A program made the translations under genes and the position numbers. The notes under the pieces are model-generated. The model worked only from the letters and a program-made list of their open reading frames with translations, did no database searches and had not been told where the DNA came from. Below are positions 1 to 64,000 of a stretch of 64,000 nt of DNA, one piece after another. The stretch comes from Planctomycetales bacterium 10988 (GTDB taxonomy: Bacteria > Planctomycetota > Planctomycetia > Pirellulales > Pb10988). The number at the start of each line of letters is the position of its first letter. Positions within the stretch are counted from its first letter, which is position 1. The stretch lies in the NCBI GenBank assembly GCA_009664345.1, contig CP043547.1, forward strand, positions 62,001 through 126,000, given 5' to 3'.

Positions 1-96
1 GGGACAGATTTATTATCACCTCGATGAGGCGGAGTTACATTAATGCAGAGGCATCAGACTACCTGGTGGAATGGACACCATCCCGGACGTCTCCCG

Positions 97-741
97 ATGA
101 CTTTTCAACAAATCTTTTATGGCATCGTCGTGATCTGGCTGGCAATTACCTTGCTCGGATGCACGGGGGATGTGCTTTCGAGTTCTTCGGAATTCCCTTC
201 GCTGGAGACTTTTCCCAATTCAACCGAAGCCCTCTCGGCTCCGAACTCGGCTGTAGAGGAAACTTCCACTACTTCGACAACAGACACTTCTCAACCCTCG
301 GACACGGGGAAGAAGGGCGATGTCGATCGTTCCACTTCTCGAACAAAGCAAACCCGGCCATCCGGCGGAACGCAGAACATTACCTTTGATACGGTCATGT
401 TTGAGATGGAGAAGAATGACGAATACTCTCCGGAATTACTGACGGATACCATTCGAAACTTGGACAATCGCCGGGTCGTAGTGCGGGGGTATATGCTGCC
501 GACGTCGGTCTTCCAGCAAGAAGGAATCAAGCAGTTTGTGCTGGTTCGCGACAATCAAGAATGTTGCTTTGGCCCTGGGGCGATGCTTTACGATTGCATG
601 ATTGTGAAGATGGCCGCCCAGGAAACGGCGACATTTAGTGTCTTTCCCATGGCGATAGAAGGCACCTTTCGCCTGCATGAATATCGTATCGGCAAACGGC
701 TATATGGGATCTATCGTCTTGATGATGCCAAGATGCGATAG
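97..741 (+). CDS. DUF3299-like lipoprotein
   Basis: Probable exported lipoprotein of 214 residues. The chosen ATG gives a hydrophobic leader ending in a lipobox (LLGC, Cys22); an in-frame ATG at 43 would only add a polar 18-residue extension. A Ser/Thr-rich linker follows to about residue 80. The C-terminal half (about 95-210) carries the pattern of DUF3299 proteins: a strand with VRGYMLP, then FVLVRDNQECCFGPG, a Cys-containing loop. DUF3299 proteins are small, mostly periplasmic and of unknown function. No operon partner is visible; the next gene starts about 400 bp downstream. Confidence 0.6.
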   Translation: MTFQQIFYGIVVIWLAITLLGCTGDVLSSSSEFPSLETFPNSTEALSAPNSAVEETSTTSTTDTSQPSDTGKKGDVDRSTSRTKQTRPSGGTQNITFDTVMFEMEKNDEYSPELLTDTIRNLDNRRVVVRGYMLPTSVFQQEGIKQFVLVRDNQECCFGPGAMLYDCMIVKMAAQETATFSVFPMAIEGTFRLHEYRIGKRLYGIYRLDDAKMR

Positions 742-1145
742 GCTTCTTTTCGAAAGAAATTCGGCTTTCCGACATTTTCGAAAAATTGAGAAATTGATCT
801 TGTCGCAACGATCCCTTTGTTTTAGTATTCGCCTTCCGTGGATCAAACGCTTCGCATCTATCTATTCACATCAGTGAAATTTGAGGCATTGCTTCTTTCA
901 CCATTCATCGAAAGAACCCTCGTTTCACTCACCTCTTGTGCGGACGAAGCTATCGATCACCCACGGACCTGGTGGTTGTCAGGCGGTAAGCTGGCGGCAA
1001 CGACCCACTTCAATCGATCACTCGAACCTTAAATCGTTTTCGGAACGATTCATATCTCATTGAATTTGTCTCCTCTTTTCCATTTCTGCTTGTGTCGCTA
1101 AGCGGCTCAAGTGACAAGAAGAGACGTACCCGAAGGGGGAACATC
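742..1145. other. Intergenic region, no gene seen
   Basis: About 400 bp between two rightward genes. Short open frames here have no convincing ribosome binding site or recognisable product. It presumably carries the promoter of the next gene, but I see no clear -35/-10 pair. Confidence 0.4.
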
Positions 1146-2570
1146 ATGGGCTTTCCATTTCATCAGTGGTTCCAAACAAAGACGGAAATCGCGGCACTGG
1201 GTTTGTTGGCTTGTTTAACGTGGTCTTCGCTGGAAGTTGCTCAGGCACAAACGGCCTCGTCACGTTCGCCGCGGACTCGCACAGGGACGCCTGACTTGGT
1301 AATTACCGATGGCGAAACCGTGAGCCATTCCACCCAACGCTCGGTGCAAACCACTCCGGTGGATGGTCCCAGTTCCAAATCTTCCAGTTCACAAAATAAC
1401 GGAAGCCACTATTTTTATTCGGCTTCTCAACGCACCTCTTCTAGTGGATGGCGTCGCTCTTCGCAAACGCCTCAGTTCGCAGCGGCCGTCCAATCTCAAC
1501 CTAGCCCTTGGAATGATGCGGAAGTCATTCCCAGTGGCGAAGTGGTTTGGGACGGACAACCTTATCAAGGCGTTGGTTATTCCGAAGCGGAGTTTGTCGG
1601 CTGTGATCCCGGTCGTGTTGGTTGCGATCCTTGCCAATCGACGGGTTGCGGCTGTGGAAGCTTTGGCTGTGATGAATGTCAAAACTGGATCGGCCCGAAC
1701 GATCAAGATGTGTACTGCGGCCGATCTTGCCAAAGCATCTGTGATGGTTGGCACTGGGCTCAGGACTTAACGCTCTTCAGTGGTTCGCATGGTTTCAAAG
1801 GCCCCTTGGATTTAGGTCGCAATGGAAACTTCGGAATTCACTACGGAATCAATTGGGCCTTTCCGTTCTGGCATCGATATGGAATCGGTGCCCAAGTCGG
1901 TGGGCGCGTGACTCATAGCAACTTTTCCGGCGATGGTCTTGTCATCAACGACGACGATCACCGCACCCAATACTTCAGCACGGTCGGTTTCTTTCGACGA
2001 TGGTGGGAAGATACCTGCGGCTGGCAATATGGGATTGTTTACGATCATCTCGAAGACAGTTTCTATGATGACATCGGTCTTTCCCAAGTCCGTGCAGAGT
2101 TGAGCCGTATTTTCCTCTGTGTCAATGAGATCGGGATTCGAGTTTCTTCGGGCGTAGAAAACGATTTCGTCGATGACTTGCTTAACGACGGGACTGGGAT
2201 GACCAATGGGGAAACCACCGTCGAAGTCGTCGATCAATATGTCCTGTTCTACCGCCGGAAATTTGAGACCAATAGCGAAGCCCGGATCTGGGTTGGGGGA
2301 ACGAGCAATAGCGACCTCATTATCGGAGGCGATGCTCACTTGCTTCTGTCGAAAAGCTTTGCGGTGCAAACGAACTTCAACTACTTGCTGCCGGAAGAAG
2401 GTGCGAACACCGATGGCATGATGCAAGAATCGTGGAATGTCTCGATTGACTTTGTCTGGTATCCAGGGCGAACCGGGCTGCTTTCCACCCGAAGTCGTTA
2501 TCGTCCGTTGTTCAATGTTGCGAATAACTCAACCTTCTTGGTGGATCGACCTTCGCAGAACGGGAACTAG
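1146..2570 (+). CDS. Secreted DUF6666-like envelope protein
   Basis: 474-residue exported protein. The ATG is preceded by AAGGGGGA at good spacing, so it is preferred over the upstream frame opening at 1092. A signal peptide ends near AQAQT. A Ser/Gln-rich low-complexity segment follows, then a Cys-rich patch (about residues 155-200: CDPG, CDPCQ, CGCGSFGCDEC), then a long aromatic region of alternating strands that resembles an outer-membrane-type beta barrel (GINWAFPFWHRYGIGAQVGG and similar). Planctomycete proteins of this build are grouped as DUF6666; I recognise the layout, not a function. The Cys-rich patch probably forms disulfides outside the cytoplasm. Confidence 0.6.
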   Translation: MGFPFHQWFQTKTEIAALGLLACLTWSSLEVAQAQTASSRSPRTRTGTPDLVITDGETVSHSTQRSVQTTPVDGPSSKSSSSQNNGSHYFYSASQRTSSSGWRRSSQTPQFAAAVQSQPSPWNDAEVIPSGEVVWDGQPYQGVGYSEAEFVGCDPGRVGCDPCQSTGCGCGSFGCDECQNWIGPNDQDVYCGRSCQSICDGWHWAQDLTLFSGSHGFKGPLDLGRNGNFGIHYGINWAFPFWHRYGIGAQVGGRVTHSNFSGDGLVINDDDHRTQYFSTVGFFRRWWEDTCGWQYGIVYDHLEDSFYDDIGLSQVRAELSRIFLCVNEIGIRVSSGVENDFVDDLLNDGTGMTNGETTVEVVDQYVLFYRRKFETNSEARIWVGGTSNSDLIIGGDAHLLLSKSFAVQTNFNYLLPEEGANTDGMMQESWNVSIDFVWYPGRTGLLSTRSRYRPLFNVANNSTFLVDRPSQNGN

Positions 2571-2606
2571 GGCGTTTTTCGTTTGTCTGTTGCCATTTGA
2601 CTTGCT

Positions 2607-2906
2607 CTAACGACGCGGCGTATGCCAAACAAGATCGCAATGTTGACAGACAAACCCTGCATCCTCACGGCTCAAGGTTTGTCCACAATCGGGACAAGCC
2701 ACGCTATTGAGCCGCATGACAATTATTCCAATGGACATGATCGTAGCCAATCCGAAGGTCCCTAAGGCCAGGACGATTTTCAGAGAGTCAGGAGCGAATA
2801 AGTAACACCCGGCCGCAAAGGCCACTCCGATCGTATCGACAACGAATGCGCTGAGGACCGCGGAAAGCATCGGATTGGTAGGAAGCGTTTTCGATTTCGG
2901 TTTCAT
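2607..2906 (-). CDS. Small membrane protein with C-terminal zinc ribbon
   Basis: 99-residue protein with two hydrophobic segments (about 15-38 and 45-68) and a C-terminal CPDCG...CQHC zinc-ribbon-like motif. A GTG at 2927 could add seven residues. It is convergent with the preceding gene, with a gap of about 35 bp. Two-TM plus zinc-ribbon proteins are common and mostly uncharacterised; no function is assigned. Confidence 0.5.
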   Translation of the reverse strand: MKPKSKTLPTNPMLSAVLSAFVVDTIGVAFAAGCYLFAPDSLKIVLALGTFGLATIMSIGIIVMRLNSVACPDCGQTLSREDAGFVCQHCDLVWHTPRR

Positions 2907-3061
2907 GATCTTTTCTGAAAAAGACACATCGGCTTTCGGATTCCCTCTGAAAGCTGATTCGGTGTGTTGGGACAGCGACTACATTTTTGCGAAACGAAGG
3001 AGGCCCCGCTCAGGATCTAAACTATTTCAGGTTTTGTCTAGATTCTTCGAAATGCTTCCTA

Positions 3062-3589
3062 TTATTCGTAGGTAATCAAGCTGAATAGATCATGATGGCT
3101 CAACTGCTCCCGGCCGTTGAGGGCTGCCAGTTCAATCAAGAAAGCACATCCATGCACGGTCGCTCCGGCGGTTTCGACCAATTGACAACAGGCCTTCATC
3201 GTCCCGCCCGTCGCCAATAAGTCATCCACCAAAAGCACTTTTTGCCCCGCCACGACCCCATCGGTATGGATTTCGAGCGTATCGGTTCCATACTCAAGTT
3301 CATAATGAAACGCATGGGTGTCGAAAGGCAATTTTCCCGGCTTGCGGATCGGAACGAATCCAATATTGAGTTCCAAGGCCATCGGTGCCGCAAAAATGAA
3401 ACCCCGTGCTTCCGCCGCAGCAATCACATCCGGTGGATTATCCCGATAGTGGTCAGCCAACAATTTGACGGCTTTTCGAAAGGCCTTCGGATTGGCCAAA
3501 AGCGGGGTAATATCGCGAAATAAAATTCCTTCTTTGGGAAAATCCGCAATCGAACGGATATGCTCGGTGATCCCTGCAAATTCACTCAC
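3062..3589 (-). CDS. apt: Adenine phosphoribosyltransferase
   Basis: Converts adenine and PRPP to AMP and pyrophosphate in purine salvage; cytoplasmic. The 175-residue length is typical. The N-terminus has the Apt signature ([16 protein letters not shown]), AAEARGF follows near residue 60, and the PRPP-binding loop is [14 protein letters not shown] (about 119-132). All expected motifs are intact. It stands alone; the next leftward gene lies about 150 bp further on. Confidence 0.96.
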
Positions 3590-4315
3590 GGGTGTTCTCT
3601 CTTCTTTGGGGCAATAGTTTTTATTCGTCCTGTCTTCACACCTCGCCCAGCATCCCTATTTCTTGCTAAGGAAGCAAGGGGGCAGTGAGCTTTTCCGTTC
3701 GCAATCTCTCGTTCGTGAAGATACAATGAAAGCAAGGTTTGTCCAAACTACCAATATGGCCACCAATGGGGGGGAATCTACTGATTGGTTCGTAAAGGAT
3801 TCCCTGAAAAAGCAGAAACAGAATAAATTGACTGGACTTTAATTTTTGAATTCTCTAATAATGAAGCGGTATGAACTTGTTTTTCAGGAAAGCCTCCTCT
3901 CCCTTCCTTGCTTTCCTCCAAGCTTGGAATTCCATATTCCATTGAACCGAGATATTTCCCTAAAAACAGCTCGTTTTCCCTGTAAGGGGAAATTCCCTGT
4001 TGTATTCTCCGTTGTATTTCGGTTCTTACTAAAATGATTATCAACCATGACATTACTATTTGATTGTATATGATACCGTTGTGGTTGATTCATTTTAAAA
4101 AATTAAATGCTTGTAGAAATCTACTAAAAGAAAAAAGGAATCAGCCCTTCTAAAGTTTGTAAGAATGTTTGAAGGAATCGCTTGATTTTTCGTTAGTCAA
4201 AAGTATAAAGTAGCCTAGAGACTGCCCCCCTCCAGCGGTAGGTAATAAGGCATTGCTCATTTAATCCTTCAACTCGAGCTATCAAGTCTTAATCAGGATT
4301 AGGAGTCCTTTCCAA
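3590..4315. other. Intergenic region between divergent genes
   Basis: About 725 bp between apt (leftward) and a kinase gene (rightward). It is AT-rich from about 3790 to 4200. Overlapping short frames lack a good ribosome binding site and any recognisable feature. It must contain two divergent promoters, which I cannot place. Confidence 0.4.
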
Positions 4316-6316
4316 ATGTCCTCACACGGTAAAAATAGTTTGCACCACGAAACAGGGATTGTTTCTCTCTCCCCGTCGAGTACGCACATTACCGGTCCGC
4401 AAAGCCAATTGCATCGTCGTTTGCTTTCGCTTGGCACGGTTGCCAAACCCCGCGACAACTGGGATATTCCTTCCTATATCGATCTCTTGAAAACGAATGA
4501 ATTGGTGAATAGCGAAAAGCTTGACCGCATTCTGCACCAAATGGATGTCCATTATGGGGAGAAAAATTACGGAGTCGAGGAGCTGGCCAATCTGCTGATT
4601 CGCACGAAGCACCTTAGCTACTGGCAACATCATCAATTACTTCAAGGCCACGACGGCGGATTCCACTTCCATCAGTACACTTTGCTTGATTGTTTAGGCA
4701 AAGGGGGAATGGCAACCGTTTATCTTGCACGCCATAAAATGATGCGTCGCAAGGTCGCGATTAAAGTGTTCGTGCTTGAAGAAATCGCTCAACAGCTCAA
4801 ACACGATAGTCAACAAGTCCTGGACCTGCGACGTTTTCAAAATGAATGTCAGGTCATGGCTTCCTTCGATCATCCTGGGATTGTTCGGGCTTTTGATTTC
4901 AACCAGCTTGGGCAAATCTTTTACTTAGTCCTGGAATATGTTCCTGGGGCGAATCTCGAAATTTACACCAGGGAACAAGGCCCGCTCGATTACATCGAAG
5001 CAGCCCGCTATATCCTCGAAGCGGCCGATGCTTTGGGGTATGCCCATCAACAGCAAGTCGTCCACCGTGACGTCAAGCCTTCGAACTTGATTCGTACCAC
5101 CGAAGGTCGCGTCAAGCTTTTGGATTTGGGCTTGGCACGTATCGAGCTTCCCGGCGAGGAATCCATCACGCTGTGCGGTTCTCCTGAAATTATGGGAACT
5201 GTTGATTACCTGGCTCCGGAACAAGCCCGCGATAGCCATGAGGTCGATTACCGGGCGGATATTTATAGTCTTGGATGCACACTCTATTATCTACTTGCTG
5301 GCCAGGTTCCTTTTCCCAAGGGCTCGTTACCTCAACGCCTCCTTGCTCAAATGACGAAAGAACCGGAACCCCTGGCCAATTTACGGTCGGATGTTCCTCC
5401 TTTCTTAGTCGATCTTTGCCGTGACATGATGATTAAAGATCGCGAAAAACGGATTCAGACGATGGAGGAAATTGTCAACCGATTGCGAGCTTGGCTCGAT
5501 CAACAAGGGGTCGTTTTGGAAGCCGAGCCTCGCCAAAGTGACGGTTCGATCCATACTGCTGCCGCCGAACGCCCAATGATGGCGGCCGAGGAAGACACTT
5601 CTTCGATGAGTCTCAGCAGTGTCCGCAATGTGATTCAATCGGATACTCAGAATTCAGAAACCGTGGTTGGCCGAAATTCCAATGAAGATACCCATCTCGA
5701 GATGCCTCTTGTCGGCTCGGGAGAAAAATCGGAATACGTCCATCAAAACTCACATTCTGGATCGGACTCTCCTTCCGCCAAACTTTCCCAAGCGATTCTT
5801 GGACAACTTCACCAAGTGCTTCGTGAAAAGCGAAAGACTCTGCAACAACTGCTGGTCGAATCGAAAGTACGTCTTTCGGTAAGTGACACCACGCTTCTCA
5901 GTCGGATCGGTGGAACCCCGATTCGTAGTTCGGTGGAAGCCGCGATCCTTGTCAGCTGGTGGCTTCAATATCGCAAGGACTCCTCGGAATGCTTCTGTAA
6001 ATTCCTGCTGCGTTGCGGACTGATGCAAACCGGCTCGGATCAAGTTGTCGATTTGGCTGGGCAAGGGCAAATCACCCCGACGATTCTCAATGGAATGGTC
6101 GATTGGAAACGGGTAGAAAAACTTCGCTTAGCCTTGAAAGAAGTGGTTGCTTATCTTCAACGTCAAGAGGTGGACGAGCAAGCGGCGATTCCCAATGACC
6201 TGTTGATTCTTTTCCAAACCGCGTTGGACCCTAACGGAGACGCTTCTTTGGAAGGGCATATCGCCAGCGTCACTTCCTCCAATCTGAAGTCGGTCGAAGA
6301 TACTCGCTCTACCTAA
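4316..6316 (+). CDS. Ser/Thr protein kinase with unknown flanking domains
   Basis: 666-residue eukaryote-like Ser/Thr kinase. About 120 N-terminal residues precede the kinase domain (about 121-385). Visible motifs are the Gly-rich loop GKGGMATVYLARH, the AIKVF lysine, the catalytic loop HRDVKPSN, DLG in place of DFG (LLDLGLAR), and the activation/APE segment DYLAPEQARD. DLG is frequent in planctomycete kinases, so activity is not excluded. Residues from about 400 to 490 are Ser/Glu-rich, then a C-terminal helical region of about 150 residues matches nothing I know. No transmembrane segment is evident, so it is probably cytoplasmic. A strong hairpin terminator follows. Confidence 0.88.
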   Translation: MSSHGKNSLHHETGIVSLSPSSTHITGPQSQLHRRLLSLGTVAKPRDNWDIPSYIDLLKTNELVNSEKLDRILHQMDVHYGEKNYGVEELANLLIRTKHLSYWQHHQLLQGHDGGFHFHQYTLLDCLGKGGMATVYLARHKMMRRKVAIKVFVLEEIAQQLKHDSQQVLDLRRFQNECQVMASFDHPGIVRAFDFNQLGQIFYLVLEYVPGANLEIYTREQGPLDYIEAARYILEAADALGYAHQQQVVHRDVKPSNLIRTTEGRVKLLDLGLARIELPGEESITLCGSPEIMGTVDYLAPEQARDSHEVDYRADIYSLGCTLYYLLAGQVPFPKGSLPQRLLAQMTKEPEPLANLRSDVPPFLVDLCRDMMIKDREKRIQTMEEIVNRLRAWLDQQGVVLEAEPRQSDGSIHTAAAERPMMAAEEDTSSMSLSSVRNVIQSDTQNSETVVGRNSNEDTHLEMPLVGSGEKSEYVHQNSHSGSDSPSAKLSQAILGQLHQVLREKRKTLQQLLVESKVRLSVSDTTLLSRIGGTPIRSSVEAAILVSWWLQYRKDSSECFCKFLLRCGLMQTGSDQVVDLAGQGQITPTILNGMVDWKRVEKLRLALKEVVAYLQRQEVDEQAAIPNDLLILFQTALDPNGDASLEGHIASVTSSNLKSVEDTRST

Positions 6317-6340
6317 AACATTGCTCAAAGACGAACATGA

Positions 6341-6378
6341 AAAAAGCCAAGGAATGCGGTTTCCTTGGCTTTTTTGTT
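6341..6378. terminator. Bidirectional hairpin terminator
   Basis: Perfect 14-bp inverted repeat (arm AAAAAGCCAAGGAA, 6-nt loop) flanked by T on both strands. It lies between the convergent kinase gene and the acetyltransferase gene. Confidence 0.85.
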
Positions 6379-6423
6379 TTACTTTAGGCTTTCTTGAATA
6401 AGCTGGTCGGAAGGAGCGAGAAA

Positions 6424-6948
6424 CTACGGCTCGATTTCCAGTTGGTCGAAGGTATCCGCCAAGCGGTCCATCGCACTCCCTTGTAGTCGGAAGAGTTGCC
6501 ATTCTTCCACACAGACAGCCCCGAGATTTTGATAGAAGCGGATCGCTGGTTCATTCCAATCCATGACGGACCATTCCAAACGGCCCCACTTTCGCTTCCG
6601 CGCCAGATGGGCCAAGAAGCGGAAGATCTCCCTGCCGTAGCCTCTCCCACGATAGTTCGGTTTGAGATAAATATCTTCTACGTAAAGAGCGGGCTTTCCT
6701 AAAAAAGTGGAAAGTTTGGGAAAGAAGAGGGCGAACCCGACAATATCCTCATCTTCACAAGCAAAGACCGCTTCGGCATTGCGATACTCCCCGAAGAGGG
6801 CTTCCTGGAGGTCGGATTCGGTCGCCTTAAAAGTTTTGGTCGTGCGTTCGTAATCTGCCAAAGCCCCGATCAATTGCCATAGAATGGGAATCTCATCTTC
6901 TCGGACATGACGTAATGTAAAGTTAGGAATGGCAGTCACGATTTGCAT
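6424..6948 (-). CDS. GNAT family N-acetyltransferase
   Basis: 174-residue acetyl-CoA-dependent N-acetyltransferase. The GNAT core is visible: strand YVEDIYLKPNYRGRGYG (about residues 85-101) contains the R/Q-x-x-G-x-G/A acetyl-CoA loop, and WNEPAIRFYQNLGA is the usual late helix. The pattern around YVEDIYL resembles the diamine (spermidine/spermine) acetyltransferase subgroup, but the substrate cannot be read from the sequence. Convergent with the kinase gene. Confidence 0.85.
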   Translation of the reverse strand: MQIVTAIPNFTLRHVREDEIPILWQLIGALADYERTTKTFKATESDLQEALFGEYRNAEAVFACEDEDIVGFALFFPKLSTFLGKPALYVEDIYLKPNYRGRGYGREIFRFLAHLARKRKWGRLEWSVMDWNEPAIRFYQNLGAVCVEEWQLFRLQGSAMDRLADTFDQLEIEP

Positions 6949-7475
6949 TCTAGTAAATCCTTAGTTCCCAAATTGGGCAAATACATCCCACTATTGTAAC
7001 GTCTGTCCGCCCCAAAGCCATCACTATTTGAGAGCGGCCGGAATTCCGATCATTCCATTTCATGATGCTTAGACAACTCCCAAATATAGATGGACACGAT
7101 TCAAGTAGAACTCGCCCATTTTGCTGGGTTGGCTACTTTTTAACAGAGAAAGAAAGCCACACTTTGGCAAGGGGTTCGCTGAGAAAAAAACGCCAGAGTC
7201 GGAAAAAAGATCGAGAACCTGACGCTATCTACTTTTTTCTTCCCTTGACGGTCTTTCGCTTGCCCACAGGGGTCGAAGACAATTCCATTTTCAGCCTATA
7301 AAGAATTGAAGAACCTGGCTGAAATAAGCATGGCCCTCTAGTCCACGCTGAGTCTTTTGGTACAACAAATCAACAGCACAGCAAAACGCTTGATGAAGCG
7401 AACTCCGACACACGATTCCCCCAACATTGATTTCTTCGATATCTCGACTCTCAAAAGAGGAAGGTTTCCGTTTCG
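6949..7475. other. Intergenic region between divergent genes
   Basis: About 525 bp between the acetyltransferase and transhydrogenase genes. A 79-codon frame at 7062-7301 is Arg/Lys-rich, lacks a ribosome binding site and looks random. No repeat or clear promoter was identified. Confidence 0.4.
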
Positions 7476-8873
7476 ATGAGTGAGCAAAGCTACGACGTGA
7501 TAGTGATCGGCAGTGGTCCTGGTGGGGAAGGGGCCGCCATGAAGGCCGCCAAAGAAGGCAAAAACGTGGCCATGGTCGATAAAGATTTACGCGTTGGAGG
7601 AGCCTGCACGCATCGAGGAACGATCCCGAGTAAAGCCCTTCGTTTTGCCATCGCTCAAATGGTCGATACGAATGACAGTCCCATCTTTAAAGAGCAACGC
7701 CTTAACATCCGCCTGACCTTTTCTCAACTTCGTCGCACCGCCGAAGGCGTGATCGATCGCCAAGTGAATATGCGTCGGAGCTTCTACGAACGCAATGATA
7801 TCGACATCTACAGCGGACATGGTCGGTTCGTCGATCCTCATCGGCTTGAAGTCGATCTTCGAAATGGGATGACTGAAATACTGACTGCGGACAGCTTCGT
7901 CATTGCGACTGGCAGCCGACCCTATCGCCCTGATAATCTCGATTTCACGCTGCCTGGAGTTTATGACAGCGATACGATTCTGTCCTTGGACAAAACCCCC
8001 AAATCAATCACGATTTATGGAGCAGGGGTGATCGGCTGTGAATATGCTTCCATGTTCCGTCGGCTGAAATGTAAGGTCAACTTGGTAAACACTCGTTTGA
8101 AACTGCTTGAGTTTCTCGACGATGAGATCATCGATGCTTTGGCTTATCATCTAAGAGATCGCGGGGTATTGATCCGCCATCAAGAATCCTTTGATCACAT
8201 CGAATCCGATGGCAAAAATGTGGTAGTCTTTCTTAAAAGCGGCAAGCAACTCCGCACGGATGTCTTATTGTGGGCACAAGGAAGGACCGGAAATTCCGAT
8301 AAACTTGGGCTGGAAACCATTGACATTGTGCCCAATAGCCGAGGCCATATTCCCGTCAATGAAAATTATCAAACTTCACACCCCCATATTTATGCCGTCG
8401 GCGACGTCGTCGGCTATCCTAGTCTTGCCAGTGCGGCTTACGACCAAGGCCGGTTTGCCGCCACGCATCTTGTCACTGGAGAATGCGAATATCACTTGGT
8501 TCAACAAATTCCGACCGGGATCTATACCAGTCCGGAAATCAGCTCGGTCGGCCCGACCGAGCGGGAGCTTACCGAGGCAAAAGTCCCTTACGAGGTAGGG
8601 CATTCCTATTTCAAGAGTATCGCGAGGGCACAAATCACCGGAAAAACGACGGGCATGTTGAAGCTACTCTTCCATCGAGATACCTTAGAGATTTTGGCAA
8701 TCCATTGCTTTGGCTATAATGCTTCGGAAATTATCCATATTGGCCAGGCGATTATGAGCCAAGATCCGCCAGATAATACATTAATGTATTTCATCAATAC
8801 CACGTTTAACTATCCAACGATGGCGGAAGCCTACCGTGTGGCAGCGTTGAATGGTTACAATCGCGTGCGGTGA
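7476..8873 (+). CDS. sthA: Soluble pyridine nucleotide transhydrogenase
   Basis: 465-residue FAD-dependent oxidoreductase that moves reducing equivalents between NADPH and NAD+ in the cytoplasm. The N-terminal FAD-binding site is [16 protein letters not shown]; the NAD(P) site near residue 185 is [13 protein letters not shown]; the second FAD motif is [10 protein letters not shown]; a dimerisation domain closes the protein. The segment [16 protein letters not shown] matches the SthA form, which has one Cys instead of the CxxxxC redox disulfide of lipoamide dehydrogenase and glutathione reductase. A good ribosome binding site (AGAGGAAGG) precedes the ATG. Probably cotranscribed with the GYF_2 gene about 70 bp downstream. 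Confidence 0.93.
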
Positions 8874-8946
8874 TCGAGCAACCTGCGGCGAGACTCCCAG
8901 CGGTCTTCGCTCGCGAATGAAACGTTTTGAAATAAAGGAACCATCA

Positions 8947-9663
8947 ATGAGCGGAATTGAATCCTCCGAAGATTCCGATCAAGGAATTCCCTTGGCCAAA
9001 GAAGAACAACATCCCTCGGAAGCCGACCCAATTTGGTTTTATGCTTCCGACAATGAGCAAAAAGGCCCGTTCTCCAAACAAGTCATGAAGGAGAAGATCG
9101 AAGAGGGGGTCATTCTGCCGGATGATTTAGTTTGGAAGCAGGGAATGCCTGATTGGGTGCCTGCGAAGTCGTTAACGGAACTCTTCGATGTCCGACTTCT
9201 GCACAAGCATCGTATAAGTGCGAATTTAGAGGATGCGGAAGAAGCCCCGGTTCCTCCACCGAAGAACCGCAAATCGAAAGCAAATGCAAAGAAATCCAAA
9301 GAAACTTGGGAAAAACCGGAGATCGTCTTTCCTAAATGGGTGCCTCCGATTTTGGCGGAGCCTTGGATTTACGCCCCCTGGATGATGCGAGTTACCGGAC
9401 GGGTCTGCCTTCTCTTTGGAGTGCTCATCTTCCTGATCAGCATTCCTCTGCTTCTTTGGGGGATGTCTTGGTTTACCGGTTTTGCCTTTATGCTCTTGAT
9501 TTTTGTGCTGGGTGAAATGGGAGCAACGCTGCTGGAAGCACTCTCTAAATTGCAAGAAACCCTGCAAGAGCAAACGCTTTACTTCCAAGAAGTCGCAGAA
9601 GAGAAAGCCAGCCCCGTCGAGACGAAAGAAAAACGCGAAAAGCCGGAACTCCCGAAAGTTTAA
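8947..9663 (+). CDS. GYF_2 domain membrane protein
   Basis: 238-residue protein. The start at 8947 is favoured by AAAGGAACC upstream; an earlier in-frame GTG at 8851 would overlap sthA. Residues about 25-80 (WFYASDNEQKGPFSKQVMKEK...MPDWVPAKSL) match the GYF_2 domain, a bacterial relative of the proline-peptide-binding GYF domain. A Lys-rich linker leads to two transmembrane helices (about 155-205), then a charged Glu/Lys tail. Likely an inner-membrane adaptor; the partner is unknown. Convergent with the regulator gene, with a 14-bp gap. Confidence 0.75.
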   Translation: MSGIESSEDSDQGIPLAKEEQHPSEADPIWFYASDNEQKGPFSKQVMKEKIEEGVILPDDLVWKQGMPDWVPAKSLTELFDVRLLHKHRISANLEDAEEAPVPPPKNRKSKANAKKSKETWEKPEIVFPKWVPPILAEPWIYAPWMMRVTGRVCLLFGVLIFLISIPLLLWGMSWFTGFAFMLLIFVLGEMGATLLEALSKLQETLQEQTLYFQEVAEEKASPVETKEKREKPELPKV

Positions 9664-9677
9664 GCTATTTTAAGAGG

Positions 9678-10283
9678 CTATTGGGGAGCCAACTTTTGCA
9701 ACTTTCGTTGAAGGGAACGACGATGAATCCCCAACCGTCGCGCGGCTTCGGAGATATTTCCACCGCAATCGGACAGAACGCGGTTGATGTGTTCCCATTC
9801 CGCGCGTGCCAAGGTCGGAGTTTCATAATTCGGCATAGGGGCTTCTGGCTCTGGCGTCTTTTCACGAACAAAGGCCGCCAGGACATCATCCGCATCCGCC
9901 GGTTTGGAGACATAATTCGCCGCTCCATACCGCATGGCCTCGACGGCGGTCGCGATACTTCCAAATCCGGTCACCATCACCACCCTGGTCGATGGATCGA
10001 TCTTTAAAAGGTCTCGCAATAGTTCCAAACCCGATTTTCCCGGCATCCGCAAATCGATCACCGCCAATTCAGGGGAATCTTCTTGGGCAAGCCGGATGGC
10101 TTCTTCATAATTACAGGCCGTCCGCACCTCCAGTTTGCGGCGACGAAACGCCTCCGCTAGCCGCTCCCGCAATAATTGATTGTCATCAACGACCAGCAAA
10201 CTTTGTCCAGCAAAGGGAAAAGTTTCCTCTTGAGAACGGGAAGGAATCGAATCTTGTTGAGAAGCAAAATTGTGAGGGGACAT
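9678..10283 (-). CDS. RegA/PrrA/ActR-type response regulator
   Basis: 201-residue two-component response regulator. The receiver domain (about 25-145) has the acidic pair in LLVVDDNQ, the phospho-acceptor Asp in LAVIDLRMPG, the conserved Thr in VVMVTGFGS and the Lys in YVSKPA. A short linker leads to a Fis-type helix-turn-helix (INRVLSDCGGNISEAARRLGIHRRSLQRKLQK). This is the compact RegA/PrrA/ActR layout, which in other bacteria controls redox-linked gene sets. No sensor kinase gene is adjacent, so the partner must be elsewhere. Confidence 0.9.
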   Translation of the reverse strand: MSPHNFASQQDSIPSRSQEETFPFAGQSLLVVDDNQLLRERLAEAFRRRKLEVRTACNYEEAIRLAQEDSPELAVIDLRMPGKSGLELLRDLLKIDPSTRVVMVTGFGSIATAVEAMRYGAANYVSKPADADDVLAAFVREKTPEPEAPMPNYETPTLARAEWEHINRVLSDCGGNISEAARRLGIHRRSLQRKLQKLAPQ

Positions 10284-10635
10284 CTGTGCTCCTAATAGAG
10301 CCTACCTGGGAAAGGGAACCTTGGAAGGAAAGGAGAAATTATGGATGCGTAGAGAATGAAAGAAAGTCACATGTTGGAGACCGAAATCCATCCACTACTA
10401 TCTTTAATTTTAAAGCGGGAGGAAATCAGCGTCAAATGGCTTCGCCTGTTTTTCACAAGCTTGTCGAATTGCTCTCGCCTTAGGATACAAAGCCGTTTAC
10501 GATTTGTTGCATTCTCTTATTTCAAGGAAGAGCCAGCGATCAAAACCCTTCAGAAACAGGTAAACACCTGGATTAGGTGACTCCCAATTTGCTGTTGACC
10601 ACAAACTCTATGAACGTTCCCCTAGTGAAAGCACC
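10284..10635. other. Divergent intergenic region carrying repeat copy A
   Basis: About 350 bp between the divergent regulator and membrane-TPR genes. The only recognised structure is the dispersed element at 10529-10609, which ends 26 bp before the TPR start codon. Confidence 0.5.
10529..10609 (+). repeat. Dispersed ~80-bp element, copy A
   Basis: One of five related intergenic elements. It begins AGAGCCAGCGATCAAAACCC, has GTGACTCCCAA in the right half and ends TTGACCACAAACTC. The left end differs from the consensus GTGGTCAAAA at two positions. Confidence 0.8.
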
Positions 10636-13101
10636 ATGCTAAGGACTTCTCCCGCTTCCAGCACTCCACGAAGCACCCGGTTCTCCCGATGGCTCCCTTT
10701 CTTAGTAGGGTGCCTGATTTTCCTCGCGCCGTGGTGTGTCTATTGGAATAGCTGGGAGGTTCCTTTTCAGTTCGATGACCTGCCGAATATTGTGCAAAAC
10801 CCCCGAATCCATGATTTGAATTCCTTGGAATACCTGGGGGGAACCCAGCGGCCACTGCTTTACGCTTCTCTCGCTTTGAATTGGGCAATCTCTCAAGAAG
10901 AAGTTTGGAGTTACCACCTGGTCAATATCCTTATCCATGCCACCGCGGGTTGGTTGCTTTGGGCGACTCTGTTACGAAGCTTCCGTCTTCCTCACTTCCG
11001 TGACCGTTTTCAATCCTCGGCACTTCCCCTCGCGACGGTGATTGCCTTGCTTTGGATTGTTCATCCTCTTCAAACGCAGAGTGTAACTTATATTGTCCAG
11101 CGAGCGGAGTCCGGCATGGCCTGTCTCTTTCTACTCGGTTGGTACGCTTTGCTTCGCAGCCATCAATCAAAAAGTACTTTTGGGAATCTCTTTTGGGAAC
11201 TAACGATGCTGTTGGCTTGTTCCATGAGCATGGCGATGAAAGAGGTTGGTTTGATGACACTTTTTGTACTCCCACTCTTTGACGGGATGTACGTTACGGA
11301 GCGATGGTCAGTTACCTTTGGTCGACGCGGTTGGGTGTATGGTGGACTTTGTCTCTCTGGAGCAGTGTTGCTGTTTCTTTTATGGAAAACTCCAGAGGTC
11401 TCCAGCTCCGCCGGGTTTGGCTATCAGTCCATTTCTTTCTGGGAATACTTTCGCACTCAGCCGCAAATTTTATGGCATTATTTAGGATTGATGCTCGCCC
11501 CTTGGCCATTGTGCCTCGATTATGCCTGGCCGGTCGCCTACGCTTGGTCCTCCATTCTCTGGCCGGGCTTGGGGATGATGTCCCTCCTGTTCCTTTCCTT
11601 GTTTGGAATGTGGAAACGTTCCGCCGCTGGGTTCCTGGGGTTAAGTATCTTCCTCATCCTCGCCCCCACTTCGAGTTTCGTTCCGATCGCCGACCTTGCA
11701 TTTGAACATCGACTTTATCTACCTCTTGCCGCATTCCTGACACTTGTCATCACCTCCGGGGCCTGGGTGTTGGATCGCTTTCAACGGCGATACCCTCACT
11801 TCCAAAAACCACTTTTAGTAATCGTCAGCGTTCTGCTTTTTGCCTGGATCGGAACTTTAGGAACGCTCACGGTGCTTCGGAATCAGGATTATCAAAGCGA
11901 GATAGCCCTTTGGAGAAGCGTGTTAGAAGTCCGTCCCGAAAACCCCCGAGCTTGGGAAAACCTGGGGATTGCCTTGGTTCATGTAGATCGCTTTGCCGAA
12001 GCACAACGATGTTGCGAGGAAGCGTTGCGAATTCAGCCCCGTCGTTCCAAGGCTCGAAATGGACTCGCGATGGCACTGGATGGGCAAAACGAAATCGAAA
12101 GAGCGATCGCGGAGTATCTTCTTGCCCTTGAATCTTCCCCCAACTCCGCGGAAATTCATCTCAACCTTGGGAATGCACTCTTCAAAAGTAGTTTTTGGAA
12201 GGAAGCGGAAACCCATTATCGCCGCTCGCTCCAACTTAGTGAGGTGTCCAATCCTCTGGCTCACTACGGTCTAGGCAATGCACTTACCGAACAAGCCAAG
12301 TTGAAAGAGGCCGCCACGCAATATCAAGCGGCCCTCAAACAAAAACCACTTTTTGCATCGGCCCATTGCAATCTTGGTATGGTCTATCTCCGGCAAGGCA
12401 AATCTTCAGAAGCTCAAAAATCAGTAGAAACAGCGATTGAGATCCGCCCTCAATATCCAGAGGCTTATCATATTTTATCCGCCATCAAAGTGCTTCAGGC
12501 TGAAACAACCACGGACCTTCAGCAAGCCCTTCATTACGAAGAGCAGGCAATTTCTTTCAAACCGGATTTCAAAGAGGCCTGGATGCATTTGGGCAATTTG
12601 TTGGTAAGACTTGGCCAGTTACCCCAGGCAATCGCGGCGTACCAAAAGGTCACGGAACTGACGCCCCAGGATGCGGATGCTTGGTACAATCTGGCGATCT
12701 TACTTTGGAAGACCGAACAGCCTCACAAAAGCCTAACAGCCTATCGAAAAGCCCTGCAACTCCGTCCTCAATGGCCGGTCGTGCAGGCCGAACTTGCCTG
12801 GATTCTAGCAACGCACCCCAGTTGGGAACTTCGTAATGGAAAGGAAGCCCTACAAATTGCGGAGTCGCTCGCCGCAGGCAGAGGACAGTTTCTTCCTCAA
12901 GCTTGGGATTTGCTCGCGGCTGCCCATGCGGAAGTTGGTGATTATTCGTCTGCCCGGCAGGCAGCAGCGCGAGCCATCGATTTGGCGATTGCACAGGACC
13001 GCAATGAACTCGCCCTCGATATCGGTTTACGCAGCCAATTCTATCAACAAGCGACCCCCTTACGCACAACCGAAAGTCAAAGGGAGGCACTCGCATGGTA
13101 A
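10636..13101 (+). CDS. Polytopic membrane protein with TPR repeats (TMTC/PMT-like)
   Basis: 821-residue protein. Residues about 15-410 hold roughly ten to twelve transmembrane helices, with luminal loops such as FQFDDLPNIVQNPRIHD after the first helix; an acidic motif after helix 1 is characteristic of GT-C glycosyltransferases such as PMT and TMTC. About nine TPR units follow from about 430 to 725 (NPRAWENLGIALVHVDRFAE..., SAEIHLNLGNALF..., DADAWYNLAILLW...). The build matches the TMTC-like membrane-TPR family, suggesting transfer of a sugar to exported proteins or glycans; activity is inferred. It overlaps the following methyltransferase gene by 7 nt, so the two are cotranscribed. Confidence 0.75.
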   Translation: MLRTSPASSTPRSTRFSRWLPFLVGCLIFLAPWCVYWNSWEVPFQFDDLPNIVQNPRIHDLNSLEYLGGTQRPLLYASLALNWAISQEEVWSYHLVNILIHATAGWLLWATLLRSFRLPHFRDRFQSSALPLATVIALLWIVHPLQTQSVTYIVQRAESGMACLFLLGWYALLRSHQSKSTFGNLFWELTMLLACSMSMAMKEVGLMTLFVLPLFDGMYVTERWSVTFGRRGWVYGGLCLSGAVLLFLLWKTPEVSSSAGFGYQSISFWEYFRTQPQILWHYLGLMLAPWPLCLDYAWPVAYAWSSILWPGLGMMSLLFLSLFGMWKRSAAGFLGLSIFLILAPTSSFVPIADLAFEHRLYLPLAAFLTLVITSGAWVLDRFQRRYPHFQKPLLVIVSVLLFAWIGTLGTLTVLRNQDYQSEIALWRSVLEVRPENPRAWENLGIALVHVDRFAEAQRCCEEALRIQPRRSKARNGLAMALDGQNEIERAIAEYLLALESSPNSAEIHLNLGNALFKSSFWKEAETHYRRSLQLSEVSNPLAHYGLGNALTEQAKLKEAATQYQAALKQKPLFASAHCNLGMVYLRQGKSSEAQKSVETAIEIRPQYPEAYHILSAIKVLQAETTTDLQQALHYEEQAISFKPDFKEAWMHLGNLLVRLGQLPQAIAAYQKVTELTPQDADAWYNLAILLWKTEQPHKSLTAYRKALQLRPQWPVVQAELAWILATHPSWELRNGKEALQIAESLAAGRGQFLPQAWDLLAAAHAEVGDYSSARQAAARAIDLAIAQDRNELALDIGLRSQFYQQATPLRTTESQREALAW

Positions 13102-14096
13102 AAAGCCCCGCCGCGGAATGTCTCTATTGTCGCAGTAAAACGTGGAAACCACTCTATCTTGAGGTAATAGACCGGCTTGGGTTTGTATCGGGTACGTGGG
13201 ACTTCTTTCAATGTCAGACTTGTCAATCCGCACAACTTTTTCCACTGCCTCTTCAAGAGAAGCTCGCTAACTTTTATCCGCCTGTTTATTCCTTTTCTAA
13301 ACAGTTAACAGAGGGTTCTCAAAAGAAATCCATGCTTTTAAACACTTTATCCAATTTAGAATATCGCTGCTATTACCGACCTATCTATCGTTCACAAGCT
13401 CGACGAATTAAAAAGACTTGGAAAAAAAATCACAAATCAAACGATAACCCTCGGCTTCTAGATATGGGCTGCGGACGTGGGTTGAGGATGCAAGCATTGT
13501 CAGAGGAGGGTTTCAAAGTAGAAGGACTTGATTTTCAACCTCATCTGACAGAACAACCTTCACCATTAGAATTAAACATTCAATACGCCGATGCGACGAC
13601 CACCCAACTTCCTTGGCCCGATCAAACGTTTGACATCATCACAGCCTTCTTTTTATTAGAGCACGTTCCCGACGTCCGTGCGGTCTTACGAAGTGTCAGA
13701 AGATTATTGAAACCCGGCGGATTATTTTTTGCTACCATTCCACTTATTGATAGCTTACAGGCAAAATGGTGGAAAGATCGATGGATCCATATCACCGAGG
13801 CACCTCGCCATCTTTCACTACCATCTCGCAAGGGATTAAAACTCGTCTGTAAAACAATGGGATTTCAAGAGACCACCATTCAGGCAGATTCGATACTTGA
13901 AGAAGCAGGAGTCGCTGCGAGTTCTTTACTTCCTCAGGCAAGCATCACGGATGTTTATGGAAATCGAAAAGTAACTTCACTCATGCGTCGGCTCTTCGGG
14001 GCATCCAGTCTGCTAATCACATTCAACTTTTGTTTTCTGACATCTATACTCTTTCGCTCACCAGGCCATGGTTTTCTCTGCACTAGAAAGTCATAA
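13095..14096 (+). CDS. SAM-dependent methyltransferase with N-terminal zinc finger
   Basis: 333-residue class I methyltransferase. CLYCRS and CQTCQS near the N-terminus form a four-Cys zinc-binding site as in the sugar/glycan-linked methyltransferases of this type. The SAM motif LLDMGCGRGLRMQAL lies near residue 120, followed by the motif-II acidic residue in VEGLDFQP and ITAFFLLEHVPDVRAVLRSVRRLLKPGG. The C-terminus has a hydrophobic segment (about 305-325). Codon use is visibly more AT-rich than in the upstream TPR gene, which it overlaps by 7 nt. Context suggests modification of a surface glycan. Confidence 0.82.
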   Translation: MVKSPAAECLYCRSKTWKPLYLEVIDRLGFVSGTWDFFQCQTCQSAQLFPLPLQEKLANFYPPVYSFSKQLTEGSQKKSMLLNTLSNLEYRCYYRPIYRSQARRIKKTWKKNHKSNDNPRLLDMGCGRGLRMQALSEEGFKVEGLDFQPHLTEQPSPLELNIQYADATTTQLPWPDQTFDIITAFFLLEHVPDVRAVLRSVRRLLKPGGLFFATIPLIDSLQAKWWKDRWIHITEAPRHLSLPSRKGLKLVCKTMGFQETTIQADSILEEAGVAASSLLPQASITDVYGNRKVTSLMRRLFGASSLLITFNFCFLTSILFRSPGHGFLCTRKS

Positions 14097-14104
14097 AAGA
14101 AAAA

Positions 14105-14148
14105 AGGCTTTCACTTTCTGTCAAATAAAAGCGAAAGCCTAAAATTAA
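14105..14148. terminator. Hairpin terminator between convergent genes
   Basis: Twelve-bp inverted repeat with one mismatch (AGGCTTTCACTT / AAGCGAAAGCCT). On the reverse strand it is followed by a T-rich run, so it serves mainly the leftward lactonase operon. Confidence 0.65.
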
Positions 14149-14166
14149 CCTCATAAACATTAAAAA

Positions 14167-15234
14167 CTAAAAACCAATCCCTTTTGTTTTCGTCTTCACT
14201 CTACATAAATACATATCGGCAGTTAGATAAAGAGTCGAACCATCATCCCCAAAAGTACAGTTCGCGGTTCGCTCGCCGGTTGAAATTTTTCCTAACAGAG
14301 TCCCTTGTGGAGTAAAGATATGCACTCCGCCAGGGCCCGTGGCCCAAACATTTCCACTTTGATCGACACACATACCATCCGGCAATCCCGGTTCTTTTCC
14401 TGCCCGATCGGTGGCATCATAAAACAACGTTCCCTCTCCGAGTGTTCCATCTTCTAAAACAGGAAAAGCCGTCCAATTCGCTTGCTCGGGATGAGACTGT
14501 GCCACATAGAGCGTCTTTTCATCAGGCGAAAACGCAATACCATTCGGTCGCTCGATAGATTTTGTTAACAAAGTAACTTCACCAGCAGTAGACAAGCGAT
14601 AAACTCCACAGAAATCTAACTCTTTCCGAGGATCATCAAAGCGTTTAGGAAGACCATACGGGGGGTCGGTAAAATAAAGGTCTCCATTTTGTTTATAAAT
14701 TAAATCATTGGGACTGTTCAACCGTTTGCCTTGATAGGAATCGACAAGCGTTTTCTTTCCTCCATCTTTAAACAAAATACTGACACGCCGATCACCATGT
14801 TCACACATTGTCAAGTTGCCATCAGAACTTAACATCAATCCATTGGTTCCGGGCTCCGCACCATAATCGACGACCCCGGTATAACCAGCAGGCTCCATAA
14901 AAATTTCAATTCCACTAGCCGCACTCCATTTCATGATTCGATTGCGTGGGATATCCGAAAACAGAACATAACCAGTTTTCTTCTGAGGCACCCAGACAGG
15001 GCCTTCGCTCCATTTAAAGCCTGAAGCCACAACTTCAATTTTTGCATTTTTATCAACAAGCTTCTCTAAAGCAGGGTCAAGAAACTTAATCTTTCCAAGA
15101 GTCGGATAGCTATTCGGAGCGTCATCCGGTGGCTGAGCTTTGCCAATATTGAGGAAAAGGGAGGAGCTTAAAAAAATAAACAACAACGGAAGGATTAAAC
15201 GATTCTTTGTAACCTTTAAACACAGAGTTTTCAT
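14167..15234 (-). CDS. Secreted SMP-30/gluconolactonase family protein
   Basis: 355-residue six-bladed beta-propeller of the SMP-30/gluconolactonase/LRE family, which hydrolyses sugar lactones. An N-terminal signal peptide (hydrophobic about 8-30, ending near GKAQ) sends it out of the cytoplasm. Family landmarks are FKWSEGPVWV (metal-binding Glu), NSPNDLIYKQNGDLYFTDPPYG, RPNGIAFSPDEKTLYVA and LPDGMCVDQSGNVW, giving the usual Glu/Asn/Asp metal site. It lies 54 bp downstream of the NagB-like gene on the same strand, so an operon is likely. Confidence 0.87.
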   Translation of the reverse strand: MKTLCLKVTKNRLILPLLFIFLSSSLFLNIGKAQPPDDAPNSYPTLGKIKFLDPALEKLVDKNAKIEVVASGFKWSEGPVWVPQKKTGYVLFSDIPRNRIMKWSAASGIEIFMEPAGYTGVVDYGAEPGTNGLMLSSDGNLTMCEHGDRRVSILFKDGGKKTLVDSYQGKRLNSPNDLIYKQNGDLYFTDPPYGLPKRFDDPRKELDFCGVYRLSTAGEVTLLTKSIERPNGIAFSPDEKTLYVAQSHPEQANWTAFPVLEDGTLGEGTLFYDATDRAGKEPGLPDGMCVDQSGNVWATGPGGVHIFTPQGTLLGKISTGERTANCTFGDDGSTLYLTADMYLCRVKTKTKGIGF

Positions 15235-15288
15235 ATTAGTCCTCTTTGCTAGATGGGGGAAAGAGTAGGTGTCAAAACAAATAGATTA

Positions 15289-16218
15289 TTAATGCATTTC
15301 GGTGGATACACTGCCAAGACCATGTCGAAAATAATGGAAATGTACATTCGGATGATCTGCCAAGAGCGACATAGGCACCGAGCTATCCGGTAACTTTTTA
15401 GAAATCATCCAAGCGGTTAGACGTTGCCCAAAGGGATTGTCATGGAAACCCGCTTGCCAAATGCTGACTTTTTCTGCTTTCCAAGTTTCCACCGGCCCTA
15501 CAGTAATAGCTTTAGTGGGCACTCCGGCAACATAACCGCCTCCACTTGTTCGAGCATTTTGTATTAAAGTCATTGGATGTAAATCCACAATGCGAGTCCC
15601 TAATTGTCGATAAACTTCCGGAGGTGGGGGCTCGTCAATCCATTCGCCTTCACGCTTGGGTGGATCATTAAACGCCCAATGTTTTACTTCGCCTTGCCCA
15701 CCTTGCATCACCGCACATCTGACACCATCCCAACTGTCTATATAAGGTTGTGTATTTTCAGATGGAAAATGAAGGTTCTCATCCGGCATCATCAATTTGG
15801 ATTGAATTTTACTAAAGCATAATTCTCGATCCGCTTTAGCAAACGATAGTGGATGGGTTTCATCAACCGCTTTTCCATTTTGATACCATTCATCCATCCC
15901 CCAAAAATGAGCCGAATGGAGGTCCAACTCCAACGCGTTTACTAAACGTGCAACTAACGGAAGTTGTTCTGTGGGACCGATCGGACCGCAGATTCCTACA
16001 GGGTTGTCCGGCGTTGATTGTTTCCATGCTTCAATATATTCTAAAGCCTCCGCCAAATAGAAATCTTCCAAAGTGTCATAAACATGCACTTGAAAACCTG
16101 GCCGAGAAAGATTCCATACATCCTCAGGGGTTAACTGTGCGGCATCCTTCATCAACTCCTCATCAAGAGTAGTATAATCCCACCATCCCGAGGCAACTTT
16201 ACTTTCAGCACGGCTCAT
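15289..16218 (-). CDS. NagB-like glucosamine-6-phosphate isomerase family protein
   Basis: 309-residue protein of the NagB/RpiA fold. Recognised landmarks are a phosphate-binding-type loop [15 protein letters not shown] (about 75-89), FWGMDEW (105-111, the FNMDEY equivalent) and [12 protein letters not shown] (about 176-187), corresponding to GNDGHIAFNEP of NagB. The catalytic His is kept (H180), but the Asp two residues before it is not, and the late Glu is Asp (D185). Deaminase activity is therefore uncertain and another sugar-phosphate substrate is possible. The coding region is more AT-rich than most of the window. First gene of a probable two-gene operon with the lactonase. Confidence 0.65.
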
Positions 16219-16713
16219 TCAATCTCCTCTCTTTTATAAAAACTAAGGGTAAAAATACCCGACTAAGAACTCCACGAAAGTTATACAATAATTCAGCTTA
16301 ACATCCTTAAATCTTCTTCACTTTTTGAAACTTGGAGGATTTCTAATCAATGATTTAAAGCTTCTAAGTCAAAGTGGAGCGGAGAACATTCGCTATCGAT
16401 ATCCCTGTGTTTTATCAGGTCTCTTCATGAGTCTCAACTAGCGAATGTAGGAGAGTTAGAGAAAGTTGGCAGTGAAAAATTGAGGTTGATCCCGCTTGAC
16501 GGCTTTGGCACAATAGCCGCGAGAATTCGGCCACATTGAAGAGTGTGGGAAATCTGTCTTTCCGGTGATCGATATTAATGTGGCAACAGCAGCCTTTACA
16601 GGAAGAGACGACTCGTGCGATTATTTTGGTCAACGGCAAAAGCAAACTCCTTATCAAAACAACTCCCAGAAAATCGTTCTGGCGAGATCGAGGATTGCAA
16701 GTCGAAGGAACCA
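16219..16713. other. Intergenic region upstream of the flagellar cluster
   Basis: About 495 bp between the leftward NagB-like gene and fliN. Short frames run into the fliN start (one ends with TGA overlapping its ATG, another spans 16578-16733), but none matches a known flagellar gene such as fliM or fliL. I call no gene here. Confidence 0.4.
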
Positions 16714-17067
16714 ATGAGACAAGCGACACTTGATCAACACGAGGTTGATGTTTTATTTAATTCAACATCCAATCGTGACGCTACTTCTGATGCACAAGTC
16801 AGATTTCCAGAAACGCTTTCCATAACGGTCGTTAAGAAAAAAGAATCATCATCGTTGGAAACTGACTCTGTTCAGATGACAATTTTAACTGCTTCAGGCT
16901 TAACGCATCAAACCAATGGTTTGGACAAAGAGATTGTACAATTTTCTCAACTGACATCCGAACCTGTCGCACTCTATTGCGAAGGAAAAAAAGTCGCACT
17001 TGGAGAACTTGTACAAATAGAAAAACAATACGCCATTCGAATTCTAGAATTAAGTGCTTGGTCCTAA
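16714..17067 (+). CDS. fliN: FliN-like flagellar switch protein
   Basis: 117-residue protein. The start at 16714 is preferred because GAAGGA lies just upstream. The N-terminus reads LDQHEVDVLF, like the LSQxEIDALL segment at the start of FliM/FliY/FliN proteins. The C-terminal half is a SpoA domain (EPVALYCEGKKVALGELVQIEKQYAIRILEL pattern), which in FliN builds the C-ring and docks the export ATPase complex. The sequence is divergent and the domain is slightly short, but the genes that follow support the call. fliM is not adjacent. Confidence 0.78.
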   Translation: MRQATLDQHEVDVLFNSTSNRDATSDAQVRFPETLSITVVKKKESSSLETDSVQMTILTASGLTHQTNGLDKEIVQFSQLTSEPVALYCEGKKVALGELVQIEKQYAIRILELSAWS

Positions 17068-17146
17068 GTACTAAAAAATTGACCTATAAAAGCATAACCG
17101 CGTTATTCACATCTTTTAAGTTTCACAAATAGAGGAGGGCATCTTC

Positions 17147-17830
17147 ATGCGAAATGCTCTCGTTTTGATCTTCTTCCTAACATTCTTTCTGTCAGGAATA
17201 GCACCAGGTTATTGTCAAACCGAAAATAAAGATTCTTGGCTCTTTCAAAACTCTACTTCAGAGATAGAAGCTGGTTCCGTGAACCAAACGGAATCACCTC
17301 TTGCTACTCAAGATACGTTGAAGTCAACTACGTCAGTGGAAGAGCTGGATAGAACCCCGCTCAACCCCCCTACACGTTTGAATGCTGAGTCGGATTCCTA
17401 CTCACTTGGGGCTCCTTCTTACACAAGAACGATCATCACCTTAGCCCTTTTACTTGGTGGCTTGTGGGCAGTTTTATGGTTAATAAAACAATTTACTCCC
17501 CGGCAAGAGTCAACACTTCCGTCAGATCTTTTTCAAGTACTTGGCAATCAAAGGATCGGGGCCAAACATCAACTTGTGATTGTTAAATTTGGCAGCAAAC
17601 TTTTGTTATTGAATTCTCAAAATCAAGAACTGAAACCAATTTGTGAGTTAGAAGCATCAGAAATTTCTAGCTTAACTAATTCAAAATTGAAAGACAATGG
17701 AGGCACGCATCGTTCTCAAGAACCGAACCCTCCTGTTCGAGCGGCCTCACTTTCTCGATCGATTGAAGGTCTTGTTCCCAATCAACGAACAAACTTAAAA
17801 AACCCGGAACGGCGTCGTGATATTTCCTAA
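17147..17830 (+). CDS. fliO: FliO-like flagellar biosynthesis protein
   Basis: 227-residue protein with a signal peptide (ending near GYCQT), a low-complexity Thr/Ser stretch, one transmembrane helix (about 92-108, TIITLALLLGGLWAVLWLI) and a short cytoplasmic domain beginning LGNQRIGAKHQLVIVKFGSKLLLL, which is the FliO pattern. FliO helps assemble the FliPQR export gate. GAGGAGGG gives a strong ribosome binding site. The position between fliN and fliP fits the family's usual order. Confidence 0.8.
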   Translation: MRNALVLIFFLTFFLSGIAPGYCQTENKDSWLFQNSTSEIEAGSVNQTESPLATQDTLKSTTSVEELDRTPLNPPTRLNAESDSYSLGAPSYTRTIITLALLLGGLWAVLWLIKQFTPRQESTLPSDLFQVLGNQRIGAKHQLVIVKFGSKLLLLNSQNQELKPICELEASEISSLTNSKLKDNGGTHRSQEPNPPVRAASLSRSIEGLVPNQRTNLKNPERRRDIS

Positions 17831-17840
17831 AATAGAGTGG

Positions 17841-18722
17841 ATGAAGAAATGGTGTTGGGCGGCTCTTTCCTTTTGTTTTGCAATTGGATTTCTAACCCAA
17901 ATTGCAGAGGCACAACCTCCCCTGGTTTCCCCACCATCCATAGAATATTCACAGCCACTTCCAACTCCATCAGACCAGTTTTCAAAGCAACCTCGCGATG
18001 CTGATGCAAAAGGAAGTGTTCCAGAGAACAAAAACGATTTTACAAATATTCTTGCAAAGGATTGGCTTGCCCCCGAAAGTTTGGCAAATTCTTTACAAAC
18101 TGTTGGTTTGCTGACTGCACTGAGTCTTGCTCCGGCTCTTTTATTAATGACAACTTGTTATGTACGTGTGATTATCGTTTTGACACTTCTTCGACAAGCA
18201 ATCGGTGCTCCTCAACTTCCACCTACGCAAGTATTAACTTCTCTATCATTGTTTATTACTATGGCTATTATGACTCCGGTCTGGACAGAGGCATACGAGA
18301 AAGGGATACGTCCCTATACTCAAGAGGAAATTTCCACCGAGGAGGCATGGCAGAGAACAATCACTCCGATTAAACACTTTATGATTCGGCAGATTGAGAA
18401 GTCTGGCAATACGGATGATATTTGGTTATTTCTTCAACATACTTCTCCGAATCAGGCGGATACAACATATGGAGAAATACCGCTCAGCGCTTTGTTGCCG
18501 GCATTTATGATTAGCGAGCTTAAGACCGCATTTTTAATTGGCTTTCAAATTTATCTACCATTTTTAATTATTGAATTTGTGGTTTCAAGTGTATTAGTTT
18601 CTTTGGGCATGCTGATGCTTCCCCCGACGACCATCTCCCTTCCATTAAAAATTCTACTCTTTGTACTTGTTGATGGTTGGCATCTTGTCATAGGCATGTT
18701 GATGGAAAGCTGTTTAATCTAA
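17841..18722 (+). CDS. fliP: Flagellar export gate protein FliP
   Basis: 293-residue inner-membrane subunit of the flagellar type III export gate. The ATG at 17841 opens a signal peptide (KKWCWAALSFCFAIGF...AEAQ), as in other FliP proteins, and avoids overlapping fliO; a GTG at 17817 is the alternative. Core landmarks: LAPALLLMTTCYVRVIIVLTLLRQAIG, MTPVWTEAYEKGI, PLSALLPAFMISELKTAFLIGF and the last helices with LGMLMLPPTTISLPLKILLFVLVDGW. It appears complete. Confidence 0.94.
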   Translation: MKKWCWAALSFCFAIGFLTQIAEAQPPLVSPPSIEYSQPLPTPSDQFSKQPRDADAKGSVPENKNDFTNILAKDWLAPESLANSLQTVGLLTALSLAPALLLMTTCYVRVIIVLTLLRQAIGAPQLPPTQVLTSLSLFITMAIMTPVWTEAYEKGIRPYTQEEISTEEAWQRTITPIKHFMIRQIEKSGNTDDIWLFLQHTSPNQADTTYGEIPLSALLPAFMISELKTAFLIGFQIYLPFLIIEFVVSSVLVSLGMLMLPPTTISLPLKILLFVLVDGWHLVIGMLMESCLI

Positions 18723-18733
18723 AGGAAGGACAG

Positions 18734-18988
18734 ATGATTCAATCCTTGGCTTACGAGGCGATTCAACTTGCCCTGTTGATAAGTTTACCGCTGTTATCCA
18801 TTGGCCTTGTGGTTGGGCTGGGGATGGGAATTTTACAAACTATAACTCAAGTGCAAGAACAAACACTTTCCTTTGTACCTAAAATTGTTGCCATTTTAAT
18901 TTCGATTATGATTTTACTTCCCTGGATCATGGGAAGAATGGTGGACTATACTGAATATCTTTGGATCAATATTCCACAACGACTATAA
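18734..18988 (+). CDS. fliQ: Flagellar export gate protein FliQ
   Basis: 84-residue two-helix subunit of the FliPQR gate. AAGGAAGGA directly precedes the ATG at 18734. Landmarks are ALLISLPLLSIGLVVGLGMGILQTITQVQEQTLSFVPKIVAI and a second helix to PWIMG, matching FliQ along its whole length. Confidence 0.94.
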   Translation: MIQSLAYEAIQLALLISLPLLSIGLVVGLGMGILQTITQVQEQTLSFVPKIVAILISIMILLPWIMGRMVDYTEYLWINIPQRL

Positions 18989-19044
18989 GAGAAAACGAAA
19001 AACGACTATTATTACTTTCCATCATCTCTAAATTTTACATCACT

Positions 19045-19821
19045 ATGACTTCCTTTTTCAACTCCTTTCAGTCTTCGCTTGAATGGCAGATCATCGCGGT
19101 AAGTTGCTTGGTCGCGGCTCGACTAGCAGGAGTTGTTTTTTTATGTCCTGGAAAAGAAACCCTCCCGATTCCGTTTAGAATTCGTTGTGGATTCCTCTTT
19201 CTTGTAACTGTTTGCTTATTGCCAAGTCAGTTCCAAGATTCCATTGGACTTGATTTAAGTTTGCAAAGATGGAGTAAGCTTCTAGCGATTGAACTATTAT
19301 TGGGGCTGGTCCTTGCTTTTGGTGTGCAAATACTATTCGTCAGCTTTCAGATGGCAGGAAGTTTTGTCGGAAGGATTTCCGGCATGGGACTACAAGAAGC
19401 GGAAGGATCGACGACAGGCTTTGACCATCCTTTTGCGAAGATATGGTCCCTTTTCGCGATTGGTTGTTTTTTACATTTAAACGGGCCTCAGGCTTTTCTT
19501 TTGGGATTGTTCGACACTTTCCAAACATATCCACTGGGCCAAACAACAGACATCGATGGATATCTTCCACGAATTACTTCTCTACTAGTTTATAGTTTTT
19601 CAACCGCTGTAAAAATTAGCTTGCCCTTTCTCTTTACTTCCTTGGTATTGATGCTCACTTTGGGATGCTTACAAAGAACGATTCCTTCCTTCCCTTTACT
19701 TGCTTTAAGCATGGGTTTTCAAGGTTGGATCCTCCTCTTTACATTTCTCTCTGCCGGAGGTGGACTTTTTTGGTTTCTTCAGCAGGAGTGGATTCCCCAG
19801 GCTTTAGAGCAGTTACCATAG
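19045..19821 (+). CDS. fliR: Flagellar export gate protein FliR
   Basis: 258-residue integral membrane protein with about six helices, third component of the FliPQR gate. Landmarks include ARLAGVVFLCPG near the N-terminus, GFGVQ-like FQMAGSFVGRISGMGLQE (FliR's FAGxxIGxQMGLG region) and a conserved hydrophobic C-terminal half. The start is uncertain: ATG 19045 lacks a clear ribosome binding site, while the frame is open back to 18961 inside fliQ, so translational coupling with an upstream start is possible. Confidence 0.88.
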   Translation: MTSFFNSFQSSLEWQIIAVSCLVAARLAGVVFLCPGKETLPIPFRIRCGFLFLVTVCLLPSQFQDSIGLDLSLQRWSKLLAIELLLGLVLAFGVQILFVSFQMAGSFVGRISGMGLQEAEGSTTGFDHPFAKIWSLFAIGCFLHLNGPQAFLLGLFDTFQTYPLGQTTDIDGYLPRITSLLVYSFSTAVKISLPFLFTSLVLMLTLGCLQRTIPSFPLLALSMGFQGWILLFTFLSAGGGLFWFLQQEWIPQALEQLP

Positions 19822-19876
19822 CTTCTTAATCACATGACTCAAATTTTAAAATATAGCTAGTAAGGAAGTTGATGGC

Positions 19877-20728
19877 ATGGCAGAGGACGGAAGTGAGCCA
19901 CAATTTGACGCTACACCAACTAGAAAAGAGAAGGCTAGAAATGAAGGGCACTTAGTAAAAAGTTCTGATTTGACAATCGGTATTTTTCTATTGAGTGTCG
20001 CCTTGTCTGTTTCTTCTCAATTTCCAACCTGTTATCAAAGTTTCATGGAATTGATTTTACTTTGTTGGCAGACTCCTTGGTTGAATTTGACACAAGCGGA
20101 AGAAGCTTACTCCTCGATATTCCACGCCATTCTTCAATGTCTTTCAAGTCTTGTCCCACTGCTATTCTATCCGTTTATTGCATTAACTTTAGTCAGTTGG
20201 GCGCAAAGTGGAGGTTGGTTTCCACAGCGTTTAATTCCCGACTTAAATAGAGTCACCCCGTCTACAAACTTTCAAAAACTGGGAGGTTTTAAATCCATAG
20301 GCAGAGGATTTTTTAGCTTCTTTAAATATCTCTGTCTAATGAGCTTAGCAGGTTGCTGGTGGTGGGAACAACAAACCCTGACGCTTAGTTGGCTGGCTGT
20401 AAACACTTCTCAGGGAATTGGCGGACTCTCTCAGGTACTCACGGAATTCTTGCTCCTCGTCGGGGTTGTCTTGGTTGTATTTGGAGTAGCCGATTTTGGT
20501 TGGCAATGGTGGCAGCATCAGATTCAACTACGAATGACAACCGAGGAACTTCGTGAGGAACAAAAACAATTACAAGGTGATCCTACCACTAAGGGGAGAC
20601 GGCGGACTATTTATTCACAGATCACTCAATCTTCTGAAGACCATGGCTCTGAACGTTCTTCGCCACACATTGCCACGACCGGTCCCATCCAAGAACTCCG
20701 CGAAAGCTCCGCAACGGCTTCGATCTAA
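19877..20728 (+). CDS. flhB: Flagellar export protein FlhB, C-terminally truncated
   Basis: 283-residue FlhB; the family is normally about 350-380. It has the expected N-terminus (ATPTRKEKARNEGHLVKSSDL), four transmembrane helices and the start of the cytoplasmic linker (LRMTTEELREEQKQLQGDPTTKGRRR). It then departs into about 40 unrelated residues and stops. The autocleavage motif NPTH and the whole FlhB-C domain, which switches export from rod/hook to filament substrates, are absent. I translated the other two frames through 20581-20800 and found no NPTH there, so a single frameshift does not explain it. The cluster ends here without flhA. Confidence 0.87.
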   Translation: MAEDGSEPQFDATPTRKEKARNEGHLVKSSDLTIGIFLLSVALSVSSQFPTCYQSFMELILLCWQTPWLNLTQAEEAYSSIFHAILQCLSSLVPLLFYPFIALTLVSWAQSGGWFPQRLIPDLNRVTPSTNFQKLGGFKSIGRGFFSFFKYLCLMSLAGCWWWEQQTLTLSWLAVNTSQGIGGLSQVLTEFLLLVGVVLVVFGVADFGWQWWQHQIQLRMTTEELREEQKQLQGDPTTKGRRRTIYSQITQSSEDHGSERSSPHIATTGPIQELRESSATASI

Positions 20729-21019
20729 CTCTGAGCAAGATTTCAAGCCTTATGAATGGGTGGTTCTTGCACCAAAGAGCGGTTTCCGAGAGCGCGGCTT
20801 TGGCTGAAGTTTGAGCGTCGGACGCGCGATCCGGTCAAACAGGAAGCCCAGCAAAAACAATACACGGCGATCATGTTTTCTATAAATCGCAATTTCCCAA
20901 CTATTTATAACAATCCTTCTTGTAAGTCCCAAGTCTGGCACCAGTTGTGCAACATGTATCAATGCAACGCGAAACCTTTCGCTGATCTGCAACTTTGACT
21001 TTTACAGAAGGGTTCAATC
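20729..21019. other. Short intergenic region after truncated flhB
   Basis: About 290 bp. No remnant of the FlhB C-terminal domain or of flhA is visible in any forward frame. It probably carries the promoter of the PDZ gene. Confidence 0.4.
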
Positions 21020-21697
21020 ATGAATTTAACAAAATATATCTGCTTGCCCATTTTGGCTGCTGGCTTATTCGCTGTCAGCAACACGGCGAACGCTCAAGGA
21101 ATTCGACTTGAATTTTCACCAGGTGAAGGTGTGAGAGTCTCGCCGAATACGCCGGATCGGTACTCCGATCAATATCGCCGACCGGGAGATCGTTACGACG
21201 ATCGCTACAACCCTTATGACAGAAATCGATATGAAGATCGGTACCGAGATGATCGTAATCGATACGATGACCGAGATCGTTATGAAACTCGACGTTATCC
21301 ATACGATCGAAATCCGAATACGCAACGTTATGTTCGCCCTTCGGAACGACCTCAACGTGTTGAAACTCGCGAATGGTTCTTAGGCGTTGAACTCGTCACG
21401 ACCTCGAATGGGGCATTGATGAAGAATGTGATTAACAATACGCCTGCTGACCGAGCCGGACTTCGAGAAGGAGATGTGATCCTCGCCATTAATGATCAAA
21501 AAGTCACTTCGAGTACTCAAGCGATTCGAATGATTCAAAACTCGAATGGAGAGGTTGCCTTGCGAATTCTCAATACGAAAACTTCGCAAGTGATGGCTAC
21601 CCGAGTTCCGCTCCAACAGCGAGTAACTTACAGTCAGACTTCGCAAGTTCCTCAACGATCAAGTCAACCAGGCGTTACTTTTTCGATCGGTCGCTAG
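21020..21697 (+). CDS. Exported PDZ-domain protein with Arg/Tyr/Asp-rich linker
   Basis: 225-residue exported protein with a signal peptide (ending ANAQG) and an AAGGG ribosome binding site. Residues about 45-105 are a low-complexity string built on RYDDR/RYEDR units. A PDZ domain follows (about 112-185: WFLGVELVTTSNGALMKNVINNTPADRAGLREGDVILAINDQKV). There is no protease domain. PDZ-only exported proteins act as scaffolds or peptide binders; the partner is unknown. The charged linker may bind polyanions or drive self-association, which is inference. Confidence 0.78.
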   Translation: MNLTKYICLPILAAGLFAVSNTANAQGIRLEFSPGEGVRVSPNTPDRYSDQYRRPGDRYDDRYNPYDRNRYEDRYRDDRNRYDDRDRYETRRYPYDRNPNTQRYVRPSERPQRVETREWFLGVELVTTSNGALMKNVINNTPADRAGLREGDVILAINDQKVTSSTQAIRMIQNSNGEVALRILNTKTSQVMATRVPLQQRVTYSQTSQVPQRSSQPGVTFSIGR

Positions 21698-21748
21698 TCT
21701 TTAAAAATGATTCAATTTATTTAATCTAATAATATAATAAATATTATG

Positions 21749-21795
21749 AGAAACGGCTCTAGAGGATTTATCTCTTCCAGAGCCGTTTCTATTGA
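21749..21795. terminator. Bidirectional hairpin terminator
   Basis: Perfect 12-bp inverted repeat AGAAACGGCTCT / AGAGCCGTTTCT with an 18-nt loop that pairs further (AGAGGA/TCTTCC, imperfect). It lies between convergent genes and serves both. Confidence 0.75.
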
Positions 21796-21818
21796 ATTTG
21801 AAAAAGTCTACTTATTGT

Positions 21819-22664
21819 TTACGTTGTATCTTCGGTGGATGGTTTCGACTCGCCTTGTTCCCAAGGATTTTCCCAATCTCCCCAATTCGAAGCATAAAGC
21901 CGAAACGCGGCTTGCGTGCGAGCTTTCTCTTCAATCCAAGCCCTCGCATGATCGACTAGGTCTTGTTCTTGTTCCAAAGTTATTTCGCCGACGAGTACCC
22001 GACTTCTCAAGAAAACAAAATAGGTATCTAACACATCGCAGCGGCAATAGTCGTTAATCTCACGAATTTGTCCTTCATGATACATATCTTGCACCATGTG
22101 CCCATGAACTTGAATTTTGCCAGGTTTACCGATGAGGTTCGCCGCCAAATTCAAACCGCCTTGAAAACGTGTCGCTCCGAAATTTGTCAACAAGTCTTGT
22201 AAATCGATATGCGAGTTTAAATTGTAGCGATTTCGAGATTGCTCCCAGTTTTTGGCATGTAGATTAAACCAGGCAGGGACGCTTTGCCCAAAGCGAAAGG
22301 CGGAAAGCTCCATCAATGGAAGATCAAACGATCGCCCATTAAAACTTACCCAAGTTGGCTGGCCATATTTTTCCCAGCCAAGCCAAAAATGCTGCGTAAT
22401 AATATGAGGGCGAAAATGAGGCTCATCTAACACGACCAAATCTTGAATCGCGAAATCGGCCCCGACTTTGGCGATCGCGACAGAAATCGGAACTTGGTAG
22501 GTATAAGGAATAAAATCGTTGTCATATTTTTCCATCAACTCCGCCCGATAGCGTTCGATGGCGACCATGGGCTTGGGCCGTTCGTCCGGATACCGCAGGG
22601 CCGAAATCAATTCCCCATCGGCGACGGTCTCGATATCAAAGATAAAGTATTGTACACTAGGCAT
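21819..22664 (-). CDS. PolB-like 3'-5' exonuclease
   Basis: 281-residue DEDD-superfamily nuclease resembling the exonuclease domain of family B polymerases (DNA_pol_B_exo2 family). Exo I is YFIFDIETVADG (Asp and Glu near the N-terminus), Exo II is WVSFNGRSFDLPLM, and Exo III is EINDYCRCDVLDTYFVF. There is no polymerase domain. The family is predicted to trim DNA or RNA 3' ends, probably in repair. About the last 40 residues are acidic and unstructured. Convergent with the PDZ gene. Confidence 0.87.
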   Translation of the reverse strand: MPSVQYFIFDIETVADGELISALRYPDERPKPMVAIERYRAELMEKYDNDFIPYTYQVPISVAIAKVGADFAIQDLVVLDEPHFRPHIITQHFWLGWEKYGQPTWVSFNGRSFDLPLMELSAFRFGQSVPAWFNLHAKNWEQSRNRYNLNSHIDLQDLLTNFGATRFQGGLNLAANLIGKPGKIQVHGHMVQDMYHEGQIREINDYCRCDVLDTYFVFLRSRVLVGEITLEQEQDLVDHARAWIEEKARTQAAFRLYASNWGDWENPWEQGESKPSTEDTT

Positions 22665-22973
22665 GATTCTATCTCACTAAAGGTCCGCATCGCCACCCTT
22701 GAACAATATAACTACGAGCGGAGCGATTCTCTCCCCCCGCCGGTCGGCTTTAGCTTTCGCTTTGCTCTAAACTATGCTGAGTGGTATCGATGTGGCAATT
22801 CCTTTTGTTGTGGTGGATTCTTCTCTGTGTTGCAAGCGTACCACACCTCCGCTTGCGAGGCGATTGCTTTTGTCATCAATCTCAAAATGGGCTTCCCATC
22901 TTGTTATCACAGAACTTGCCTTCTTTATCGGGCAATTCTTATCAATAGTCAGATTTTAAAGTAAAGGGAAAGG
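22665..22973. other. Intergenic region between divergent genes
   Basis: About 310 bp between the exonuclease and SET genes. Forward frames crossing it lack ribosome binding sites and continue as antisense into the exonuclease gene. No structure was recognised. Confidence 0.35.
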
Positions 22974-23456
22974 ATGAGTTCCTATAAGCCAGCAGCACCC
23001 GGAGTCCGTGTGGCAAAATGTCAATTCGGTCGAGGGGTCTTTGCCAAGTGGGAGTTTGAAGAGGGCGACTGTCTCGGAGAAGTCCGAGGCCGAGTGATTC
23101 AAGACCCGGAGTATGGCTCCAATTATTGTATGGATTTGGGGAATGATTGTTCCTTGGAACCGCGTAGTCCCTTCCGTTATTTAAATCATTGCTGCGAGCC
23201 AAATTGTCAAATTGCGTTCGAGGAAATTGATTTCGATACCGGACTCCCTCTTGAAATTCCCCGGCTGTACATTCAAGCGATTCAGGATATCGAAAAGGGA
23301 GAGCAACTCACGATTGATTATGCTTGGTCAGCGGATTCGGCAATTCCTTGCGGTTGTGGAAGTGAAAACTGCCGCGGTTGGATTGTTGATGAGAAAGAAT
23401 GGTGCGAATTACAGGCTCGATTGACTGCCGCGGTGATTGGCGATGAAGAAGAATAA
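22974..23456 (+). CDS. SET-domain protein with post-SET zinc site
   Basis: 160-residue SET-domain protein, probably a lysine methyltransferase using SAM. Landmarks: a GRGVFA turn near residue 20, the SAM/pseudoknot motif RYLNHCCEPN (68-77), GEQLTIDYAW (109-118) and a post-SET CGCGSENCRG (126-135) that with a Cys of the NHCCEP loop would bind zinc. The protein is almost entirely the catalytic domain. A strong purine-rich ribosome binding site (AAAGGGAAAGG) precedes the ATG. The substrate is unknown, and the ispG neighbour gives no hint. Confidence 0.85.
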   Translation: MSSYKPAAPGVRVAKCQFGRGVFAKWEFEEGDCLGEVRGRVIQDPEYGSNYCMDLGNDCSLEPRSPFRYLNHCCEPNCQIAFEEIDFDTGLPLEIPRLYIQAIQDIEKGEQLTIDYAWSADSAIPCGCGSENCRGWIVDEKEWCELQARLTAAVIGDEEE

Positions 23457-23677
23457 GTGAAATCCGCCGGGCTGCCTCGCAGGTTTTTCATGGCTTTGGT
23501 AAAATGGAATTCATTTGCCGCTTCCGTTCCGTCAGGTCCGAGAAACCTCTGGGATTTTCGGTGATGGCCTCCGAACGTCGGCGGTTCTTTGAGTAGAGAA
23601 ACACCAACGAATCCTCTACTTCTTGATTAAAGCAAAACTGTTCTTGAAGAATCATAAACGGATGAGGGAGATCACCA

Positions 23678-24838
23678 GTGGAATTACCTCGAAACCCAAC
23701 CCGGGCGGTACCAATTGGGAATCTGATTATCGGAGACGGAAATCCGATCGCCGTGCAAAGTATGACCGCGACGAAAACTCGCGACATCGAGGCGACGGTT
23801 ACCCAAATTCATAGCTTGGAAGTAGCAGGGGCCGACTTGGTCCGTGTTGCCGTGGACAGCCCGAAAGACGTGGAAGCCCTCATCGAAGTCCGGGCTCAAA
23901 CCAAGGCCAATTTGGTGGTCGATCTCCAAGAGAATTATCGCCTGGCCGAACGGATCGCTCCGCACGTTGACAAGATTCGCTATAACCCTGGCCATCTTTA
24001 CCATCAAGAACGCAAGAAACCCTGGCAAGAGAAGGTCAAGTTTCTGGCCGAGATCGCCGGAGAGTTCGATTGTGCGATGCGAGTCGGAGTCAATTGCGGC
24101 TCGGTCGATCCCGCCAAGGTTGAGCAATATGATCCTGAAGATACCATCAGTCCGATGCTGGAGAGTGCTTTGGATCACTGCGAGCTTCTCGATTCGATCG
24201 GGTTTACGCGATTTGTCGTTTCTTTGAAAGATTCAAATCCTGAAAACGTGATCGAAGTCAATAAGCGTTTTGCCGAGCGGCGACCGGATGTTCCTCTGCA
24301 TTTGGGAGTGACCGAAGCGGGAATGCCTCCCGATGGGGTGATCAAGACGCGGATCGCTTTCGAACAACTGATCAGTCGCGGCATTGGTGACACCATTCGC
24401 GTTTCTTTGACGTTGCCCAACGCCCGCAAAGGAGAAGAAATCCAAGCCGGTCGCCAAATTTTGGAAGATATCAAAAACGGCCGCGTGCGAAGCGTGGTCG
24501 ATTTCAACAAAGGTCAACTCAATATTATTAGCTGCCCCAGTTGCTCGCGTGTGGAAAACGAGGCCTTTGTCGATTTAGCCGCCGATGTCAAAGAGATGAC
24601 ACAATATGCCAAAAAGCATGATATCACGATCGCCGTGATGGGGTGTCGGGTCAATGGCCCTGGTGAAACCGATCATGCGGACCTCGGGCTCTGGTGTGCC
24701 CCGCGTCATGTGAATCTTAAACGTCAAAGCGTCCATTTAGGCGCGTTTAAATATGATGAAATCTTGGATAAATTAAAGACCGAACTTGATGCCTTGATTG
24801 AAGAGAAACAAAAAACAACTTCGAGTGCCTCCCCTTAG
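23678..24838 (+). CDS. ispG: 4-hydroxy-3-methylbut-2-enyl diphosphate synthase
   Basis: 386-residue iron-sulfur enzyme of the MEP isoprenoid pathway; converts MEcPP to HMBPP in the cytoplasm. GTG start with GAGGGAG upstream. Landmarks: [19 protein letters not shown] at the N-terminus, [10 protein letters not shown], and the [4Fe-4S] ligands in CPSCSR and [10 protein letters not shown] with the following catalytic Glu. It has the usual bacterial length without the plant insert. Confidence 0.96.
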
Positions 24839-24895
24839 AAACTGCCCAAAGTCGTAAAAAACAGCGATCCTCTTTGCATACGAAAAGATGTGAGT

Positions 24896-26425
24896 ATGAA
24901 TCTTTCTTATTTATTGTATATAGCATTAAAAAATCTTACTCATGATCAAAAGTTTTGTTTGATTCTGCTTTGCTGTTTGACCTGCTTGCCTCTCCCGCTG
25001 CTCGTTCAAGCGGAAGTAGAAAAGCCAAATGTCATCGTCATTTTGACGGATGACCAAGGTTATGCAGATGTAGGATTCCATCATCTTCCTGCCGGGGAAG
25101 ATGTCCTTACCCCGAATCTTGATCGGCTTGCTGCCTCGGGAATTGTCTTTCGAAATGGCTATGTAGCCTTTTCCACTTGTGGCCCTTCACGAAGCTCACT
25201 CTTAACCGGCCGCTCGTCCAGCCGATTTGGTATCGAGGATAACGGCACTTGGCCGAATGGGGACACCGGTCCGCCGACGGATGAAATCATTCTACCTCGA
25301 CTATTAAAACCGCTTGGGTATCAATCTGGAGCCTTTGGAAAGTGGCATCTGGGAGAGAGTGAAGGGATGCTGCCGCTTGATCGAGGATTCGACTATTACT
25401 GGGGAGATATTCCAAAACACAAAGATTATTTTATGAGGCATCTCCCTCAACCACCCTGCTGGAACCCACCCAAGCCACAAGAGGAATGTTATCTCACCGA
25501 TGCGATTACAGATGAAGCAGTTGCATTTATTAAAAGAAATCAAGAGCAAACCTTCTTTGCATATGTAGCCTATAATGCCCCTCACAGCCCCTTTCGTACA
25601 ACCGAGTCTTTAGTAAAAAGAATCGTCGAGCATCAACCAAAATTTCAATCTGCCTATAAGCGGATGCAACAACAAAAGAAATTTCCTAGATATGATTTCG
25701 GACGCTTTAAAGGTACCGATCTGGACATGGAAATTCTACGTTTAGTTTATTGCTCGATGTTGTTAAGTGTGGATGATGGCGTTGGTAAAATTTTAGCGAC
25801 CCTTGATGAACTTGAGATTCGTGAAAACACTTTAATTTTCTATTTAAGTGATAATGGTGCCGCGCTCGCTCGGCCCAACGATCTAGGCGGAGTCAACCTT
25901 CCACTCAGGTCAGGGAAAGGGTCCGTCTATGATGGCGGAGTTCGTGTTCCCTATGTTATGAGTTGGCCCGGTACCTTAACGCCGGCCAGAAATGAGGACA
26001 TGCTCGTCTCTTCAATGGATATTTTCTCGACAACCCTTGAACTCGCCGGTGGAGTACTCCCCCAAGATCGAAAGATTGATGGGGTAAATTTAATCCCCTA
26101 TCTTACAGATGAAAAAGAAGGGCGACCGCACAAATACCTTTTCTTTCGTCGGCAAGATCGTAACGCTTGGGCTCTACGCCATGGGCGATATAAATGGGTT
26201 TGGAATCCCGGAAAGAAGGCACACCTTCGTAGCGAAAACCCTGCTTTGATGCCTGAATCAAATTCAGAAGGAGGGCTTTATGACATCCAGCATGACTGGA
26301 CGGAATGGAACGATCTTTCCGAAGAACAGCCCGAAGTGAAAGAACGACTGAAACGGCTTTATAAAAAGTTTACAAAAGACTTTCCCCCTCCGATGAGTTC
26401 CAGCAGCCCGGGCCAGGATAAATAA
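24896..26425 (+). CDS. Secreted sulfatase
   Basis: 509-residue arylsulfatase-family hydrolase that removes sulfate esters, probably from polysaccharides. A GTG at 24890 is an alternative start. The signal peptide is at about 15-42 (LILLCCLTCLPLPLLVQA). The catalytic core begins KPNVIVILTDDQGYADVGF (metal-binding Asp pair) and the modification motif is CGPSRSSLLTGR, where the Cys becomes formylglycine. FGKWHLG and YLSDNGA carry further metal or sulfate ligands. The maturation enzyme is not in the window. It stands alone. Confidence 0.93.
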   Translation: MNLSYLLYIALKNLTHDQKFCLILLCCLTCLPLPLLVQAEVEKPNVIVILTDDQGYADVGFHHLPAGEDVLTPNLDRLAASGIVFRNGYVAFSTCGPSRSSLLTGRSSSRFGIEDNGTWPNGDTGPPTDEIILPRLLKPLGYQSGAFGKWHLGESEGMLPLDRGFDYYWGDIPKHKDYFMRHLPQPPCWNPPKPQEECYLTDAITDEAVAFIKRNQEQTFFAYVAYNAPHSPFRTTESLVKRIVEHQPKFQSAYKRMQQQKKFPRYDFGRFKGTDLDMEILRLVYCSMLLSVDDGVGKILATLDELEIRENTLIFYLSDNGAALARPNDLGGVNLPLRSGKGSVYDGGVRVPYVMSWPGTLTPARNEDMLVSSMDIFSTTLELAGGVLPQDRKIDGVNLIPYLTDEKEGRPHKYLFFRRQDRNAWALRHGRYKWVWNPGKKAHLRSENPALMPESNSEGGLYDIQHDWTEWNDLSEEQPEVKERLKRLYKKFTKDFPPPMSSSSPGQDK

Positions 26426-26585
26426 GACCTTTCTATCCTTGATTTCTATTGAAGAGAAGTTAAACTGATCAATATTTACTGATCGGTTTTCATGTTCTAA
26501 CAAAACCACCTATAGATTCCAAATCTAATTCAATACATTTGGGGACTATAAAACGAGTGATTGTTAGGGCTTGTCAAGGCTTCCC

Positions 26586-27212
26586 ATGATTCTTCATTCC
26601 TTACCCATTCGAGCGATAAGAAAACGTATAGGTTTTTATACGTTCTCAAAGTTTCTCGTCTTGTTCTGGTATGGAATTTTATCCATCGGGATCTCCCTTC
26701 CACAATTCACTTCAATCGATTGGTCTGGGGTTCCGTATCCCTGTCAGTTTCACCGTTGTGGATGTCCCTCTCCAGAGTCTTGTTGGAGTGATCGCTGTTG
26801 CTGTTTTACCGATGATCAAAAGATGGCCTGGGCGGAAGCAAATGGCATTACCCCACCCGAAACGTTTCTAAAACGGTATCAAACGGAAAAGAAATCAAAT
26901 CCTGCTGTTTGTCAGATTCAGAAATCACCCTGCTGTTGCTGTCAAAAGGCGACAAAGATAGCAACAAAGAAGGCTTCTAACTCGAATAAAGAAGCACCGG
27001 CCAAAGGGATTCTTCTCATTCAAGCCCTCGGTTGCCAAGGTCACACCGCTCAAACCTTCCTCGGGATTCCTATCAGTTTACCGGCATTAACTCCGGTAGA
27101 GTATTTACTTCCTCCGAACGTTTCTATCCTCTGTTTGGAATCCACTCTCTATGTTTCTTTAATAGAATCGCCTTCCCCGCCGATTCCACGTTCTCCTTTG
27201 ATGTCATTTTAA
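26586..27212 (+). CDS. Cys-rich exported hypothetical protein
   Basis: 208-residue protein of unknown function. A hydrophobic segment (about 15-38) may be a signal peptide or anchor. It is followed by a Cys cluster (CQFHRCGCPSPESCWSDRCCCF), a short MAWAEANGI helix and a second cluster (SPCCCCQKATK). A Lys-rich linker and a hydrophobic C-terminal half with further Cys (ALGCQGHT, LCLES) complete it. Clustered Cys with few His suggests metal binding (copper- or zinc-like), which is inference only. The start is uncertain (a TTG at 26571 is possible). Confidence 0.5.
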   Translation: MILHSLPIRAIRKRIGFYTFSKFLVLFWYGILSIGISLPQFTSIDWSGVPYPCQFHRCGCPSPESCWSDRCCCFTDDQKMAWAEANGITPPETFLKRYQTEKKSNPAVCQIQKSPCCCCQKATKIATKKASNSNKEAPAKGILLIQALGCQGHTAQTFLGIPISLPALTPVEYLLPPNVSILCLESTLYVSLIESPSPPIPRSPLMSF

Positions 27213-27323
27213 TCGACGCAAGCATTACTTTTTTTAAATAAAAAGTAAATACGCTACCGTTGTGCGCTGAGTGTTTTACATTTACTGCAATTTACTTTAA
27301 ACAAAGAACATCAAAGGAATAAA

Positions 27324-28106
27324 ATGAAACAGAACTCATACCTTAACACTACAAAGATAAATCGTGTTGGTTTTACACTAATCGAATTGTTAATTGTTAT
27401 TTTGATTATCGCTGCATTGGCGGCAATGATCGTTCCTCGCCTAAGTGGCATCAGCACACAAACAAGCAGCGCGGTCAACGCTTCCATCGTGGCGGATGTC
27501 AACAATGCGGTTGGTCTTTATGAAGTCCGTTATGGAAAGCATGCCTTAGGATGGGATTCTTTGCTGAATTCGGATGATGAACTGTTTACTAAACTTCATC
27601 CCAATTTGGTCCCGCATCTAAAATTATTGACACTTGATGCCAATCAATCCGCAAGTCTCCAAGAAGCCGGCATTGTCGGTTTTCATGATGCGGATGAAGC
27701 CCGCGTCTCCGCTCCTAGTGATAATAGTACGGTTTTCCGGTTTCTTGCTCCCGGCACGCAAGTGGTCGCATTCGAAAAAGTCGAAATCACCGAAGGACAC
27801 GGCAGCACGCTGATTGATAATGCCTTTAACATTAATCAGTATCAAACGGCGTGGGACCATGAATTTGTCGTGGTCGGTCTTGGTGGGCCTACCGGTTTGA
27901 AAGGAACGACCATTCGCGAAATTCCCATCGTTGAATCCGCGGACCCCCAAGAGTATTACGCACGGGCCTTGTGTGTCTTCATGATTCCACCGACGGGTTC
28001 GACGACTCCCTTTCGGGCACAGTACATCGGTTGTTTTCTCCCCGATGGAACCAGTTCGCGACAGAATCTCGATGACTTCAATCAAGCCGATCGACCGCTT
28101 GATTAA
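27324..28106 (+). CDS. Prepilin-like protein (type II secretion / type IV pilin fold)
   Basis: 260-residue protein with a class III prepilin leader: GFTLIELLIVILIIAALAAMIVPRL, where cleavage after Gly leaves Phe1 and the Glu5 needed for assembly. The long globular C-terminal domain has no DUF1559 signature. AAAGGA precedes the ATG. Pseudopilins of this sort build type II secretion pseudopili or pili at the inner membrane; no other secretion genes are nearby. Confidence 0.85.
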   Translation: MKQNSYLNTTKINRVGFTLIELLIVILIIAALAAMIVPRLSGISTQTSSAVNASIVADVNNAVGLYEVRYGKHALGWDSLLNSDDELFTKLHPNLVPHLKLLTLDANQSASLQEAGIVGFHDADEARVSAPSDNSTVFRFLAPGTQVVAFEKVEITEGHGSTLIDNAFNINQYQTAWDHEFVVVGLGGPTGLKGTTIREIPIVESADPQEYYARALCVFMIPPTGSTTPFRAQYIGCFLPDGTSSRQNLDDFNQADRPLD

Positions 28107-28131
28107 TCGTTTGGAATGACTTTGATCGTTG

Positions 28132-28173
28132 ACGCCCAGGAGGCATCTATGTCTCTTGGGCGTTTTCTTTTTT
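28132..28173 (+). terminator. Rho-independent terminator
   Basis: Ten-bp stem ACGCCCAGGA / TCTTGGGCGT (one G-T pair), 12-nt loop, followed by a T-rich tract; it ends the prepilin-like gene. Confidence 0.8.
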
Positions 28174-28276
28174 AGGAAGCTTACTCGCGGAAAGAGGCAA
28201 CTTGCTCAAAATCCCCTTTGTTTTTAAACTATAGGTTTAACTGCTTATCCCTGCTTCTCGCCCAGATTGAACTTCG

Positions 28277-29824
28277 ATGAATGATTCTATCCCGACGGTT
28301 TTGCAACTTCGCCCTCAAGACAACATCGGAGTCGCTACTCAAAACCTGAAGGAAGGACAGGCGATTCAACTAGGTTCCTTTCGGTTTTCAATGCAAGAAT
28401 CGGTTCCCTTTGGGCATAAACTTGCACTTCAAACCATCGAAAAAGATGAACCGATCCATAAGTATGGGCAAGTCATTGGATTTGCTACAGAGAAAATTCC
28501 GGCGGGGCAGTGGGTGCATTCGCATAACCTCTCCGCTGGGGACTTCAGCCGCGACTATGCTTTTTGCAGCGAAATTCCCGCCCCCCCGACGCCGCTTGAA
28601 AATATCACGTTCGATGCGTTTCGCCGGGCGAATGGGCAAATTGGCACTCGAAACTATGTGGCGATCCTTTCTTCGGTCAATTGTTCGGCAACGGTTAGTA
28701 AGGCGATCGCGCGGCGTGCCTCGGAGCGGCTATTGGCCAATTATCCCCATGTAGATGGGGTAATCGCTTTGACGCACAAGGCAGGTTGTGCCATGCAGTT
28801 CGATGGAGAAGACCATCGCCAGCTCAGCCGCGTTCTGGCCGGCTTTGCCAAACATCCGAATATTTCTCAGTTTTTGATTTTTGGCTTGGGATGTGAAACG
28901 GGCTCGATTCCTTATTTGATCAACCAACATCAGCTGGTCCAGATCACTCATCCCCGTCAAAAACAAACTTCGGTCCGTGCTTTGACCATTCAAGAAGCCG
29001 GGGGAACCGTGGCGGCGATTGAGGCAGGGCTTGAGCAGATTGCGGAAATTTTGCCCCTCGCCAATGAAGCGAAACGCGAGCCGGTTTCCGCGAGCCATCT
29101 CAAAGTCGGATTGGAGTGTGGCGGGTCCGATGGAAATAGTGGAATCACGGCGAATCCTGCTCTGGGCGCGGCTGCTGATTTGATCGTAGCCGCCGGTGGC
29201 ACCGCGATTTTGGGAGAAACGACAGAAATCTACGGAGCGGAACACCTTTTAACCCGCCGTGCGAAAACCCCAGAAGTTGCCCAAAAGTTGGTGGACCGCA
29301 TCCATTGGTGGGAAGAACACACCCGGAAGTTCGGCGTGATCATCGACAATAATCCCTCACCGGGAAACAAGGCTGGCGGGCTGACGACGATTTACGAAAA
29401 GTCTTTAGGAGCCGTGGCCAAAGCGGGGTCCACCGCGATGACGGCCGTCTATCAATATGCCGAGCCAATCACGGAACCGGGGATGGTGGTGATGGACACA
29501 CCTGGCTTCGACCCCAGCAGCGTCACCGGCATGGTGGCTGGGGGGGCGAATGTCGTTTGCTTTACGACAGGCCGTGGAAGTTGCTTCGGTTGTAAGCCGA
29601 CCCCTTCCATCAAAATCGCCACCAATACGCCGATGTACGAACGACTCAGCGACGATATGGATGTCAACGCCGGAGAAATTCTGACTGGCCAACCTATCGA
29701 GGAAGTCGGCCAAGCGATATTCCAAACGATTCTCGATGTCGCCAGTGGAAAGAAAACGCGGAGCGAAGTCCACGGCATCGGCGACGAAGAGTTCATCCCT
29801 TGGAGCATTGGCCCCGTTTTGTAA
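28277..29824 (+). CDS. UxaA-family altronate/galactarate dehydratase
   Basis: 515-residue sugar-acid dehydratase. An N-terminal SAF domain (about 10-95, DNIGVATQNLKEGQAIQLG ... IPAGQWVHSHNL) is fused to the UxaA catalytic region, as in full-length altronate hydrolase. Family landmarks include GRANGQIGTRNYVAI-like text, HKAGCAMQ, GLGCE, LECGGSDGNSGITANPALG and SCFGCKPTPSIKIATNTPMYERLSDDMDVNAG. Altronate, galactarate and related acids cannot be separated by eye, so no symbol is given. It probably feeds hexuronate degradation products into central metabolism. Confidence 0.9.
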   Translation: MNDSIPTVLQLRPQDNIGVATQNLKEGQAIQLGSFRFSMQESVPFGHKLALQTIEKDEPIHKYGQVIGFATEKIPAGQWVHSHNLSAGDFSRDYAFCSEIPAPPTPLENITFDAFRRANGQIGTRNYVAILSSVNCSATVSKAIARRASERLLANYPHVDGVIALTHKAGCAMQFDGEDHRQLSRVLAGFAKHPNISQFLIFGLGCETGSIPYLINQHQLVQITHPRQKQTSVRALTIQEAGGTVAAIEAGLEQIAEILPLANEAKREPVSASHLKVGLECGGSDGNSGITANPALGAAADLIVAAGGTAILGETTEIYGAEHLLTRRAKTPEVAQKLVDRIHWWEEHTRKFGVIIDNNPSPGNKAGGLTTIYEKSLGAVAKAGSTAMTAVYQYAEPITEPGMVVMDTPGFDPSSVTGMVAGGANVVCFTTGRGSCFGCKPTPSIKIATNTPMYERLSDDMDVNAGEILTGQPIEEVGQAIFQTILDVASGKKTRSEVHGIGDEEFIPWSIGPVL

Positions 29825-29855
29825 AAGCGACTTCTTTATAAAAACCGCTTTTTGA

Positions 29856-31106
29856 CTATTCCTGGATGATCGTCGCATCCGTCTTTTCCGCGGATTGAGG
29901 AGTCGTCAGCAAAGGCATCTCTGCTGCTGGCTCTTCTTCCTTCACAGGGACGGTTTCGGGTTGCACGACTTCCCCAGGAAGAGGCAAATGCACATCAGCT
30001 TCGCCATTGGATTGCAGGGCCATCCATAATCGGGGTTCGCCTGCTCCGTTGAAGAGACTCATATGAGCAGCCTGATCGGGAGCAGCCAGGACCGCTCGCG
30101 GTTTCCCAAACGGGTCCTTCAGGACAAACTTCGGCTCATTGTTGCTAACGCCGGTAAATTGCCGCGGCTTACCTTCGGTGTCATAGAGAATCAAAGCGGT
30201 TTCTTGAGCAGTGCTCCCCAGGACAACTTGTTCTTGATTTTGCGGATTGCGGAAGACGAGGAACGGGTCTTCATTTTCATTGACGGCAATCACCGCACGT
30301 TGACGACCTGACTTATCGAAGATCGCCAAATCCGTTTCTTGCTCCGTCGCCACCAGGACAGCACGGGGGTGTTGATCTTTATCTTTAAGAAACAAGGCCG
30401 GTTCCTGCTTCGGATCGACTTTCAAACTCGCCCGGCTTTTGCCTTCGGAATCGCCTAAGGAAAGTTCAACAGACTCTGCCGAAGAGACAAGCGAAGCCCG
30501 AACCTGATCGCGTTGATCCTTGAAGACCATCATCGGATGATTTTGGCTAAGCCCGATAAATTGGCGTTGCAGACCTTCGGGATCGAAGAAGGCCAGGGCA
30601 GTTTCCGGTTCGGTGGCTCCCAAAACCGCCCGAGGTTTTCCAGCCGGATCGCGGATAATCAGAAAAGGATCGTTCTCTGCATTCATCCCGACAAAGGTAC
30701 GAGGGCGGCCATCGCGATCAAAAATATTTAAATGAGCCGATTGAGCTTCCGCCATCACTTCCACTCTCTTTTGACCTTCACCATCAAAGAGATTCAGTTG
30801 TGGACCTTGCTCGGTCACAATCATTCCCAGCCGAGGTTTTCCGGCGGAATCGAAGAAAGCTAGGCCCGGTCCACCGCTGAAGGTGCCCCATTTCGCCCAG
30901 GTTTTTCCTTCTTCATCGACCAAGACAAATTGCTGTGCCTGATAAGTTTTCGGAGGGCCTTCTTGTTTGCCGGCCCCGAGTAGAAAGCAGCCCATGGCGA
31001 GAACTGCCGCAAGGCCCATTCCCCAACGTAAGCGACGGTTCTGGCTTTCCAGCACTTGAAGTCGCGCTTGAAACGATTGTATTGCCGAATCGCCAGCTAA
31101 CATCAC
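29856..31106 (-). CDS. Membrane-anchored tandem-repeat protein
   Basis: 416-residue protein with a short cytoplasmic head, one transmembrane helix (about 28-47) and about 14 tandem repeats of 22-23 residues to about residue 380. The unit reads roughly LxxFDxxGKxRxxLxxxxxxxP, with a hydrophobic pair, Asp, Gly and Arg conserved. Neighbouring units alternate between a KPRAVLGATE form and an FDxEGxxRQFxGxxxNxP form, giving a super-repeat of about 45 residues. A Pro/Glu-rich tail follows. A beta-solenoid or beta-propeller fold is likely. I do not recognise a function; the single anchor places the repeats outside the inner membrane. Confidence 0.7.
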   Translation of the reverse strand: MMLAGDSAIQSFQARLQVLESQNRRLRWGMGLAAVLAMGCFLLGAGKQEGPPKTYQAQQFVLVDEEGKTWAKWGTFSGGPGLAFFDSAGKPRLGMIVTEQGPQLNLFDGEGQKRVEVMAEAQSAHLNIFDRDGRPRTFVGMNAENDPFLIIRDPAGKPRAVLGATEPETALAFFDPEGLQRQFIGLSQNHPMMVFKDQRDQVRASLVSSAESVELSLGDSEGKSRASLKVDPKQEPALFLKDKDQHPRAVLVATEQETDLAIFDKSGRQRAVIAVNENEDPFLVFRNPQNQEQVVLGSTAQETALILYDTEGKPRQFTGVSNNEPKFVLKDPFGKPRAVLAAPDQAAHMSLFNGAGEPRLWMALQSNGEADVHLPLPGEVVQPETVPVKEEEPAAEMPLLTTPQSAEKTDATIIQE

Positions 31107-31467
31107 TACGTCCTCCTTGACGGTGCTGCTTCTAGGTTCTTGTCTTACTGTATTACTAAGGGCCAGTGGTCAACACCATTCAGAGCCGGTAAGGACCTGG
31201 AAAAAGTGACTCCCAACTAACTTTTGACCACAAACTCCAATAAATTCTGTTCGTGTTTGCGAAAGCGGGTCTTAAACTACCGGGTTCCTGACAATTCCTC
31301 AAGAGGAGATTTTCAGGGAGAAACCAGCCATTCTAGCCATTTGGCAACAAGATGATTCTTCCAATCTAAAGGAACTCGCCTTCATAATTGAAAATGGGTT
31401 GAATATTGGCTATCATCTCAAACCACGAGATGATGACAAAACCAATCTTGAATGAAGGAAATATGCG
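31107..31467. other. Divergent intergenic region carrying repeat copy B
   Basis: About 360 bp between divergent genes. It holds the dispersed element at 31159-31239; the rest shows nothing recognisable. Confidence 0.5.
31159..31239 (+). repeat. Dispersed ~80-bp element, copy B
   Basis: Starts AGGGCCAGTGGTCAACACC, contains AAAGTGACTCCCAA and ends CTTTTGACCACAAACTCC. It lies 53 bp upstream of the tandem-repeat protein's start codon. Confidence 0.85.
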
Positions 31468-32361
31468 ATGAAAATAACCTTTTTCTCCAGTTTATGGCTC
31501 CTAGGCTTCCTTGTCTTGGTCAATTCTTCGTTGGCTCAAGAAAGCCTCACTGCTGGGAAACTTACTCGCTTGGCGGATGGTTTCAAGTTCACCGAAGGCC
31601 CCGCCTGGGATGGAATGTCTACGCTCTATTTCTCCGATATTCCCAACAAAAAGATTCACACTTGGTCACAAGAAAAAGGGGCAAGTGTCTACAAGGAATT
31701 AGAGGGTGCTAGCAATGGCCTCTTCTTTGATGCCAATGGAAATCTCCTTGTTTGCCAACCGCCAGGTCGCCAAGTGTTGCAAATCTCCCCCAGCGGCGAG
31801 GAGACGGTCCTCGTTTCTGAGTATCGTGGTAAGAAAGTCAATTCCCCCAACGACTTATGGATTACTCCAGAGGGAGGGGTCTTCTTTACCGATCCTCGTT
31901 ATGGAAGTCAGGAAGGTTTGGAGCAAGGGGGTTTTCATGTCTATTACCTTAGCCGCGATCGAAGGAAACTGAAACGAGTCGTGGATAACTTAGTCAAGCC
32001 GAATGGGGTTGTTGGGACCTCTGATGGAAAAACGTTGTTCATCGCCGATCATGGAGCGGAGAAAACGTATCGCTATGATATCGGGAAGAATGGAGCATTG
32101 AAAAACCGCCGACTTGCTGCCCCGGCCGGATCGGATGGTTTAACCGTGGACGAACGAGGCAATCTTTATCTAACTGGTGATCATGTCACCATTTACAACG
32201 ATAAAGCCGAGCTGATCGAAACGATCGAAATTCCCGAACGTCCCGCGAATTTGACCTTCGGAGGCGAGGATTATCAAACCCTCTTTATCACGGCAAGGTC
32301 GGGACTGTATGCCGTCCCCATGAAGATCAAAGGGGACCCGGTTCTCTTTAAAAATGAATGA
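31468..32361 (+). CDS. Secreted SMP-30/gluconolactonase family protein (second copy)
   Basis: 297-residue beta-propeller lactonase paralogous to the one at 14.2 kb but about 60 residues shorter. It has a signal peptide (ending SSLAQ), then FKFTEGPAWD (metal Glu), KVNSPNDLWITPEGGVFFTDPRYG, KPNGVVGTSDGKTLFIAD and AGSDGLTVDERGNLYLTGD. The Glu/Asn/Asp metal ligands are kept. GAAGGAAA precedes the chosen ATG. The immediate neighbours are not sugar-metabolism genes, although a UxaA-type dehydratase lies about 1.6 kb upstream. Confidence 0.88.
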   Translation: MKITFFSSLWLLGFLVLVNSSLAQESLTAGKLTRLADGFKFTEGPAWDGMSTLYFSDIPNKKIHTWSQEKGASVYKELEGASNGLFFDANGNLLVCQPPGRQVLQISPSGEETVLVSEYRGKKVNSPNDLWITPEGGVFFTDPRYGSQEGLEQGGFHVYYLSRDRRKLKRVVDNLVKPNGVVGTSDGKTLFIADHGAEKTYRYDIGKNGALKNRRLAAPAGSDGLTVDERGNLYLTGDHVTIYNDKAELIETIEIPERPANLTFGGEDYQTLFITARSGLYAVPMKIKGDPVLFKNE

Positions 32362-32785
32362 TTCACTTGCGACGACCTTGAGAATGGTGCGTATTTACTA
32401 GAGGGGATAGCCTTTGATCATCAAGATCGAAGTATGATTCTACTTATCCCCTCTCAGACTTACTCTCCGCTTCCGTGATAAAATTTTGAAAAATAAAAAG
32501 CTTGCCTATGCTTGTATTTAAATTATAATATAAAACATGGTATATATATAATATAGAAGATTTTATTCGCTGCTTTCTGGAGTCGTCTGTGTTCTCCTGA
32601 AGCAGCTCCCGACTTCATCAAGTTAGCTTGTCCGAAGTGACGGTTTTGACTCCCAGCCGAACGGCCACTAAAACTAGCTAATTTAAGTAACTTAAGTCAC
32701 TGACGAATCTTAGGTTATGATTCTTTTCCTTTTAGAGTAGAATATTTGGGATGGGACAACCGCGACTGGGTCGCGAAGAGAGACA
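32362..32785. other. Intergenic region upstream of hslV
   Basis: About 425 bp. A G-rich/C-rich inverted pair (GAGGGGATA at 32401, TATCCCCTC at 32445) with a 35-nt spacer may end the lactonase transcript, but it lacks a T-run. A strongly AT-rich tract (about 32486-32570, with TATATATATAATATAG) lies upstream of hslV and may contribute to its promoter. Confidence 0.45.
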
Positions 32786-33334
32786 ATGATGTTAAAGATT
32801 AGGAGTACCACAATCCTGACGGTACGACGTGCGGACTTCGTCGCCATGGGGGGAGACGGACAAGTCACCCTGGGCGAATCGGTAATGAAAGCCGATGCGA
32901 TGAAGATTCGTAAGCTCATGAACGATCAGATCCTGACTGGCTTTGCCGGTTCGAGTGCCGATGCGTTTGCTTTGTTGGAACGCTTCGAGGCGAAGTTGAA
33001 GAACTATCCGCATAATCTTCCTCGGGCGGCAACCGAGCTGGCCAAGGAATGGCGGATGGATCGTGCCCTGAGGAAGCTGGAGGCGATGCTCGCTGTCGTC
33101 GATGCTCACCATACCCTCTTGGTAACCGGCACCGGAGATGTCATTCAACCCACCGATGGTATTTTAGCGATTGGCTCCGGCGGCAATTACGCAACGGCCG
33201 CCGCTCGCGCTCTGCTGACTCATTCTTCCCTCTCGGCGAAGGAGATCGTTGAAGAATCCCTGAAAATTGCTGCCGATATCGACATTTATACAAATCACCA
33301 AGTTGTGGTGGAGGAACTACCTTGCGGGACTTAA
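32786..33334 (+). CDS. hslV: ATP-dependent protease HslV subunit (ClpQ)
   Basis: 182-residue N-terminal-nucleophile peptidase that forms a double hexamer with HslU. The mature catalytic Thr follows a short propeptide (MMLKIRS then TTILTVRR), and GGDGQVTLG with a Lys at [10 protein letters not shown] supports the active site. [19 protein letters not shown] is the typical C-terminal landmark. Two adjacent ATGs (32786, 32789) are possible starts. It overlaps hslU by 13 nt. Confidence 0.96.
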
Positions 33335-34659
33335 CTCCAAGGCAAATCGTGGAAGAACTCGATCGTTACATCGTTGGTCAAGCCGAAGCGAAGCGGGCGG
33401 TGGCGATCGCTGTCCGGAATCGTTGGCGACGACAGCAACTTTCCGAGGACCTTCGCAACGAAATTTCTCCGAAAAACATCCTCATGATGGGACCGACGGG
33501 AGTGGGAAAGACCGAGATCGCTCGCCGCTTGGCTCAGCTCACGGATGCCCCTTTTCTCAAAGTGGAAGCGACGAAATTTACCGAAGTTGGCTACTACGGT
33601 CGCGACGTGGAAAGCATCGTGCGGGAATTAGTCGATAGTGCGGTCGCATTGATTAAAGGGAGAGAAGGAAAAAGGGTGGAAAAAGCCGCCCGGGAAAAAG
33701 TCAATGAACGCCTTCTCAATATCCTGCTGCGAACCGAATCCGACGACACCCCTTTAGGTTCGACCGAGGAAGAACGGGAGCGAACCCAAAGAACTCGGGA
33801 GAAGTTTGCCAAGATGCTCGACGAGGGAAGCTTGGAGAATCGGATGATTGAAATCTCGATTTCTCAAAAGGTTTCTCCCATGGTCCTCGGCAATATGGGG
33901 CTGGAAAATGTTGATCAGAATCTGCAAGAGATGATGGAAAAGCTTCTTCCCCGCGAAACCCGACAGCGGACGTTACCCGTTTCGGAAGCCCGCAAGGTTC
34001 TCTTGGAAGAGGAACGCGACCGGCTCATCAACGAAGATCAGGTCCACGAAAGTGCGGTTTCTCTGGCGGAAAATGCCGGGGTCGTCTTCTTAGATGAAAT
34101 CGACAAGATTATTCCCAGCGATTCAAATCGCAATGCCGATGTCTCTCGACAAGGAGTACAACGCGACCTGCTGCCGATCGTCGAAGGGACCACCGTTCAA
34201 ACCAAGTACGGGTATGTGAAAACGGATCATATCCTCTTCATCGCCGCCGGGGCCTTTCATCAGACAAAGCCCAGCGAACTGATGCCCGAATTGCAAGGTC
34301 GATTTCCCATTCGCGTCGAGCTGACCGATTTGACTACGGAGGACTTTATTCAAATCTTGGCGGAGCCGAAAAACGCCTTAACCAAGCAATATAAGGCCCT
34401 GTTCCAGACCGAAGAGATCGAGTTGCAATTCACTCAGGATGGGATTGAAGCGATGGCCCATATCGCTTTTCTTGTCAATCAAAAGACGCAGAACATCGGG
34501 GCACGTCGGCTGCACACCATCCTCGAACGCCTGCTGGAAGAGCTGAACTTCGAAGCCCCGACGATGAAAACGAAAGAAGTTAAAATCGATGCGGAGTATG
34601 TCTCCGAACGGCTGCAAGAGATCGCAGAAGACGAAGACCTTAGCCGCTACATCCTTTGA
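33322..34659 (+). CDS. hslU: HslU ATPase subunit (ClpY)
   Basis: 445-residue AAA+ unfoldase for HslV. TTG start with GGAGG upstream inside hslV, so translation is coupled. Landmarks: [27 protein letters not shown], Walker [18 protein letters not shown], pore loop around [13 protein letters not shown] (GYVG-type), Walker [11 protein letters not shown], and sensor 2 [17 protein letters not shown]. The I-domain between Walker A and B is present. Complete, with an intact C-terminal tail DLSRYIL that inserts into HslV. Confidence 0.97.
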
Positions 34660-34686
34660 CGAACCGCTAAGGTCTTAAGTTTTTAT
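34634..34686 (+). terminator. Terminator with its 5' arm inside hslU
   Basis: Perfect 11-bp inverted repeat AAGACCTTAGC / GCTAAGGTCTT with a 21-nt loop, followed by AAGTTTTTA. The left arm lies in the last codons of hslU. Confidence 0.65.
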
Positions 34687-34705
34687 GCAATGATTTAGAC
34701 GTTTT

Positions 34706-35590
34706 TTAGAGCAAGCCGTACTTCTTCAAGGTTTCTTGCAGCGAGCTGACTTGGGCCTCGGTGAGCGGAGTCATCGGCAAGCGAAGTTCACCATTATCCC
34801 GGCCTAGAAGCTTCATCGCGGTTTTCACTGGAATGGGATTCGTCGCGAGGGAAAGCATATCTCGGCACAACGGGAAGAGCTTATGGTGCCACTTCTGAGC
34901 GGTTGAGAAATCGCCGACTTCCGCGGCTTTGACCATGGCCCCGATGTCTTTGGGAACGATGTTGGCCGCGACGGAAATGACCCCTTCACCACCGATCGAC
35001 ATCAATGGCAACGTCAAACTATCATCGCCACTCAACACGGTGAGATTCGTCGCCGCCAAGACCGCCGAAGCTTGATCCATCGAGCCGGTCGCTTCTTTCA
35101 CAATGGCGATGTTCTTCAACTCCGCCAAACGAATGATCGTTTCGGGTTCAATGTTTTTGCCCGTTCGACCAGGGATATTATAGACACAGATCGGCAAACC
35201 GCATTCTTCGGCCAAAGCTTTGTAGTGCTGATAAAACCCTTCTTGGGTCGGCTTGTTATAATAAGGGGCCACCACCAGGGCACCATCGGCGCCGACTTTC
35301 TCGGCGAACTTGGTCAAGCGGAGGGCTTCCTTGGTGCTATTGCTGCCGGTTCCGGGCATCACTTTACAGCGACCAGCGACCTTTTCCACAACGGCACTGA
35401 TCACGGCTTCGTGTTCTTCATGCGAAAGGGTGGGCGATTCCCCGGTCGTTCCTACCGGGCAAAGGCAATCGGTCCCCGAGGCAATTTGATATTCCACTTG
35501 CTTGCCAAGGGTATCGAAATCAATCTCACCATCTAAAAACGGGGTCGTCAGCGCGACACTCACCCCGGAAAATGCTTCACCTTTTCTCAT
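34706..35590 (-). CDS. dapA: 4-hydroxy-tetrahydrodipicolinate synthase
   Basis: 294-residue Schiff-base aldolase that condenses pyruvate with aspartate semialdehyde, the first committed step to diaminopimelate and lysine. Landmarks: [22 protein letters not shown], the catalytic Tyr in [12 protein letters not shown], the Schiff-base Lys in [11 protein letters not shown] and [12 protein letters not shown]. Diaminopimelate synthesis fits a cell with peptidoglycan. Convergent with hslU. Confidence 0.96.
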
Positions 35591-35797
35591 GATGCTTCTC
35601 TTAAAATACTCTTATTATCTAGAAACTGTTTTTGTTCGCTGGGTCGGAGGGAGGGAACTCGCATCTTAAAAAGAGAGCCCCCCTGCTGTAAACCATCTGC
35701 AAGGAGTTTTTAGCTGAGTTTCCCGCTTTCTTGGGAATTTCAAAGGGTTCTATAGAGACGAACTCGTTTCCAGCTTTCTCAAGACTTCGGAAGATTG

Positions 35798-36358
35798 TTA
35801 GGAATCCTCCTCGCCATAGCGGTCATGCCAATACTTTATCAACTCCTCAGGGATCGCCAAATGACATTTGGTTGATTTGATGCTGTTGGCGATTGGGTCG
35901 AGTGTCTCCTTGTCTTCTTCCAATTTTATCAGCTGTGAAGGATCATAGATATGTGTTAGACCTCTATCTATTTCCGGACCTGTATAAACATAGTGAAAAT
36001 TATCTCGATTACTCTCAGAGACATGGTAAATATAAGAGACTTTGTATCGATGTGGACCCTCCAAAATTTGAACTTTGTCACCCTTATGAAAAGGGCCGCT
36101 ATTGCACCAAGCGGCAATGTATTGCATTGGAGTCAAAACAAAGATCCCGACATAACAGAAAAGAAAAAACCCGAAGATTGAAGAAAGAAAGATCGTTGCG
36201 AAAAAGAGAATCAGTTGGTCAAGGCTGCTAAAAATTCCTCGATATACCTGTAAATCATACACATTATAGAGAATTGTACCCCCGATACAGAGCATTAAAG
36301 TTTGAAGCTCTAGGTATTCATTTGCCATGAAAAGTTGTAGGCGTGTGGAGGTTTTCAT
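35798..36358 (-). CDS. Membrane protein of unknown function
   Basis: 186-residue protein with two hydrophobic segments (about 19-35 and 46-75), then a soluble domain of about 110 residues with HKGDKVQILEGPHRYKVSYIYHV, which may be a small beta barrel. I do not recognise the family. Translation may be controlled by RNA structure: its ribosome binding site (AGAGGAGAGAG) lies in the 3' arm of a perfect 12-bp hairpin. It follows pdxJ on the same strand with a gap of about 60 bp. Confidence 0.6.
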   Translation of the reverse strand: MKTSTRLQLFMANEYLELQTLMLCIGGTILYNVYDLQVYRGIFSSLDQLILFFATIFLSSIFGFFLFCYVGIFVLTPMQYIAAWCNSGPFHKGDKVQILEGPHRYKVSYIYHVSESNRDNFHYVYTGPEIDRGLTHIYDPSQLIKLEEDKETLDPIANSIKSTKCHLAIPEELIKYWHDRYGEEDS

Positions 36359-36363
36359 TCTTC

Positions 36364-36406
36364 TCTCTCCTCTGTAATCTGTTGTACTAATATAACAGAG
36401 GAGAGA
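36364..36406 (-). promoter_or_regulatory. Hairpin sequestering a ribosome binding site
   Basis: On the reverse strand, TCTCTCCTCTGT pairs perfectly with ACAGAGGAGAGA across a 19-nt AT-rich loop. The second arm is the ribosome binding site of the small membrane-protein gene, whose ATG begins 5 nt further on. It could be a translational switch or a stem protecting the pdxJ 3' end; there is no T-run for a terminator. Confidence 0.55.
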
Positions 36407-36417
36407 TCGAAAAACTG

Positions 36418-37140
36418 CTAACTTTTTTGAAGCATGGCGGCTTTCATTTCGCGGACGGCTCGTTCGAAGCCGACAAGGACCGCTCGGGAGACGATGGCAT
36501 GCCCGATGTTGAGTTCCACCATCTGATCAATCGCGGCGACGGCCTGCACATTCTGATAATTCAATCCATGTCCGGCATGGAGTCGGATCCCGGCATCAAC
36601 AATTTCCGCCGAGGCCACTTTGAGTTGAGCTAAAGCCTTTTCCCGATCGGGGCCGATTTTCGAAAGAGCATAAACCCCGGTATGGAGTTCGATCGCTTCC
36701 ACATTCATTGTGGCACCCGCTTCGATCTGAGCGGAATCCGGATCAAGAAAGAGACTGACGGGGATGCCTGCATCTTGCAGTTTCTTGACGGATGAAGCGA
36801 CTTTCTCCCATTGCCCAACGACATCCAATCCGCCTTCGGTCGTGACTTCCTCGCGTTTTTCCGGCACCAAGGTGACTTGATCCGGCTTAGTCTGGCAAGC
36901 AATCTCCAACACTTCCGACTCGCAGGCACATTCCAGATTCAACTTCACTTGCACCATTTGTTTCAATAGATGCAAATCACGATCTTGGATATGGCGGCGA
37001 TCCTCTCGCAAATGGCAAGTGATTCCATCCGCACCGGCAAGCTCCGCCAAGAGAGACGCCGTGACGGGGTCAGGTTCATAGGTACGCCGTGCCTGCCGCA
37101 AGGTTGCTACATGATCGATATTGACACCTAATTCTAACAT
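36418..37140 (-). CDS. pdxJ: Pyridoxine 5'-phosphate synthase
   Basis: 240-residue TIM-barrel enzyme of the DXP-dependent vitamin B6 pathway; condenses 1-deoxyxylulose 5-phosphate with 3-amino-2-oxopropyl phosphate. Landmarks: [22 protein letters not shown] at the N-terminus, [36 protein letters not shown], and GLNYQNV near the C-terminus with [12 protein letters not shown]. Complete. pdxA is not in the window. Confidence 0.97.
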
Positions 37141-37657
37141 GGCCCATCACCTGATCTCATCGAGGAAAGGAAAGATATTTCTCACAAGATAACGTGCAAA
37201 CCGTTTTTCAAAAGAGGTAGTATTTAGAGTTTGTGGTAAAAAGGTCTTTGAGAGCTACTTTTCCCAAGTGCCCAACTGTTTTCGTCGGGTTATGACCACT
37301 GGCTCTTGCTCAATTCGAGAAATCGATCTGTTTTCAAGATTCGAGTGGAGCAAGACCTCGGAAGAAATTAGGAAGCCCCTTCTCAATGGCTAGAGAGATA
37401 AGAAGCCTCACAGACGGTTAGGCAACCTAAGAGACAAGCTTTCTGGCAGAAAAGTTCAAAGAAGTTGCGAGTCCCCCCTCAAGGCAGTATCCTAGAAGGT
37501 TACTTGGAAAGGTTATCCGGAGGGAAAAACTCAAACGTGATTTGCATTCTTTTTCCCTCTGGTGCCTTGCTAAAATGTGGCGAAATTTGCCCCATCAACA
37601 ATCGAATTTCCCAGAGTTTTCAACTACAATCGCCCCCCGTTGTAAAGTGCAGCGTCT
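37141..37657. other. Divergent intergenic region carrying repeat copy C
   Basis: About 515 bp between the divergent pdxJ and NtrC-type regulator genes. It holds the dispersed element at 37227-37306. A 69-codon frame at 37465-37674 runs into the regulator gene and looks random. Confidence 0.5.
37227..37306 (-). repeat. Dispersed ~80-bp element, copy C
   Basis: Reverse orientation: as written it starts GAGTTTGTGGTAAAAAGG and ends TATGACCACTGGCTCT. It is 87 bp upstream of the pdxJ start codon. Confidence 0.82.
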
Positions 37658-39070
37658 ATGGTTCCTCCTCGTAATGGTTCACAACAAACCTCGGTTCTGA
37701 TCGCGGATGATGATCCCGTCACGCGAACCTTGCTCAAAGCCCACCTTAGCGAGGCCGGCTACCTCGTTCGAGAAGCGAAGGATGGGAAAGAAGCGATTCG
37801 TTTGCTCGATGAAGATTTGCATGCAGCCCTTTTTGATCTGCAAATGCCAGGGGCAACGGGGATGGAATGTCTACGGATGGCTCGTGAACGCTTTCCCGAT
37901 GTCCAAGTGATGATGATCTCCGGCCAAGGCGATATCACCGATGCGGTGGAAGCGATGAAGCACGGGGCTTTTCATTATATGGTGAAGCCTTTTCTGCCTG
38001 ATGAGCTCCTTTCACTCGTCCGGCAAGCGACGCGAAAAGCCCAACTCGAACGGGATAACCGTGGCTATCGGCAAGCGGTCAGCAGTCCCCAGCTCGAAGT
38101 TTCTCTGATTGCTCATAGTGCCTCGTCTTCGCAAGTCATGCGGCAGGTCGAACGGATTGCCAAACTTGATTCAACCGTCTTACTTACCGGAGCTAGTGGA
38201 ACGGGAAAAACAACCCTTGCCCGCCTGATTCATCAGCAAGGCAGTCGCTCCGCTCAGCCATTTATTTCCGTTAGCTGTGCAACGCTGCCGCGAGACTTGA
38301 TCGAAGCGGAACTTTTTGGTCATGAAAAAGGAGCCTTCACCGGAGCAGTCGGCGAGCGTTCCGGTAAGGTTGAACTTGCCGATGGAGGAACCCTTTTTCT
38401 TGACGAAATTGGAGACCTTCCTTTAGAATTGCAACCAAAACTACTCACGTTTTTACAAGATCGATCTTTTCATCGTATCGGCGGGAATAAACTCCGTAGC
38501 GTCGATGTCAGAGTGATCGCGGCGACGCACCAAGATTTACAAAAGATGTGTGAACAAAAGCGTTTCCGTTCCGATCTTTTTTATCGGTTGAATGTTTTGA
38601 ACTTAAAAGTCCCGACGCTCGATGAACGCAAAGAAGATTTAATTGAACTCGCGATCCAAACATTAGACCGAATCGCCCATCGACGGGGTTGTGAACCCTT
38701 TACCTTAACTCCTGCGGCACAAGATGTTTTATTGCAGCATCACTGGCCTGGAAATATTCGCGAACTGGAAAATGTTCTCGAACGGGCCAGCGCTTATTGT
38801 CAGGATTTACAGATTGATCGGGATGATCTCGATATTTTTTCCTTTCAATCTCCTTTGGAATCCCCCAGCGAAGAATCGGTTACTTCCGTTTCCAATCCCA
38901 AAGAAACCTCGCTAGCAGGGCTTCCACTAGAGGAAGTCGAACGCAGGGCCATTCGTGACACGCTCTTGGAATGTAATGGGAATCGCGCGGATGCGGCGAG
39001 GATGTTAGGCGTCAGTGAACGAACGGTTTACAATAAAATCCGTAAACTCGGTCTGACAGATTTAGAATAA
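37658..39070 (+). CDS. NtrC-family sigma-54-dependent response regulator
   Basis: 470-residue three-domain activator. Receiver (about 5-125): VLIADDDPVTR, phospho-Asp in AALFDLQMPG, Ser/Thr in VMMISGQGD, Lys in YMVKPF. Sigma-54 AAA+ domain (about 148-385): Walker A GASGTGKTTLA, GAFTGA loop that contacts sigma-54, Walker B GGTLFLDEIGDL and the arginine-containing sensor LLQHHWPGNIRELENVL. Fis-type helix-turn-helix at the end (ALLECNGNRADAARMLGVSERTVYNKIRKLG pattern). No sensor kinase is adjacent. The target genes are unknown. Confidence 0.94.
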   Translation: MVPPRNGSQQTSVLIADDDPVTRTLLKAHLSEAGYLVREAKDGKEAIRLLDEDLHAALFDLQMPGATGMECLRMARERFPDVQVMMISGQGDITDAVEAMKHGAFHYMVKPFLPDELLSLVRQATRKAQLERDNRGYRQAVSSPQLEVSLIAHSASSSQVMRQVERIAKLDSTVLLTGASGTGKTTLARLIHQQGSRSAQPFISVSCATLPRDLIEAELFGHEKGAFTGAVGERSGKVELADGGTLFLDEIGDLPLELQPKLLTFLQDRSFHRIGGNKLRSVDVRVIAATHQDLQKMCEQKRFRSDLFYRLNVLNLKVPTLDERKEDLIELAIQTLDRIAHRRGCEPFTLTPAAQDVLLQHHWPGNIRELENVLERASAYCQDLQIDRDDLDIFSFQSPLESPSEESVTSVSNPKETSLAGLPLEEVERRAIRDTLLECNGNRADAARMLGVSERTVYNKIRKLGLTDLE

Positions 39071-39994
39071 TGAAATGCAAGTGGTCAAGCTCCGGCAAAA
39101 ACAAAAAACACTTGCAAAACGTGACACTTAAATACTTTTGGCCACAAAAATAAAAAAATGTTTTCTTGAAAGCCCATCAAACAGGGGATTGACATTTTTC
39201 TTTGTAGAACCATCTTGTCAATCCTTTCCCTTCTCTAAATCATTCAACAAGCTATTTTCTAATAGAACAAAGTTCTACACTTTAACGTTTTGTTTAATGT
39301 TAAAAGTGTCATTTTCTTAGGGAAAAATGAAGGATTTATGTTTTCAATTCACCTCAACGAAACACCTCCTAAAAGTCTTTTATAAAACCTCCAGATCAAA
39401 CACATTTTTGATGTACCACCACCCAAGAGTTGGGAAGGACTTCCCCCTATCTTTGAAAAGGGTAAAACGCGCCGAAACCACCCTATATACCCTCATGTTT
39501 TTCTTGATCCGGTTCTCTATTCTTTATACATCTGAGGACGATACTCGGATGAAGTAATTTGTCTTTTGCCCTGAGGATGATTACTTCTCAATTCTATCGA
39601 CTTCACATCAAATGATATCCCACCCCCATAGGAGGGAAAGTGCGGCTTCGCTGCCCTTGAATTGCCGCTGTGGCTTGCCCCGTCACAGTTCCTGAAAAGG
39701 ACACTTTCCCTTTCCTCCCTCCTTTCTCCATCGAAGAAGTAATCTGCTCAACAGACGCTCTAACCGTTCTATTTCACCCGAACAAATCAAGCCTTCCTAC
39801 CGGAATGACAGTCATTATCCAAGAAGAATCACCAACTGGATTCTCTCTAGACGATGAAGATACGCATCGATATAATAAAGAAGCGTTTATATGTTGTTCT
39901 GATGATTGATTCCTTTATACTTGAGGCATCGTTTGGGCGGTTCTGTCCAGTAGATTGTCTTGATCCCTAAGGTGAACTTGAAAACATTCCATCC
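39071..39994. other. Long AT-rich intergenic region
   Basis: About 920 bp after the regulator, starting with repeat copy D. It has several short frames; the best is 39670-39909 (79 codons, GTG start, sequence IEEVICSTDALTVLFHP, acidic tail), but it has no ribosome binding site and matches nothing I know, so it is not called as a gene. Confidence 0.4.
39077..39149 (+). repeat. Dispersed ~80-bp element, copy D (diverged)
   Basis: Most diverged copy. It keeps AAGTGGTCAAG at the left, AAACGTGACACTTAAATACTTTTGG in the right half (with one changed base in the TTTTGACCAC end) and CCACAAAAA. It begins 6 bp after the regulator's stop codon. Confidence 0.6.
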
Positions 39995-42325
39995 ATGAAA
40001 CATCTCTGGTTTTACAGCTTGGTAAGCGTTCTGTCCTTAACACTTTGCGCATCCTTGCGCGCGGAAAATCCTTCGGAACTCCAATCGGAAAACTTCTATC
40101 GGGAAACGATCAAGCCCCTTCTGCAGAACTATTGTGCTGATTGTCATGGCCCAGACTATGCCGAAGGGGATTTGGACTTCTCACAATTTACTACCCTCCA
40201 AACTGTCCAAGAACATGGAGAGAAGTGGGAACATATTGCCAGGATGATCGAATTTGGAGCCATGCCCCCGGAAGATTCTGCCCAGTTTACCGAAGAAGAG
40301 AAGTCTTTAGTCCTGAAATGGATTGAAGGACAATCAACGACGGCGAACTGCTCGCTCAATCCCGATCCAGGTCGGGTGACGATTCGCCGGCTGAATCGAG
40401 CGGAATACGACAATACCGTGCGTGATTTGATCGGAATGGATTTGCGACTCGCGGAAGATTTTCCTTCCGATGATGTCGGATATGGATTCGATAATATTGG
40501 CGATGTTCTCTCTTTGCCACCATTGTTATTCGAAAAGTATCTCACGGCCGCGGAAAAAATCGCCTACCGAGCGATTGTCGCCCCGAATCCAGAGGCCTTC
40601 CGCATTCAACATCATGCAGGCGAAAAACTTAGCAAACATTACAACGCCTACTTCGATAAGTCGACGGACAGCTTTGTCTTACGTGATCAAGGTAAAATCG
40701 TCACGAAGTTTTCGGCAGGGCAATCCGGCGTCTATCAGATCAAAATTTCCGCCACTCAGTGGGAAAAGTTAGGCAAACCCGTTGAGATGGAACTGTTGGT
40801 CGATGGCAAGCAGAAATGGCTGTTTACCGTCAACCCCGTCCGACCTTATTTTCAATCGTATCGCCTGCCGCTTCCATTGAAACAGGGTGAGCATGTCATC
40901 ACGCTTCAAATCGAGCAAGAGCTTGCTAAAGAGATGCGGAAGCAACGCGGATTCCGTCTTCATATTAAGGGGGTGGAGTTGACTGGCCCGACGGCGGTTC
41001 TCCCAGAAGAGCAAACCGCCTTCCAAAAGAACTTGATCAAACACCGTCCTGAGAAAAATCGTAGCGTCGAACAGGCGGCGGCGATGAATCTCAAACCCTT
41101 TCTCCGTAAGGCGTTCCGTCGAACGGTCACGATGGATGAGGTAAATCGCTTTGCTCGTTTAGCCGAAGCTGCCAGCCTTCAAGGGGCAGGATTTACTGAA
41201 GCGATGCAAGTCGCCTTGACCGGGGTGTTCGTCTCGCCGCACTTCCTTTTCCGCGTGGAACACGACCAAGACCCGAATAATCCAGACGCCACCCATTTCC
41301 TCAGCGATTTCGAAATGGCCTCGCGTCTCTCCTATTTTTTATGGAGTAGCATGCCGGATGAAACTCTGTTGAAATTGGCGGAACAAGGAAAATTGCAAGA
41401 CGAAAACGTTCTCCGTCATCAAGTCAAACGGATGCTGAAAGACCCCAAATCGAAGGCATTGTCTGATAACTTTGCGGCTCAATGGCTCAATCTCCGTTCG
41501 CTGGAGGCTTTCTCGCCAGACCCGGAACGATTCCCGACCGTCGATGCGGAACTTCTGCAAGCGATGCAAATGGAAACCCTCAAGATGTTTGAAACCGTGA
41601 TCCATGAGGACTTGAGTATTCAAACTTTTATTGATGCCCGTTTCTCGTTCATGAATGAGAAGTTAGCCAAACACTATGGCATGCCCGGAGTTAAGGGAAA
41701 TCAATTCCGCAAAGTCGCTCTCAAAGACCCGCATCGTCAAGGGATTTTGACACATGCCAGCATTCTGACGTTGACTTCGAATCCGACTCGGACTTCGCCC
41801 GTTCAACGCGGAAAATGGATTATGGAAAACATCCTCGGCGTCAGCCCACCGGAGGCTCCTCCGAATGTGCCTGCTTTGGAAGAGGCCCAAGCCAGCAATC
41901 CGAATGCTTCTTTGCGTGAACAGCTGGAACTTCATCGACAAAACGCCGTGTGTGCCTCTTGCCACCGTCAGATGGATGCCCTCGGCTTCGGCTTTGAAAA
42001 CTACGACGTTGTCGGCCGTTGGCGGGATCAAGATGGGAAGCATCCTGTCGATCCCTCCGGTGTGCTTCCCACAGGCGAAGCGTTCCAAAATTCGGAAGAG
42101 TTAATCGATATCCTTTCCAATCGTCAGCAAGAATTTGCCTACGCACTCACCGAAAAAATGCTCACGTATGCCATCGGTCGCGGTTTGGAAACCTTTGACC
42201 GCTGTGCCATCGAAGAGATCGTCTCGCATCTAGAAACACAAAATTATCAGCTTTCCGCGTTAATCAGTGAGGTGGTTCTCAGCGAACCCTTCCGGCAACG
42301 ACGCGGTGATGGAGGTTCCCTATGA
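39995..42325 (+). CDS. PSCyt1/DUF1592 planctomycete cytochrome-like protein
   Basis: 776-residue exported protein of a planctomycete-typical family. A signal peptide ends near LRAE. Domain order, read by motif: PSCyt1 haem-c-like region (CADCH near residue 50), DUF1587 (RRLNRAEYDNTVRDLIG), a beta-rich carbohydrate-binding-like stretch (about 225-330), DUF1595, DUF1592 (FEMASRLSYFLWSSMPDETL), DUF1588 (GILTHASILTLTSNPTRTSPVQRGKW) and DUF1585 (YALTEKMLTYAIGRGLE). Function is unproven; these proteins are proposed to act in periplasmic redox or polymer processing. Its stop overlaps the next start (ATGA). Confidence 0.92.
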   Translation: MKHLWFYSLVSVLSLTLCASLRAENPSELQSENFYRETIKPLLQNYCADCHGPDYAEGDLDFSQFTTLQTVQEHGEKWEHIARMIEFGAMPPEDSAQFTEEEKSLVLKWIEGQSTTANCSLNPDPGRVTIRRLNRAEYDNTVRDLIGMDLRLAEDFPSDDVGYGFDNIGDVLSLPPLLFEKYLTAAEKIAYRAIVAPNPEAFRIQHHAGEKLSKHYNAYFDKSTDSFVLRDQGKIVTKFSAGQSGVYQIKISATQWEKLGKPVEMELLVDGKQKWLFTVNPVRPYFQSYRLPLPLKQGEHVITLQIEQELAKEMRKQRGFRLHIKGVELTGPTAVLPEEQTAFQKNLIKHRPEKNRSVEQAAAMNLKPFLRKAFRRTVTMDEVNRFARLAEAASLQGAGFTEAMQVALTGVFVSPHFLFRVEHDQDPNNPDATHFLSDFEMASRLSYFLWSSMPDETLLKLAEQGKLQDENVLRHQVKRMLKDPKSKALSDNFAAQWLNLRSLEAFSPDPERFPTVDAELLQAMQMETLKMFETVIHEDLSIQTFIDARFSFMNEKLAKHYGMPGVKGNQFRKVALKDPHRQGILTHASILTLTSNPTRTSPVQRGKWIMENILGVSPPEAPPNVPALEEAQASNPNASLREQLELHRQNAVCASCHRQMDALGFGFENYDVVGRWRDQDGKHPVDPSGVLPTGEAFQNSEELIDILSNRQQEFAYALTEKMLTYAIGRGLETFDRCAIEEIVSHLETQNYQLSALISEVVLSEPFRQRRGDGGSL

Positions 42326-43656
42326 TTCGCACTTCGATTCCCCGTCGTACGTTTTTAAAAGGGATTGGGGTCTCTTTAGGACTTCCTTACTTGGAAGCCA
42401 TGGCCCCCCTCGCCCAAGCCAAAACGATCGCCACCCCGCCGACACGAATGGCGTTTGTCTTCTTCCCCAATGGGGCCATCATGCCGAATTGGCGACCGGA
42501 AGGGGAAGGGAAGAACTTCAAATTCGGGAAAACCATGGAGTCGCTGGAATCCCTCCGCGATGACATCACCCTCATCACCGGACTGGCCCATGACAAGGCC
42601 CGTTCCAATGGCGATGGAGCAGGGGACCACGCCCGTTGTGCCTCCTCTTTCTTAACCGGAGCCCAACCGGTGAAGACCTCCGGGGCCAATATCAAGGTCG
42701 GCATCTCAGTCGATCAAGTGGCCGCCGAACAAGTTGGCTTGGCAACGAAACTTCCTTCGCTCGAAATCGGCGTCGAACGGGGCCGCTCGGCGGGTTCTTG
42801 CGATTCCGGCTATAGCTGTGCCTATTCTTCGAACATTTCTTGGAAGACTCCGTCCACGCCGATGGCCAAGGAGATTGTTCCTCGGTTGGCGTTCGAACGC
42901 CTCTTCGGATCGCGACAAGAATCGAAATCTTCCGCGCAACGCCGGGATTTCTATCGCAAAAGCATTCTCGATCTGGTGGCCGAAGATGCCATCGAACTGA
43001 AACAACAACTGGGAAGTACCGACCGTCGAAAGGTGGATGAATATTTCCAAAGTGTCCGCGACCTCGAACGTCAGATTCATTATTCGGAGGAAGCTGGGCG
43101 GGACTTGGGAGCCGTTGTCGATTTCCCCACCGAAAACCCTGGCGATCGCCGCACGCATATCCGTTTGATGTATGACTTGATGACTTTAGCCTTTCAAACG
43201 GATTCCACGCGGATTGCGACTTTTATGCTCGCGAATGCCGGCAGTCAAGGGACTTATCCGATGGTGGAAGTGAACGACGGGCACCATCAATTATCCCATC
43301 ACCGCAATGATGAAGAGAAAGTCGCGAAGCTGAGCCGCATTGATCGATTCCTCATCGATGAATTTGCTCGCTTCCTGGAAAAAATGAAATCCATTCCCGA
43401 AGGGGAAGGCTCGCTGCTCGATCATTCCATGATTGTTTATGGAAGTGCGATTAGTGATGGCAATCGCCACCGTCATGAAGACTTGCCAATCATCATGGCC
43501 GGCCGCGGCGGCAACACCATTCAATCAGGTCGCCATATTAACTTGCATCGCGAAATTCCGATGAACAATCTTTTCCTCTCGTTGCTTGATCGCGTGGGAG
43601 CAAAAGTGGAATCGATCGGGGACAGCTCCGGTCGTTTAACCGCCCTCGATGTTTAA
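42322..43656 (+). CDS. DUF1552 Tat-exported protein
   Basis: 444-residue protein with a twin-arginine signal (IPRRTFLKGIGVSLGLPYLEAM). The body matches DUF1552: RMAFVFFPNGAIMPNWRPEGEG, HARCASSFLTGA, SVDQVAAEQVG, and AFQTDSTRIATFMLANAGS. DUF1552 genes are normally paired with the PSCyt1/DUF1592 type, and here they overlap by 4 nt, so the products probably act together outside the cytoplasm. Tat export suggests folding, perhaps with a cofactor, before export. The molecular function is unknown. Confidence 0.92.
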   Translation: MIRTSIPRRTFLKGIGVSLGLPYLEAMAPLAQAKTIATPPTRMAFVFFPNGAIMPNWRPEGEGKNFKFGKTMESLESLRDDITLITGLAHDKARSNGDGAGDHARCASSFLTGAQPVKTSGANIKVGISVDQVAAEQVGLATKLPSLEIGVERGRSAGSCDSGYSCAYSSNISWKTPSTPMAKEIVPRLAFERLFGSRQESKSSAQRRDFYRKSILDLVAEDAIELKQQLGSTDRRKVDEYFQSVRDLERQIHYSEEAGRDLGAVVDFPTENPGDRRTHIRLMYDLMTLAFQTDSTRIATFMLANAGSQGTYPMVEVNDGHHQLSHHRNDEEKVAKLSRIDRFLIDEFARFLEKMKSIPEGEGSLLDHSMIVYGSAISDGNRHRHEDLPIIMAGRGGNTIQSGRHINLHREIPMNNLFLSLLDRVGAKVESIGDSSGRLTALDV

Positions 43657-43685
43657 ACAATTGAAGTTCAACTATTGAAAAATAA

Positions 43686-43729
43686 AAAAGGCTGTAAGTG
43701 TTGAATGCTTACAGCCTTTTCTTTTTTCT
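43686..43729. terminator. Bidirectional hairpin terminator
   Basis: Perfect 13-bp inverted repeat AAAAGGCTGTAAG / CTTACAGCCTTTT, 9-nt loop, followed by a T-rich run; lies between convergent genes. Confidence 0.85.
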
Positions 43730-43756
43730 AATTACTTATTGCTTTAAACAATCAAT

Positions 43757-45013
43757 TTATTCCGCCATGGCTTTGCGTAAAATTTCCGAAGTACTCGGAC
43801 GCATGATTCGCGGATCGACTTGTTCGCCGGATTTTAAAGTTGCTCGAACTTGCTTTCCGGAAATGAAGACCGGCTTTTCATCGGAATGATTTTCCATCAA
43901 ATCCACGCGGCCAATCGATTCATAGTAAGCAGCGAAACCGACCTTCAAGGGTTGAATCAAAAGTTCGCCATTGAGGTTATCGAAAATCTCGTGGGCGTCG
44001 AAATCACCCCAGATCGCGGAACCATCGTGATAAGGGGCATCGGCGTGCTTCCGTCCGATGACAATATCGGTAAAGCCATAGTTTTGCCGGTAAATGGCGT
44101 GCATTACGGCTTCTTTCGGTCCGGCATAGAACATCTTGATATCAAGACCTAAGAGAATCACGCGGTCGGAGACTTCTTCATTTCGCGGCCCCCAGAGTTC
44201 AGGATCGCTATCGCCTTCGCCGAGTCCTCGGGCGTCGATCAAGGCTTCATAGGTTTGCATCCGAACTTCAGCACTCACGTCATCCGATTTGGTTTCCCCA
44301 ACGAGCGGGTTTAAACAAGCCCCGGCATTATGCCCCTCTTTGAGAAGTTTTTCCAAGCCGTAAACCAGAGCGTATTCGTGAGCACGGTGAAGCGGGTTTC
44401 GCGTTTGGAAAGCGACAACACGATCCCAACCTTTTTCGTTGAGCAAGGCCCGTGTTTCCGTCGGCGAAAGCATGTACTTGCCATACGCTTCATTCTTGGG
44501 TTGCGGCAAGACTTGGATTTTTCCACCCAATAGATGTGTCAGCTTTTCCTGACCTTTTAACACCATATCGCCACCGGGGTGATCGGTACGATCGGTTTGA
44601 TAAACACTCTTTAAATATTTACCTTTGTCCCATTCGTAAATATCCGTCAGTTCCAACGTCCCGACAAGTTCATCTTCTTGATTATAAAGGGCGACCTTTT
44701 GACCAACACTTAAATTGGCCGCGTCGCTTCCTTCAACCGGGAGGACGATCGGAATGGTCCAAGCATATTTCTTGCCATTGACTTCAATCACGCTTTCTTC
44801 GAGGACTCGATTGAAGGCTTCTTCGCCCATCGGCCCGTCCAGCGGGGTCAGTCCGCCATCACCGAAACGGTAAACACTCGAAAGATCGGCGTTTTGCACA
44901 GGGATGCGAGGGAGGGTACTGGCGAGTTCGCGGAAGGCGGCAATTTCATCCTCAGGCACCTGACAGGTTACCAGTTCCGAAACCCCACCATGGGGCATAA
45001 TCAAATCAGCCAT
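43757..45013 (-). CDS. sat: Sulfate adenylyltransferase (ATP sulfurylase)
   Basis: 418-residue homo-oligomeric ATP sulfurylase; forms APS from sulfate and ATP. Landmarks: PUA-like N-terminal half ([20 protein letters not shown]), catalytic [29 protein letters not shown] and a C-terminal [10 protein letters not shown]. There is no fused APS kinase. The ATG at 45013 has AAAGGA 11 nt upstream, so it is preferred over a TTG two codons earlier. This is the single-chain Sat type and not CysND. Assimilation fits the sulfatases in the window, though other uses are possible. Confidence 0.95.
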
Positions 45014-45346
45014 GACCAAATTTCCTTTTCACAATTACGAATGACATTGGTTGAACGAACCAATCTTGGGGTGGGTTGCGTTGTATCGTGTGTTTCTTCA
45101 GCTAGAAAGCAATCTGCGTCATTGCTTACCATCTTGCTCAACATAGTTCTTATGAACGTAACTGTTATAGTGAATTTTGATCGTTTCCGACAGGCGGGTT
45201 GTGTTAAAACTTGACGCGAATCCTCAGCTTCTCTCCATTTTGACTTGCTGCAAAAAGTTGAGGTATAACTACTTGGACGATCTTGCTACAATCCGACGCG
45301 ACTTGTGGAAGATCGAGTTTCGTATGCGAAGGGTGTAGAGAGCGGC
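45014..45346. other. Intergenic region between divergent genes
   Basis: About 330 bp between sat and a DUF1207 gene. No repeat or clear riboswitch structure was seen. Confidence 0.35.
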
Positions 45347-46447
45347 ATGATGCGTTTGCTGGGAATGGTTGGAATTTGGTTGTCTTTTCTCTTGGGAGAA
45401 CTCGCCTGGGGACAGGTGTTTGAACTGCCTGAAAAGTTGGTTCCCGCCCAAGAAAGCAACATTATGCAGGCTTCCTATTTTGAGCCGATGTCCTCCAGTA
45501 GCGGCATTCGCCTGACGGATGGAATTCGGGCGGAACGATCAACGAATACCTTTTATGTTGATCCCCCCCCTCCGATTGTCGCCCCGGAAGTGGGTTTCAC
45601 TCCGTTGGAATCCGATGCTTGGATCAATAGGGATAGTTGGGATAGCAATGTTTCGATGCCAGTCTATTGTGATCCCTATGGGGCCTATGTCTGGCAGTGG
45701 CTACCCAGCGGTTTCATGTACCATTCTTATTTGGCCGGGACACGCGAATCCCGCTTTGCCAGTGTCGTGAATTATGCGGAAGAGCAAGATACCTGGCTAT
45801 GGGAAATCGCACTCGGTGGGCGTGCCCCCATTTTACGTTATGGTACAACCGATGCTCTCCGGCCAGAAGGGTTTCAACTTGATATCGAAGGGGCTGCCTT
45901 TCCGCGGTTGGATGTCGAAAATGATCTCGATCTCGTCGCGGTTGACTTTCGGTTCGGGGTTCCCTTGACCTATCGTAAAGGAAAGCTGGAAGCAAAGTTC
46001 GCCTATTATCACTTAAGTTCGCATCTCGGGGATGAATTTATTGAAGACAACCCGATGATGCCGCGTCTGAATTATGCCCGCGATGGTTTGGTGCTAGGTG
46101 TTGGGTATTACGTTTGGGAACCGCTACGAGTTTATGCCGAGACCGGCTGGGCTTTTTTCACCACGGGCGGAGCCGAACCTTGGGAGGTTCAATTCGGTGC
46201 AGAATATAGTCCCATCGATCGTTATGGGCGGCCTGGTGCTCCTTACTTTGCCATCAATAGCCGACTTCGCGAAGAGGTCGATTGGGCGGGAAATCTGGTG
46301 GTCCAAGCCGGGTGGCAATTCCGGGGCTTTACCAATGGGGCTCGCTTGCGGATGGGCTTTCAGTATTATCGCGGCAAGTCGGACCAAATGCAGTTCATCA
46401 ACACCCGAGAGGAATTCTACGGGCTTGGGCTTTATTACGATTATTGA
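45347..46447 (+). CDS. DUF1207 exported protein
   Basis: 366-residue exported protein with a signal peptide (MMRLLGMVGIWLSFLLGELAWGQ; start at 45347 or 45350). From about residue 100 it matches DUF1207: WQWLPSGFMYHSYLAGTRESRFA, IALGGRAPILRYGT, GFQLDIEGAAFPRL and a C-terminal barrel-like series (GAEYSPIDRYGRPGAPYFAINSRLREEVDW, GLGLYYDY). Probably an outer-membrane beta-barrel; function unknown. Its end overlaps the oppositely oriented next gene by 7 nt. Confidence 0.83.
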   Translation: MMRLLGMVGIWLSFLLGELAWGQVFELPEKLVPAQESNIMQASYFEPMSSSSGIRLTDGIRAERSTNTFYVDPPPPIVAPEVGFTPLESDAWINRDSWDSNVSMPVYCDPYGAYVWQWLPSGFMYHSYLAGTRESRFASVVNYAEEQDTWLWEIALGGRAPILRYGTTDALRPEGFQLDIEGAAFPRLDVENDLDLVAVDFRFGVPLTYRKGKLEAKFAYYHLSSHLGDEFIEDNPMMPRLNYARDGLVLGVGYYVWEPLRVYAETGWAFFTTGGAEPWEVQFGAEYSPIDRYGRPGAPYFAINSRLREEVDWAGNLVVQAGWQFRGFTNGARLRMGFQYYRGKSDQMQFINTREEFYGLGLYYDY

Positions 46448-48651
46448 GCCTGCTTCCAACGGACTCGCCACCGCTGCCACAACGCCGGTTGCACCGTAAA
46501 TCCTACCTTCTCCGCTTGCTTCCACAGATCAGAAACGGCTTGCAAGTTCTCTTTCTTTTCCGCTTCATCTTTGTAGGTTTGAAAGAGCATTAAACCGTGA
46601 TTATAGTAGGCTTCTCCCATAAAAGGTTCATAAACAACCGCGTTCTGGAAGGCCGATTTGGCGTATTCGATTTCCCCTAATCGCCAATAGGCAACCCCGA
46701 GATTCATCCAACCTTCTTCATCTCTCGGCCAATCTTCTAAAAGTTCCACATAAACCGCGACTGCCTCTTTCCAGTATTCGGCCTCCATCAGAAATCCAGC
46801 AAATTCTTGGCGGACTCTTATGCTATTTTCTTCGATCGCGATGGCATCTTTCCAGGCATCCAATACTTCCTGCTTTTCGCCGAGCTTGAGACAGGCGAAA
46901 GCAAGCCGTACTTTGACCGCATAGTCATCTGGATAGTATTCGAAGGTCTTTTTCCAAAGTTCTTTCGAGTGTTCATATTTGCCCGATTCATATTCATCTT
47001 CGGCCCAGCCGGCATAGATGATTCCCAAATCTCTCGGCGTGTAGATGGTGGTTCCAGCGGGGAATTTTTCCAGGCGTTTGGATGTCTTGAGCGCGGGTTC
47101 CCACTGCTCACCAAGCATTTGTGCGTAGAAAAGATTCCACAACAAGTCCGGGTCGTTGGGTTTGAGCTTTTCCGCATGATAATAAGCCGTTGCGGCAAAG
47201 TCATAGACTCTTATCTCGTGATAAGCGTTCCCCGTTACCGCCCAAGCTTCCCAATCTTTGGGGTCAAGTTCGTGAGCTTTGGCCGCTGATTCTAGGGCTT
47301 TGTCGTATTTAGATTCTCTCAGGGCTTCTTTGGCTCGATAAAGATGGGCATCAGCAGAATTCGGAGCCAAAGTCGTATAGAGGTCACCGAGACCATAGGT
47401 TTCTTGGGCTTGAAGCTGATTCCCCGACTGACTCATCTGCCACTGAAGGAGAAAGAGAAGAACCGCCGGAACGACGAAGAGTGACCACTTGGCAAGATGC
47501 CCTCTTTGCGAGACAAGGCGTTCCTTCAGTCCGGTTGGCTCCTGCTGAATGCCGAGGTCTTTTTGAACCTTGCTTTGGCGAACCTTCCAAATAAAGCCAT
47601 CGAGATAATAGTGCATCAGGGTGCTTGTTCCTAAGAGAACCATCGGCAAAGTGAGCAGGATCGTCATCCAGCCTTCCGATTCACGATGCCACTCGACGAG
47701 CGAACTTGCTTGCTGCCCGATCGTGAAGAAGTGAATCGCTCCATAAATCCCGATTAATCCTAAATAGGCCAAGAGGAGTCCGCCAGGGAAACTACCGAAA
47801 TGAAATCTTCCGAGCCGACTCGCCCAAGAATGATAGGTCTTTTGTTGCACAATCCACACGATGGCTAAATATTGCACGGCATGGAAAATCTCAAACATCG
47901 CGACGCCGAGCAGAGGATCGACTCCTTGCGAGCCGCACAGCCACCAAATCCAACCAGTTCCCGCTGCCAGGGCAAACTTCATTGGGCTGACGGGCGAACC
48001 TTTCACCATCTGTACGATTTGAAAAAGTACATAGATCGCCGCGACGGAGATTGTCGCTCCGATGGTGATTTTTTGCAGAAAGAGAATCCAAGTAGGATCG
48101 AAAGTCAGCGGCACTCCACTGGTAACAATGCGGCGAATCAGATCAAAGGTTCGTGCCGGGCTGAGGATGGTTCCTGCCAGGAAAAAAGTCGCACACAGGA
48201 GAAAATCTAACTGCCTGCCCCAGCCACTGTGGATTCCCCGTTTGGCATCATAAATACGCATTAGCCCGAAGGTTTGCATCATTCCATGCCAGATCGCCCA
48301 GAGCAGGATGATCACTTTCAGCCCGACAAAACCTGCCAATTCAAAAGTATAGCAAGCTGCAATGAAGAGCAGAGGGGCAACAATCAATCGCGTCCGATAG
48401 AGCCGAAAGAATTCTGAATCGCCATAGGCCCGCAAGAAACCGGGCAGATGATGGCCGACCGAGCAGAAAGAGATCGCCAACAGCCAAATCCATTCCGAAG
48501 AGACCCAGCCGCGGGCCACCATCACGCTTCCCCAAATCAACAAGGGGGCAAAGATGAAGAGCAACAGATCGACCGCCGGCGAGGCGATCCACATACTTTT
48601 TGCCTTCACCTTGGCTTCGTTCGTGATGGGTTGGCTGATGGTCGTCGCCAT
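46441..48651 (-). CDS. Polytopic membrane protein with C-terminal TPR repeats
   Basis: 736-residue protein. Residues about 22-420 contain about ten transmembrane helices, with conserved-looking HHLPGFLRAYGD and AIWHGMMQTFGLMRIYDAKRG motifs. From about 430 to 715 there are about eight TPR units (DAHLYRAKEALRESKYDKALESAAKAHELDP, EEGWMNLGVAYWRLGEIEYAKSAFQNAV). The membrane part does not resemble the TMTC-like protein at 10.6 kb, so the two were probably built separately. Function unknown; a role in envelope glycan or lipid metabolism is a guess. Converges with the DUF1207 gene. Confidence 0.75.
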   Translation of the reverse strand: MATTISQPITNEAKVKAKSMWIASPAVDLLLFIFAPLLIWGSVMVARGWVSSEWIWLLAISFCSVGHHLPGFLRAYGDSEFFRLYRTRLIVAPLLFIAACYTFELAGFVGLKVIILLWAIWHGMMQTFGLMRIYDAKRGIHSGWGRQLDFLLCATFFLAGTILSPARTFDLIRRIVTSGVPLTFDPTWILFLQKITIGATISVAAIYVLFQIVQMVKGSPVSPMKFALAAGTGWIWWLCGSQGVDPLLGVAMFEIFHAVQYLAIVWIVQQKTYHSWASRLGRFHFGSFPGGLLLAYLGLIGIYGAIHFFTIGQQASSLVEWHRESEGWMTILLTLPMVLLGTSTLMHYYLDGFIWKVRQSKVQKDLGIQQEPTGLKERLVSQRGHLAKWSLFVVPAVLLFLLQWQMSQSGNQLQAQETYGLGDLYTTLAPNSADAHLYRAKEALRESKYDKALESAAKAHELDPKDWEAWAVTGNAYHEIRVYDFAATAYYHAEKLKPNDPDLLWNLFYAQMLGEQWEPALKTSKRLEKFPAGTTIYTPRDLGIIYAGWAEDEYESGKYEHSKELWKKTFEYYPDDYAVKVRLAFACLKLGEKQEVLDAWKDAIAIEENSIRVRQEFAGFLMEAEYWKEAVAVYVELLEDWPRDEEGWMNLGVAYWRLGEIEYAKSAFQNAVVYEPFMGEAYYNHGLMLFQTYKDEAEKKENLQAVSDLWKQAEKVGFTVQPALWQRWRVRWKQAQ

Positions 48652-49000
48652 GGTTTCTTTGAATCCCTTCTTGAGATTTTCCGGTTCTTCAACAGGATCA
48701 CTCGGCCTGCGGCAACCTAGATTAATAGACGGTTACTGATTGAAATCGTTTAAAGATAAATTCCCTTTTGCAAAATCTTGTTAGTGCTGCGAGCTTTTAC
48801 TTCGCTCTATCGCCTTGGTTTGGGGAGTGACAAAAACTCGCCAGCGGAGGTTTTCGCGACTCCGAGAAAACGGTATGCTAACGGGCTACACTCATTCTAC
48901 AGTTTTTTCGCATTAGAATGATTCTATCGCCTTGATTTCTATCTTTAGAAGTTGCGGCAAATCGCTACTTTTGAACTACCACACGAGAGGATCACCAGGG
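48652..49000. other. Intergenic region between divergent genes
   Basis: About 350 bp between the TPR gene and the first cyclophilin gene. No repeat or RNA structure was recognised. Confidence 0.35.
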
Positions 49001-50086
49001 ATGACTCGATCTGGATATCATCGGCTAAGGATGTTGCCTTTCTGCCTTTTGCTTTGCGGAGTGCTTCTTCCTAGCGGGGTTTTTGGGCAATCAGCCGCAG
49101 AATTTCCCCAGCTTTATCAACAATGGTCGTCGGCTTTGCAACGAGCCCAAACCATCCAGCAGCAGTTTCGCACGGTTACTCCAGCGGAACAAGCTCAGTT
49201 ACGCACCGAATATCAACAACTCATTCAACAACTCACGCAGCTCGAACCGCAGGTGATTGCCTCCGCCCAAGCTGCCTATCAGGCCAATCCCCAGCAAGCC
49301 GCCCAGGCCGGTATGCTCCTCTTCAATGTTTCCCAGCAAGCGACGGAAATGGGCGATGCGGAGATGGCCGCTAACCTCGTTCAACTTCTGGCAAAAGGCG
49401 GGTTTTCGCATCCCGAGTTTCCGCAACTTCGGGCGAGAATCGCCTTGGCTAGTGGAGATCAACAAGCAGCCCTCGCTGCTTACCGCCAAGTTCAACAACA
49501 ACAAGGTCTCGATTCTGAAGGAAAGAAAGTAATGGAAGAACTAGAGCTTCGCGAAAAAGAAGCCCAAGCCGACGATCTCCCCCGCGTGCTGATGAAAACC
49601 ACCAAAGGGGACATGGTTTTGGAACTTTATGAAAACCAAGCCCCGAACTCCGTGGCCAACTTTGTCAGTCTGGTGGAAAAAGGATATTACGACGGTTTGA
49701 CCTTTCACCGGGTTCTCGATGGCTTCATGGCCCAAGGCGGCGATCCGACCGGAACCGGTGGCGGTGGCCCCGGCTATGCGATTGCCTGTGAATGTTATCG
49801 ACCAGATGCCCGTTTGCATTTACCCGGAACCTTGAGCATGGCCCATGCTGGCAAAGATACCGGAGGAAGCCAGTTCTTTATCACTTTTACCAAAACGGAA
49901 CATCTTGACGGACGCCATACCGCGTTTGGTCGCGTCATCGAAGGGATGGAAGTCCTCGATCAATTGCAACGGATCGATCCTTCGCGACCGAATCCCAATA
50001 TCCAACCGGACAAAATCGTCTCGGCGAAAGTCCTCCGCAAACGCGATCATGCCTATCAACCCAAGACGCTCCCTTCGCGTCGTTAG
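49001..50086 (+). CDS. Exported cyclophilin-type peptidyl-prolyl isomerase (first of two)
   Basis: 361-residue protein. The start at 49001 gives a signal peptide (LPFCLLLCGVLLPSGVFGQS). A Gln/Ala-rich helical region (about 25-170) with TPR-like spacing precedes the cyclophilin domain (about 183-345): [62 protein letters not shown]. The catalytic Arg (FHR), Gln/Gly (MAQGG) and Phe residues are present. Likely a periplasmic folding catalyst. Tandem with a paralogue about 50 bp downstream. Confidence 0.9.
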   Translation: MTRSGYHRLRMLPFCLLLCGVLLPSGVFGQSAAEFPQLYQQWSSALQRAQTIQQQFRTVTPAEQAQLRTEYQQLIQQLTQLEPQVIASAQAAYQANPQQAAQAGMLLFNVSQQATEMGDAEMAANLVQLLAKGGFSHPEFPQLRARIALASGDQQAALAAYRQVQQQQGLDSEGKKVMEELELREKEAQADDLPRVLMKTTKGDMVLELYENQAPNSVANFVSLVEKGYYDGLTFHRVLDGFMAQGGDPTGTGGGGPGYAIACECYRPDARLHLPGTLSMAHAGKDTGGSQFFITFTKTEHLDGRHTAFGRVIEGMEVLDQLQRIDPSRPNPNIQPDKIVSAKVLRKRDHAYQPKTLPSRR

Positions 50087-50137
50087 GGAATCTTCAGTCT
50101 AAACGATTAGAAATCATTATTAGAAGGAACTTTAGCT

Positions 50138-51559
50138 ATGATATTTCAAGGAACCGGAAAATTAGCGGGCCTTGTTGCGGTGGGAATCGGAGTTCTGCTT
50201 TCCTCCTGGAGTCTTTTTGCTCAAGAGGAAAAAGCCGAATCCCAAGATTCCTCCGAGTCGAAACAAGAGAGTCAAGATTCTGCCTCAAGTGAGTTTGACG
50301 AACGACTTGAAGAATGGAAAAGCTTGCTCGTCGATCTGCGTAGTCTTCGCTATCAATATCGCTCCGCGGAAACGGAACGTGAGCAAAACAACCTGCGTGG
50401 CGAATATGAAACGTTGTTGGAAAAAGGGAAAGAGCTTGCGCCGATTCTCCGCAAGGACGCCCTCAAGGCTTACACGGACGCGAAGACCAAAGATCGCGAC
50501 ATCGAGCGTTTTTTGGCATCCGAAGCTCAGTATCATTTTCAAAATGATCAATACGAAACCGCCGCGGAGATCGCCCCGAAACTGGCCGAAGGCGGGTATG
50601 ACAATGCCAATGCCTTCACGCTTGCCGGGGAATCGCTCATCCAAACGAATCAGTACGAGGAAGCCAAACCTTTCCTAGAAAAAGCGAAAGAATATGAAGT
50701 CCTTCGCTCGCAATCGGAAGCCTTTTTGGAGGAATTTGATCGCTACTTGGAACGGTGGCAAGCGGAACTGTCGATTCGTGAAGCGGAAGCGAAAGCGGAC
50801 GACCTTCCTCGCGTGAAGTTTGAAACGACCAAGGGCGATGTCATTATTGAACTTTTTGAGAATGAAGCCCCCAACACAGTCGCCAACTTCATCACTTTGG
50901 TAGAAAGTGGTTTCTATGATGGACTTCCTTTTCATCGGGTTTTGCAAGGCTTTATGGCTCAAGGTGGAGACCCCAATGGCGATGGAACCGGCGGACCGGG
51001 CTATCAAATTCCAAGCGAATGCTTGAAGGAAAATCGTCGCAATCACTTCCGGGGAAGTCTGAGCATGGCCAATGCCGGGCTTGATACCGGGGGATCGCAA
51101 TTCTTTATCTGCTATGTGATTACCGATCACCTCGATGGTCGCCATACGGTTTTCGGTCGCGTGATCGAAGGCTTGGAAAATGCTTCGAAGTTGACCTATA
51201 TCGATCCGAGCAAGGAATCGACTGCTACACCTGATCGAATTTTGAAGGCGGAAGTTCTCCGCAAACGGGAGCACGAATATAAGGTCAACAAAGTCGGCAT
51301 GGAAACCGAAGGACCTGCGGAAGAAGACGCTTCTACCAAGGAGGAAACGGAAGAAGCCTCCGCGGATGCGGAAATGAAAGAGGATGCGGCGAAAGCAGAG
51401 ACTCCGAAAACCGAGGAAGAAAAGAAGTCCGAAGCTACCGAATCGAGTGAAGCATCGGAAAAGAAAGCAGATTCTTCCACAGAAGAAAAGGCAGACAATT
51501 CCGAAGAGAAAGCGGAATCTGAGGAGGATTCTGAGTCGGAAGACTCTGAAACAGAATAA
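50138..51559 (+). CDS. Exported cyclophilin-type isomerase with acidic tail (second of two)
   Basis: 473-residue paralogue of the preceding gene with the same layout: signal peptide (about 1-29), Ser/Glu-rich stretch, helical region (about 50-215), cyclophilin domain (about 223-380: [58 protein letters not shown]). It adds a tail of about 80 residues made almost only of Glu, Ser, Lys, Ala, Asp and Thr. AAGGAAC precedes the ATG. The gap of about 50 bp and shared orientation suggest one transcript and a gene duplication. Confidence 0.9.
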
Positions 51560-51885
51560 ACAACTTGTTTATTTAATGTAATGAGCAATAAATAAAGGGT
51601 TCGGCTTGCAATTGTAAACAAGCCGAACCCTTTTTCATTTTTACGATGGCTATGATCGCAGTATAGGGACGATCACATGCTAGACGCTGGAAACCGCAAC
51701 TGTTGATATGGAGAGGAAGAGGAACAAGTCGTGGTTCTCGATCGATATAAGATTACCTTCGCCACTCCATCCCATTCAAAAGACGATCATCAAAACCCAT
51801 TAGGAGTTTTCCTTGGAAAGATTTCCATGAGACCCTACACGTTATAAACGAGTTGATAGAGCCTCAAAAAGTTTTGAAGAAACTT
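51560..51885. other. Intergenic region between convergent genes
   Basis: About 325 bp. Apart from the terminator at its left edge nothing was recognised; a short forward frame at 51853-52095 is antisense to the roadblock gene. Confidence 0.35.
51595..51640. terminator. Hairpin terminator
   Basis: Perfect 15-bp inverted repeat (arm AAAGGGTTCGGCTTG), 10-nt loop, then TTTTTCATTTTT; ends the cyclophilin transcript. Confidence 0.85.
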
Positions 51886-52290
51886 TTAAAGTTGCGTTTC
51901 CACTTCCGCCAAGGCAGCACGGGTCTTCGTCAGGGCCATCCCGATGTTCGCCGAATTACGGGTGACCGCGACCAAGGCATGATCATGGTATTTTTTCCCG
52001 CGAATAAATACGTGCAACAGGTTGTCGCTCATGACGAGCATTTCATTGAAGTAATGCTTTCCGTCTTCAGCGACACCACGCGACTTACGGAATAACTTTT
52101 CGATGGCTCGCACGTTATCCCCTTGGAACAGATCGGCAGTAGCGGCAGCAACCAAGTCGAGAACTTCTTGCGGATGGGAATCCACGGTTGCAACTCCAAG
52201 CAGCATCCCGGTGGACATATCCACATAACCCGCGGCAACACACTCAGGTACAACTCCGCGCATTTTGGATAGGGCTTGGTCGAGCGACAT
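51886..52290 (-). CDS. Roadblock/LC7-like domain protein
   Basis: 134-residue protein. Pattern matches a single roadblock/LC7 domain: VAAGYVDMSTGMLLGVATVDSHPQEVLDLVAAATADLFQG, then LLHVFIRGKKYHDHALVAVTRNSANIGMALTKTRAAL. In bacteria such domains (MglB and relatives) bind and regulate small Ras-like GTPases or serve as signalling platforms. No GTPase gene is in the window. It follows the ABC/phosphatase operon on the same strand after a 187-bp gap; shared function is an inference from position. Confidence 0.7.
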   Translation of the reverse strand: MSLDQALSKMRGVVPECVAAGYVDMSTGMLLGVATVDSHPQEVLDLVAAATADLFQGDNVRAIEKLFRKSRGVAEDGKHYFNEMLVMSDNLLHVFIRGKKYHDHALVAVTRNSANIGMALTKTRAALAEVETQL

Positions 52291-52477
52291 GGCTTTCTCC
52301 TCTAAATGAGAAAATGGCTTAGATGTGAGAAGGAATTCTCAAAGATAAGAAACATTGATTGGTAAAAAAGCTTTTCCCTCTTAATGGGGGTAGCAATCCC
52401 AATTCAGGCTCCAATATAGAGTGCTTTAGACAAATAAAAAAGGAGTTTCTGAAAAAAAACCAGAAGTTTTGTAAGAT

Positions 52478-53782
52478 TTAAAGAAAACCAGCCTGATTAG
52501 GTTCTCTACAGTACTTTTCAAACTCGCTCAGGAATTCCACTTGGGTATCGGACTGAACCCAACGCGGCTCGATGGAGCGAGCGTGTTCCAATGCGGAGAG
52601 AGCGGAACGCCCTTGATAAATCAAAAAACATGCGAGCATCGTGCCTGTTCTTCCCAAACCTGCTTTGCAATGAAGGGCCACGGTTTTCTGCTCTTCCAGC
52701 CAGCCCGCCAGGCGAATACAAAATTCTTTTGCCGCTTGCAACTCGGGCGCTTCCATGTCAATGATCGGGAAATGATAGGTTTCGATCCCGTATTGTGCAT
52801 AGTGTTCTGAGGAGAGATCGTTCTCGGTGAGATTGACCAAAAACGTGATGCCTACTCGCTGAAGCGCGGAAAGGTCGTAGCCGAGGTCTTGGATAATCCC
52901 TGGTTGTGGTGTGCCTGCCAATCGTCCGGAGATCAACCAATAAAAACCTCGTGGGCCACAGGCTCGGGAGATGGCTTGAATGGCTTCGATGGGGCGAGGC
53001 GGGAGTTCAACGCCTTCGGCTAAGTCCTCGGGTTTCGCATTCAGCGAAGGAAGTTGACAAGAGCCGGTTTTGATAAAAGTTTTCGCCACCTCGCTTTCTG
53101 GTACGGAGAGCAATTTCTCCGTGCAGCCTTCTTCTTGGATCTTTCCGCCAACCAACAAACCCATTCTTCCGCCGAGGGCCTTGGCAATTTGTTGGTGATG
53201 GGTCACTGCCAGGACGGATCGCTTTTGGGCAATAAAGAGTAATTGCTCGACAATGGCATCCTGCTCGGGGGAACTGAGGTCTGCCGTGGGTTCATCCACA
53301 CAAATGACAGCCGACTTCGAGGCATACGTTCGGGCAATCGCAACTTGTCGCTGTTCACATAAACTCAACGAATGAACCGGCGTATCGAGTTGCGGAATCA
53401 ACTTTTCCAGTCCAGCCTGTGCAAGCATCTCCGCGGCAACCGTCTCTTTATCCGAAAGAGAGAGCTTCTCTTGATCAGGCAGGCTAAATAAAACATTCTC
53501 TAAAATAGAAGCAATAAAAAGGCGGGCGTGTTGCTGTACCAATCCTGGTCGAGAACCTTCCTCCAGGGGACCGCCCAAGTACTCACTCTTCCCCCAGCAC
53601 CGAAATTGGGGATTCGCATCATTCAAGCCAGCGATCGAACGGAGCAGAGTAGATTTCCCCGCCCCTGCCGGTCCCATGATCAGAGTGATCCCGGTTGCGG
53701 GAACCTCCAGGTCCACTTCCGCGAGGACCAAGTTTTCCCCGAAGGATGCCCCAAACTTTTGAAGTGAAAGTACAGTATCCAT
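52478..53782 (-). CDS. ABC ATPase fused to a DUSP23-like phosphatase
   Basis: 434-residue fusion. N-terminal ABC domain (about 1-230): Walker A GPAGAGKST (37-45), Q-loop region LVQQHARLF, Walker B VICVDEPTADLS, H-loop VTHHQQ. The signature reads LSLCE where LSGGQ is usual, and the D-loop Asp is Ser. C-terminal dual-specificity phosphatase (about 280-425): LISGRLAGTPQPG, general-acid Asp in IIDMEAP, and the P-loop HCKAGLGRTGT (371-381, catalytic Cys372). The phosphatase resembles eukaryotic DUSP23. No membrane segment. ATG overlaps the upstream gene's stop (TAATG), so the two are translated together; the longer frame back to 53893 is just overlap. Confidence 0.87.
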   Translation of the reverse strand: MDTVLSLQKFGASFGENLVLAEVDLEVPATGITLIMGPAGAGKSTLLRSIAGLNDANPQFRCWGKSEYLGGPLEEGSRPGLVQQHARLFIASILENVLFSLPDQEKLSLSDKETVAAEMLAQAGLEKLIPQLDTPVHSLSLCEQRQVAIARTYASKSAVICVDEPTADLSSPEQDAIVEQLLFIAQKRSVLAVTHHQQIAKALGGRMGLLVGGKIQEEGCTEKLLSVPESEVAKTFIKTGSCQLPSLNAKPEDLAEGVELPPRPIEAIQAISRACGPRGFYWLISGRLAGTPQPGIIQDLGYDLSALQRVGITFLVNLTENDLSSEHYAQYGIETYHFPIIDMEAPELQAAKEFCIRLAGWLEEQKTVALHCKAGLGRTGTMLACFLIYQGRSALSALEHARSIEPRWVQSDTQVEFLSEFEKYCREPNQAGFL

Positions 53783-54630
53783 TAAGCGGTCCCCCGCGAG
53801 ATAGCAAGAAAACCGCTGAGAGCCAGGAGGGCATCTTGACGAGAATAAAACCGAAGCAAAGCCAACCGAACCTCCCCACGGACACAGAACCAAGCGCTAT
53901 CGTCCAAGGTCTTCATCACCATACTCGGCTCAATTCCCGCCTCAACCAAAGAGGCAGGTTCGCACATTTCCCGGGCACTACGACAAATCGGAATCAATTC
54001 ACCGATTCTTGCCCCATCAAACCCGACGCGACGAACAGGGATCGGAAGATGACGACTTTCTTGAGGACGCAAAAGTAACAGACCTGCCGCCAGCTTCGAT
54101 TCCCACGTCTCAAAACAAATTGAAGCCGTATCATCGCGGAACTGATCTTCCGAGAGAGCGGCTTGAAAAAAGAGATCAAAAGGGGAAAAGTTCAAACCCG
54201 TTTCCGAAGCAGGCTCTTGGTGATCGAAAGTAAGAAATTCGGGCCGTTCCCCTTGCAGACTATCGGCGATTTCCGTCATTTGCAGGGCATACCATTGTTG
54301 ATAAACAGCCTTTTTCTGATCGTCATCAAGTAGGTCTTGCGAAAGAATCCAAAGTGAAAAGTTCCCCTCGCCCACAGGGTGAGACGCTTTAAATCGCTCT
54401 AACAGAGAATCGAGATCGGTGACCCCGTGAACTTGCAGAAGTTCCAAAAAGTAGCGATTGGGCGTCGAACTGACGAGAGATTGAATGCTTCCAGCTTGTA
54501 ATCGTAAGGTTCCCTTCGTCAATCCATTCGCACATCGAATGACCACCTGACATGCGGAAGGAGCCTCTTCGATCTGACAAAGCAGCCTGAAGAGAGGATT
54601 TATCGACGATTTCGCTCGAGGTAAGGACAC
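53782..54630 (-). CDS. Uncharacterised protein upstream of the ABC/phosphatase fusion
   Basis: 282-residue soluble protein, first gene of the operon. Residues about 20-110 read KGTLRLQAGSIQSLVSSTPNRYFLELLQVHGVTDLDSLLERF and then a segment like EGNFSLWILSQDLLDDDQKKAVYQQW. These faintly resemble DUF4388/PATAN-type ligand-sensing modules, but I am not confident of the family. The C-terminal half (about 150-280) has no recognised domain. No signal peptide or TM. Stop and next ATG overlap by one base, so it is translationally coupled to the ABC/phosphatase protein. Confidence 0.6.
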   Translation of the reverse strand: MSLPRAKSSINPLFRLLCQIEEAPSACQVVIRCANGLTKGTLRLQAGSIQSLVSSTPNRYFLELLQVHGVTDLDSLLERFKASHPVGEGNFSLWILSQDLLDDDQKKAVYQQWYALQMTEIADSLQGERPEFLTFDHQEPASETGLNFSPFDLFFQAALSEDQFRDDTASICFETWESKLAAGLLLLRPQESRHLPIPVRRVGFDGARIGELIPICRSAREMCEPASLVEAGIEPSMVMKTLDDSAWFCVRGEVRLALLRFYSRQDALLALSGFLAISRGTA

Positions 54631-55623
54631 GAGAAAACTAGCAACCTTTCCTTAAAAGTCTACGGCAGCCCCGCTGAATGCAAATAAAAGAAAATCTCAG
54701 ATTCGAGAAGACCTGTCTTCATTGTCTCTACAAGAAAACGGACTTCGGAGAACCTTGGAGTTTGTGGGCTAAAGTAACTTGAGGGTCACTTTTACCAAGA
54801 ACTTCTCTGTTTCTGTCGGGTTTTGACCACTGGCTCTTGGTTGCACTCAGATCACAAGAATCACCAACCGAGGCAGGAACCTTAACAGCGAAAGCTATCT
54901 TTGCGGACCGATACAATGGAAAAGGCCCCGAGCAAACATAGTTCCACTCTATGGAAAGGAGAGACGGAAAGAGTAGAAGTTGAAGGGAGAAGATAATCAA
55001 TTTCTAGAACAAGTCTTCCATTTTATCTGCGTGACAAGATTGCTTCAAGCAGTAAAAATAATTTGAGCTCGTTCTTTTTAGTGGCTCGGACAAAATCTCC
55101 TGATTTTTAGCGAAATCGCTTGTGATTGAATGCTTTAGACAGACTTCAAGCGGTTTTGTCAGAGCTTCCAGATAAGCATTATCCTGGTGATCAGTCTCAC
55201 GAGTAAAGCCAAGTATACCTTCTCATCTGACAGAGGTCGGGGAAAAATCAAAAAGATTCGAAGAATTTGGCCCTGTCTATCCCTTCTTTTACTTAAATTC
55301 CCTGTCCCCCGTTTCTTCTCGAACTTTTTGATGTTCCCCTCTCCTTTAGATCGATAAGAGAACAAACCCGCTCTTTCGATCACCCGAAATGCTCCAAACA
55401 AAGATTTTACTGACGTTGGATTGCAAACAATTGGTTAGGAAGCCAATTGAAAACGGGAATCGGACAAACTTTAAAATAGAAAGAATAGAGAAACTATTCC
55501 TTCTTTATCGATTCTCCGAAAGTTTTGGATTGTAAGAATCCGAAACCATTGAGAGAGCGTGCGATACCTTTAGGGCACGGACGCCTTCACTCTCCAACTT
55601 CTATTATTTTGAGGAACAAGTGG
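54631..55623. other. Long divergent intergenic region carrying repeat copy E
   Basis: Nearly 1 kb between the operon above and an envelope-protein gene. It holds the dispersed element at 54758-54838. Short frames elsewhere have no supporting signal. Two stretches (about 55020-55090 and 55400-55500) are AT-rich. Confidence 0.45.
54758..54838 (-). repeat. Dispersed ~80-bp element, copy E
   Basis: Reverse orientation: starts GGAGTTTGTGGGC and ends GGGTTTTGACCACTGGCTC. Read in reverse complement it aligns with copies A-C over its whole length. It is 128 bp upstream of the start of the two-gene operon. Confidence 0.85.
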
Positions 55624-56733
55624 ATGTGGCATTCAAAACTCCCTTCGATGAATAAATGGCTTTTGGGTATCGGGATCTCGGTGTTTCCCTTCGTTCAAGA
55701 ACTCGTACCCGCTTCTGAATTTGGATATGATTACATGACGCCCGCACCATCGATGGATATCTGTCCCGATGGAATGTGTGGGGAAGAAATGAGCTATGGT
55801 TGCGATCCTTGCAATGTAGGCTGCGAACCGGAAGGTTGTGGACTCGGGCTCTTTTCCGGACTTCCTTCCTTAGGCGACATCGTTGCTCCTAGCGACAAAT
55901 GCTTCAACGACTTCGTCTCCCCCATGACCAACCCGGTCTATTTCGAAGACCCACGAAGTCTTACCGAAGTCCGTTTCATCTTTATCAATCAGAAGATTCC
56001 TGGGGATAATATTCTTCAAGGTGGAAACTTCCAAGTCTACGCCGCTCAGATTCGTGTCGCGTTGAATGAACGCCTCTCGATTATTGCAGTGAAAGATGGG
56101 ATCGTGGATTTGAATTCGCAATTGCTGCCGGATGAAGAAGGCTTTGCGAATGTCACAGCTGGTTTGAAATACACCCTCTATCGTGATCCTTGTCAACAAC
56201 GCCTCTTGGCGGTCGGTGCTCACTATGAAATTCCGATCGGAAGCCGCGACGTCTTCCAAGGCGATGGCGATGGACTCTTCACTGTCTTTACCTCCGGGGG
56301 TTTCGAATTCGCCGAGTATGGCCACGTTTTAGCCGCTGGTGGTATCCGTATTCCTGCCAACCGGACGGACAACTCGCAAATGTCTTTTGTGTCTGCCCAC
56401 GTTGACTATGAAGTCTTCGAAGGGATTCTTCCCTTTATCGAAGCCAACTGGTTGCACTACATCCGTGGGGGTGCCGGCGATCAGCTCGGTGGAGCCACAG
56501 ACGGATTCGAAGGACATGACATCATCACCTTCGGTTCTACAGGCGTGACCAATGATGCCGAAAATGGTCAAGATATTGTTACCTTGGCCGCTGGTACCAA
56601 ACTCCGCCTGACAGAGAATTCTGAACTCGGTTTCGCTTGGGAATTCCCGGTGACCAGCAACAAAGGTCCGAACAACGAACGCAACCGAATCCTGAACGAT
56701 CGCCTGACGGTTGATTTAATCATTCGCTATTAA
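55624..56733 (+). CDS. Exported barrel-like envelope protein
   Basis: 369-residue exported protein. Start at 55624 has GAGGA upstream and gives a signal peptide (KWLLGIGISVFPFVQELVPAS). A Cys-rich segment (about 40-75: CPDGMCGEE, CDPCNVGCEPEGCG) resembles the one in the protein at 1.1 kb. The rest is a series of amphipathic strands (EVRFIFINQKI, LKYTLYRDP, VGAHYEIPIGSRD, FEFAEYGHVLAAGGIRIP) ending ...DLIIRY, an aromatic C-terminus as in outer-membrane barrels. Unassigned family. Confidence 0.6.
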   Translation: MWHSKLPSMNKWLLGIGISVFPFVQELVPASEFGYDYMTPAPSMDICPDGMCGEEMSYGCDPCNVGCEPEGCGLGLFSGLPSLGDIVAPSDKCFNDFVSPMTNPVYFEDPRSLTEVRFIFINQKIPGDNILQGGNFQVYAAQIRVALNERLSIIAVKDGIVDLNSQLLPDEEGFANVTAGLKYTLYRDPCQQRLLAVGAHYEIPIGSRDVFQGDGDGLFTVFTSGGFEFAEYGHVLAAGGIRIPANRTDNSQMSFVSAHVDYEVFEGILPFIEANWLHYIRGGAGDQLGGATDGFEGHDIITFGSTGVTNDAENGQDIVTLAAGTKLRLTENSELGFAWEFPVTSNKGPNNERNRILNDRLTVDLIIRY

Positions 56734-56800
56734 TCAATAGCAACGCGTTTTCAATCGACTGATCAAACGCTAAAGATTTCCAATAAAGAAGCGACGAACT

Positions 56801-56838
56801 AGGCTGGGCTCTCAACGAGGAGAGAACCCAGCCTTTTT
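56801..56838 (+). terminator. Rho-independent terminator
   Basis: Eight-bp GC-rich stem AGGCTGGG / CCCAGCCT extended past a bulge by TCTC/GAGA, then seven T. Confidence 0.8.
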
Positions 56839-57103
56839 TTGTTTAAAGGACAATTGTGATAGCACCGCTTTCCCAGCATTGCTTGTGTCAGACATTTCTC
56901 ACTAAATCTATCAATACTCAAAACGCTTTCTATTCTAGCTAGTTGCATCACAAGCTTAAAAAGACTACCTTTCAAACAATTCAACAAGGTTCTTTCTTGG
57001 CCATTCAGTGAGAGTGTGCCTATGTTTTTATACTTGCGGCTAGAAAGCGAAAGAGGAAAGATCCCTTGTTAACACCTAACTGACACTTTGGATAAAAGGT
57101 GCG
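56839..57103. other. Intergenic region
   Basis: About 265 bp after the terminator (370 bp in all from the preceding stop codon). A short leftward frame at 56799-56987 overlaps the terminator and looks random. It probably holds the promoter of the sulfatase operon. Confidence 0.35.
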
Positions 57104-57523
57104 ATGATGCACCCTCAACAAAATAGAACAATCGGCGATGGAAACAGGCAGAGCAACTCGGCGGTTACCATCACGACTTGGTCTCAGGAGTTGGCCCGAC
57201 AATGGCTGGCAATCTTAGTGGAAGAACTTTGTAACCGATGCCCAAAAGATTATGACTTCCGCCCTGATGAACCGATCTGGAAACATATTGATGCAATGTT
57301 AGAAAACGCCTTTCAGGAACGAAGTTGGCCAAACTTTATCCACACCTTGCAATCCTATCAAACGCAAGTCTTTCATTTGTGGAAACTCCCAAAACGCGAG
57401 CTAGAGGATTTGGGAGTGTGGTTTCAATCCTTAGCAACCATTGAAGAGTTACTTCCTGATAGAGAACAAGTCCACCCACAGGTCACACTTCGACCTATTC
57501 ATATAGAAAACAATTCAAGATAA
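57104..57523 (+). CDS. Uncharacterised protein upstream of a sulfatase
   Basis: 139-residue soluble protein with no recognised domain. Composition is Gln/Arg/Trp-rich with predicted helices (ARQWLAILVEELCNRCPKDYDFRPDEP, WPNFIHTLQSYQTQVFHLWKLPKREL). Two adjacent ATGs (57104, 57107) are possible. It lies 48 bp upstream of the sulfatase in the same direction, so a shared transcript is likely. Function unknown. Confidence 0.5.
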   Translation: MMHPQQNRTIGDGNRQSNSAVTITTWSQELARQWLAILVEELCNRCPKDYDFRPDEPIWKHIDAMLENAFQERSWPNFIHTLQSYQTQVFHLWKLPKRELEDLGVWFQSLATIEELLPDREQVHPQVTLRPIHIENNSR

Positions 57524-57571
57524 GTAGTAATTATTCCGTTGCAGGAATGACTTGATAGAAAGTAGAAAATC

Positions 57572-59002
57572 ATGTCGGAGGAACGTCCCAATATAGTCTT
57601 GATCATGACTGATCAACAACGTTTTGATACCATCAATGCGTTAGGCTTTCCCCATTGTGAAACTCCACATCTTGATCGACTTGTGAATGAAGGCGTCACC
57701 CTTTCCAATTGTCATGTCACAGCGGCTTCCTGTGCGCCGGCTCGTGCAAGTTTATTTACAGGTTACTTTCCACATACAACCGGTGTTTTGAAGAATGGAG
57801 ACCCCTGGCGACATTCTTGGGTCGAAGATTTAAATGAAGCCGGGTATCATTGTGTCAACATTGGAAAGATGCATACCTTTCCTTTCGAAACCCCTCTTGG
57901 CTTCCACGAACGCTATGTTGTTGAAAATAAAGATCGGTATTTAGAAGGTCGTTATTACTTCGACGAATGGGATAAAGCCCTGGCCGCGAATGGGCTTCAA
58001 AAACAACAACGTGAACAATATAGAAAACTCCCCGATTATAAAGAACGACTCGGGGCTTTTGAGTGGGAATTACCGGAACATTTACACTCGGATATGTTTG
58101 TAGGGGAGATGGCCTGCTGGTGGTTGAATACCTATCCAAAAACCGAGCCTCTCTTTTTACAAATAGGCTTCCCCGGTCCCCACCCCCCTTATGATCCAAC
58201 CCAGCGTTTTATTGATCTCTATAAAGACAAAGAAATTCCTATTGATCCTGTCTCCAAGTCAGACCTTGATTCGCAACCTCTTCCTTATCGAGAGATGATT
58301 CAACACAACTGCGATGTCGATCATGACTCGGTCGTTCATCAATGGGAACCAACGGAAGAACAACGCAAACAACAACGGGCCTACTATCTAGCCAATGTCA
58401 CCATGATTGATGAAAAGGTTGGCCAAATTTTACAAACCTTAGAAGATCAAGGTTATTTAGAAAACACGATTGTGATCTTCACTTCGGATCATGGAGATTG
58501 TTTAGGGGATCATGGCCATAGTCAGAAGTGGACGATGTACGATTTGATCACTCGGGTGCCAACGATTGTTTGGGCACCAGGTCGATTCCCTCAAGGTCTG
58601 ACACAAGATGCGCTTTGTCAACAAATGGACCTTGGCCCAACCATTTTAGAATTGGCAGGAATCGAACCCGAACCTTCCATGGAAGCGATTTCTTTACTTC
58701 CTTTCATTGAAGGGGAACAAGAAGTCGGGCGTGACTTTGTTTATTGTGAACAATGTCGAGATGGAATTTTACAAACAACCGACTTCACAACGATGGTCCG
58801 TGATCAGAAATGGAAGCTCGTCCATTTTCTAGGCGAATCGTTTGGACAACTCTTCAATTTAAAAGACGATCCCAAAGAAGAAAAGAATTTATGGGATGAG
58901 CCCGAGTGTCAAACAGAAAAACAACGCCTCTTGGATCAACTCTGTGAATGGCGAATGCGAAGTCAATATGAAACTCGTAACTGGTCAAGCGCGTGGCGTT
59001 AA
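57572..59002 (+). CDS. Sulfatase lacking a signal peptide
   Basis: 476-residue sulfatase-family hydrolase. Core: RPNIVLIMTDQQRFDTI (metal Asp), modification motif CAPARASLFTGY (Cys to formylglycine), NIGKMHTF, VIFTSDHGDCLGDHG (second metal site). There is no leader, so it is predicted to stay in the cytoplasm, unlike the sulfatase at 24.9 kb; the two are distant paralogues. The length and DHGDCLGDHG segment recall the choline-/heparan-type clade; the substrate is not assigned. Confidence 0.92.
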   Translation: MSEERPNIVLIMTDQQRFDTINALGFPHCETPHLDRLVNEGVTLSNCHVTAASCAPARASLFTGYFPHTTGVLKNGDPWRHSWVEDLNEAGYHCVNIGKMHTFPFETPLGFHERYVVENKDRYLEGRYYFDEWDKALAANGLQKQQREQYRKLPDYKERLGAFEWELPEHLHSDMFVGEMACWWLNTYPKTEPLFLQIGFPGPHPPYDPTQRFIDLYKDKEIPIDPVSKSDLDSQPLPYREMIQHNCDVDHDSVVHQWEPTEEQRKQQRAYYLANVTMIDEKVGQILQTLEDQGYLENTIVIFTSDHGDCLGDHGHSQKWTMYDLITRVPTIVWAPGRFPQGLTQDALCQQMDLGPTILELAGIEPEPSMEAISLLPFIEGEQEVGRDFVYCEQCRDGILQTTDFTTMVRDQKWKLVHFLGESFGQLFNLKDDPKEEKNLWDEPECQTEKQRLLDQLCEWRMRSQYETRNWSSAWR

Positions 59003-59030
59003 ATAAAAATCTAACGGTTTAAAAACAAAA

Positions 59031-59068
59031 AAACCCTCTATTGAATTTAAACAATAGAGGGTTTTATA
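59031..59068. terminator. Bidirectional hairpin terminator
   Basis: Perfect 13-bp inverted repeat AAACCCTCTATTG / CAATAGAGGGTTT with an 8-nt loop, between convergent genes; A-run before and T-rich after. Confidence 0.85.
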
Positions 59069-59093
59069 TTCATTGAACTCTGACAATTTAACT

Positions 59094-59591
59094 TTATGAG
59101 TCAATACGTTGCGGTTCTTCCGAGCGACCGCTTTTGACTCGTTCGACTTCATAAGAAAGAGGTAACTTCCCTTTCTTTTTCAGGTCTCGATGAATTAATT
59201 TAAGATTCTTCGAATGCGATTTATAGAACAAGTCGAAGACGTCCCCGGCAACGGGAACGGTACCGACAGACATATCGAAAATCAAATTGGCGAACATTCG
59301 CAACAAGGTTCCTTTAGAAACGCCGAGCCCTTTGGCTTCCATGAGCAAGTAAGTTCCCATGATGGCCGTAGCCGCATCCCCGACGCCTGGAACCAAACCA
59401 ATCAGGCCATCCAGCCCGACGGTTTTGTTGATTCCTGGAATCGTAAAGGAGTTGTCAAGAAGGTTCGTGAAGCCTTCCAGTCGTTTAAGCCGCTGAGCGG
59501 CTGTCGGATTTTTCACGTAGGAATACGCCCGATTCGCATTGTGAAGAAAGGTCGTTTGCCGAGACTTTGCTGTTGGTTCTGGGGAAGCCAT
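59094..59591 (-). CDS. DUF4112 membrane protein
   Basis: 165-residue protein. Start at 59591 has AGGA 8 nt upstream and is preferred to the frame opening at 59630. The DUF4112 pattern is clear: RLEGFTNLLDNSFTIPGINKTVGLDGLIGLVPGVGDAATAIMGTYLL, then LIFDMSVGTVPVAGDVFDLFYKSHSKNLKLI. Two short hydrophobic helices suggest an inner-membrane protein. Function unknown. Confidence 0.87.
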   Translation of the reverse strand: MASPEPTAKSRQTTFLHNANRAYSYVKNPTAAQRLKRLEGFTNLLDNSFTIPGINKTVGLDGLIGLVPGVGDAATAIMGTYLLMEAKGLGVSKGTLLRMFANLIFDMSVGTVPVAGDVFDLFYKSHSKNLKLIHRDLKKKGKLPLSYEVERVKSGRSEEPQRIDS

Positions 59592-59809
59592 TGTTTTATT
59601 CCTGATATCGTCATGAATTGTTGTTAGCAAATGGGTTAAAAACCATGACTATATCTAGAGCAAGTTTCGTGCCATTATTGCAATTTTTCAATTCAATGCA
59701 TGAACTTCGTTCAGGTTGTTGACACAAGCTACTCCTGGAGGACCGTCACTTTCACCGGATCCCTTTCTACGATGATGGCAGTTTTGGTAAGAAAACAAGA
59801 GAAGAATCA

Positions 59810-61726
59810 TTACGGAGTAAGGGCCTTTTCGGCTAATTTCTCAATATAAAAAGCCTCGAAATAGGCAGGGCCTTTTTTGACGTCCATTTGGAAAAATTCT
59901 TCATTTTCCCCGTGAATCGCGTTAATTCCGAAGAGTTGTTCCTCGTCGTGCATGATCCACCAAGCCTCTGGCTGCCGAGAGATTTGAACAGAGAAAGGCT
60001 TCTTCTCTTCCGGGTCGCGATCCTTCAACTCCACAGGTTCACAGATAGGCTGAAAGTCGCTCTCTTCCTTTCCACGAAGCCCCGCTTGTAAGGTATTTTG
60101 CTGATAGCGAATCACATACCGGGAGCCTGGATTATCGGCATCCGGACAACCAAAGCAGAGATCGACAAGCCGACAATCTTCGGGATAAATCAAGATCGAT
60201 AGCGTGTAAAACGACCAGTTCGGTAAGGAAATGTTCGCTTTCCCGGCTCCGGAAAGTACAATTCCGCCTTCAGGCCCCATGTTGGTGAACCACTCTCCAG
60301 AAAGAGGCGAAATGCCCGTTAATGACTGTCCATCATACAGCGGTTTTGCTTGCTCCACCTGGGCCAATGTGGGCGGAGGTACGTCTTTGGTCAGGATTTG
60401 CAATGAGGCAGGAATCAAAGGGGCTTGCTCTTCGGGAATCGTCGATGGTTCGATCTGATTCGAAGGAGTGTCCGACAAAGAGCTTCGGGAGATGAAGAAG
60501 AATCCAAGTCCTAGACTAATAAATAGAAGAGTCGCCAGCGAGAAAAGCTGCCAATTGGAAAGTGAAGGCTTTGATTTGAAAAGGAGGGTTTCACCAACGA
60601 TTTCTTGGGTCGGTGTATCCGAATTCAATGGAGCGCCCGGTTTTAAATTCCCCTCTTTCCCCATGTTGAGAATGACTGGGCTTTTCCCCTCCAAAATGTG
60701 GCTTATCCATTGAATCAATTCAGGATAGTCCTGGGGTCGTCTTTCGATCCTCGAAGAGAGCATCGCTTTCAAAAGGTCTTTCGTTGGATCAGTCAATCGA
60801 GGTGCAACTTTTTCCCAATGAGCCAACTTGCCGGAGTCTTTCCCAATCGCAATCTCGGCAAACGAACGTCCATTAAAGGGAGGGAATCCCGAAAGCATCT
60901 GATAGGCGGTTGCTCCGAGGGAATAGATATCGCTTAATTGACCTGATTTCCCTTCCAAGAACTGCTCCGGTGCCATATAGAGCGGGGTTCCCATTACGAC
61001 GCCGCTTTGCGTCAGCGTCAAATCCGACATGACATCTTCAGGGCGAGCAAGTCCGAAATCAGTGATTTTGACGAGACCTTCAAGGTCTGAGGTGGCACTC
61101 TCCGATTGACGAACCAGGATAAGATTACTTGGTTTGATATCGCGATGAATAATCCCTTGTTCGGCTGCGTGAGCGAGCCCGCAAGCGACTTGCCGGACAA
61201 TCGTCCAAGTCAGGGTCTCATCCAATGCCCCTCGCTTTGCCAAAAAATTATCGAGTGGCTCCCCTTCAAGGAGCTCCATAGCAAGATAATATCGAGTCCC
61301 CTGCCGCCCAAAGTCGTAGGCTGCCACAATGTTGGGATGCCGCATCTTCGCGACCATTTTGGCTTCCCGTTCGAAGCGAGCCAAAGCCCCGGCCTGCTGA
61401 AGTCGATGGGCCAAAATCATTTTCAAGGCAACGGGACGGTCGAGCTTCTTTTGCGTAGCTCGATAAACAACGCCCATGCCCCCACGGCCGAGAAGTTCCA
61501 AGATTTCATAGTCGGGAAGCAGAGTCTCGGCTTGGGACATGACATGGATGATATCTTCTCCAAGATAGTCGAGGACGCCTTTTTCCAAAGCTAGCTGAGA
61601 AACCGAAAGCCCGGTGATTTCTGACTCTATGATCAGCTTTTGGGCGGTTTCATCGTCCATCAATCCATAGCGTTTTGCTAACTCGATAAACGTTTTCTCG
61701 TCAATCCCCGACGAAGAGACATTCAT
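59810..61726 (-). CDS. Ser/Thr protein kinase with TM segment and C-terminal ectodomain
   Basis: 638-residue membrane kinase. An N-terminal helical module (about 8-65) precedes the kinase domain (about 73-345): GRGGMGVVYRATQKKL, ALKMI, catalytic loop HRDIKPSN, DFGLARP, TPLYMAPEQF. One transmembrane helix (about 393-415) leads to an extracytoplasmic domain of about 200 residues rich in strands (NMGPEGGIVLSGAGKANISLPNWSFYTLSILIYPED), similar in feel to a LamG/DUF1080-type domain. All kinase catalytic residues are intact. It may sense an envelope ligand. Confidence 0.9.
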   Translation of the reverse strand: MNVSSSGIDEKTFIELAKRYGLMDDETAQKLIIESEITGLSVSQLALEKGVLDYLGEDIIHVMSQAETLLPDYEILELLGRGGMGVVYRATQKKLDRPVALKMILAHRLQQAGALARFEREAKMVAKMRHPNIVAAYDFGRQGTRYYLAMELLEGEPLDNFLAKRGALDETLTWTIVRQVACGLAHAAEQGIIHRDIKPSNLILVRQSESATSDLEGLVKITDFGLARPEDVMSDLTLTQSGVVMGTPLYMAPEQFLEGKSGQLSDIYSLGATAYQMLSGFPPFNGRSFAEIAIGKDSGKLAHWEKVAPRLTDPTKDLLKAMLSSRIERRPQDYPELIQWISHILEGKSPVILNMGKEGNLKPGAPLNSDTPTQEIVGETLLFKSKPSLSNWQLFSLATLLFISLGLGFFFISRSSLSDTPSNQIEPSTIPEEQAPLIPASLQILTKDVPPPTLAQVEQAKPLYDGQSLTGISPLSGEWFTNMGPEGGIVLSGAGKANISLPNWSFYTLSILIYPEDCRLVDLCFGCPDADNPGSRYVIRYQQNTLQAGLRGKEESDFQPICEPVELKDRDPEEKKPFSVQISRQPEAWWIMHDEEQLFGINAIHGENEEFFQMDVKKGPAYFEAFYIEKLAEKALTP

Positions 61727-61863
61727 TCAAGACCCATTCAAATTCATCGAAGGTAAAAATAAATAAAACCTTTGACGCTCTATTAGAAAACGCGAGCACC
61801 ATTTTCATCGGGGCAAGCCTCGTTATCCCCCCCCGAAACGGCTGCGCTTGGAATACGCCTATT

Positions 61864-63501
61864 CTAAGGTTCGATCATTTGCTTGATAATGTCAAGTTGT
61901 TGCAACATGACCTGCAAGGATGGCCGATCGTAACGTTCTTCCCCAACGTAGGCGAAACGAATCGCCCCGCCCTTATCAAGAATATAGGTAGACGGCTTCG
62001 CCAAATCCGCCTTAATTTGTAATTCTTCGACCGCTTGCAGCCCTGGATCGAAAAGAATTTGGAAGGGGGTTGCGTTTGTATTGGCCAATTGTTGAGAGGA
62101 TTGAACGAACTCATCCACATGTTCCAGCGGACCTGGATAAACGACGAGAACCTCCGCCCCGCGATCGACAAATTCTTGGTAATTCGTAATCAATCGAGAA
62201 GTTTGCGTTTGACAATAAGGACAGACAAAACCGGAAAAGCCTCGCATGATGACCAAAACGACATGCTTCTTCCCATAGAACTGACGCAGATCAAACGATT
62301 GCCCCTCGCCATCAGTGAAGAGAAGATTGAGTGCTCCGGCATCAATCTCTTGGTTGGTTTGAGCCTCATTATTAAACCCGACTTGAGGGTTGGTCAGCTT
62401 CAGATGAGCGAACTCCGGATCGACCTTTCGAGGATTCCATTTGGCAGCCCATTCAGGACGTATGGCATTATTGGCCCACCATTCTTCTTTGACGGGTTCA
62501 ACCATCGGGGGCGTGCGAGAGTCAAGGTCCTCGGTTGGAGGAACTTCCACTTGGGGAACGATCGGGGTGTTAGGCTCGGGAGTCGTGGGTCGAATGTTCA
62601 ATTCCGAAGCAGGTGGGTCCGGGGTTGGGAGGCTGGTTTCCGGGGTTTCCATCGCTTGTGGTTCCACGGATTCAGGCAAAGATGGTTCAAAGGTTTCAGG
62701 AATGGCAGGCTCGACCGGGTTCGTCATTTCCGGGGTTTCCGGCATCGGGTTGGGTGTCTCTGGCTCAACTTGAGGAATGATAGGCTCGGGGGTATTGCGA
62801 GTTTCGGGTCGCATCGTTTCGGTCGGTTGAGGAACGACTGGCTCACTCACTTCGGGTTGAATCGGTTCCGGACGAATCGGCTCAGGCTGAATCGGTCGAG
62901 GAACATTCGGCTCCGTTTCCGGCTCGATGATCATTTTCTCATCGGTTACTTCCGGTTCCACAATCATGGCGGGATCGGTTACTTCTGGTTCGATGACACT
63001 TTCTGGACCAGCTTCCTCGATCCTCTCCATGAACTCCTCTTCTTGAGGTTCTTCAGGAAACGGCGCTCCGGGTTGGACCCTGATTTCGGGGTTGATGGCC
63101 TTGGGGATGACTGCTTCAGGGCGAACGATTTCGGTTCGAGGCGTCATCGAACGTGGAAGATTCGGCGTCGCAGGTGGCATCGGGCGGACATCGCGAGGAC
63201 GTTGCACCGTTCGCGGGGGGAGGACTTGAACAAATTGACGCTTGACCCATCCCCCGATTTTTGCCCCATCCCGAGAGACATAGGTGCCTAACCATTTCCC
63301 TTCGATTTGCGTGATCTGTAAGGTTTCGCCAGGGCTGAGTTCCGCAACGATTTCATATCCCAACTTGAGTTGAGCTTCCGAAGAGACAATCAAAACCTGA
63401 TTGCCGGGCTTCAACGGAGGTTGCGCGAACAGTATCGAAGAGAAGCTTCCAAGACCAACAAGAAAGCTGAAAAAAGCTAAGCGGTTCAATCGGTTCATCA
63501 T
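61864..63501 (-). CDS. Exported SH3-like / Pro-Glu-rich / peroxiredoxin-like protein
   Basis: 545-residue exported protein. After the signal peptide (ending LFAQP) comes an SH3b-like domain (about 30-90: VLIVSSEAQLKLGYEIVAELSPGETLQITQIEGKWLGTYV). A Pro/Glu-rich linker of about 240 residues follows with near-repeats such as PEVTDPAMIVEPEVTDEKMIIEPE and PIQPEPIRPEPIQPE. The C-terminal domain (about 385-540) has a thioredoxin fold of the AhpC/TSA type: VVLVIMRGFSGFVCPYCQTQTSRLI, VLVVYPGP, FQILFDPGLQAV, STYILDKGGAIRFAYVG. The CPYC pair suggests a redox-active site. Likely an envelope-anchored reductase or peroxidase. Confidence 0.8.
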   Translation of the reverse strand: MMNRLNRLAFFSFLVGLGSFSSILFAQPPLKPGNQVLIVSSEAQLKLGYEIVAELSPGETLQITQIEGKWLGTYVSRDGAKIGGWVKRQFVQVLPPRTVQRPRDVRPMPPATPNLPRSMTPRTEIVRPEAVIPKAINPEIRVQPGAPFPEEPQEEEFMERIEEAGPESVIEPEVTDPAMIVEPEVTDEKMIIEPETEPNVPRPIQPEPIRPEPIQPEVSEPVVPQPTETMRPETRNTPEPIIPQVEPETPNPMPETPEMTNPVEPAIPETFEPSLPESVEPQAMETPETSLPTPDPPASELNIRPTTPEPNTPIVPQVEVPPTEDLDSRTPPMVEPVKEEWWANNAIRPEWAAKWNPRKVDPEFAHLKLTNPQVGFNNEAQTNQEIDAGALNLLFTDGEGQSFDLRQFYGKKHVVLVIMRGFSGFVCPYCQTQTSRLITNYQEFVDRGAEVLVVYPGPLEHVDEFVQSSQQLANTNATPFQILFDPGLQAVEELQIKADLAKPSTYILDKGGAIRFAYVGEERYDRPSLQVMLQQLDIIKQMIEP

Positions 63502-64000
63502 TTCACTCTAAAGAGGCTTCGCGAGGAAATCAGGCTTCTCTTCCAGATAAATTCTTGAATTTTGGGAACAAACCATCTAACAACTATTAGCAGCGTTCTT
63601 TGTCCCAGTTCCATCAAGTTAAAGCGTAAACACTCTATCAATTTACCTTCAGCATCGGCCTTGGTTGTTCGGTTGCAGGGGCGAAACGGAGGACTCTCGG
63701 CAATGATCTCGTTCAACAATTCACAATTTCATGTGATTTTGTCACTTTGAAAGGACAATCTTGTCATGAAAACCATTTTGAACCGAGAATGGGGGCCAGG
63801 TAGGAATCTTCGGTGCCCTTATCCTACCAAATCGCTGCTTGCTTTGACCCTCTATTTCCGTCAATTTATCAAGATTCTCGCCTTACGCAGGGAGCTTATC
63901 GTAATATCTTTTACGATTATAACTCGATTGTAATCACCTGATAGAGAAAATCACGCCTCTTCTTGCGATGTTTTGGTGGCTCGATCTTTTTTTCGGAAAG
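63502..64000. other. Right-hand end of window, no confident gene
   Basis: About 500 bp. One candidate small frame, 63766-63933 (55 codons, ATG with AAAGGA upstream at proper spacing), encodes a basic peptide with a hydrophobic C-terminal half; it is unsupported by any family and is listed only as a possibility. The gene beyond the window end is not visible. Confidence 0.35.

Follow-up and report, generated by a model that had tools for sequence, protein, structure and literature searches.

A locus of Planctomycetales bacterium 10988, in which an ABC ATPase and a dual-specificity phosphatase (DSP) are parts of one protein, raises the question of what such a combination does in the cell and with which partners it works. 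The locus lies in a window of 64,000 nucleotides, the whole stretch of DNA analysed here, taken from a genome (G000) that consists of a single contig of 6.65 Mb. An earlier note on this DNA had read it as a signalling operon rather than a transporter, with a link to Ser/Thr phosphorylation, and this reading has been strengthened by relatives in which the roadblock-fold protein of the operon (RB) is fused to kinases or lies near them. The features concerned are the following:

53782-54630, minus strand: P2, the upstream coupled protein, 282 aa, GTG start; N-terminal part DUF4388-like, judged by relatives
52478-53782, minus strand: ABC-DSP fusion, 434 aa from ATG; ABC ATPase plus DSP
52640-52672, minus strand: DSP catalytic loop HCKAGLGRTGT, residues 371-381
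52291-52477, minus strand: gap of 187 bp from the fusion stop codon to the RB start
51886-52290, minus strand: RB, the roadblock-fold protein, 134 aa, downstream of the fusion

The genes of P2 and of the fusion overlap as TAATG, the junction reading CTTAATGGAT, in agreement with the translational coupling first proposed. The mechanical call of the fusion ORF extends to a TTG at 53893, and the fusion orthologues of two other genomes (G176 and G674) were aligned from ATG starts near that of the window protein. The 187-bp gap before RB, in which a consensus promoter or terminator site was looked for and none was found, could be the place of RB's own promoter. Reading the ORFs at 49.5-57.5 kb of the window by eye brought no recognisable permease, and no GTPase was seen at 44-64 kb, since the fusion is the sole carrier of a GxxxxGK[ST] P-loop among the ORFs of at least 130 aa there; over these ranges, this is in keeping with the earlier statement that both are absent. 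As regards the surroundings, positions 48932-51559 of the window hold cyclophilin-type genes, two in tandem, of which the second encodes a long acidic tail rich in Ser and Glu (by eye).

The domain make-up of the fusion is plain from Pfam: an ABC ATPase (residues ~1-240; ABC_tran, 2.9e-17, at residues 21-167) is followed by a linker (~240-275) and a DSP domain (~277-425), for which the best profiles are PF22785 (1.3e-21) and PF22784 (1e-15), with DSPc at 9.2e-11. The description of a 434-residue ABC ATPase/phosphatase fusion with an intact HCKAGLGRTGT loop is thus correct, Cys372 and Arg378 being present, and the HCX5R loop together with the preceding Asp (H371, C372, R378 and D342) is kept in both fused orthologues and in a further genome, G163. 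Within G000, the fusion is the only DSP above the PF22785 cut-off, two weaker matches lying below it. Its DSP domain is a predicted protein phosphatase.

Among 57 genomes (the own one and 56 of the same order), a search with the full-length fusion returned the own copy only at E<=1e-30, and P2 and RB were each found in 1/57 at 0.001. In the phylum, the DSP part is matched in 121 of 392 genomes at 1e-8, two of which, G176 and G163, stand out. In G176, P2, the ABC-DSP fusion and RB follow each other as in the window; G674 has a third ABC-DSP fusion, which overlaps RB by 8 bp; and the row of genes at locus 1 of G163 is RB, Ser/Thr kinase, ABC, DSP-RB, RB, kinase. The related loci are placed as follows:

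L047 8547-9866 (G176): ABC-DSP orthologue
L077 7897-9216: ABC-DSP orthologue
L049 10808-12409: split form, ABC and DSP as adjacent genes

Since the fusion recurs in G176 and G674, and ABC and DSP are adjacent genes in G163, an assembly error in one strain, which the earlier note had named as a finding that would refute it, is ruled out as its source. Obvious contamination has also been rejected for the G176 contig (GC.66 vs.65), whose tetranucleotide correlation is.79 with one further stretch of G176,.69 with another and.61 with G674; the 15 other family members searched are without RB, so that contamination is still conceivable. The same contig contains, at L047 119-571, a repeated AVVGRDSLLKYT in an ORF translation, which looks like a CRISPR-type direct repeat. 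Farther afield, the ABC part only was matched at 11 loci in a search of genome contigs with the fusion and at six loci in viral contigs with the fusion profile, and the annotation was mostly ABC transporter ATPases among the 25 matches listed of 2931 plasmid records.

RB adjoins ABC/DSP in 4/4 genomes found to have that pair (G000, G176, G674 and G163), while P2 lies beside ABC-DSP in G000 and G176 only and was not found near it in G674 and G163; of the two neighbours suspected of travelling with the fusion, the roadblock gene does so throughout and the upstream gene in 2/4. Stand-alone planctomycete DSPs (PF22785/PF22784) have the same catalytic domain as the fusion but a different context: on profile search, 0/47 other DSP loci had ABC, RB or P2 in the flanking DNA retrieved (about 1.5-2 kb per side, less at contig ends, with the DSP re-found in 47/47). 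These control loci comprised 27 from the phylum DSP search and 20 more, mostly with long ORFs, and 83 of the 133 DSP places counted in that search lie outside the control. Moreover, the four ABC-linked DSPs stand on one side of a 99/99 branch and 26 other DSPs on the other, in a tree that gave long-branch warnings, in which the own row was shortened and from which L037 was left out (stop codon). The linkage of ABC and DSP may therefore have one origin. The conserved gene neighbourhood with RB in 4/4 may represent co-retention, not four independent gains. Other DSP fusions occur in the phylum at L096 121-2499, L105 1707-2471 and L106 2082-2816, the partners being a phosphotransferase-like part and an N-terminal part resembling the C-terminal domain of ribosomal L7/L12 (by eye).

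The downstream gene had been called roadblock/LC7-like, which is supported by the fold of the predicted model and not by the sequence family, as 0/9 RB members match the Robl_LC7 profile at E<=10. Pfam has no profile that detects the family: the matches of the nine members belong to four families, one member each (E 0.056 to 0.11), including Intu_longin_3 and MAPKK1_Int, which we take to be longin/roadblock-like families; the RB profile gave nothing convincing against PDB sequences. The model, built from three sequences, has a mean pLDDT of 78 and the order H-E-E-H-H-E-E-E-H. Its best Foldseek matches in the PDB are MglB and roadblock/LC7 domains, with E from 4.2e-7 upwards, and in VIA-align it reaches Z 12.7 with MP1-p14 and 12.6 with MglB. 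As modelled, RB has the roadblock/LC7 alpha-beta-beta-alpha-beta-beta-beta-alpha fold. MP1-p14 (LAMTOR3/LAMTOR2) is a scaffold of eukaryotic MAP kinase signalling, and a kinase scaffold role is proposed for RB as well, although the likeness is one of predicted fold, not of sequence, and the function of RB is putative.

The connection between RB and kinases is most direct in G163. At locus 2 of this genome (L061 5507-7174), a 555-aa Ser/Thr kinase (Pkinase 1.2e-54 at residues 129-377) carries a C-terminal RB, recognised with E 1.1e-45 by a profile built without that sequence, and at locus 1 the Ser/Thr kinase gene, at L049 9198-10799, stops 8 bp short of ABC, in the run RB-kinase-ABC-DSP/RB, where RB forms the C-terminal domain of the DSP protein itself (1.5e-24 in tblastn, window RB as query). 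In G454 and G672, the gene just upstream of RB likewise encodes a kinase, and in G674 there is one on the same strand some 2 kb upstream. With G091 excluded, 5/8 planctomycete RB loci thus have a kinase as fusion partner, as neighbour or at ~2 kb on the same strand (G163 twice, G454, G672 and G674), and none was seen at G000, G176 and G445; since a single family (f118) comprises G454, G672 and G674, the kinase neighbours of these three may not be independent. Against such a link, no Hanks-type kinase motif was found in the G000 operon, nor along the whole G176 contig of 15 kb, which has an ABC1/UbiB-like ORF (by eye) at L047 5235-7064, and profile comparison of the C-terminal extension of a G163 kinase with RB and P2 gave no relation. 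At L080 7548-11617 and L079 3-4182, RB belongs to a divergent subfamily and its gene immediately follows that of a Ser/Thr kinase.

These neighbourhoods have to be read against the abundance of kinases, with 82 Pkinase matches in G000, 61 in G445, 108 in G454, 59 in G672, 30 in G176, at least 124 in G674 (124 of 171 first-look candidates scored) and at least 126 in G163 (124 of 640 first-look candidates scored). Because kinases are so common in G163, bare adjacency is weak evidence there, an adjacent kinase not being rare by chance, and the weight rests on the fusion and the tight gene run. The two kinases of the window, which had been cited in support of the signalling hypothesis, lose that value for the same genome-wide abundance in G000, and the nearer one (59810-61726) is about 5 kb from the operon and outside it, with + strand ORFs between. 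Three kinds of fusion have nevertheless been observed, ABC-DSP, DSP-RB and kinase-RB, by which kinase, RB, DSP and ABC are chained together.

The ABC domain adds a further clue. Walker A, with Lys43 in the window protein, Walker B with its Glu and the H-loop are kept in the four ABC-linked genomes, and the LSGGQ signature, which completes the ATP site across the ABC dimer, is lost in all four (LSLCE, LEPAE, LPLGL and LPLGT). The loss is not unique, since among the control ABC rows SGGQ is present in 8/11 and the signature is degenerate in 3/11. Given this loss, the ABC domain can be read as a nucleotide-binding switch, not a strong ATPase, and such a switch would fit better than a transport motor.

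The position of P2 is less clear. The earlier note had sensed a faint DUF4388 likeness, which was right but indirect, because the match is seen in relatives only: the window protein itself had no Pfam match even at E<=10, and weak matches were given by the G176 orthologue and two G000 paralogues, the E-values of these three relatives being 8.7e-5, 3.5e-4 and 7.6e-3 and their scores 16.7, 21 and 23 bits, all below the curated cut-off of 25. A model from the single sequence had a pLDDT of 34.8, too low to judge the fold, and the P2 profile showed no relation to RB. A Ser/Thr kinase gene follows one of the two G000 paralogues after 50 bp, and the second has no kinase adjoining.

Taken together, we give an even chance to the reading that the operon is a cytosolic reversible-phosphorylation module built around a roadblock platform. 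RB would form a roadblock-type dimer on which a Ser/Thr kinase and the DSP would dock and which might also be their substrate, the DSP taking the phosphate off; Thr35/Ser38 in the conserved TVDSHP loop of RB are a guess at the sites. The ABC domain would bind ATP, and its dimerising or not would set the position or the activity of the phosphatase, while P2 might add a further input. The data show the domain make-up, the predicted fold of RB, the kept gene neighbourhood and the three kinds of fusion; dimerisation, ATP gating, the platform or substrate role of RB, the direction of signalling and the role of P2 are putative. PknB/PstP is a bacterial Hanks-type kinase and phosphatase pair, and kinase and phosphatase genes lie near each other in G163 too; the phosphatase here differs, being of the cysteine-based DSP type and linked to an ABC ATPase, and RB is a common fusion partner. 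The parts belong to known families, and neither their combination nor a described operon with this layout was met in the titles and abstract beginnings covered by our literature search.

Some planctomycetes hold very many Hanks-type kinases, 525 being reported for Ca. Uabimicrobium amorphum (PMC11032199); the main text of that paper does not use the word roadblock. The fusions described here point to partners of such kinases, namely a phosphatase, a roadblock protein and a domain that binds nucleotides, which makes one circuit directly testable. If the reading is true, bacterial roadblock proteins would gain a role without the need of a small GTPase.

That need is at the centre of the strongest alternative, according to which RB acts like MglB in regulating or localising a small GTPase or a dynamin whose gene is unlinked, a GTPase switch that the ABC-DSP would tune. 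The best Foldseek matches of RB include MglB, the GAP of MglA, and RB matches were found in five Ruegeria plasmids, in two of which, inspected at L059 and L060 4742-18242, RB stands among four dynamin-family genes. One of these dynamin-family proteins, run against Pfam, gave Dynamin_N at 5.6e-14, and two dynamins of L059 weakly match LeoA/LeoBC models. The planctomycete loci differ from MglA/MglB and other roadblock/LC7 systems, despite the predicted fold of RB: eight planctomycete stretches scanned contain no GTPase-like P-loop ORF of at least 130 aa, the P-loop matches there coming from the ABC domains, from a pair of AAA-type proteins and from one chance ORF, and RB is without a Robl_LC7 profile match and is fused to DSP or kinase in G163. 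We consider the GTPase reading unlikely, an unlinked partner being conceivable.

The Ruegeria clusters also resemble those of planctomycetes, as with the kinase-phosphatase neighbourhood of G163, in having an RB homologue (43% and 39% identity to P0003) with kinase and phosphatase genes in reach: in the run from RB, a kinase follows about 5 kb on, then an FHA gene, and an annotated PP2C about 8 kb on. They differ in the dynamin-family genes and in having no ABC-DSP annotated. In G454, the gene after RB holds a calcineurin-like phosphoesterase domain at its end (PF12850 1.7e-18), its G672 counterpart being cut by the contig end and giving no Pfam match. The DSP, calcineurin-like and PP2C contexts thus place RB near phosphatases or phosphoesterases of three unrelated kinds, a pattern that is no more than suggestive.

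The distribution of RB bears on a second alternative, an accessory conflict or mobile module, with phages also using RB against host signalling. RB is sporadic: its profile matches 4/392 phylum genomes (including a contig-end fragment of G091, otherwise left out of the counts) and 5/347 class genomes, G000 being counted in both sets, as well as 1/6 in the class of G163, 1/16 in the family of G176 and 3/102 in the order of G674; these sets overlap, and RB occurs in 8 genomes altogether. Beyond the own order, RB was the sole query used in the class, where ABC-DSP lacking RB may thus exist, and other phyla were covered through plasmids, viruses and one contig scan. Furthermore, RB is 68% identical between G000 and G176, which is outside the class of G000, and it is found in two viral contigs, with a vWA-domain gene about 10 bp after it in L058 (7995-9080) and divergent from a portal gene in L082 (5791-6399). 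In these two contigs and in G445, RB has no kinase or DSP nearby, which counts against the phosphorylation module. Viral RB is possibly a phage accessory gene acting on host signalling. No RB was found in GenBank phage records and no P2 in plasmids, and against the conflict reading, P2 and RB match no PADLOC model, the kinase and ABC matches there looking generic; we regard it as distinctly unlikely.

The phosphorylation module might be extended to a wider scheme, which we hold only tentatively and think doubtful as a whole: the roadblock dimer would be a shared phosphorylation platform, bound or carried by Hanks-type kinases and, on its other side, by an ABC-phosphatase loaded with ATP, the nucleotide state would decide on dephosphorylation, phages would divert the circuit with their own copies of the platform, and the whole would be an undescribed kind of bacterial signalling, analogous to the roadblock scaffolds of eukaryotic kinase pathways.

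Further, the DSP might act on a small phosphorylated molecule, not a protein, the ABC or RB being substrate or location modules. The DSP superfamily includes lipid and inositol phosphatases, and Pfam gives a weak PTPlike_phytase match and a PTP-NADK match in the fusion; the fusions and the neighbourhood involving kinases and RB argue against this, and we see only a slim chance for a small substrate. Finally, that the ABC domain is an ordinary transport ATPase with a distant permease, on a transporter regulated by the DSP, is very improbable, since its nearest curated family is indeed PstB (E 4e-35) but with 121 bits, far under the 343-bit cut-off, no permease was recognised by eye among the ORFs beside the four ABC/DSP pairs, and LSGGQ is lost in each of them. 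In Endomicrobium, two loci (L001 and L002 6001-7538) have two ABC matches in tandem, PstB-like by eye, and the aligned ABC copy in each has a degenerate signature (LTLEQ / LTLER).
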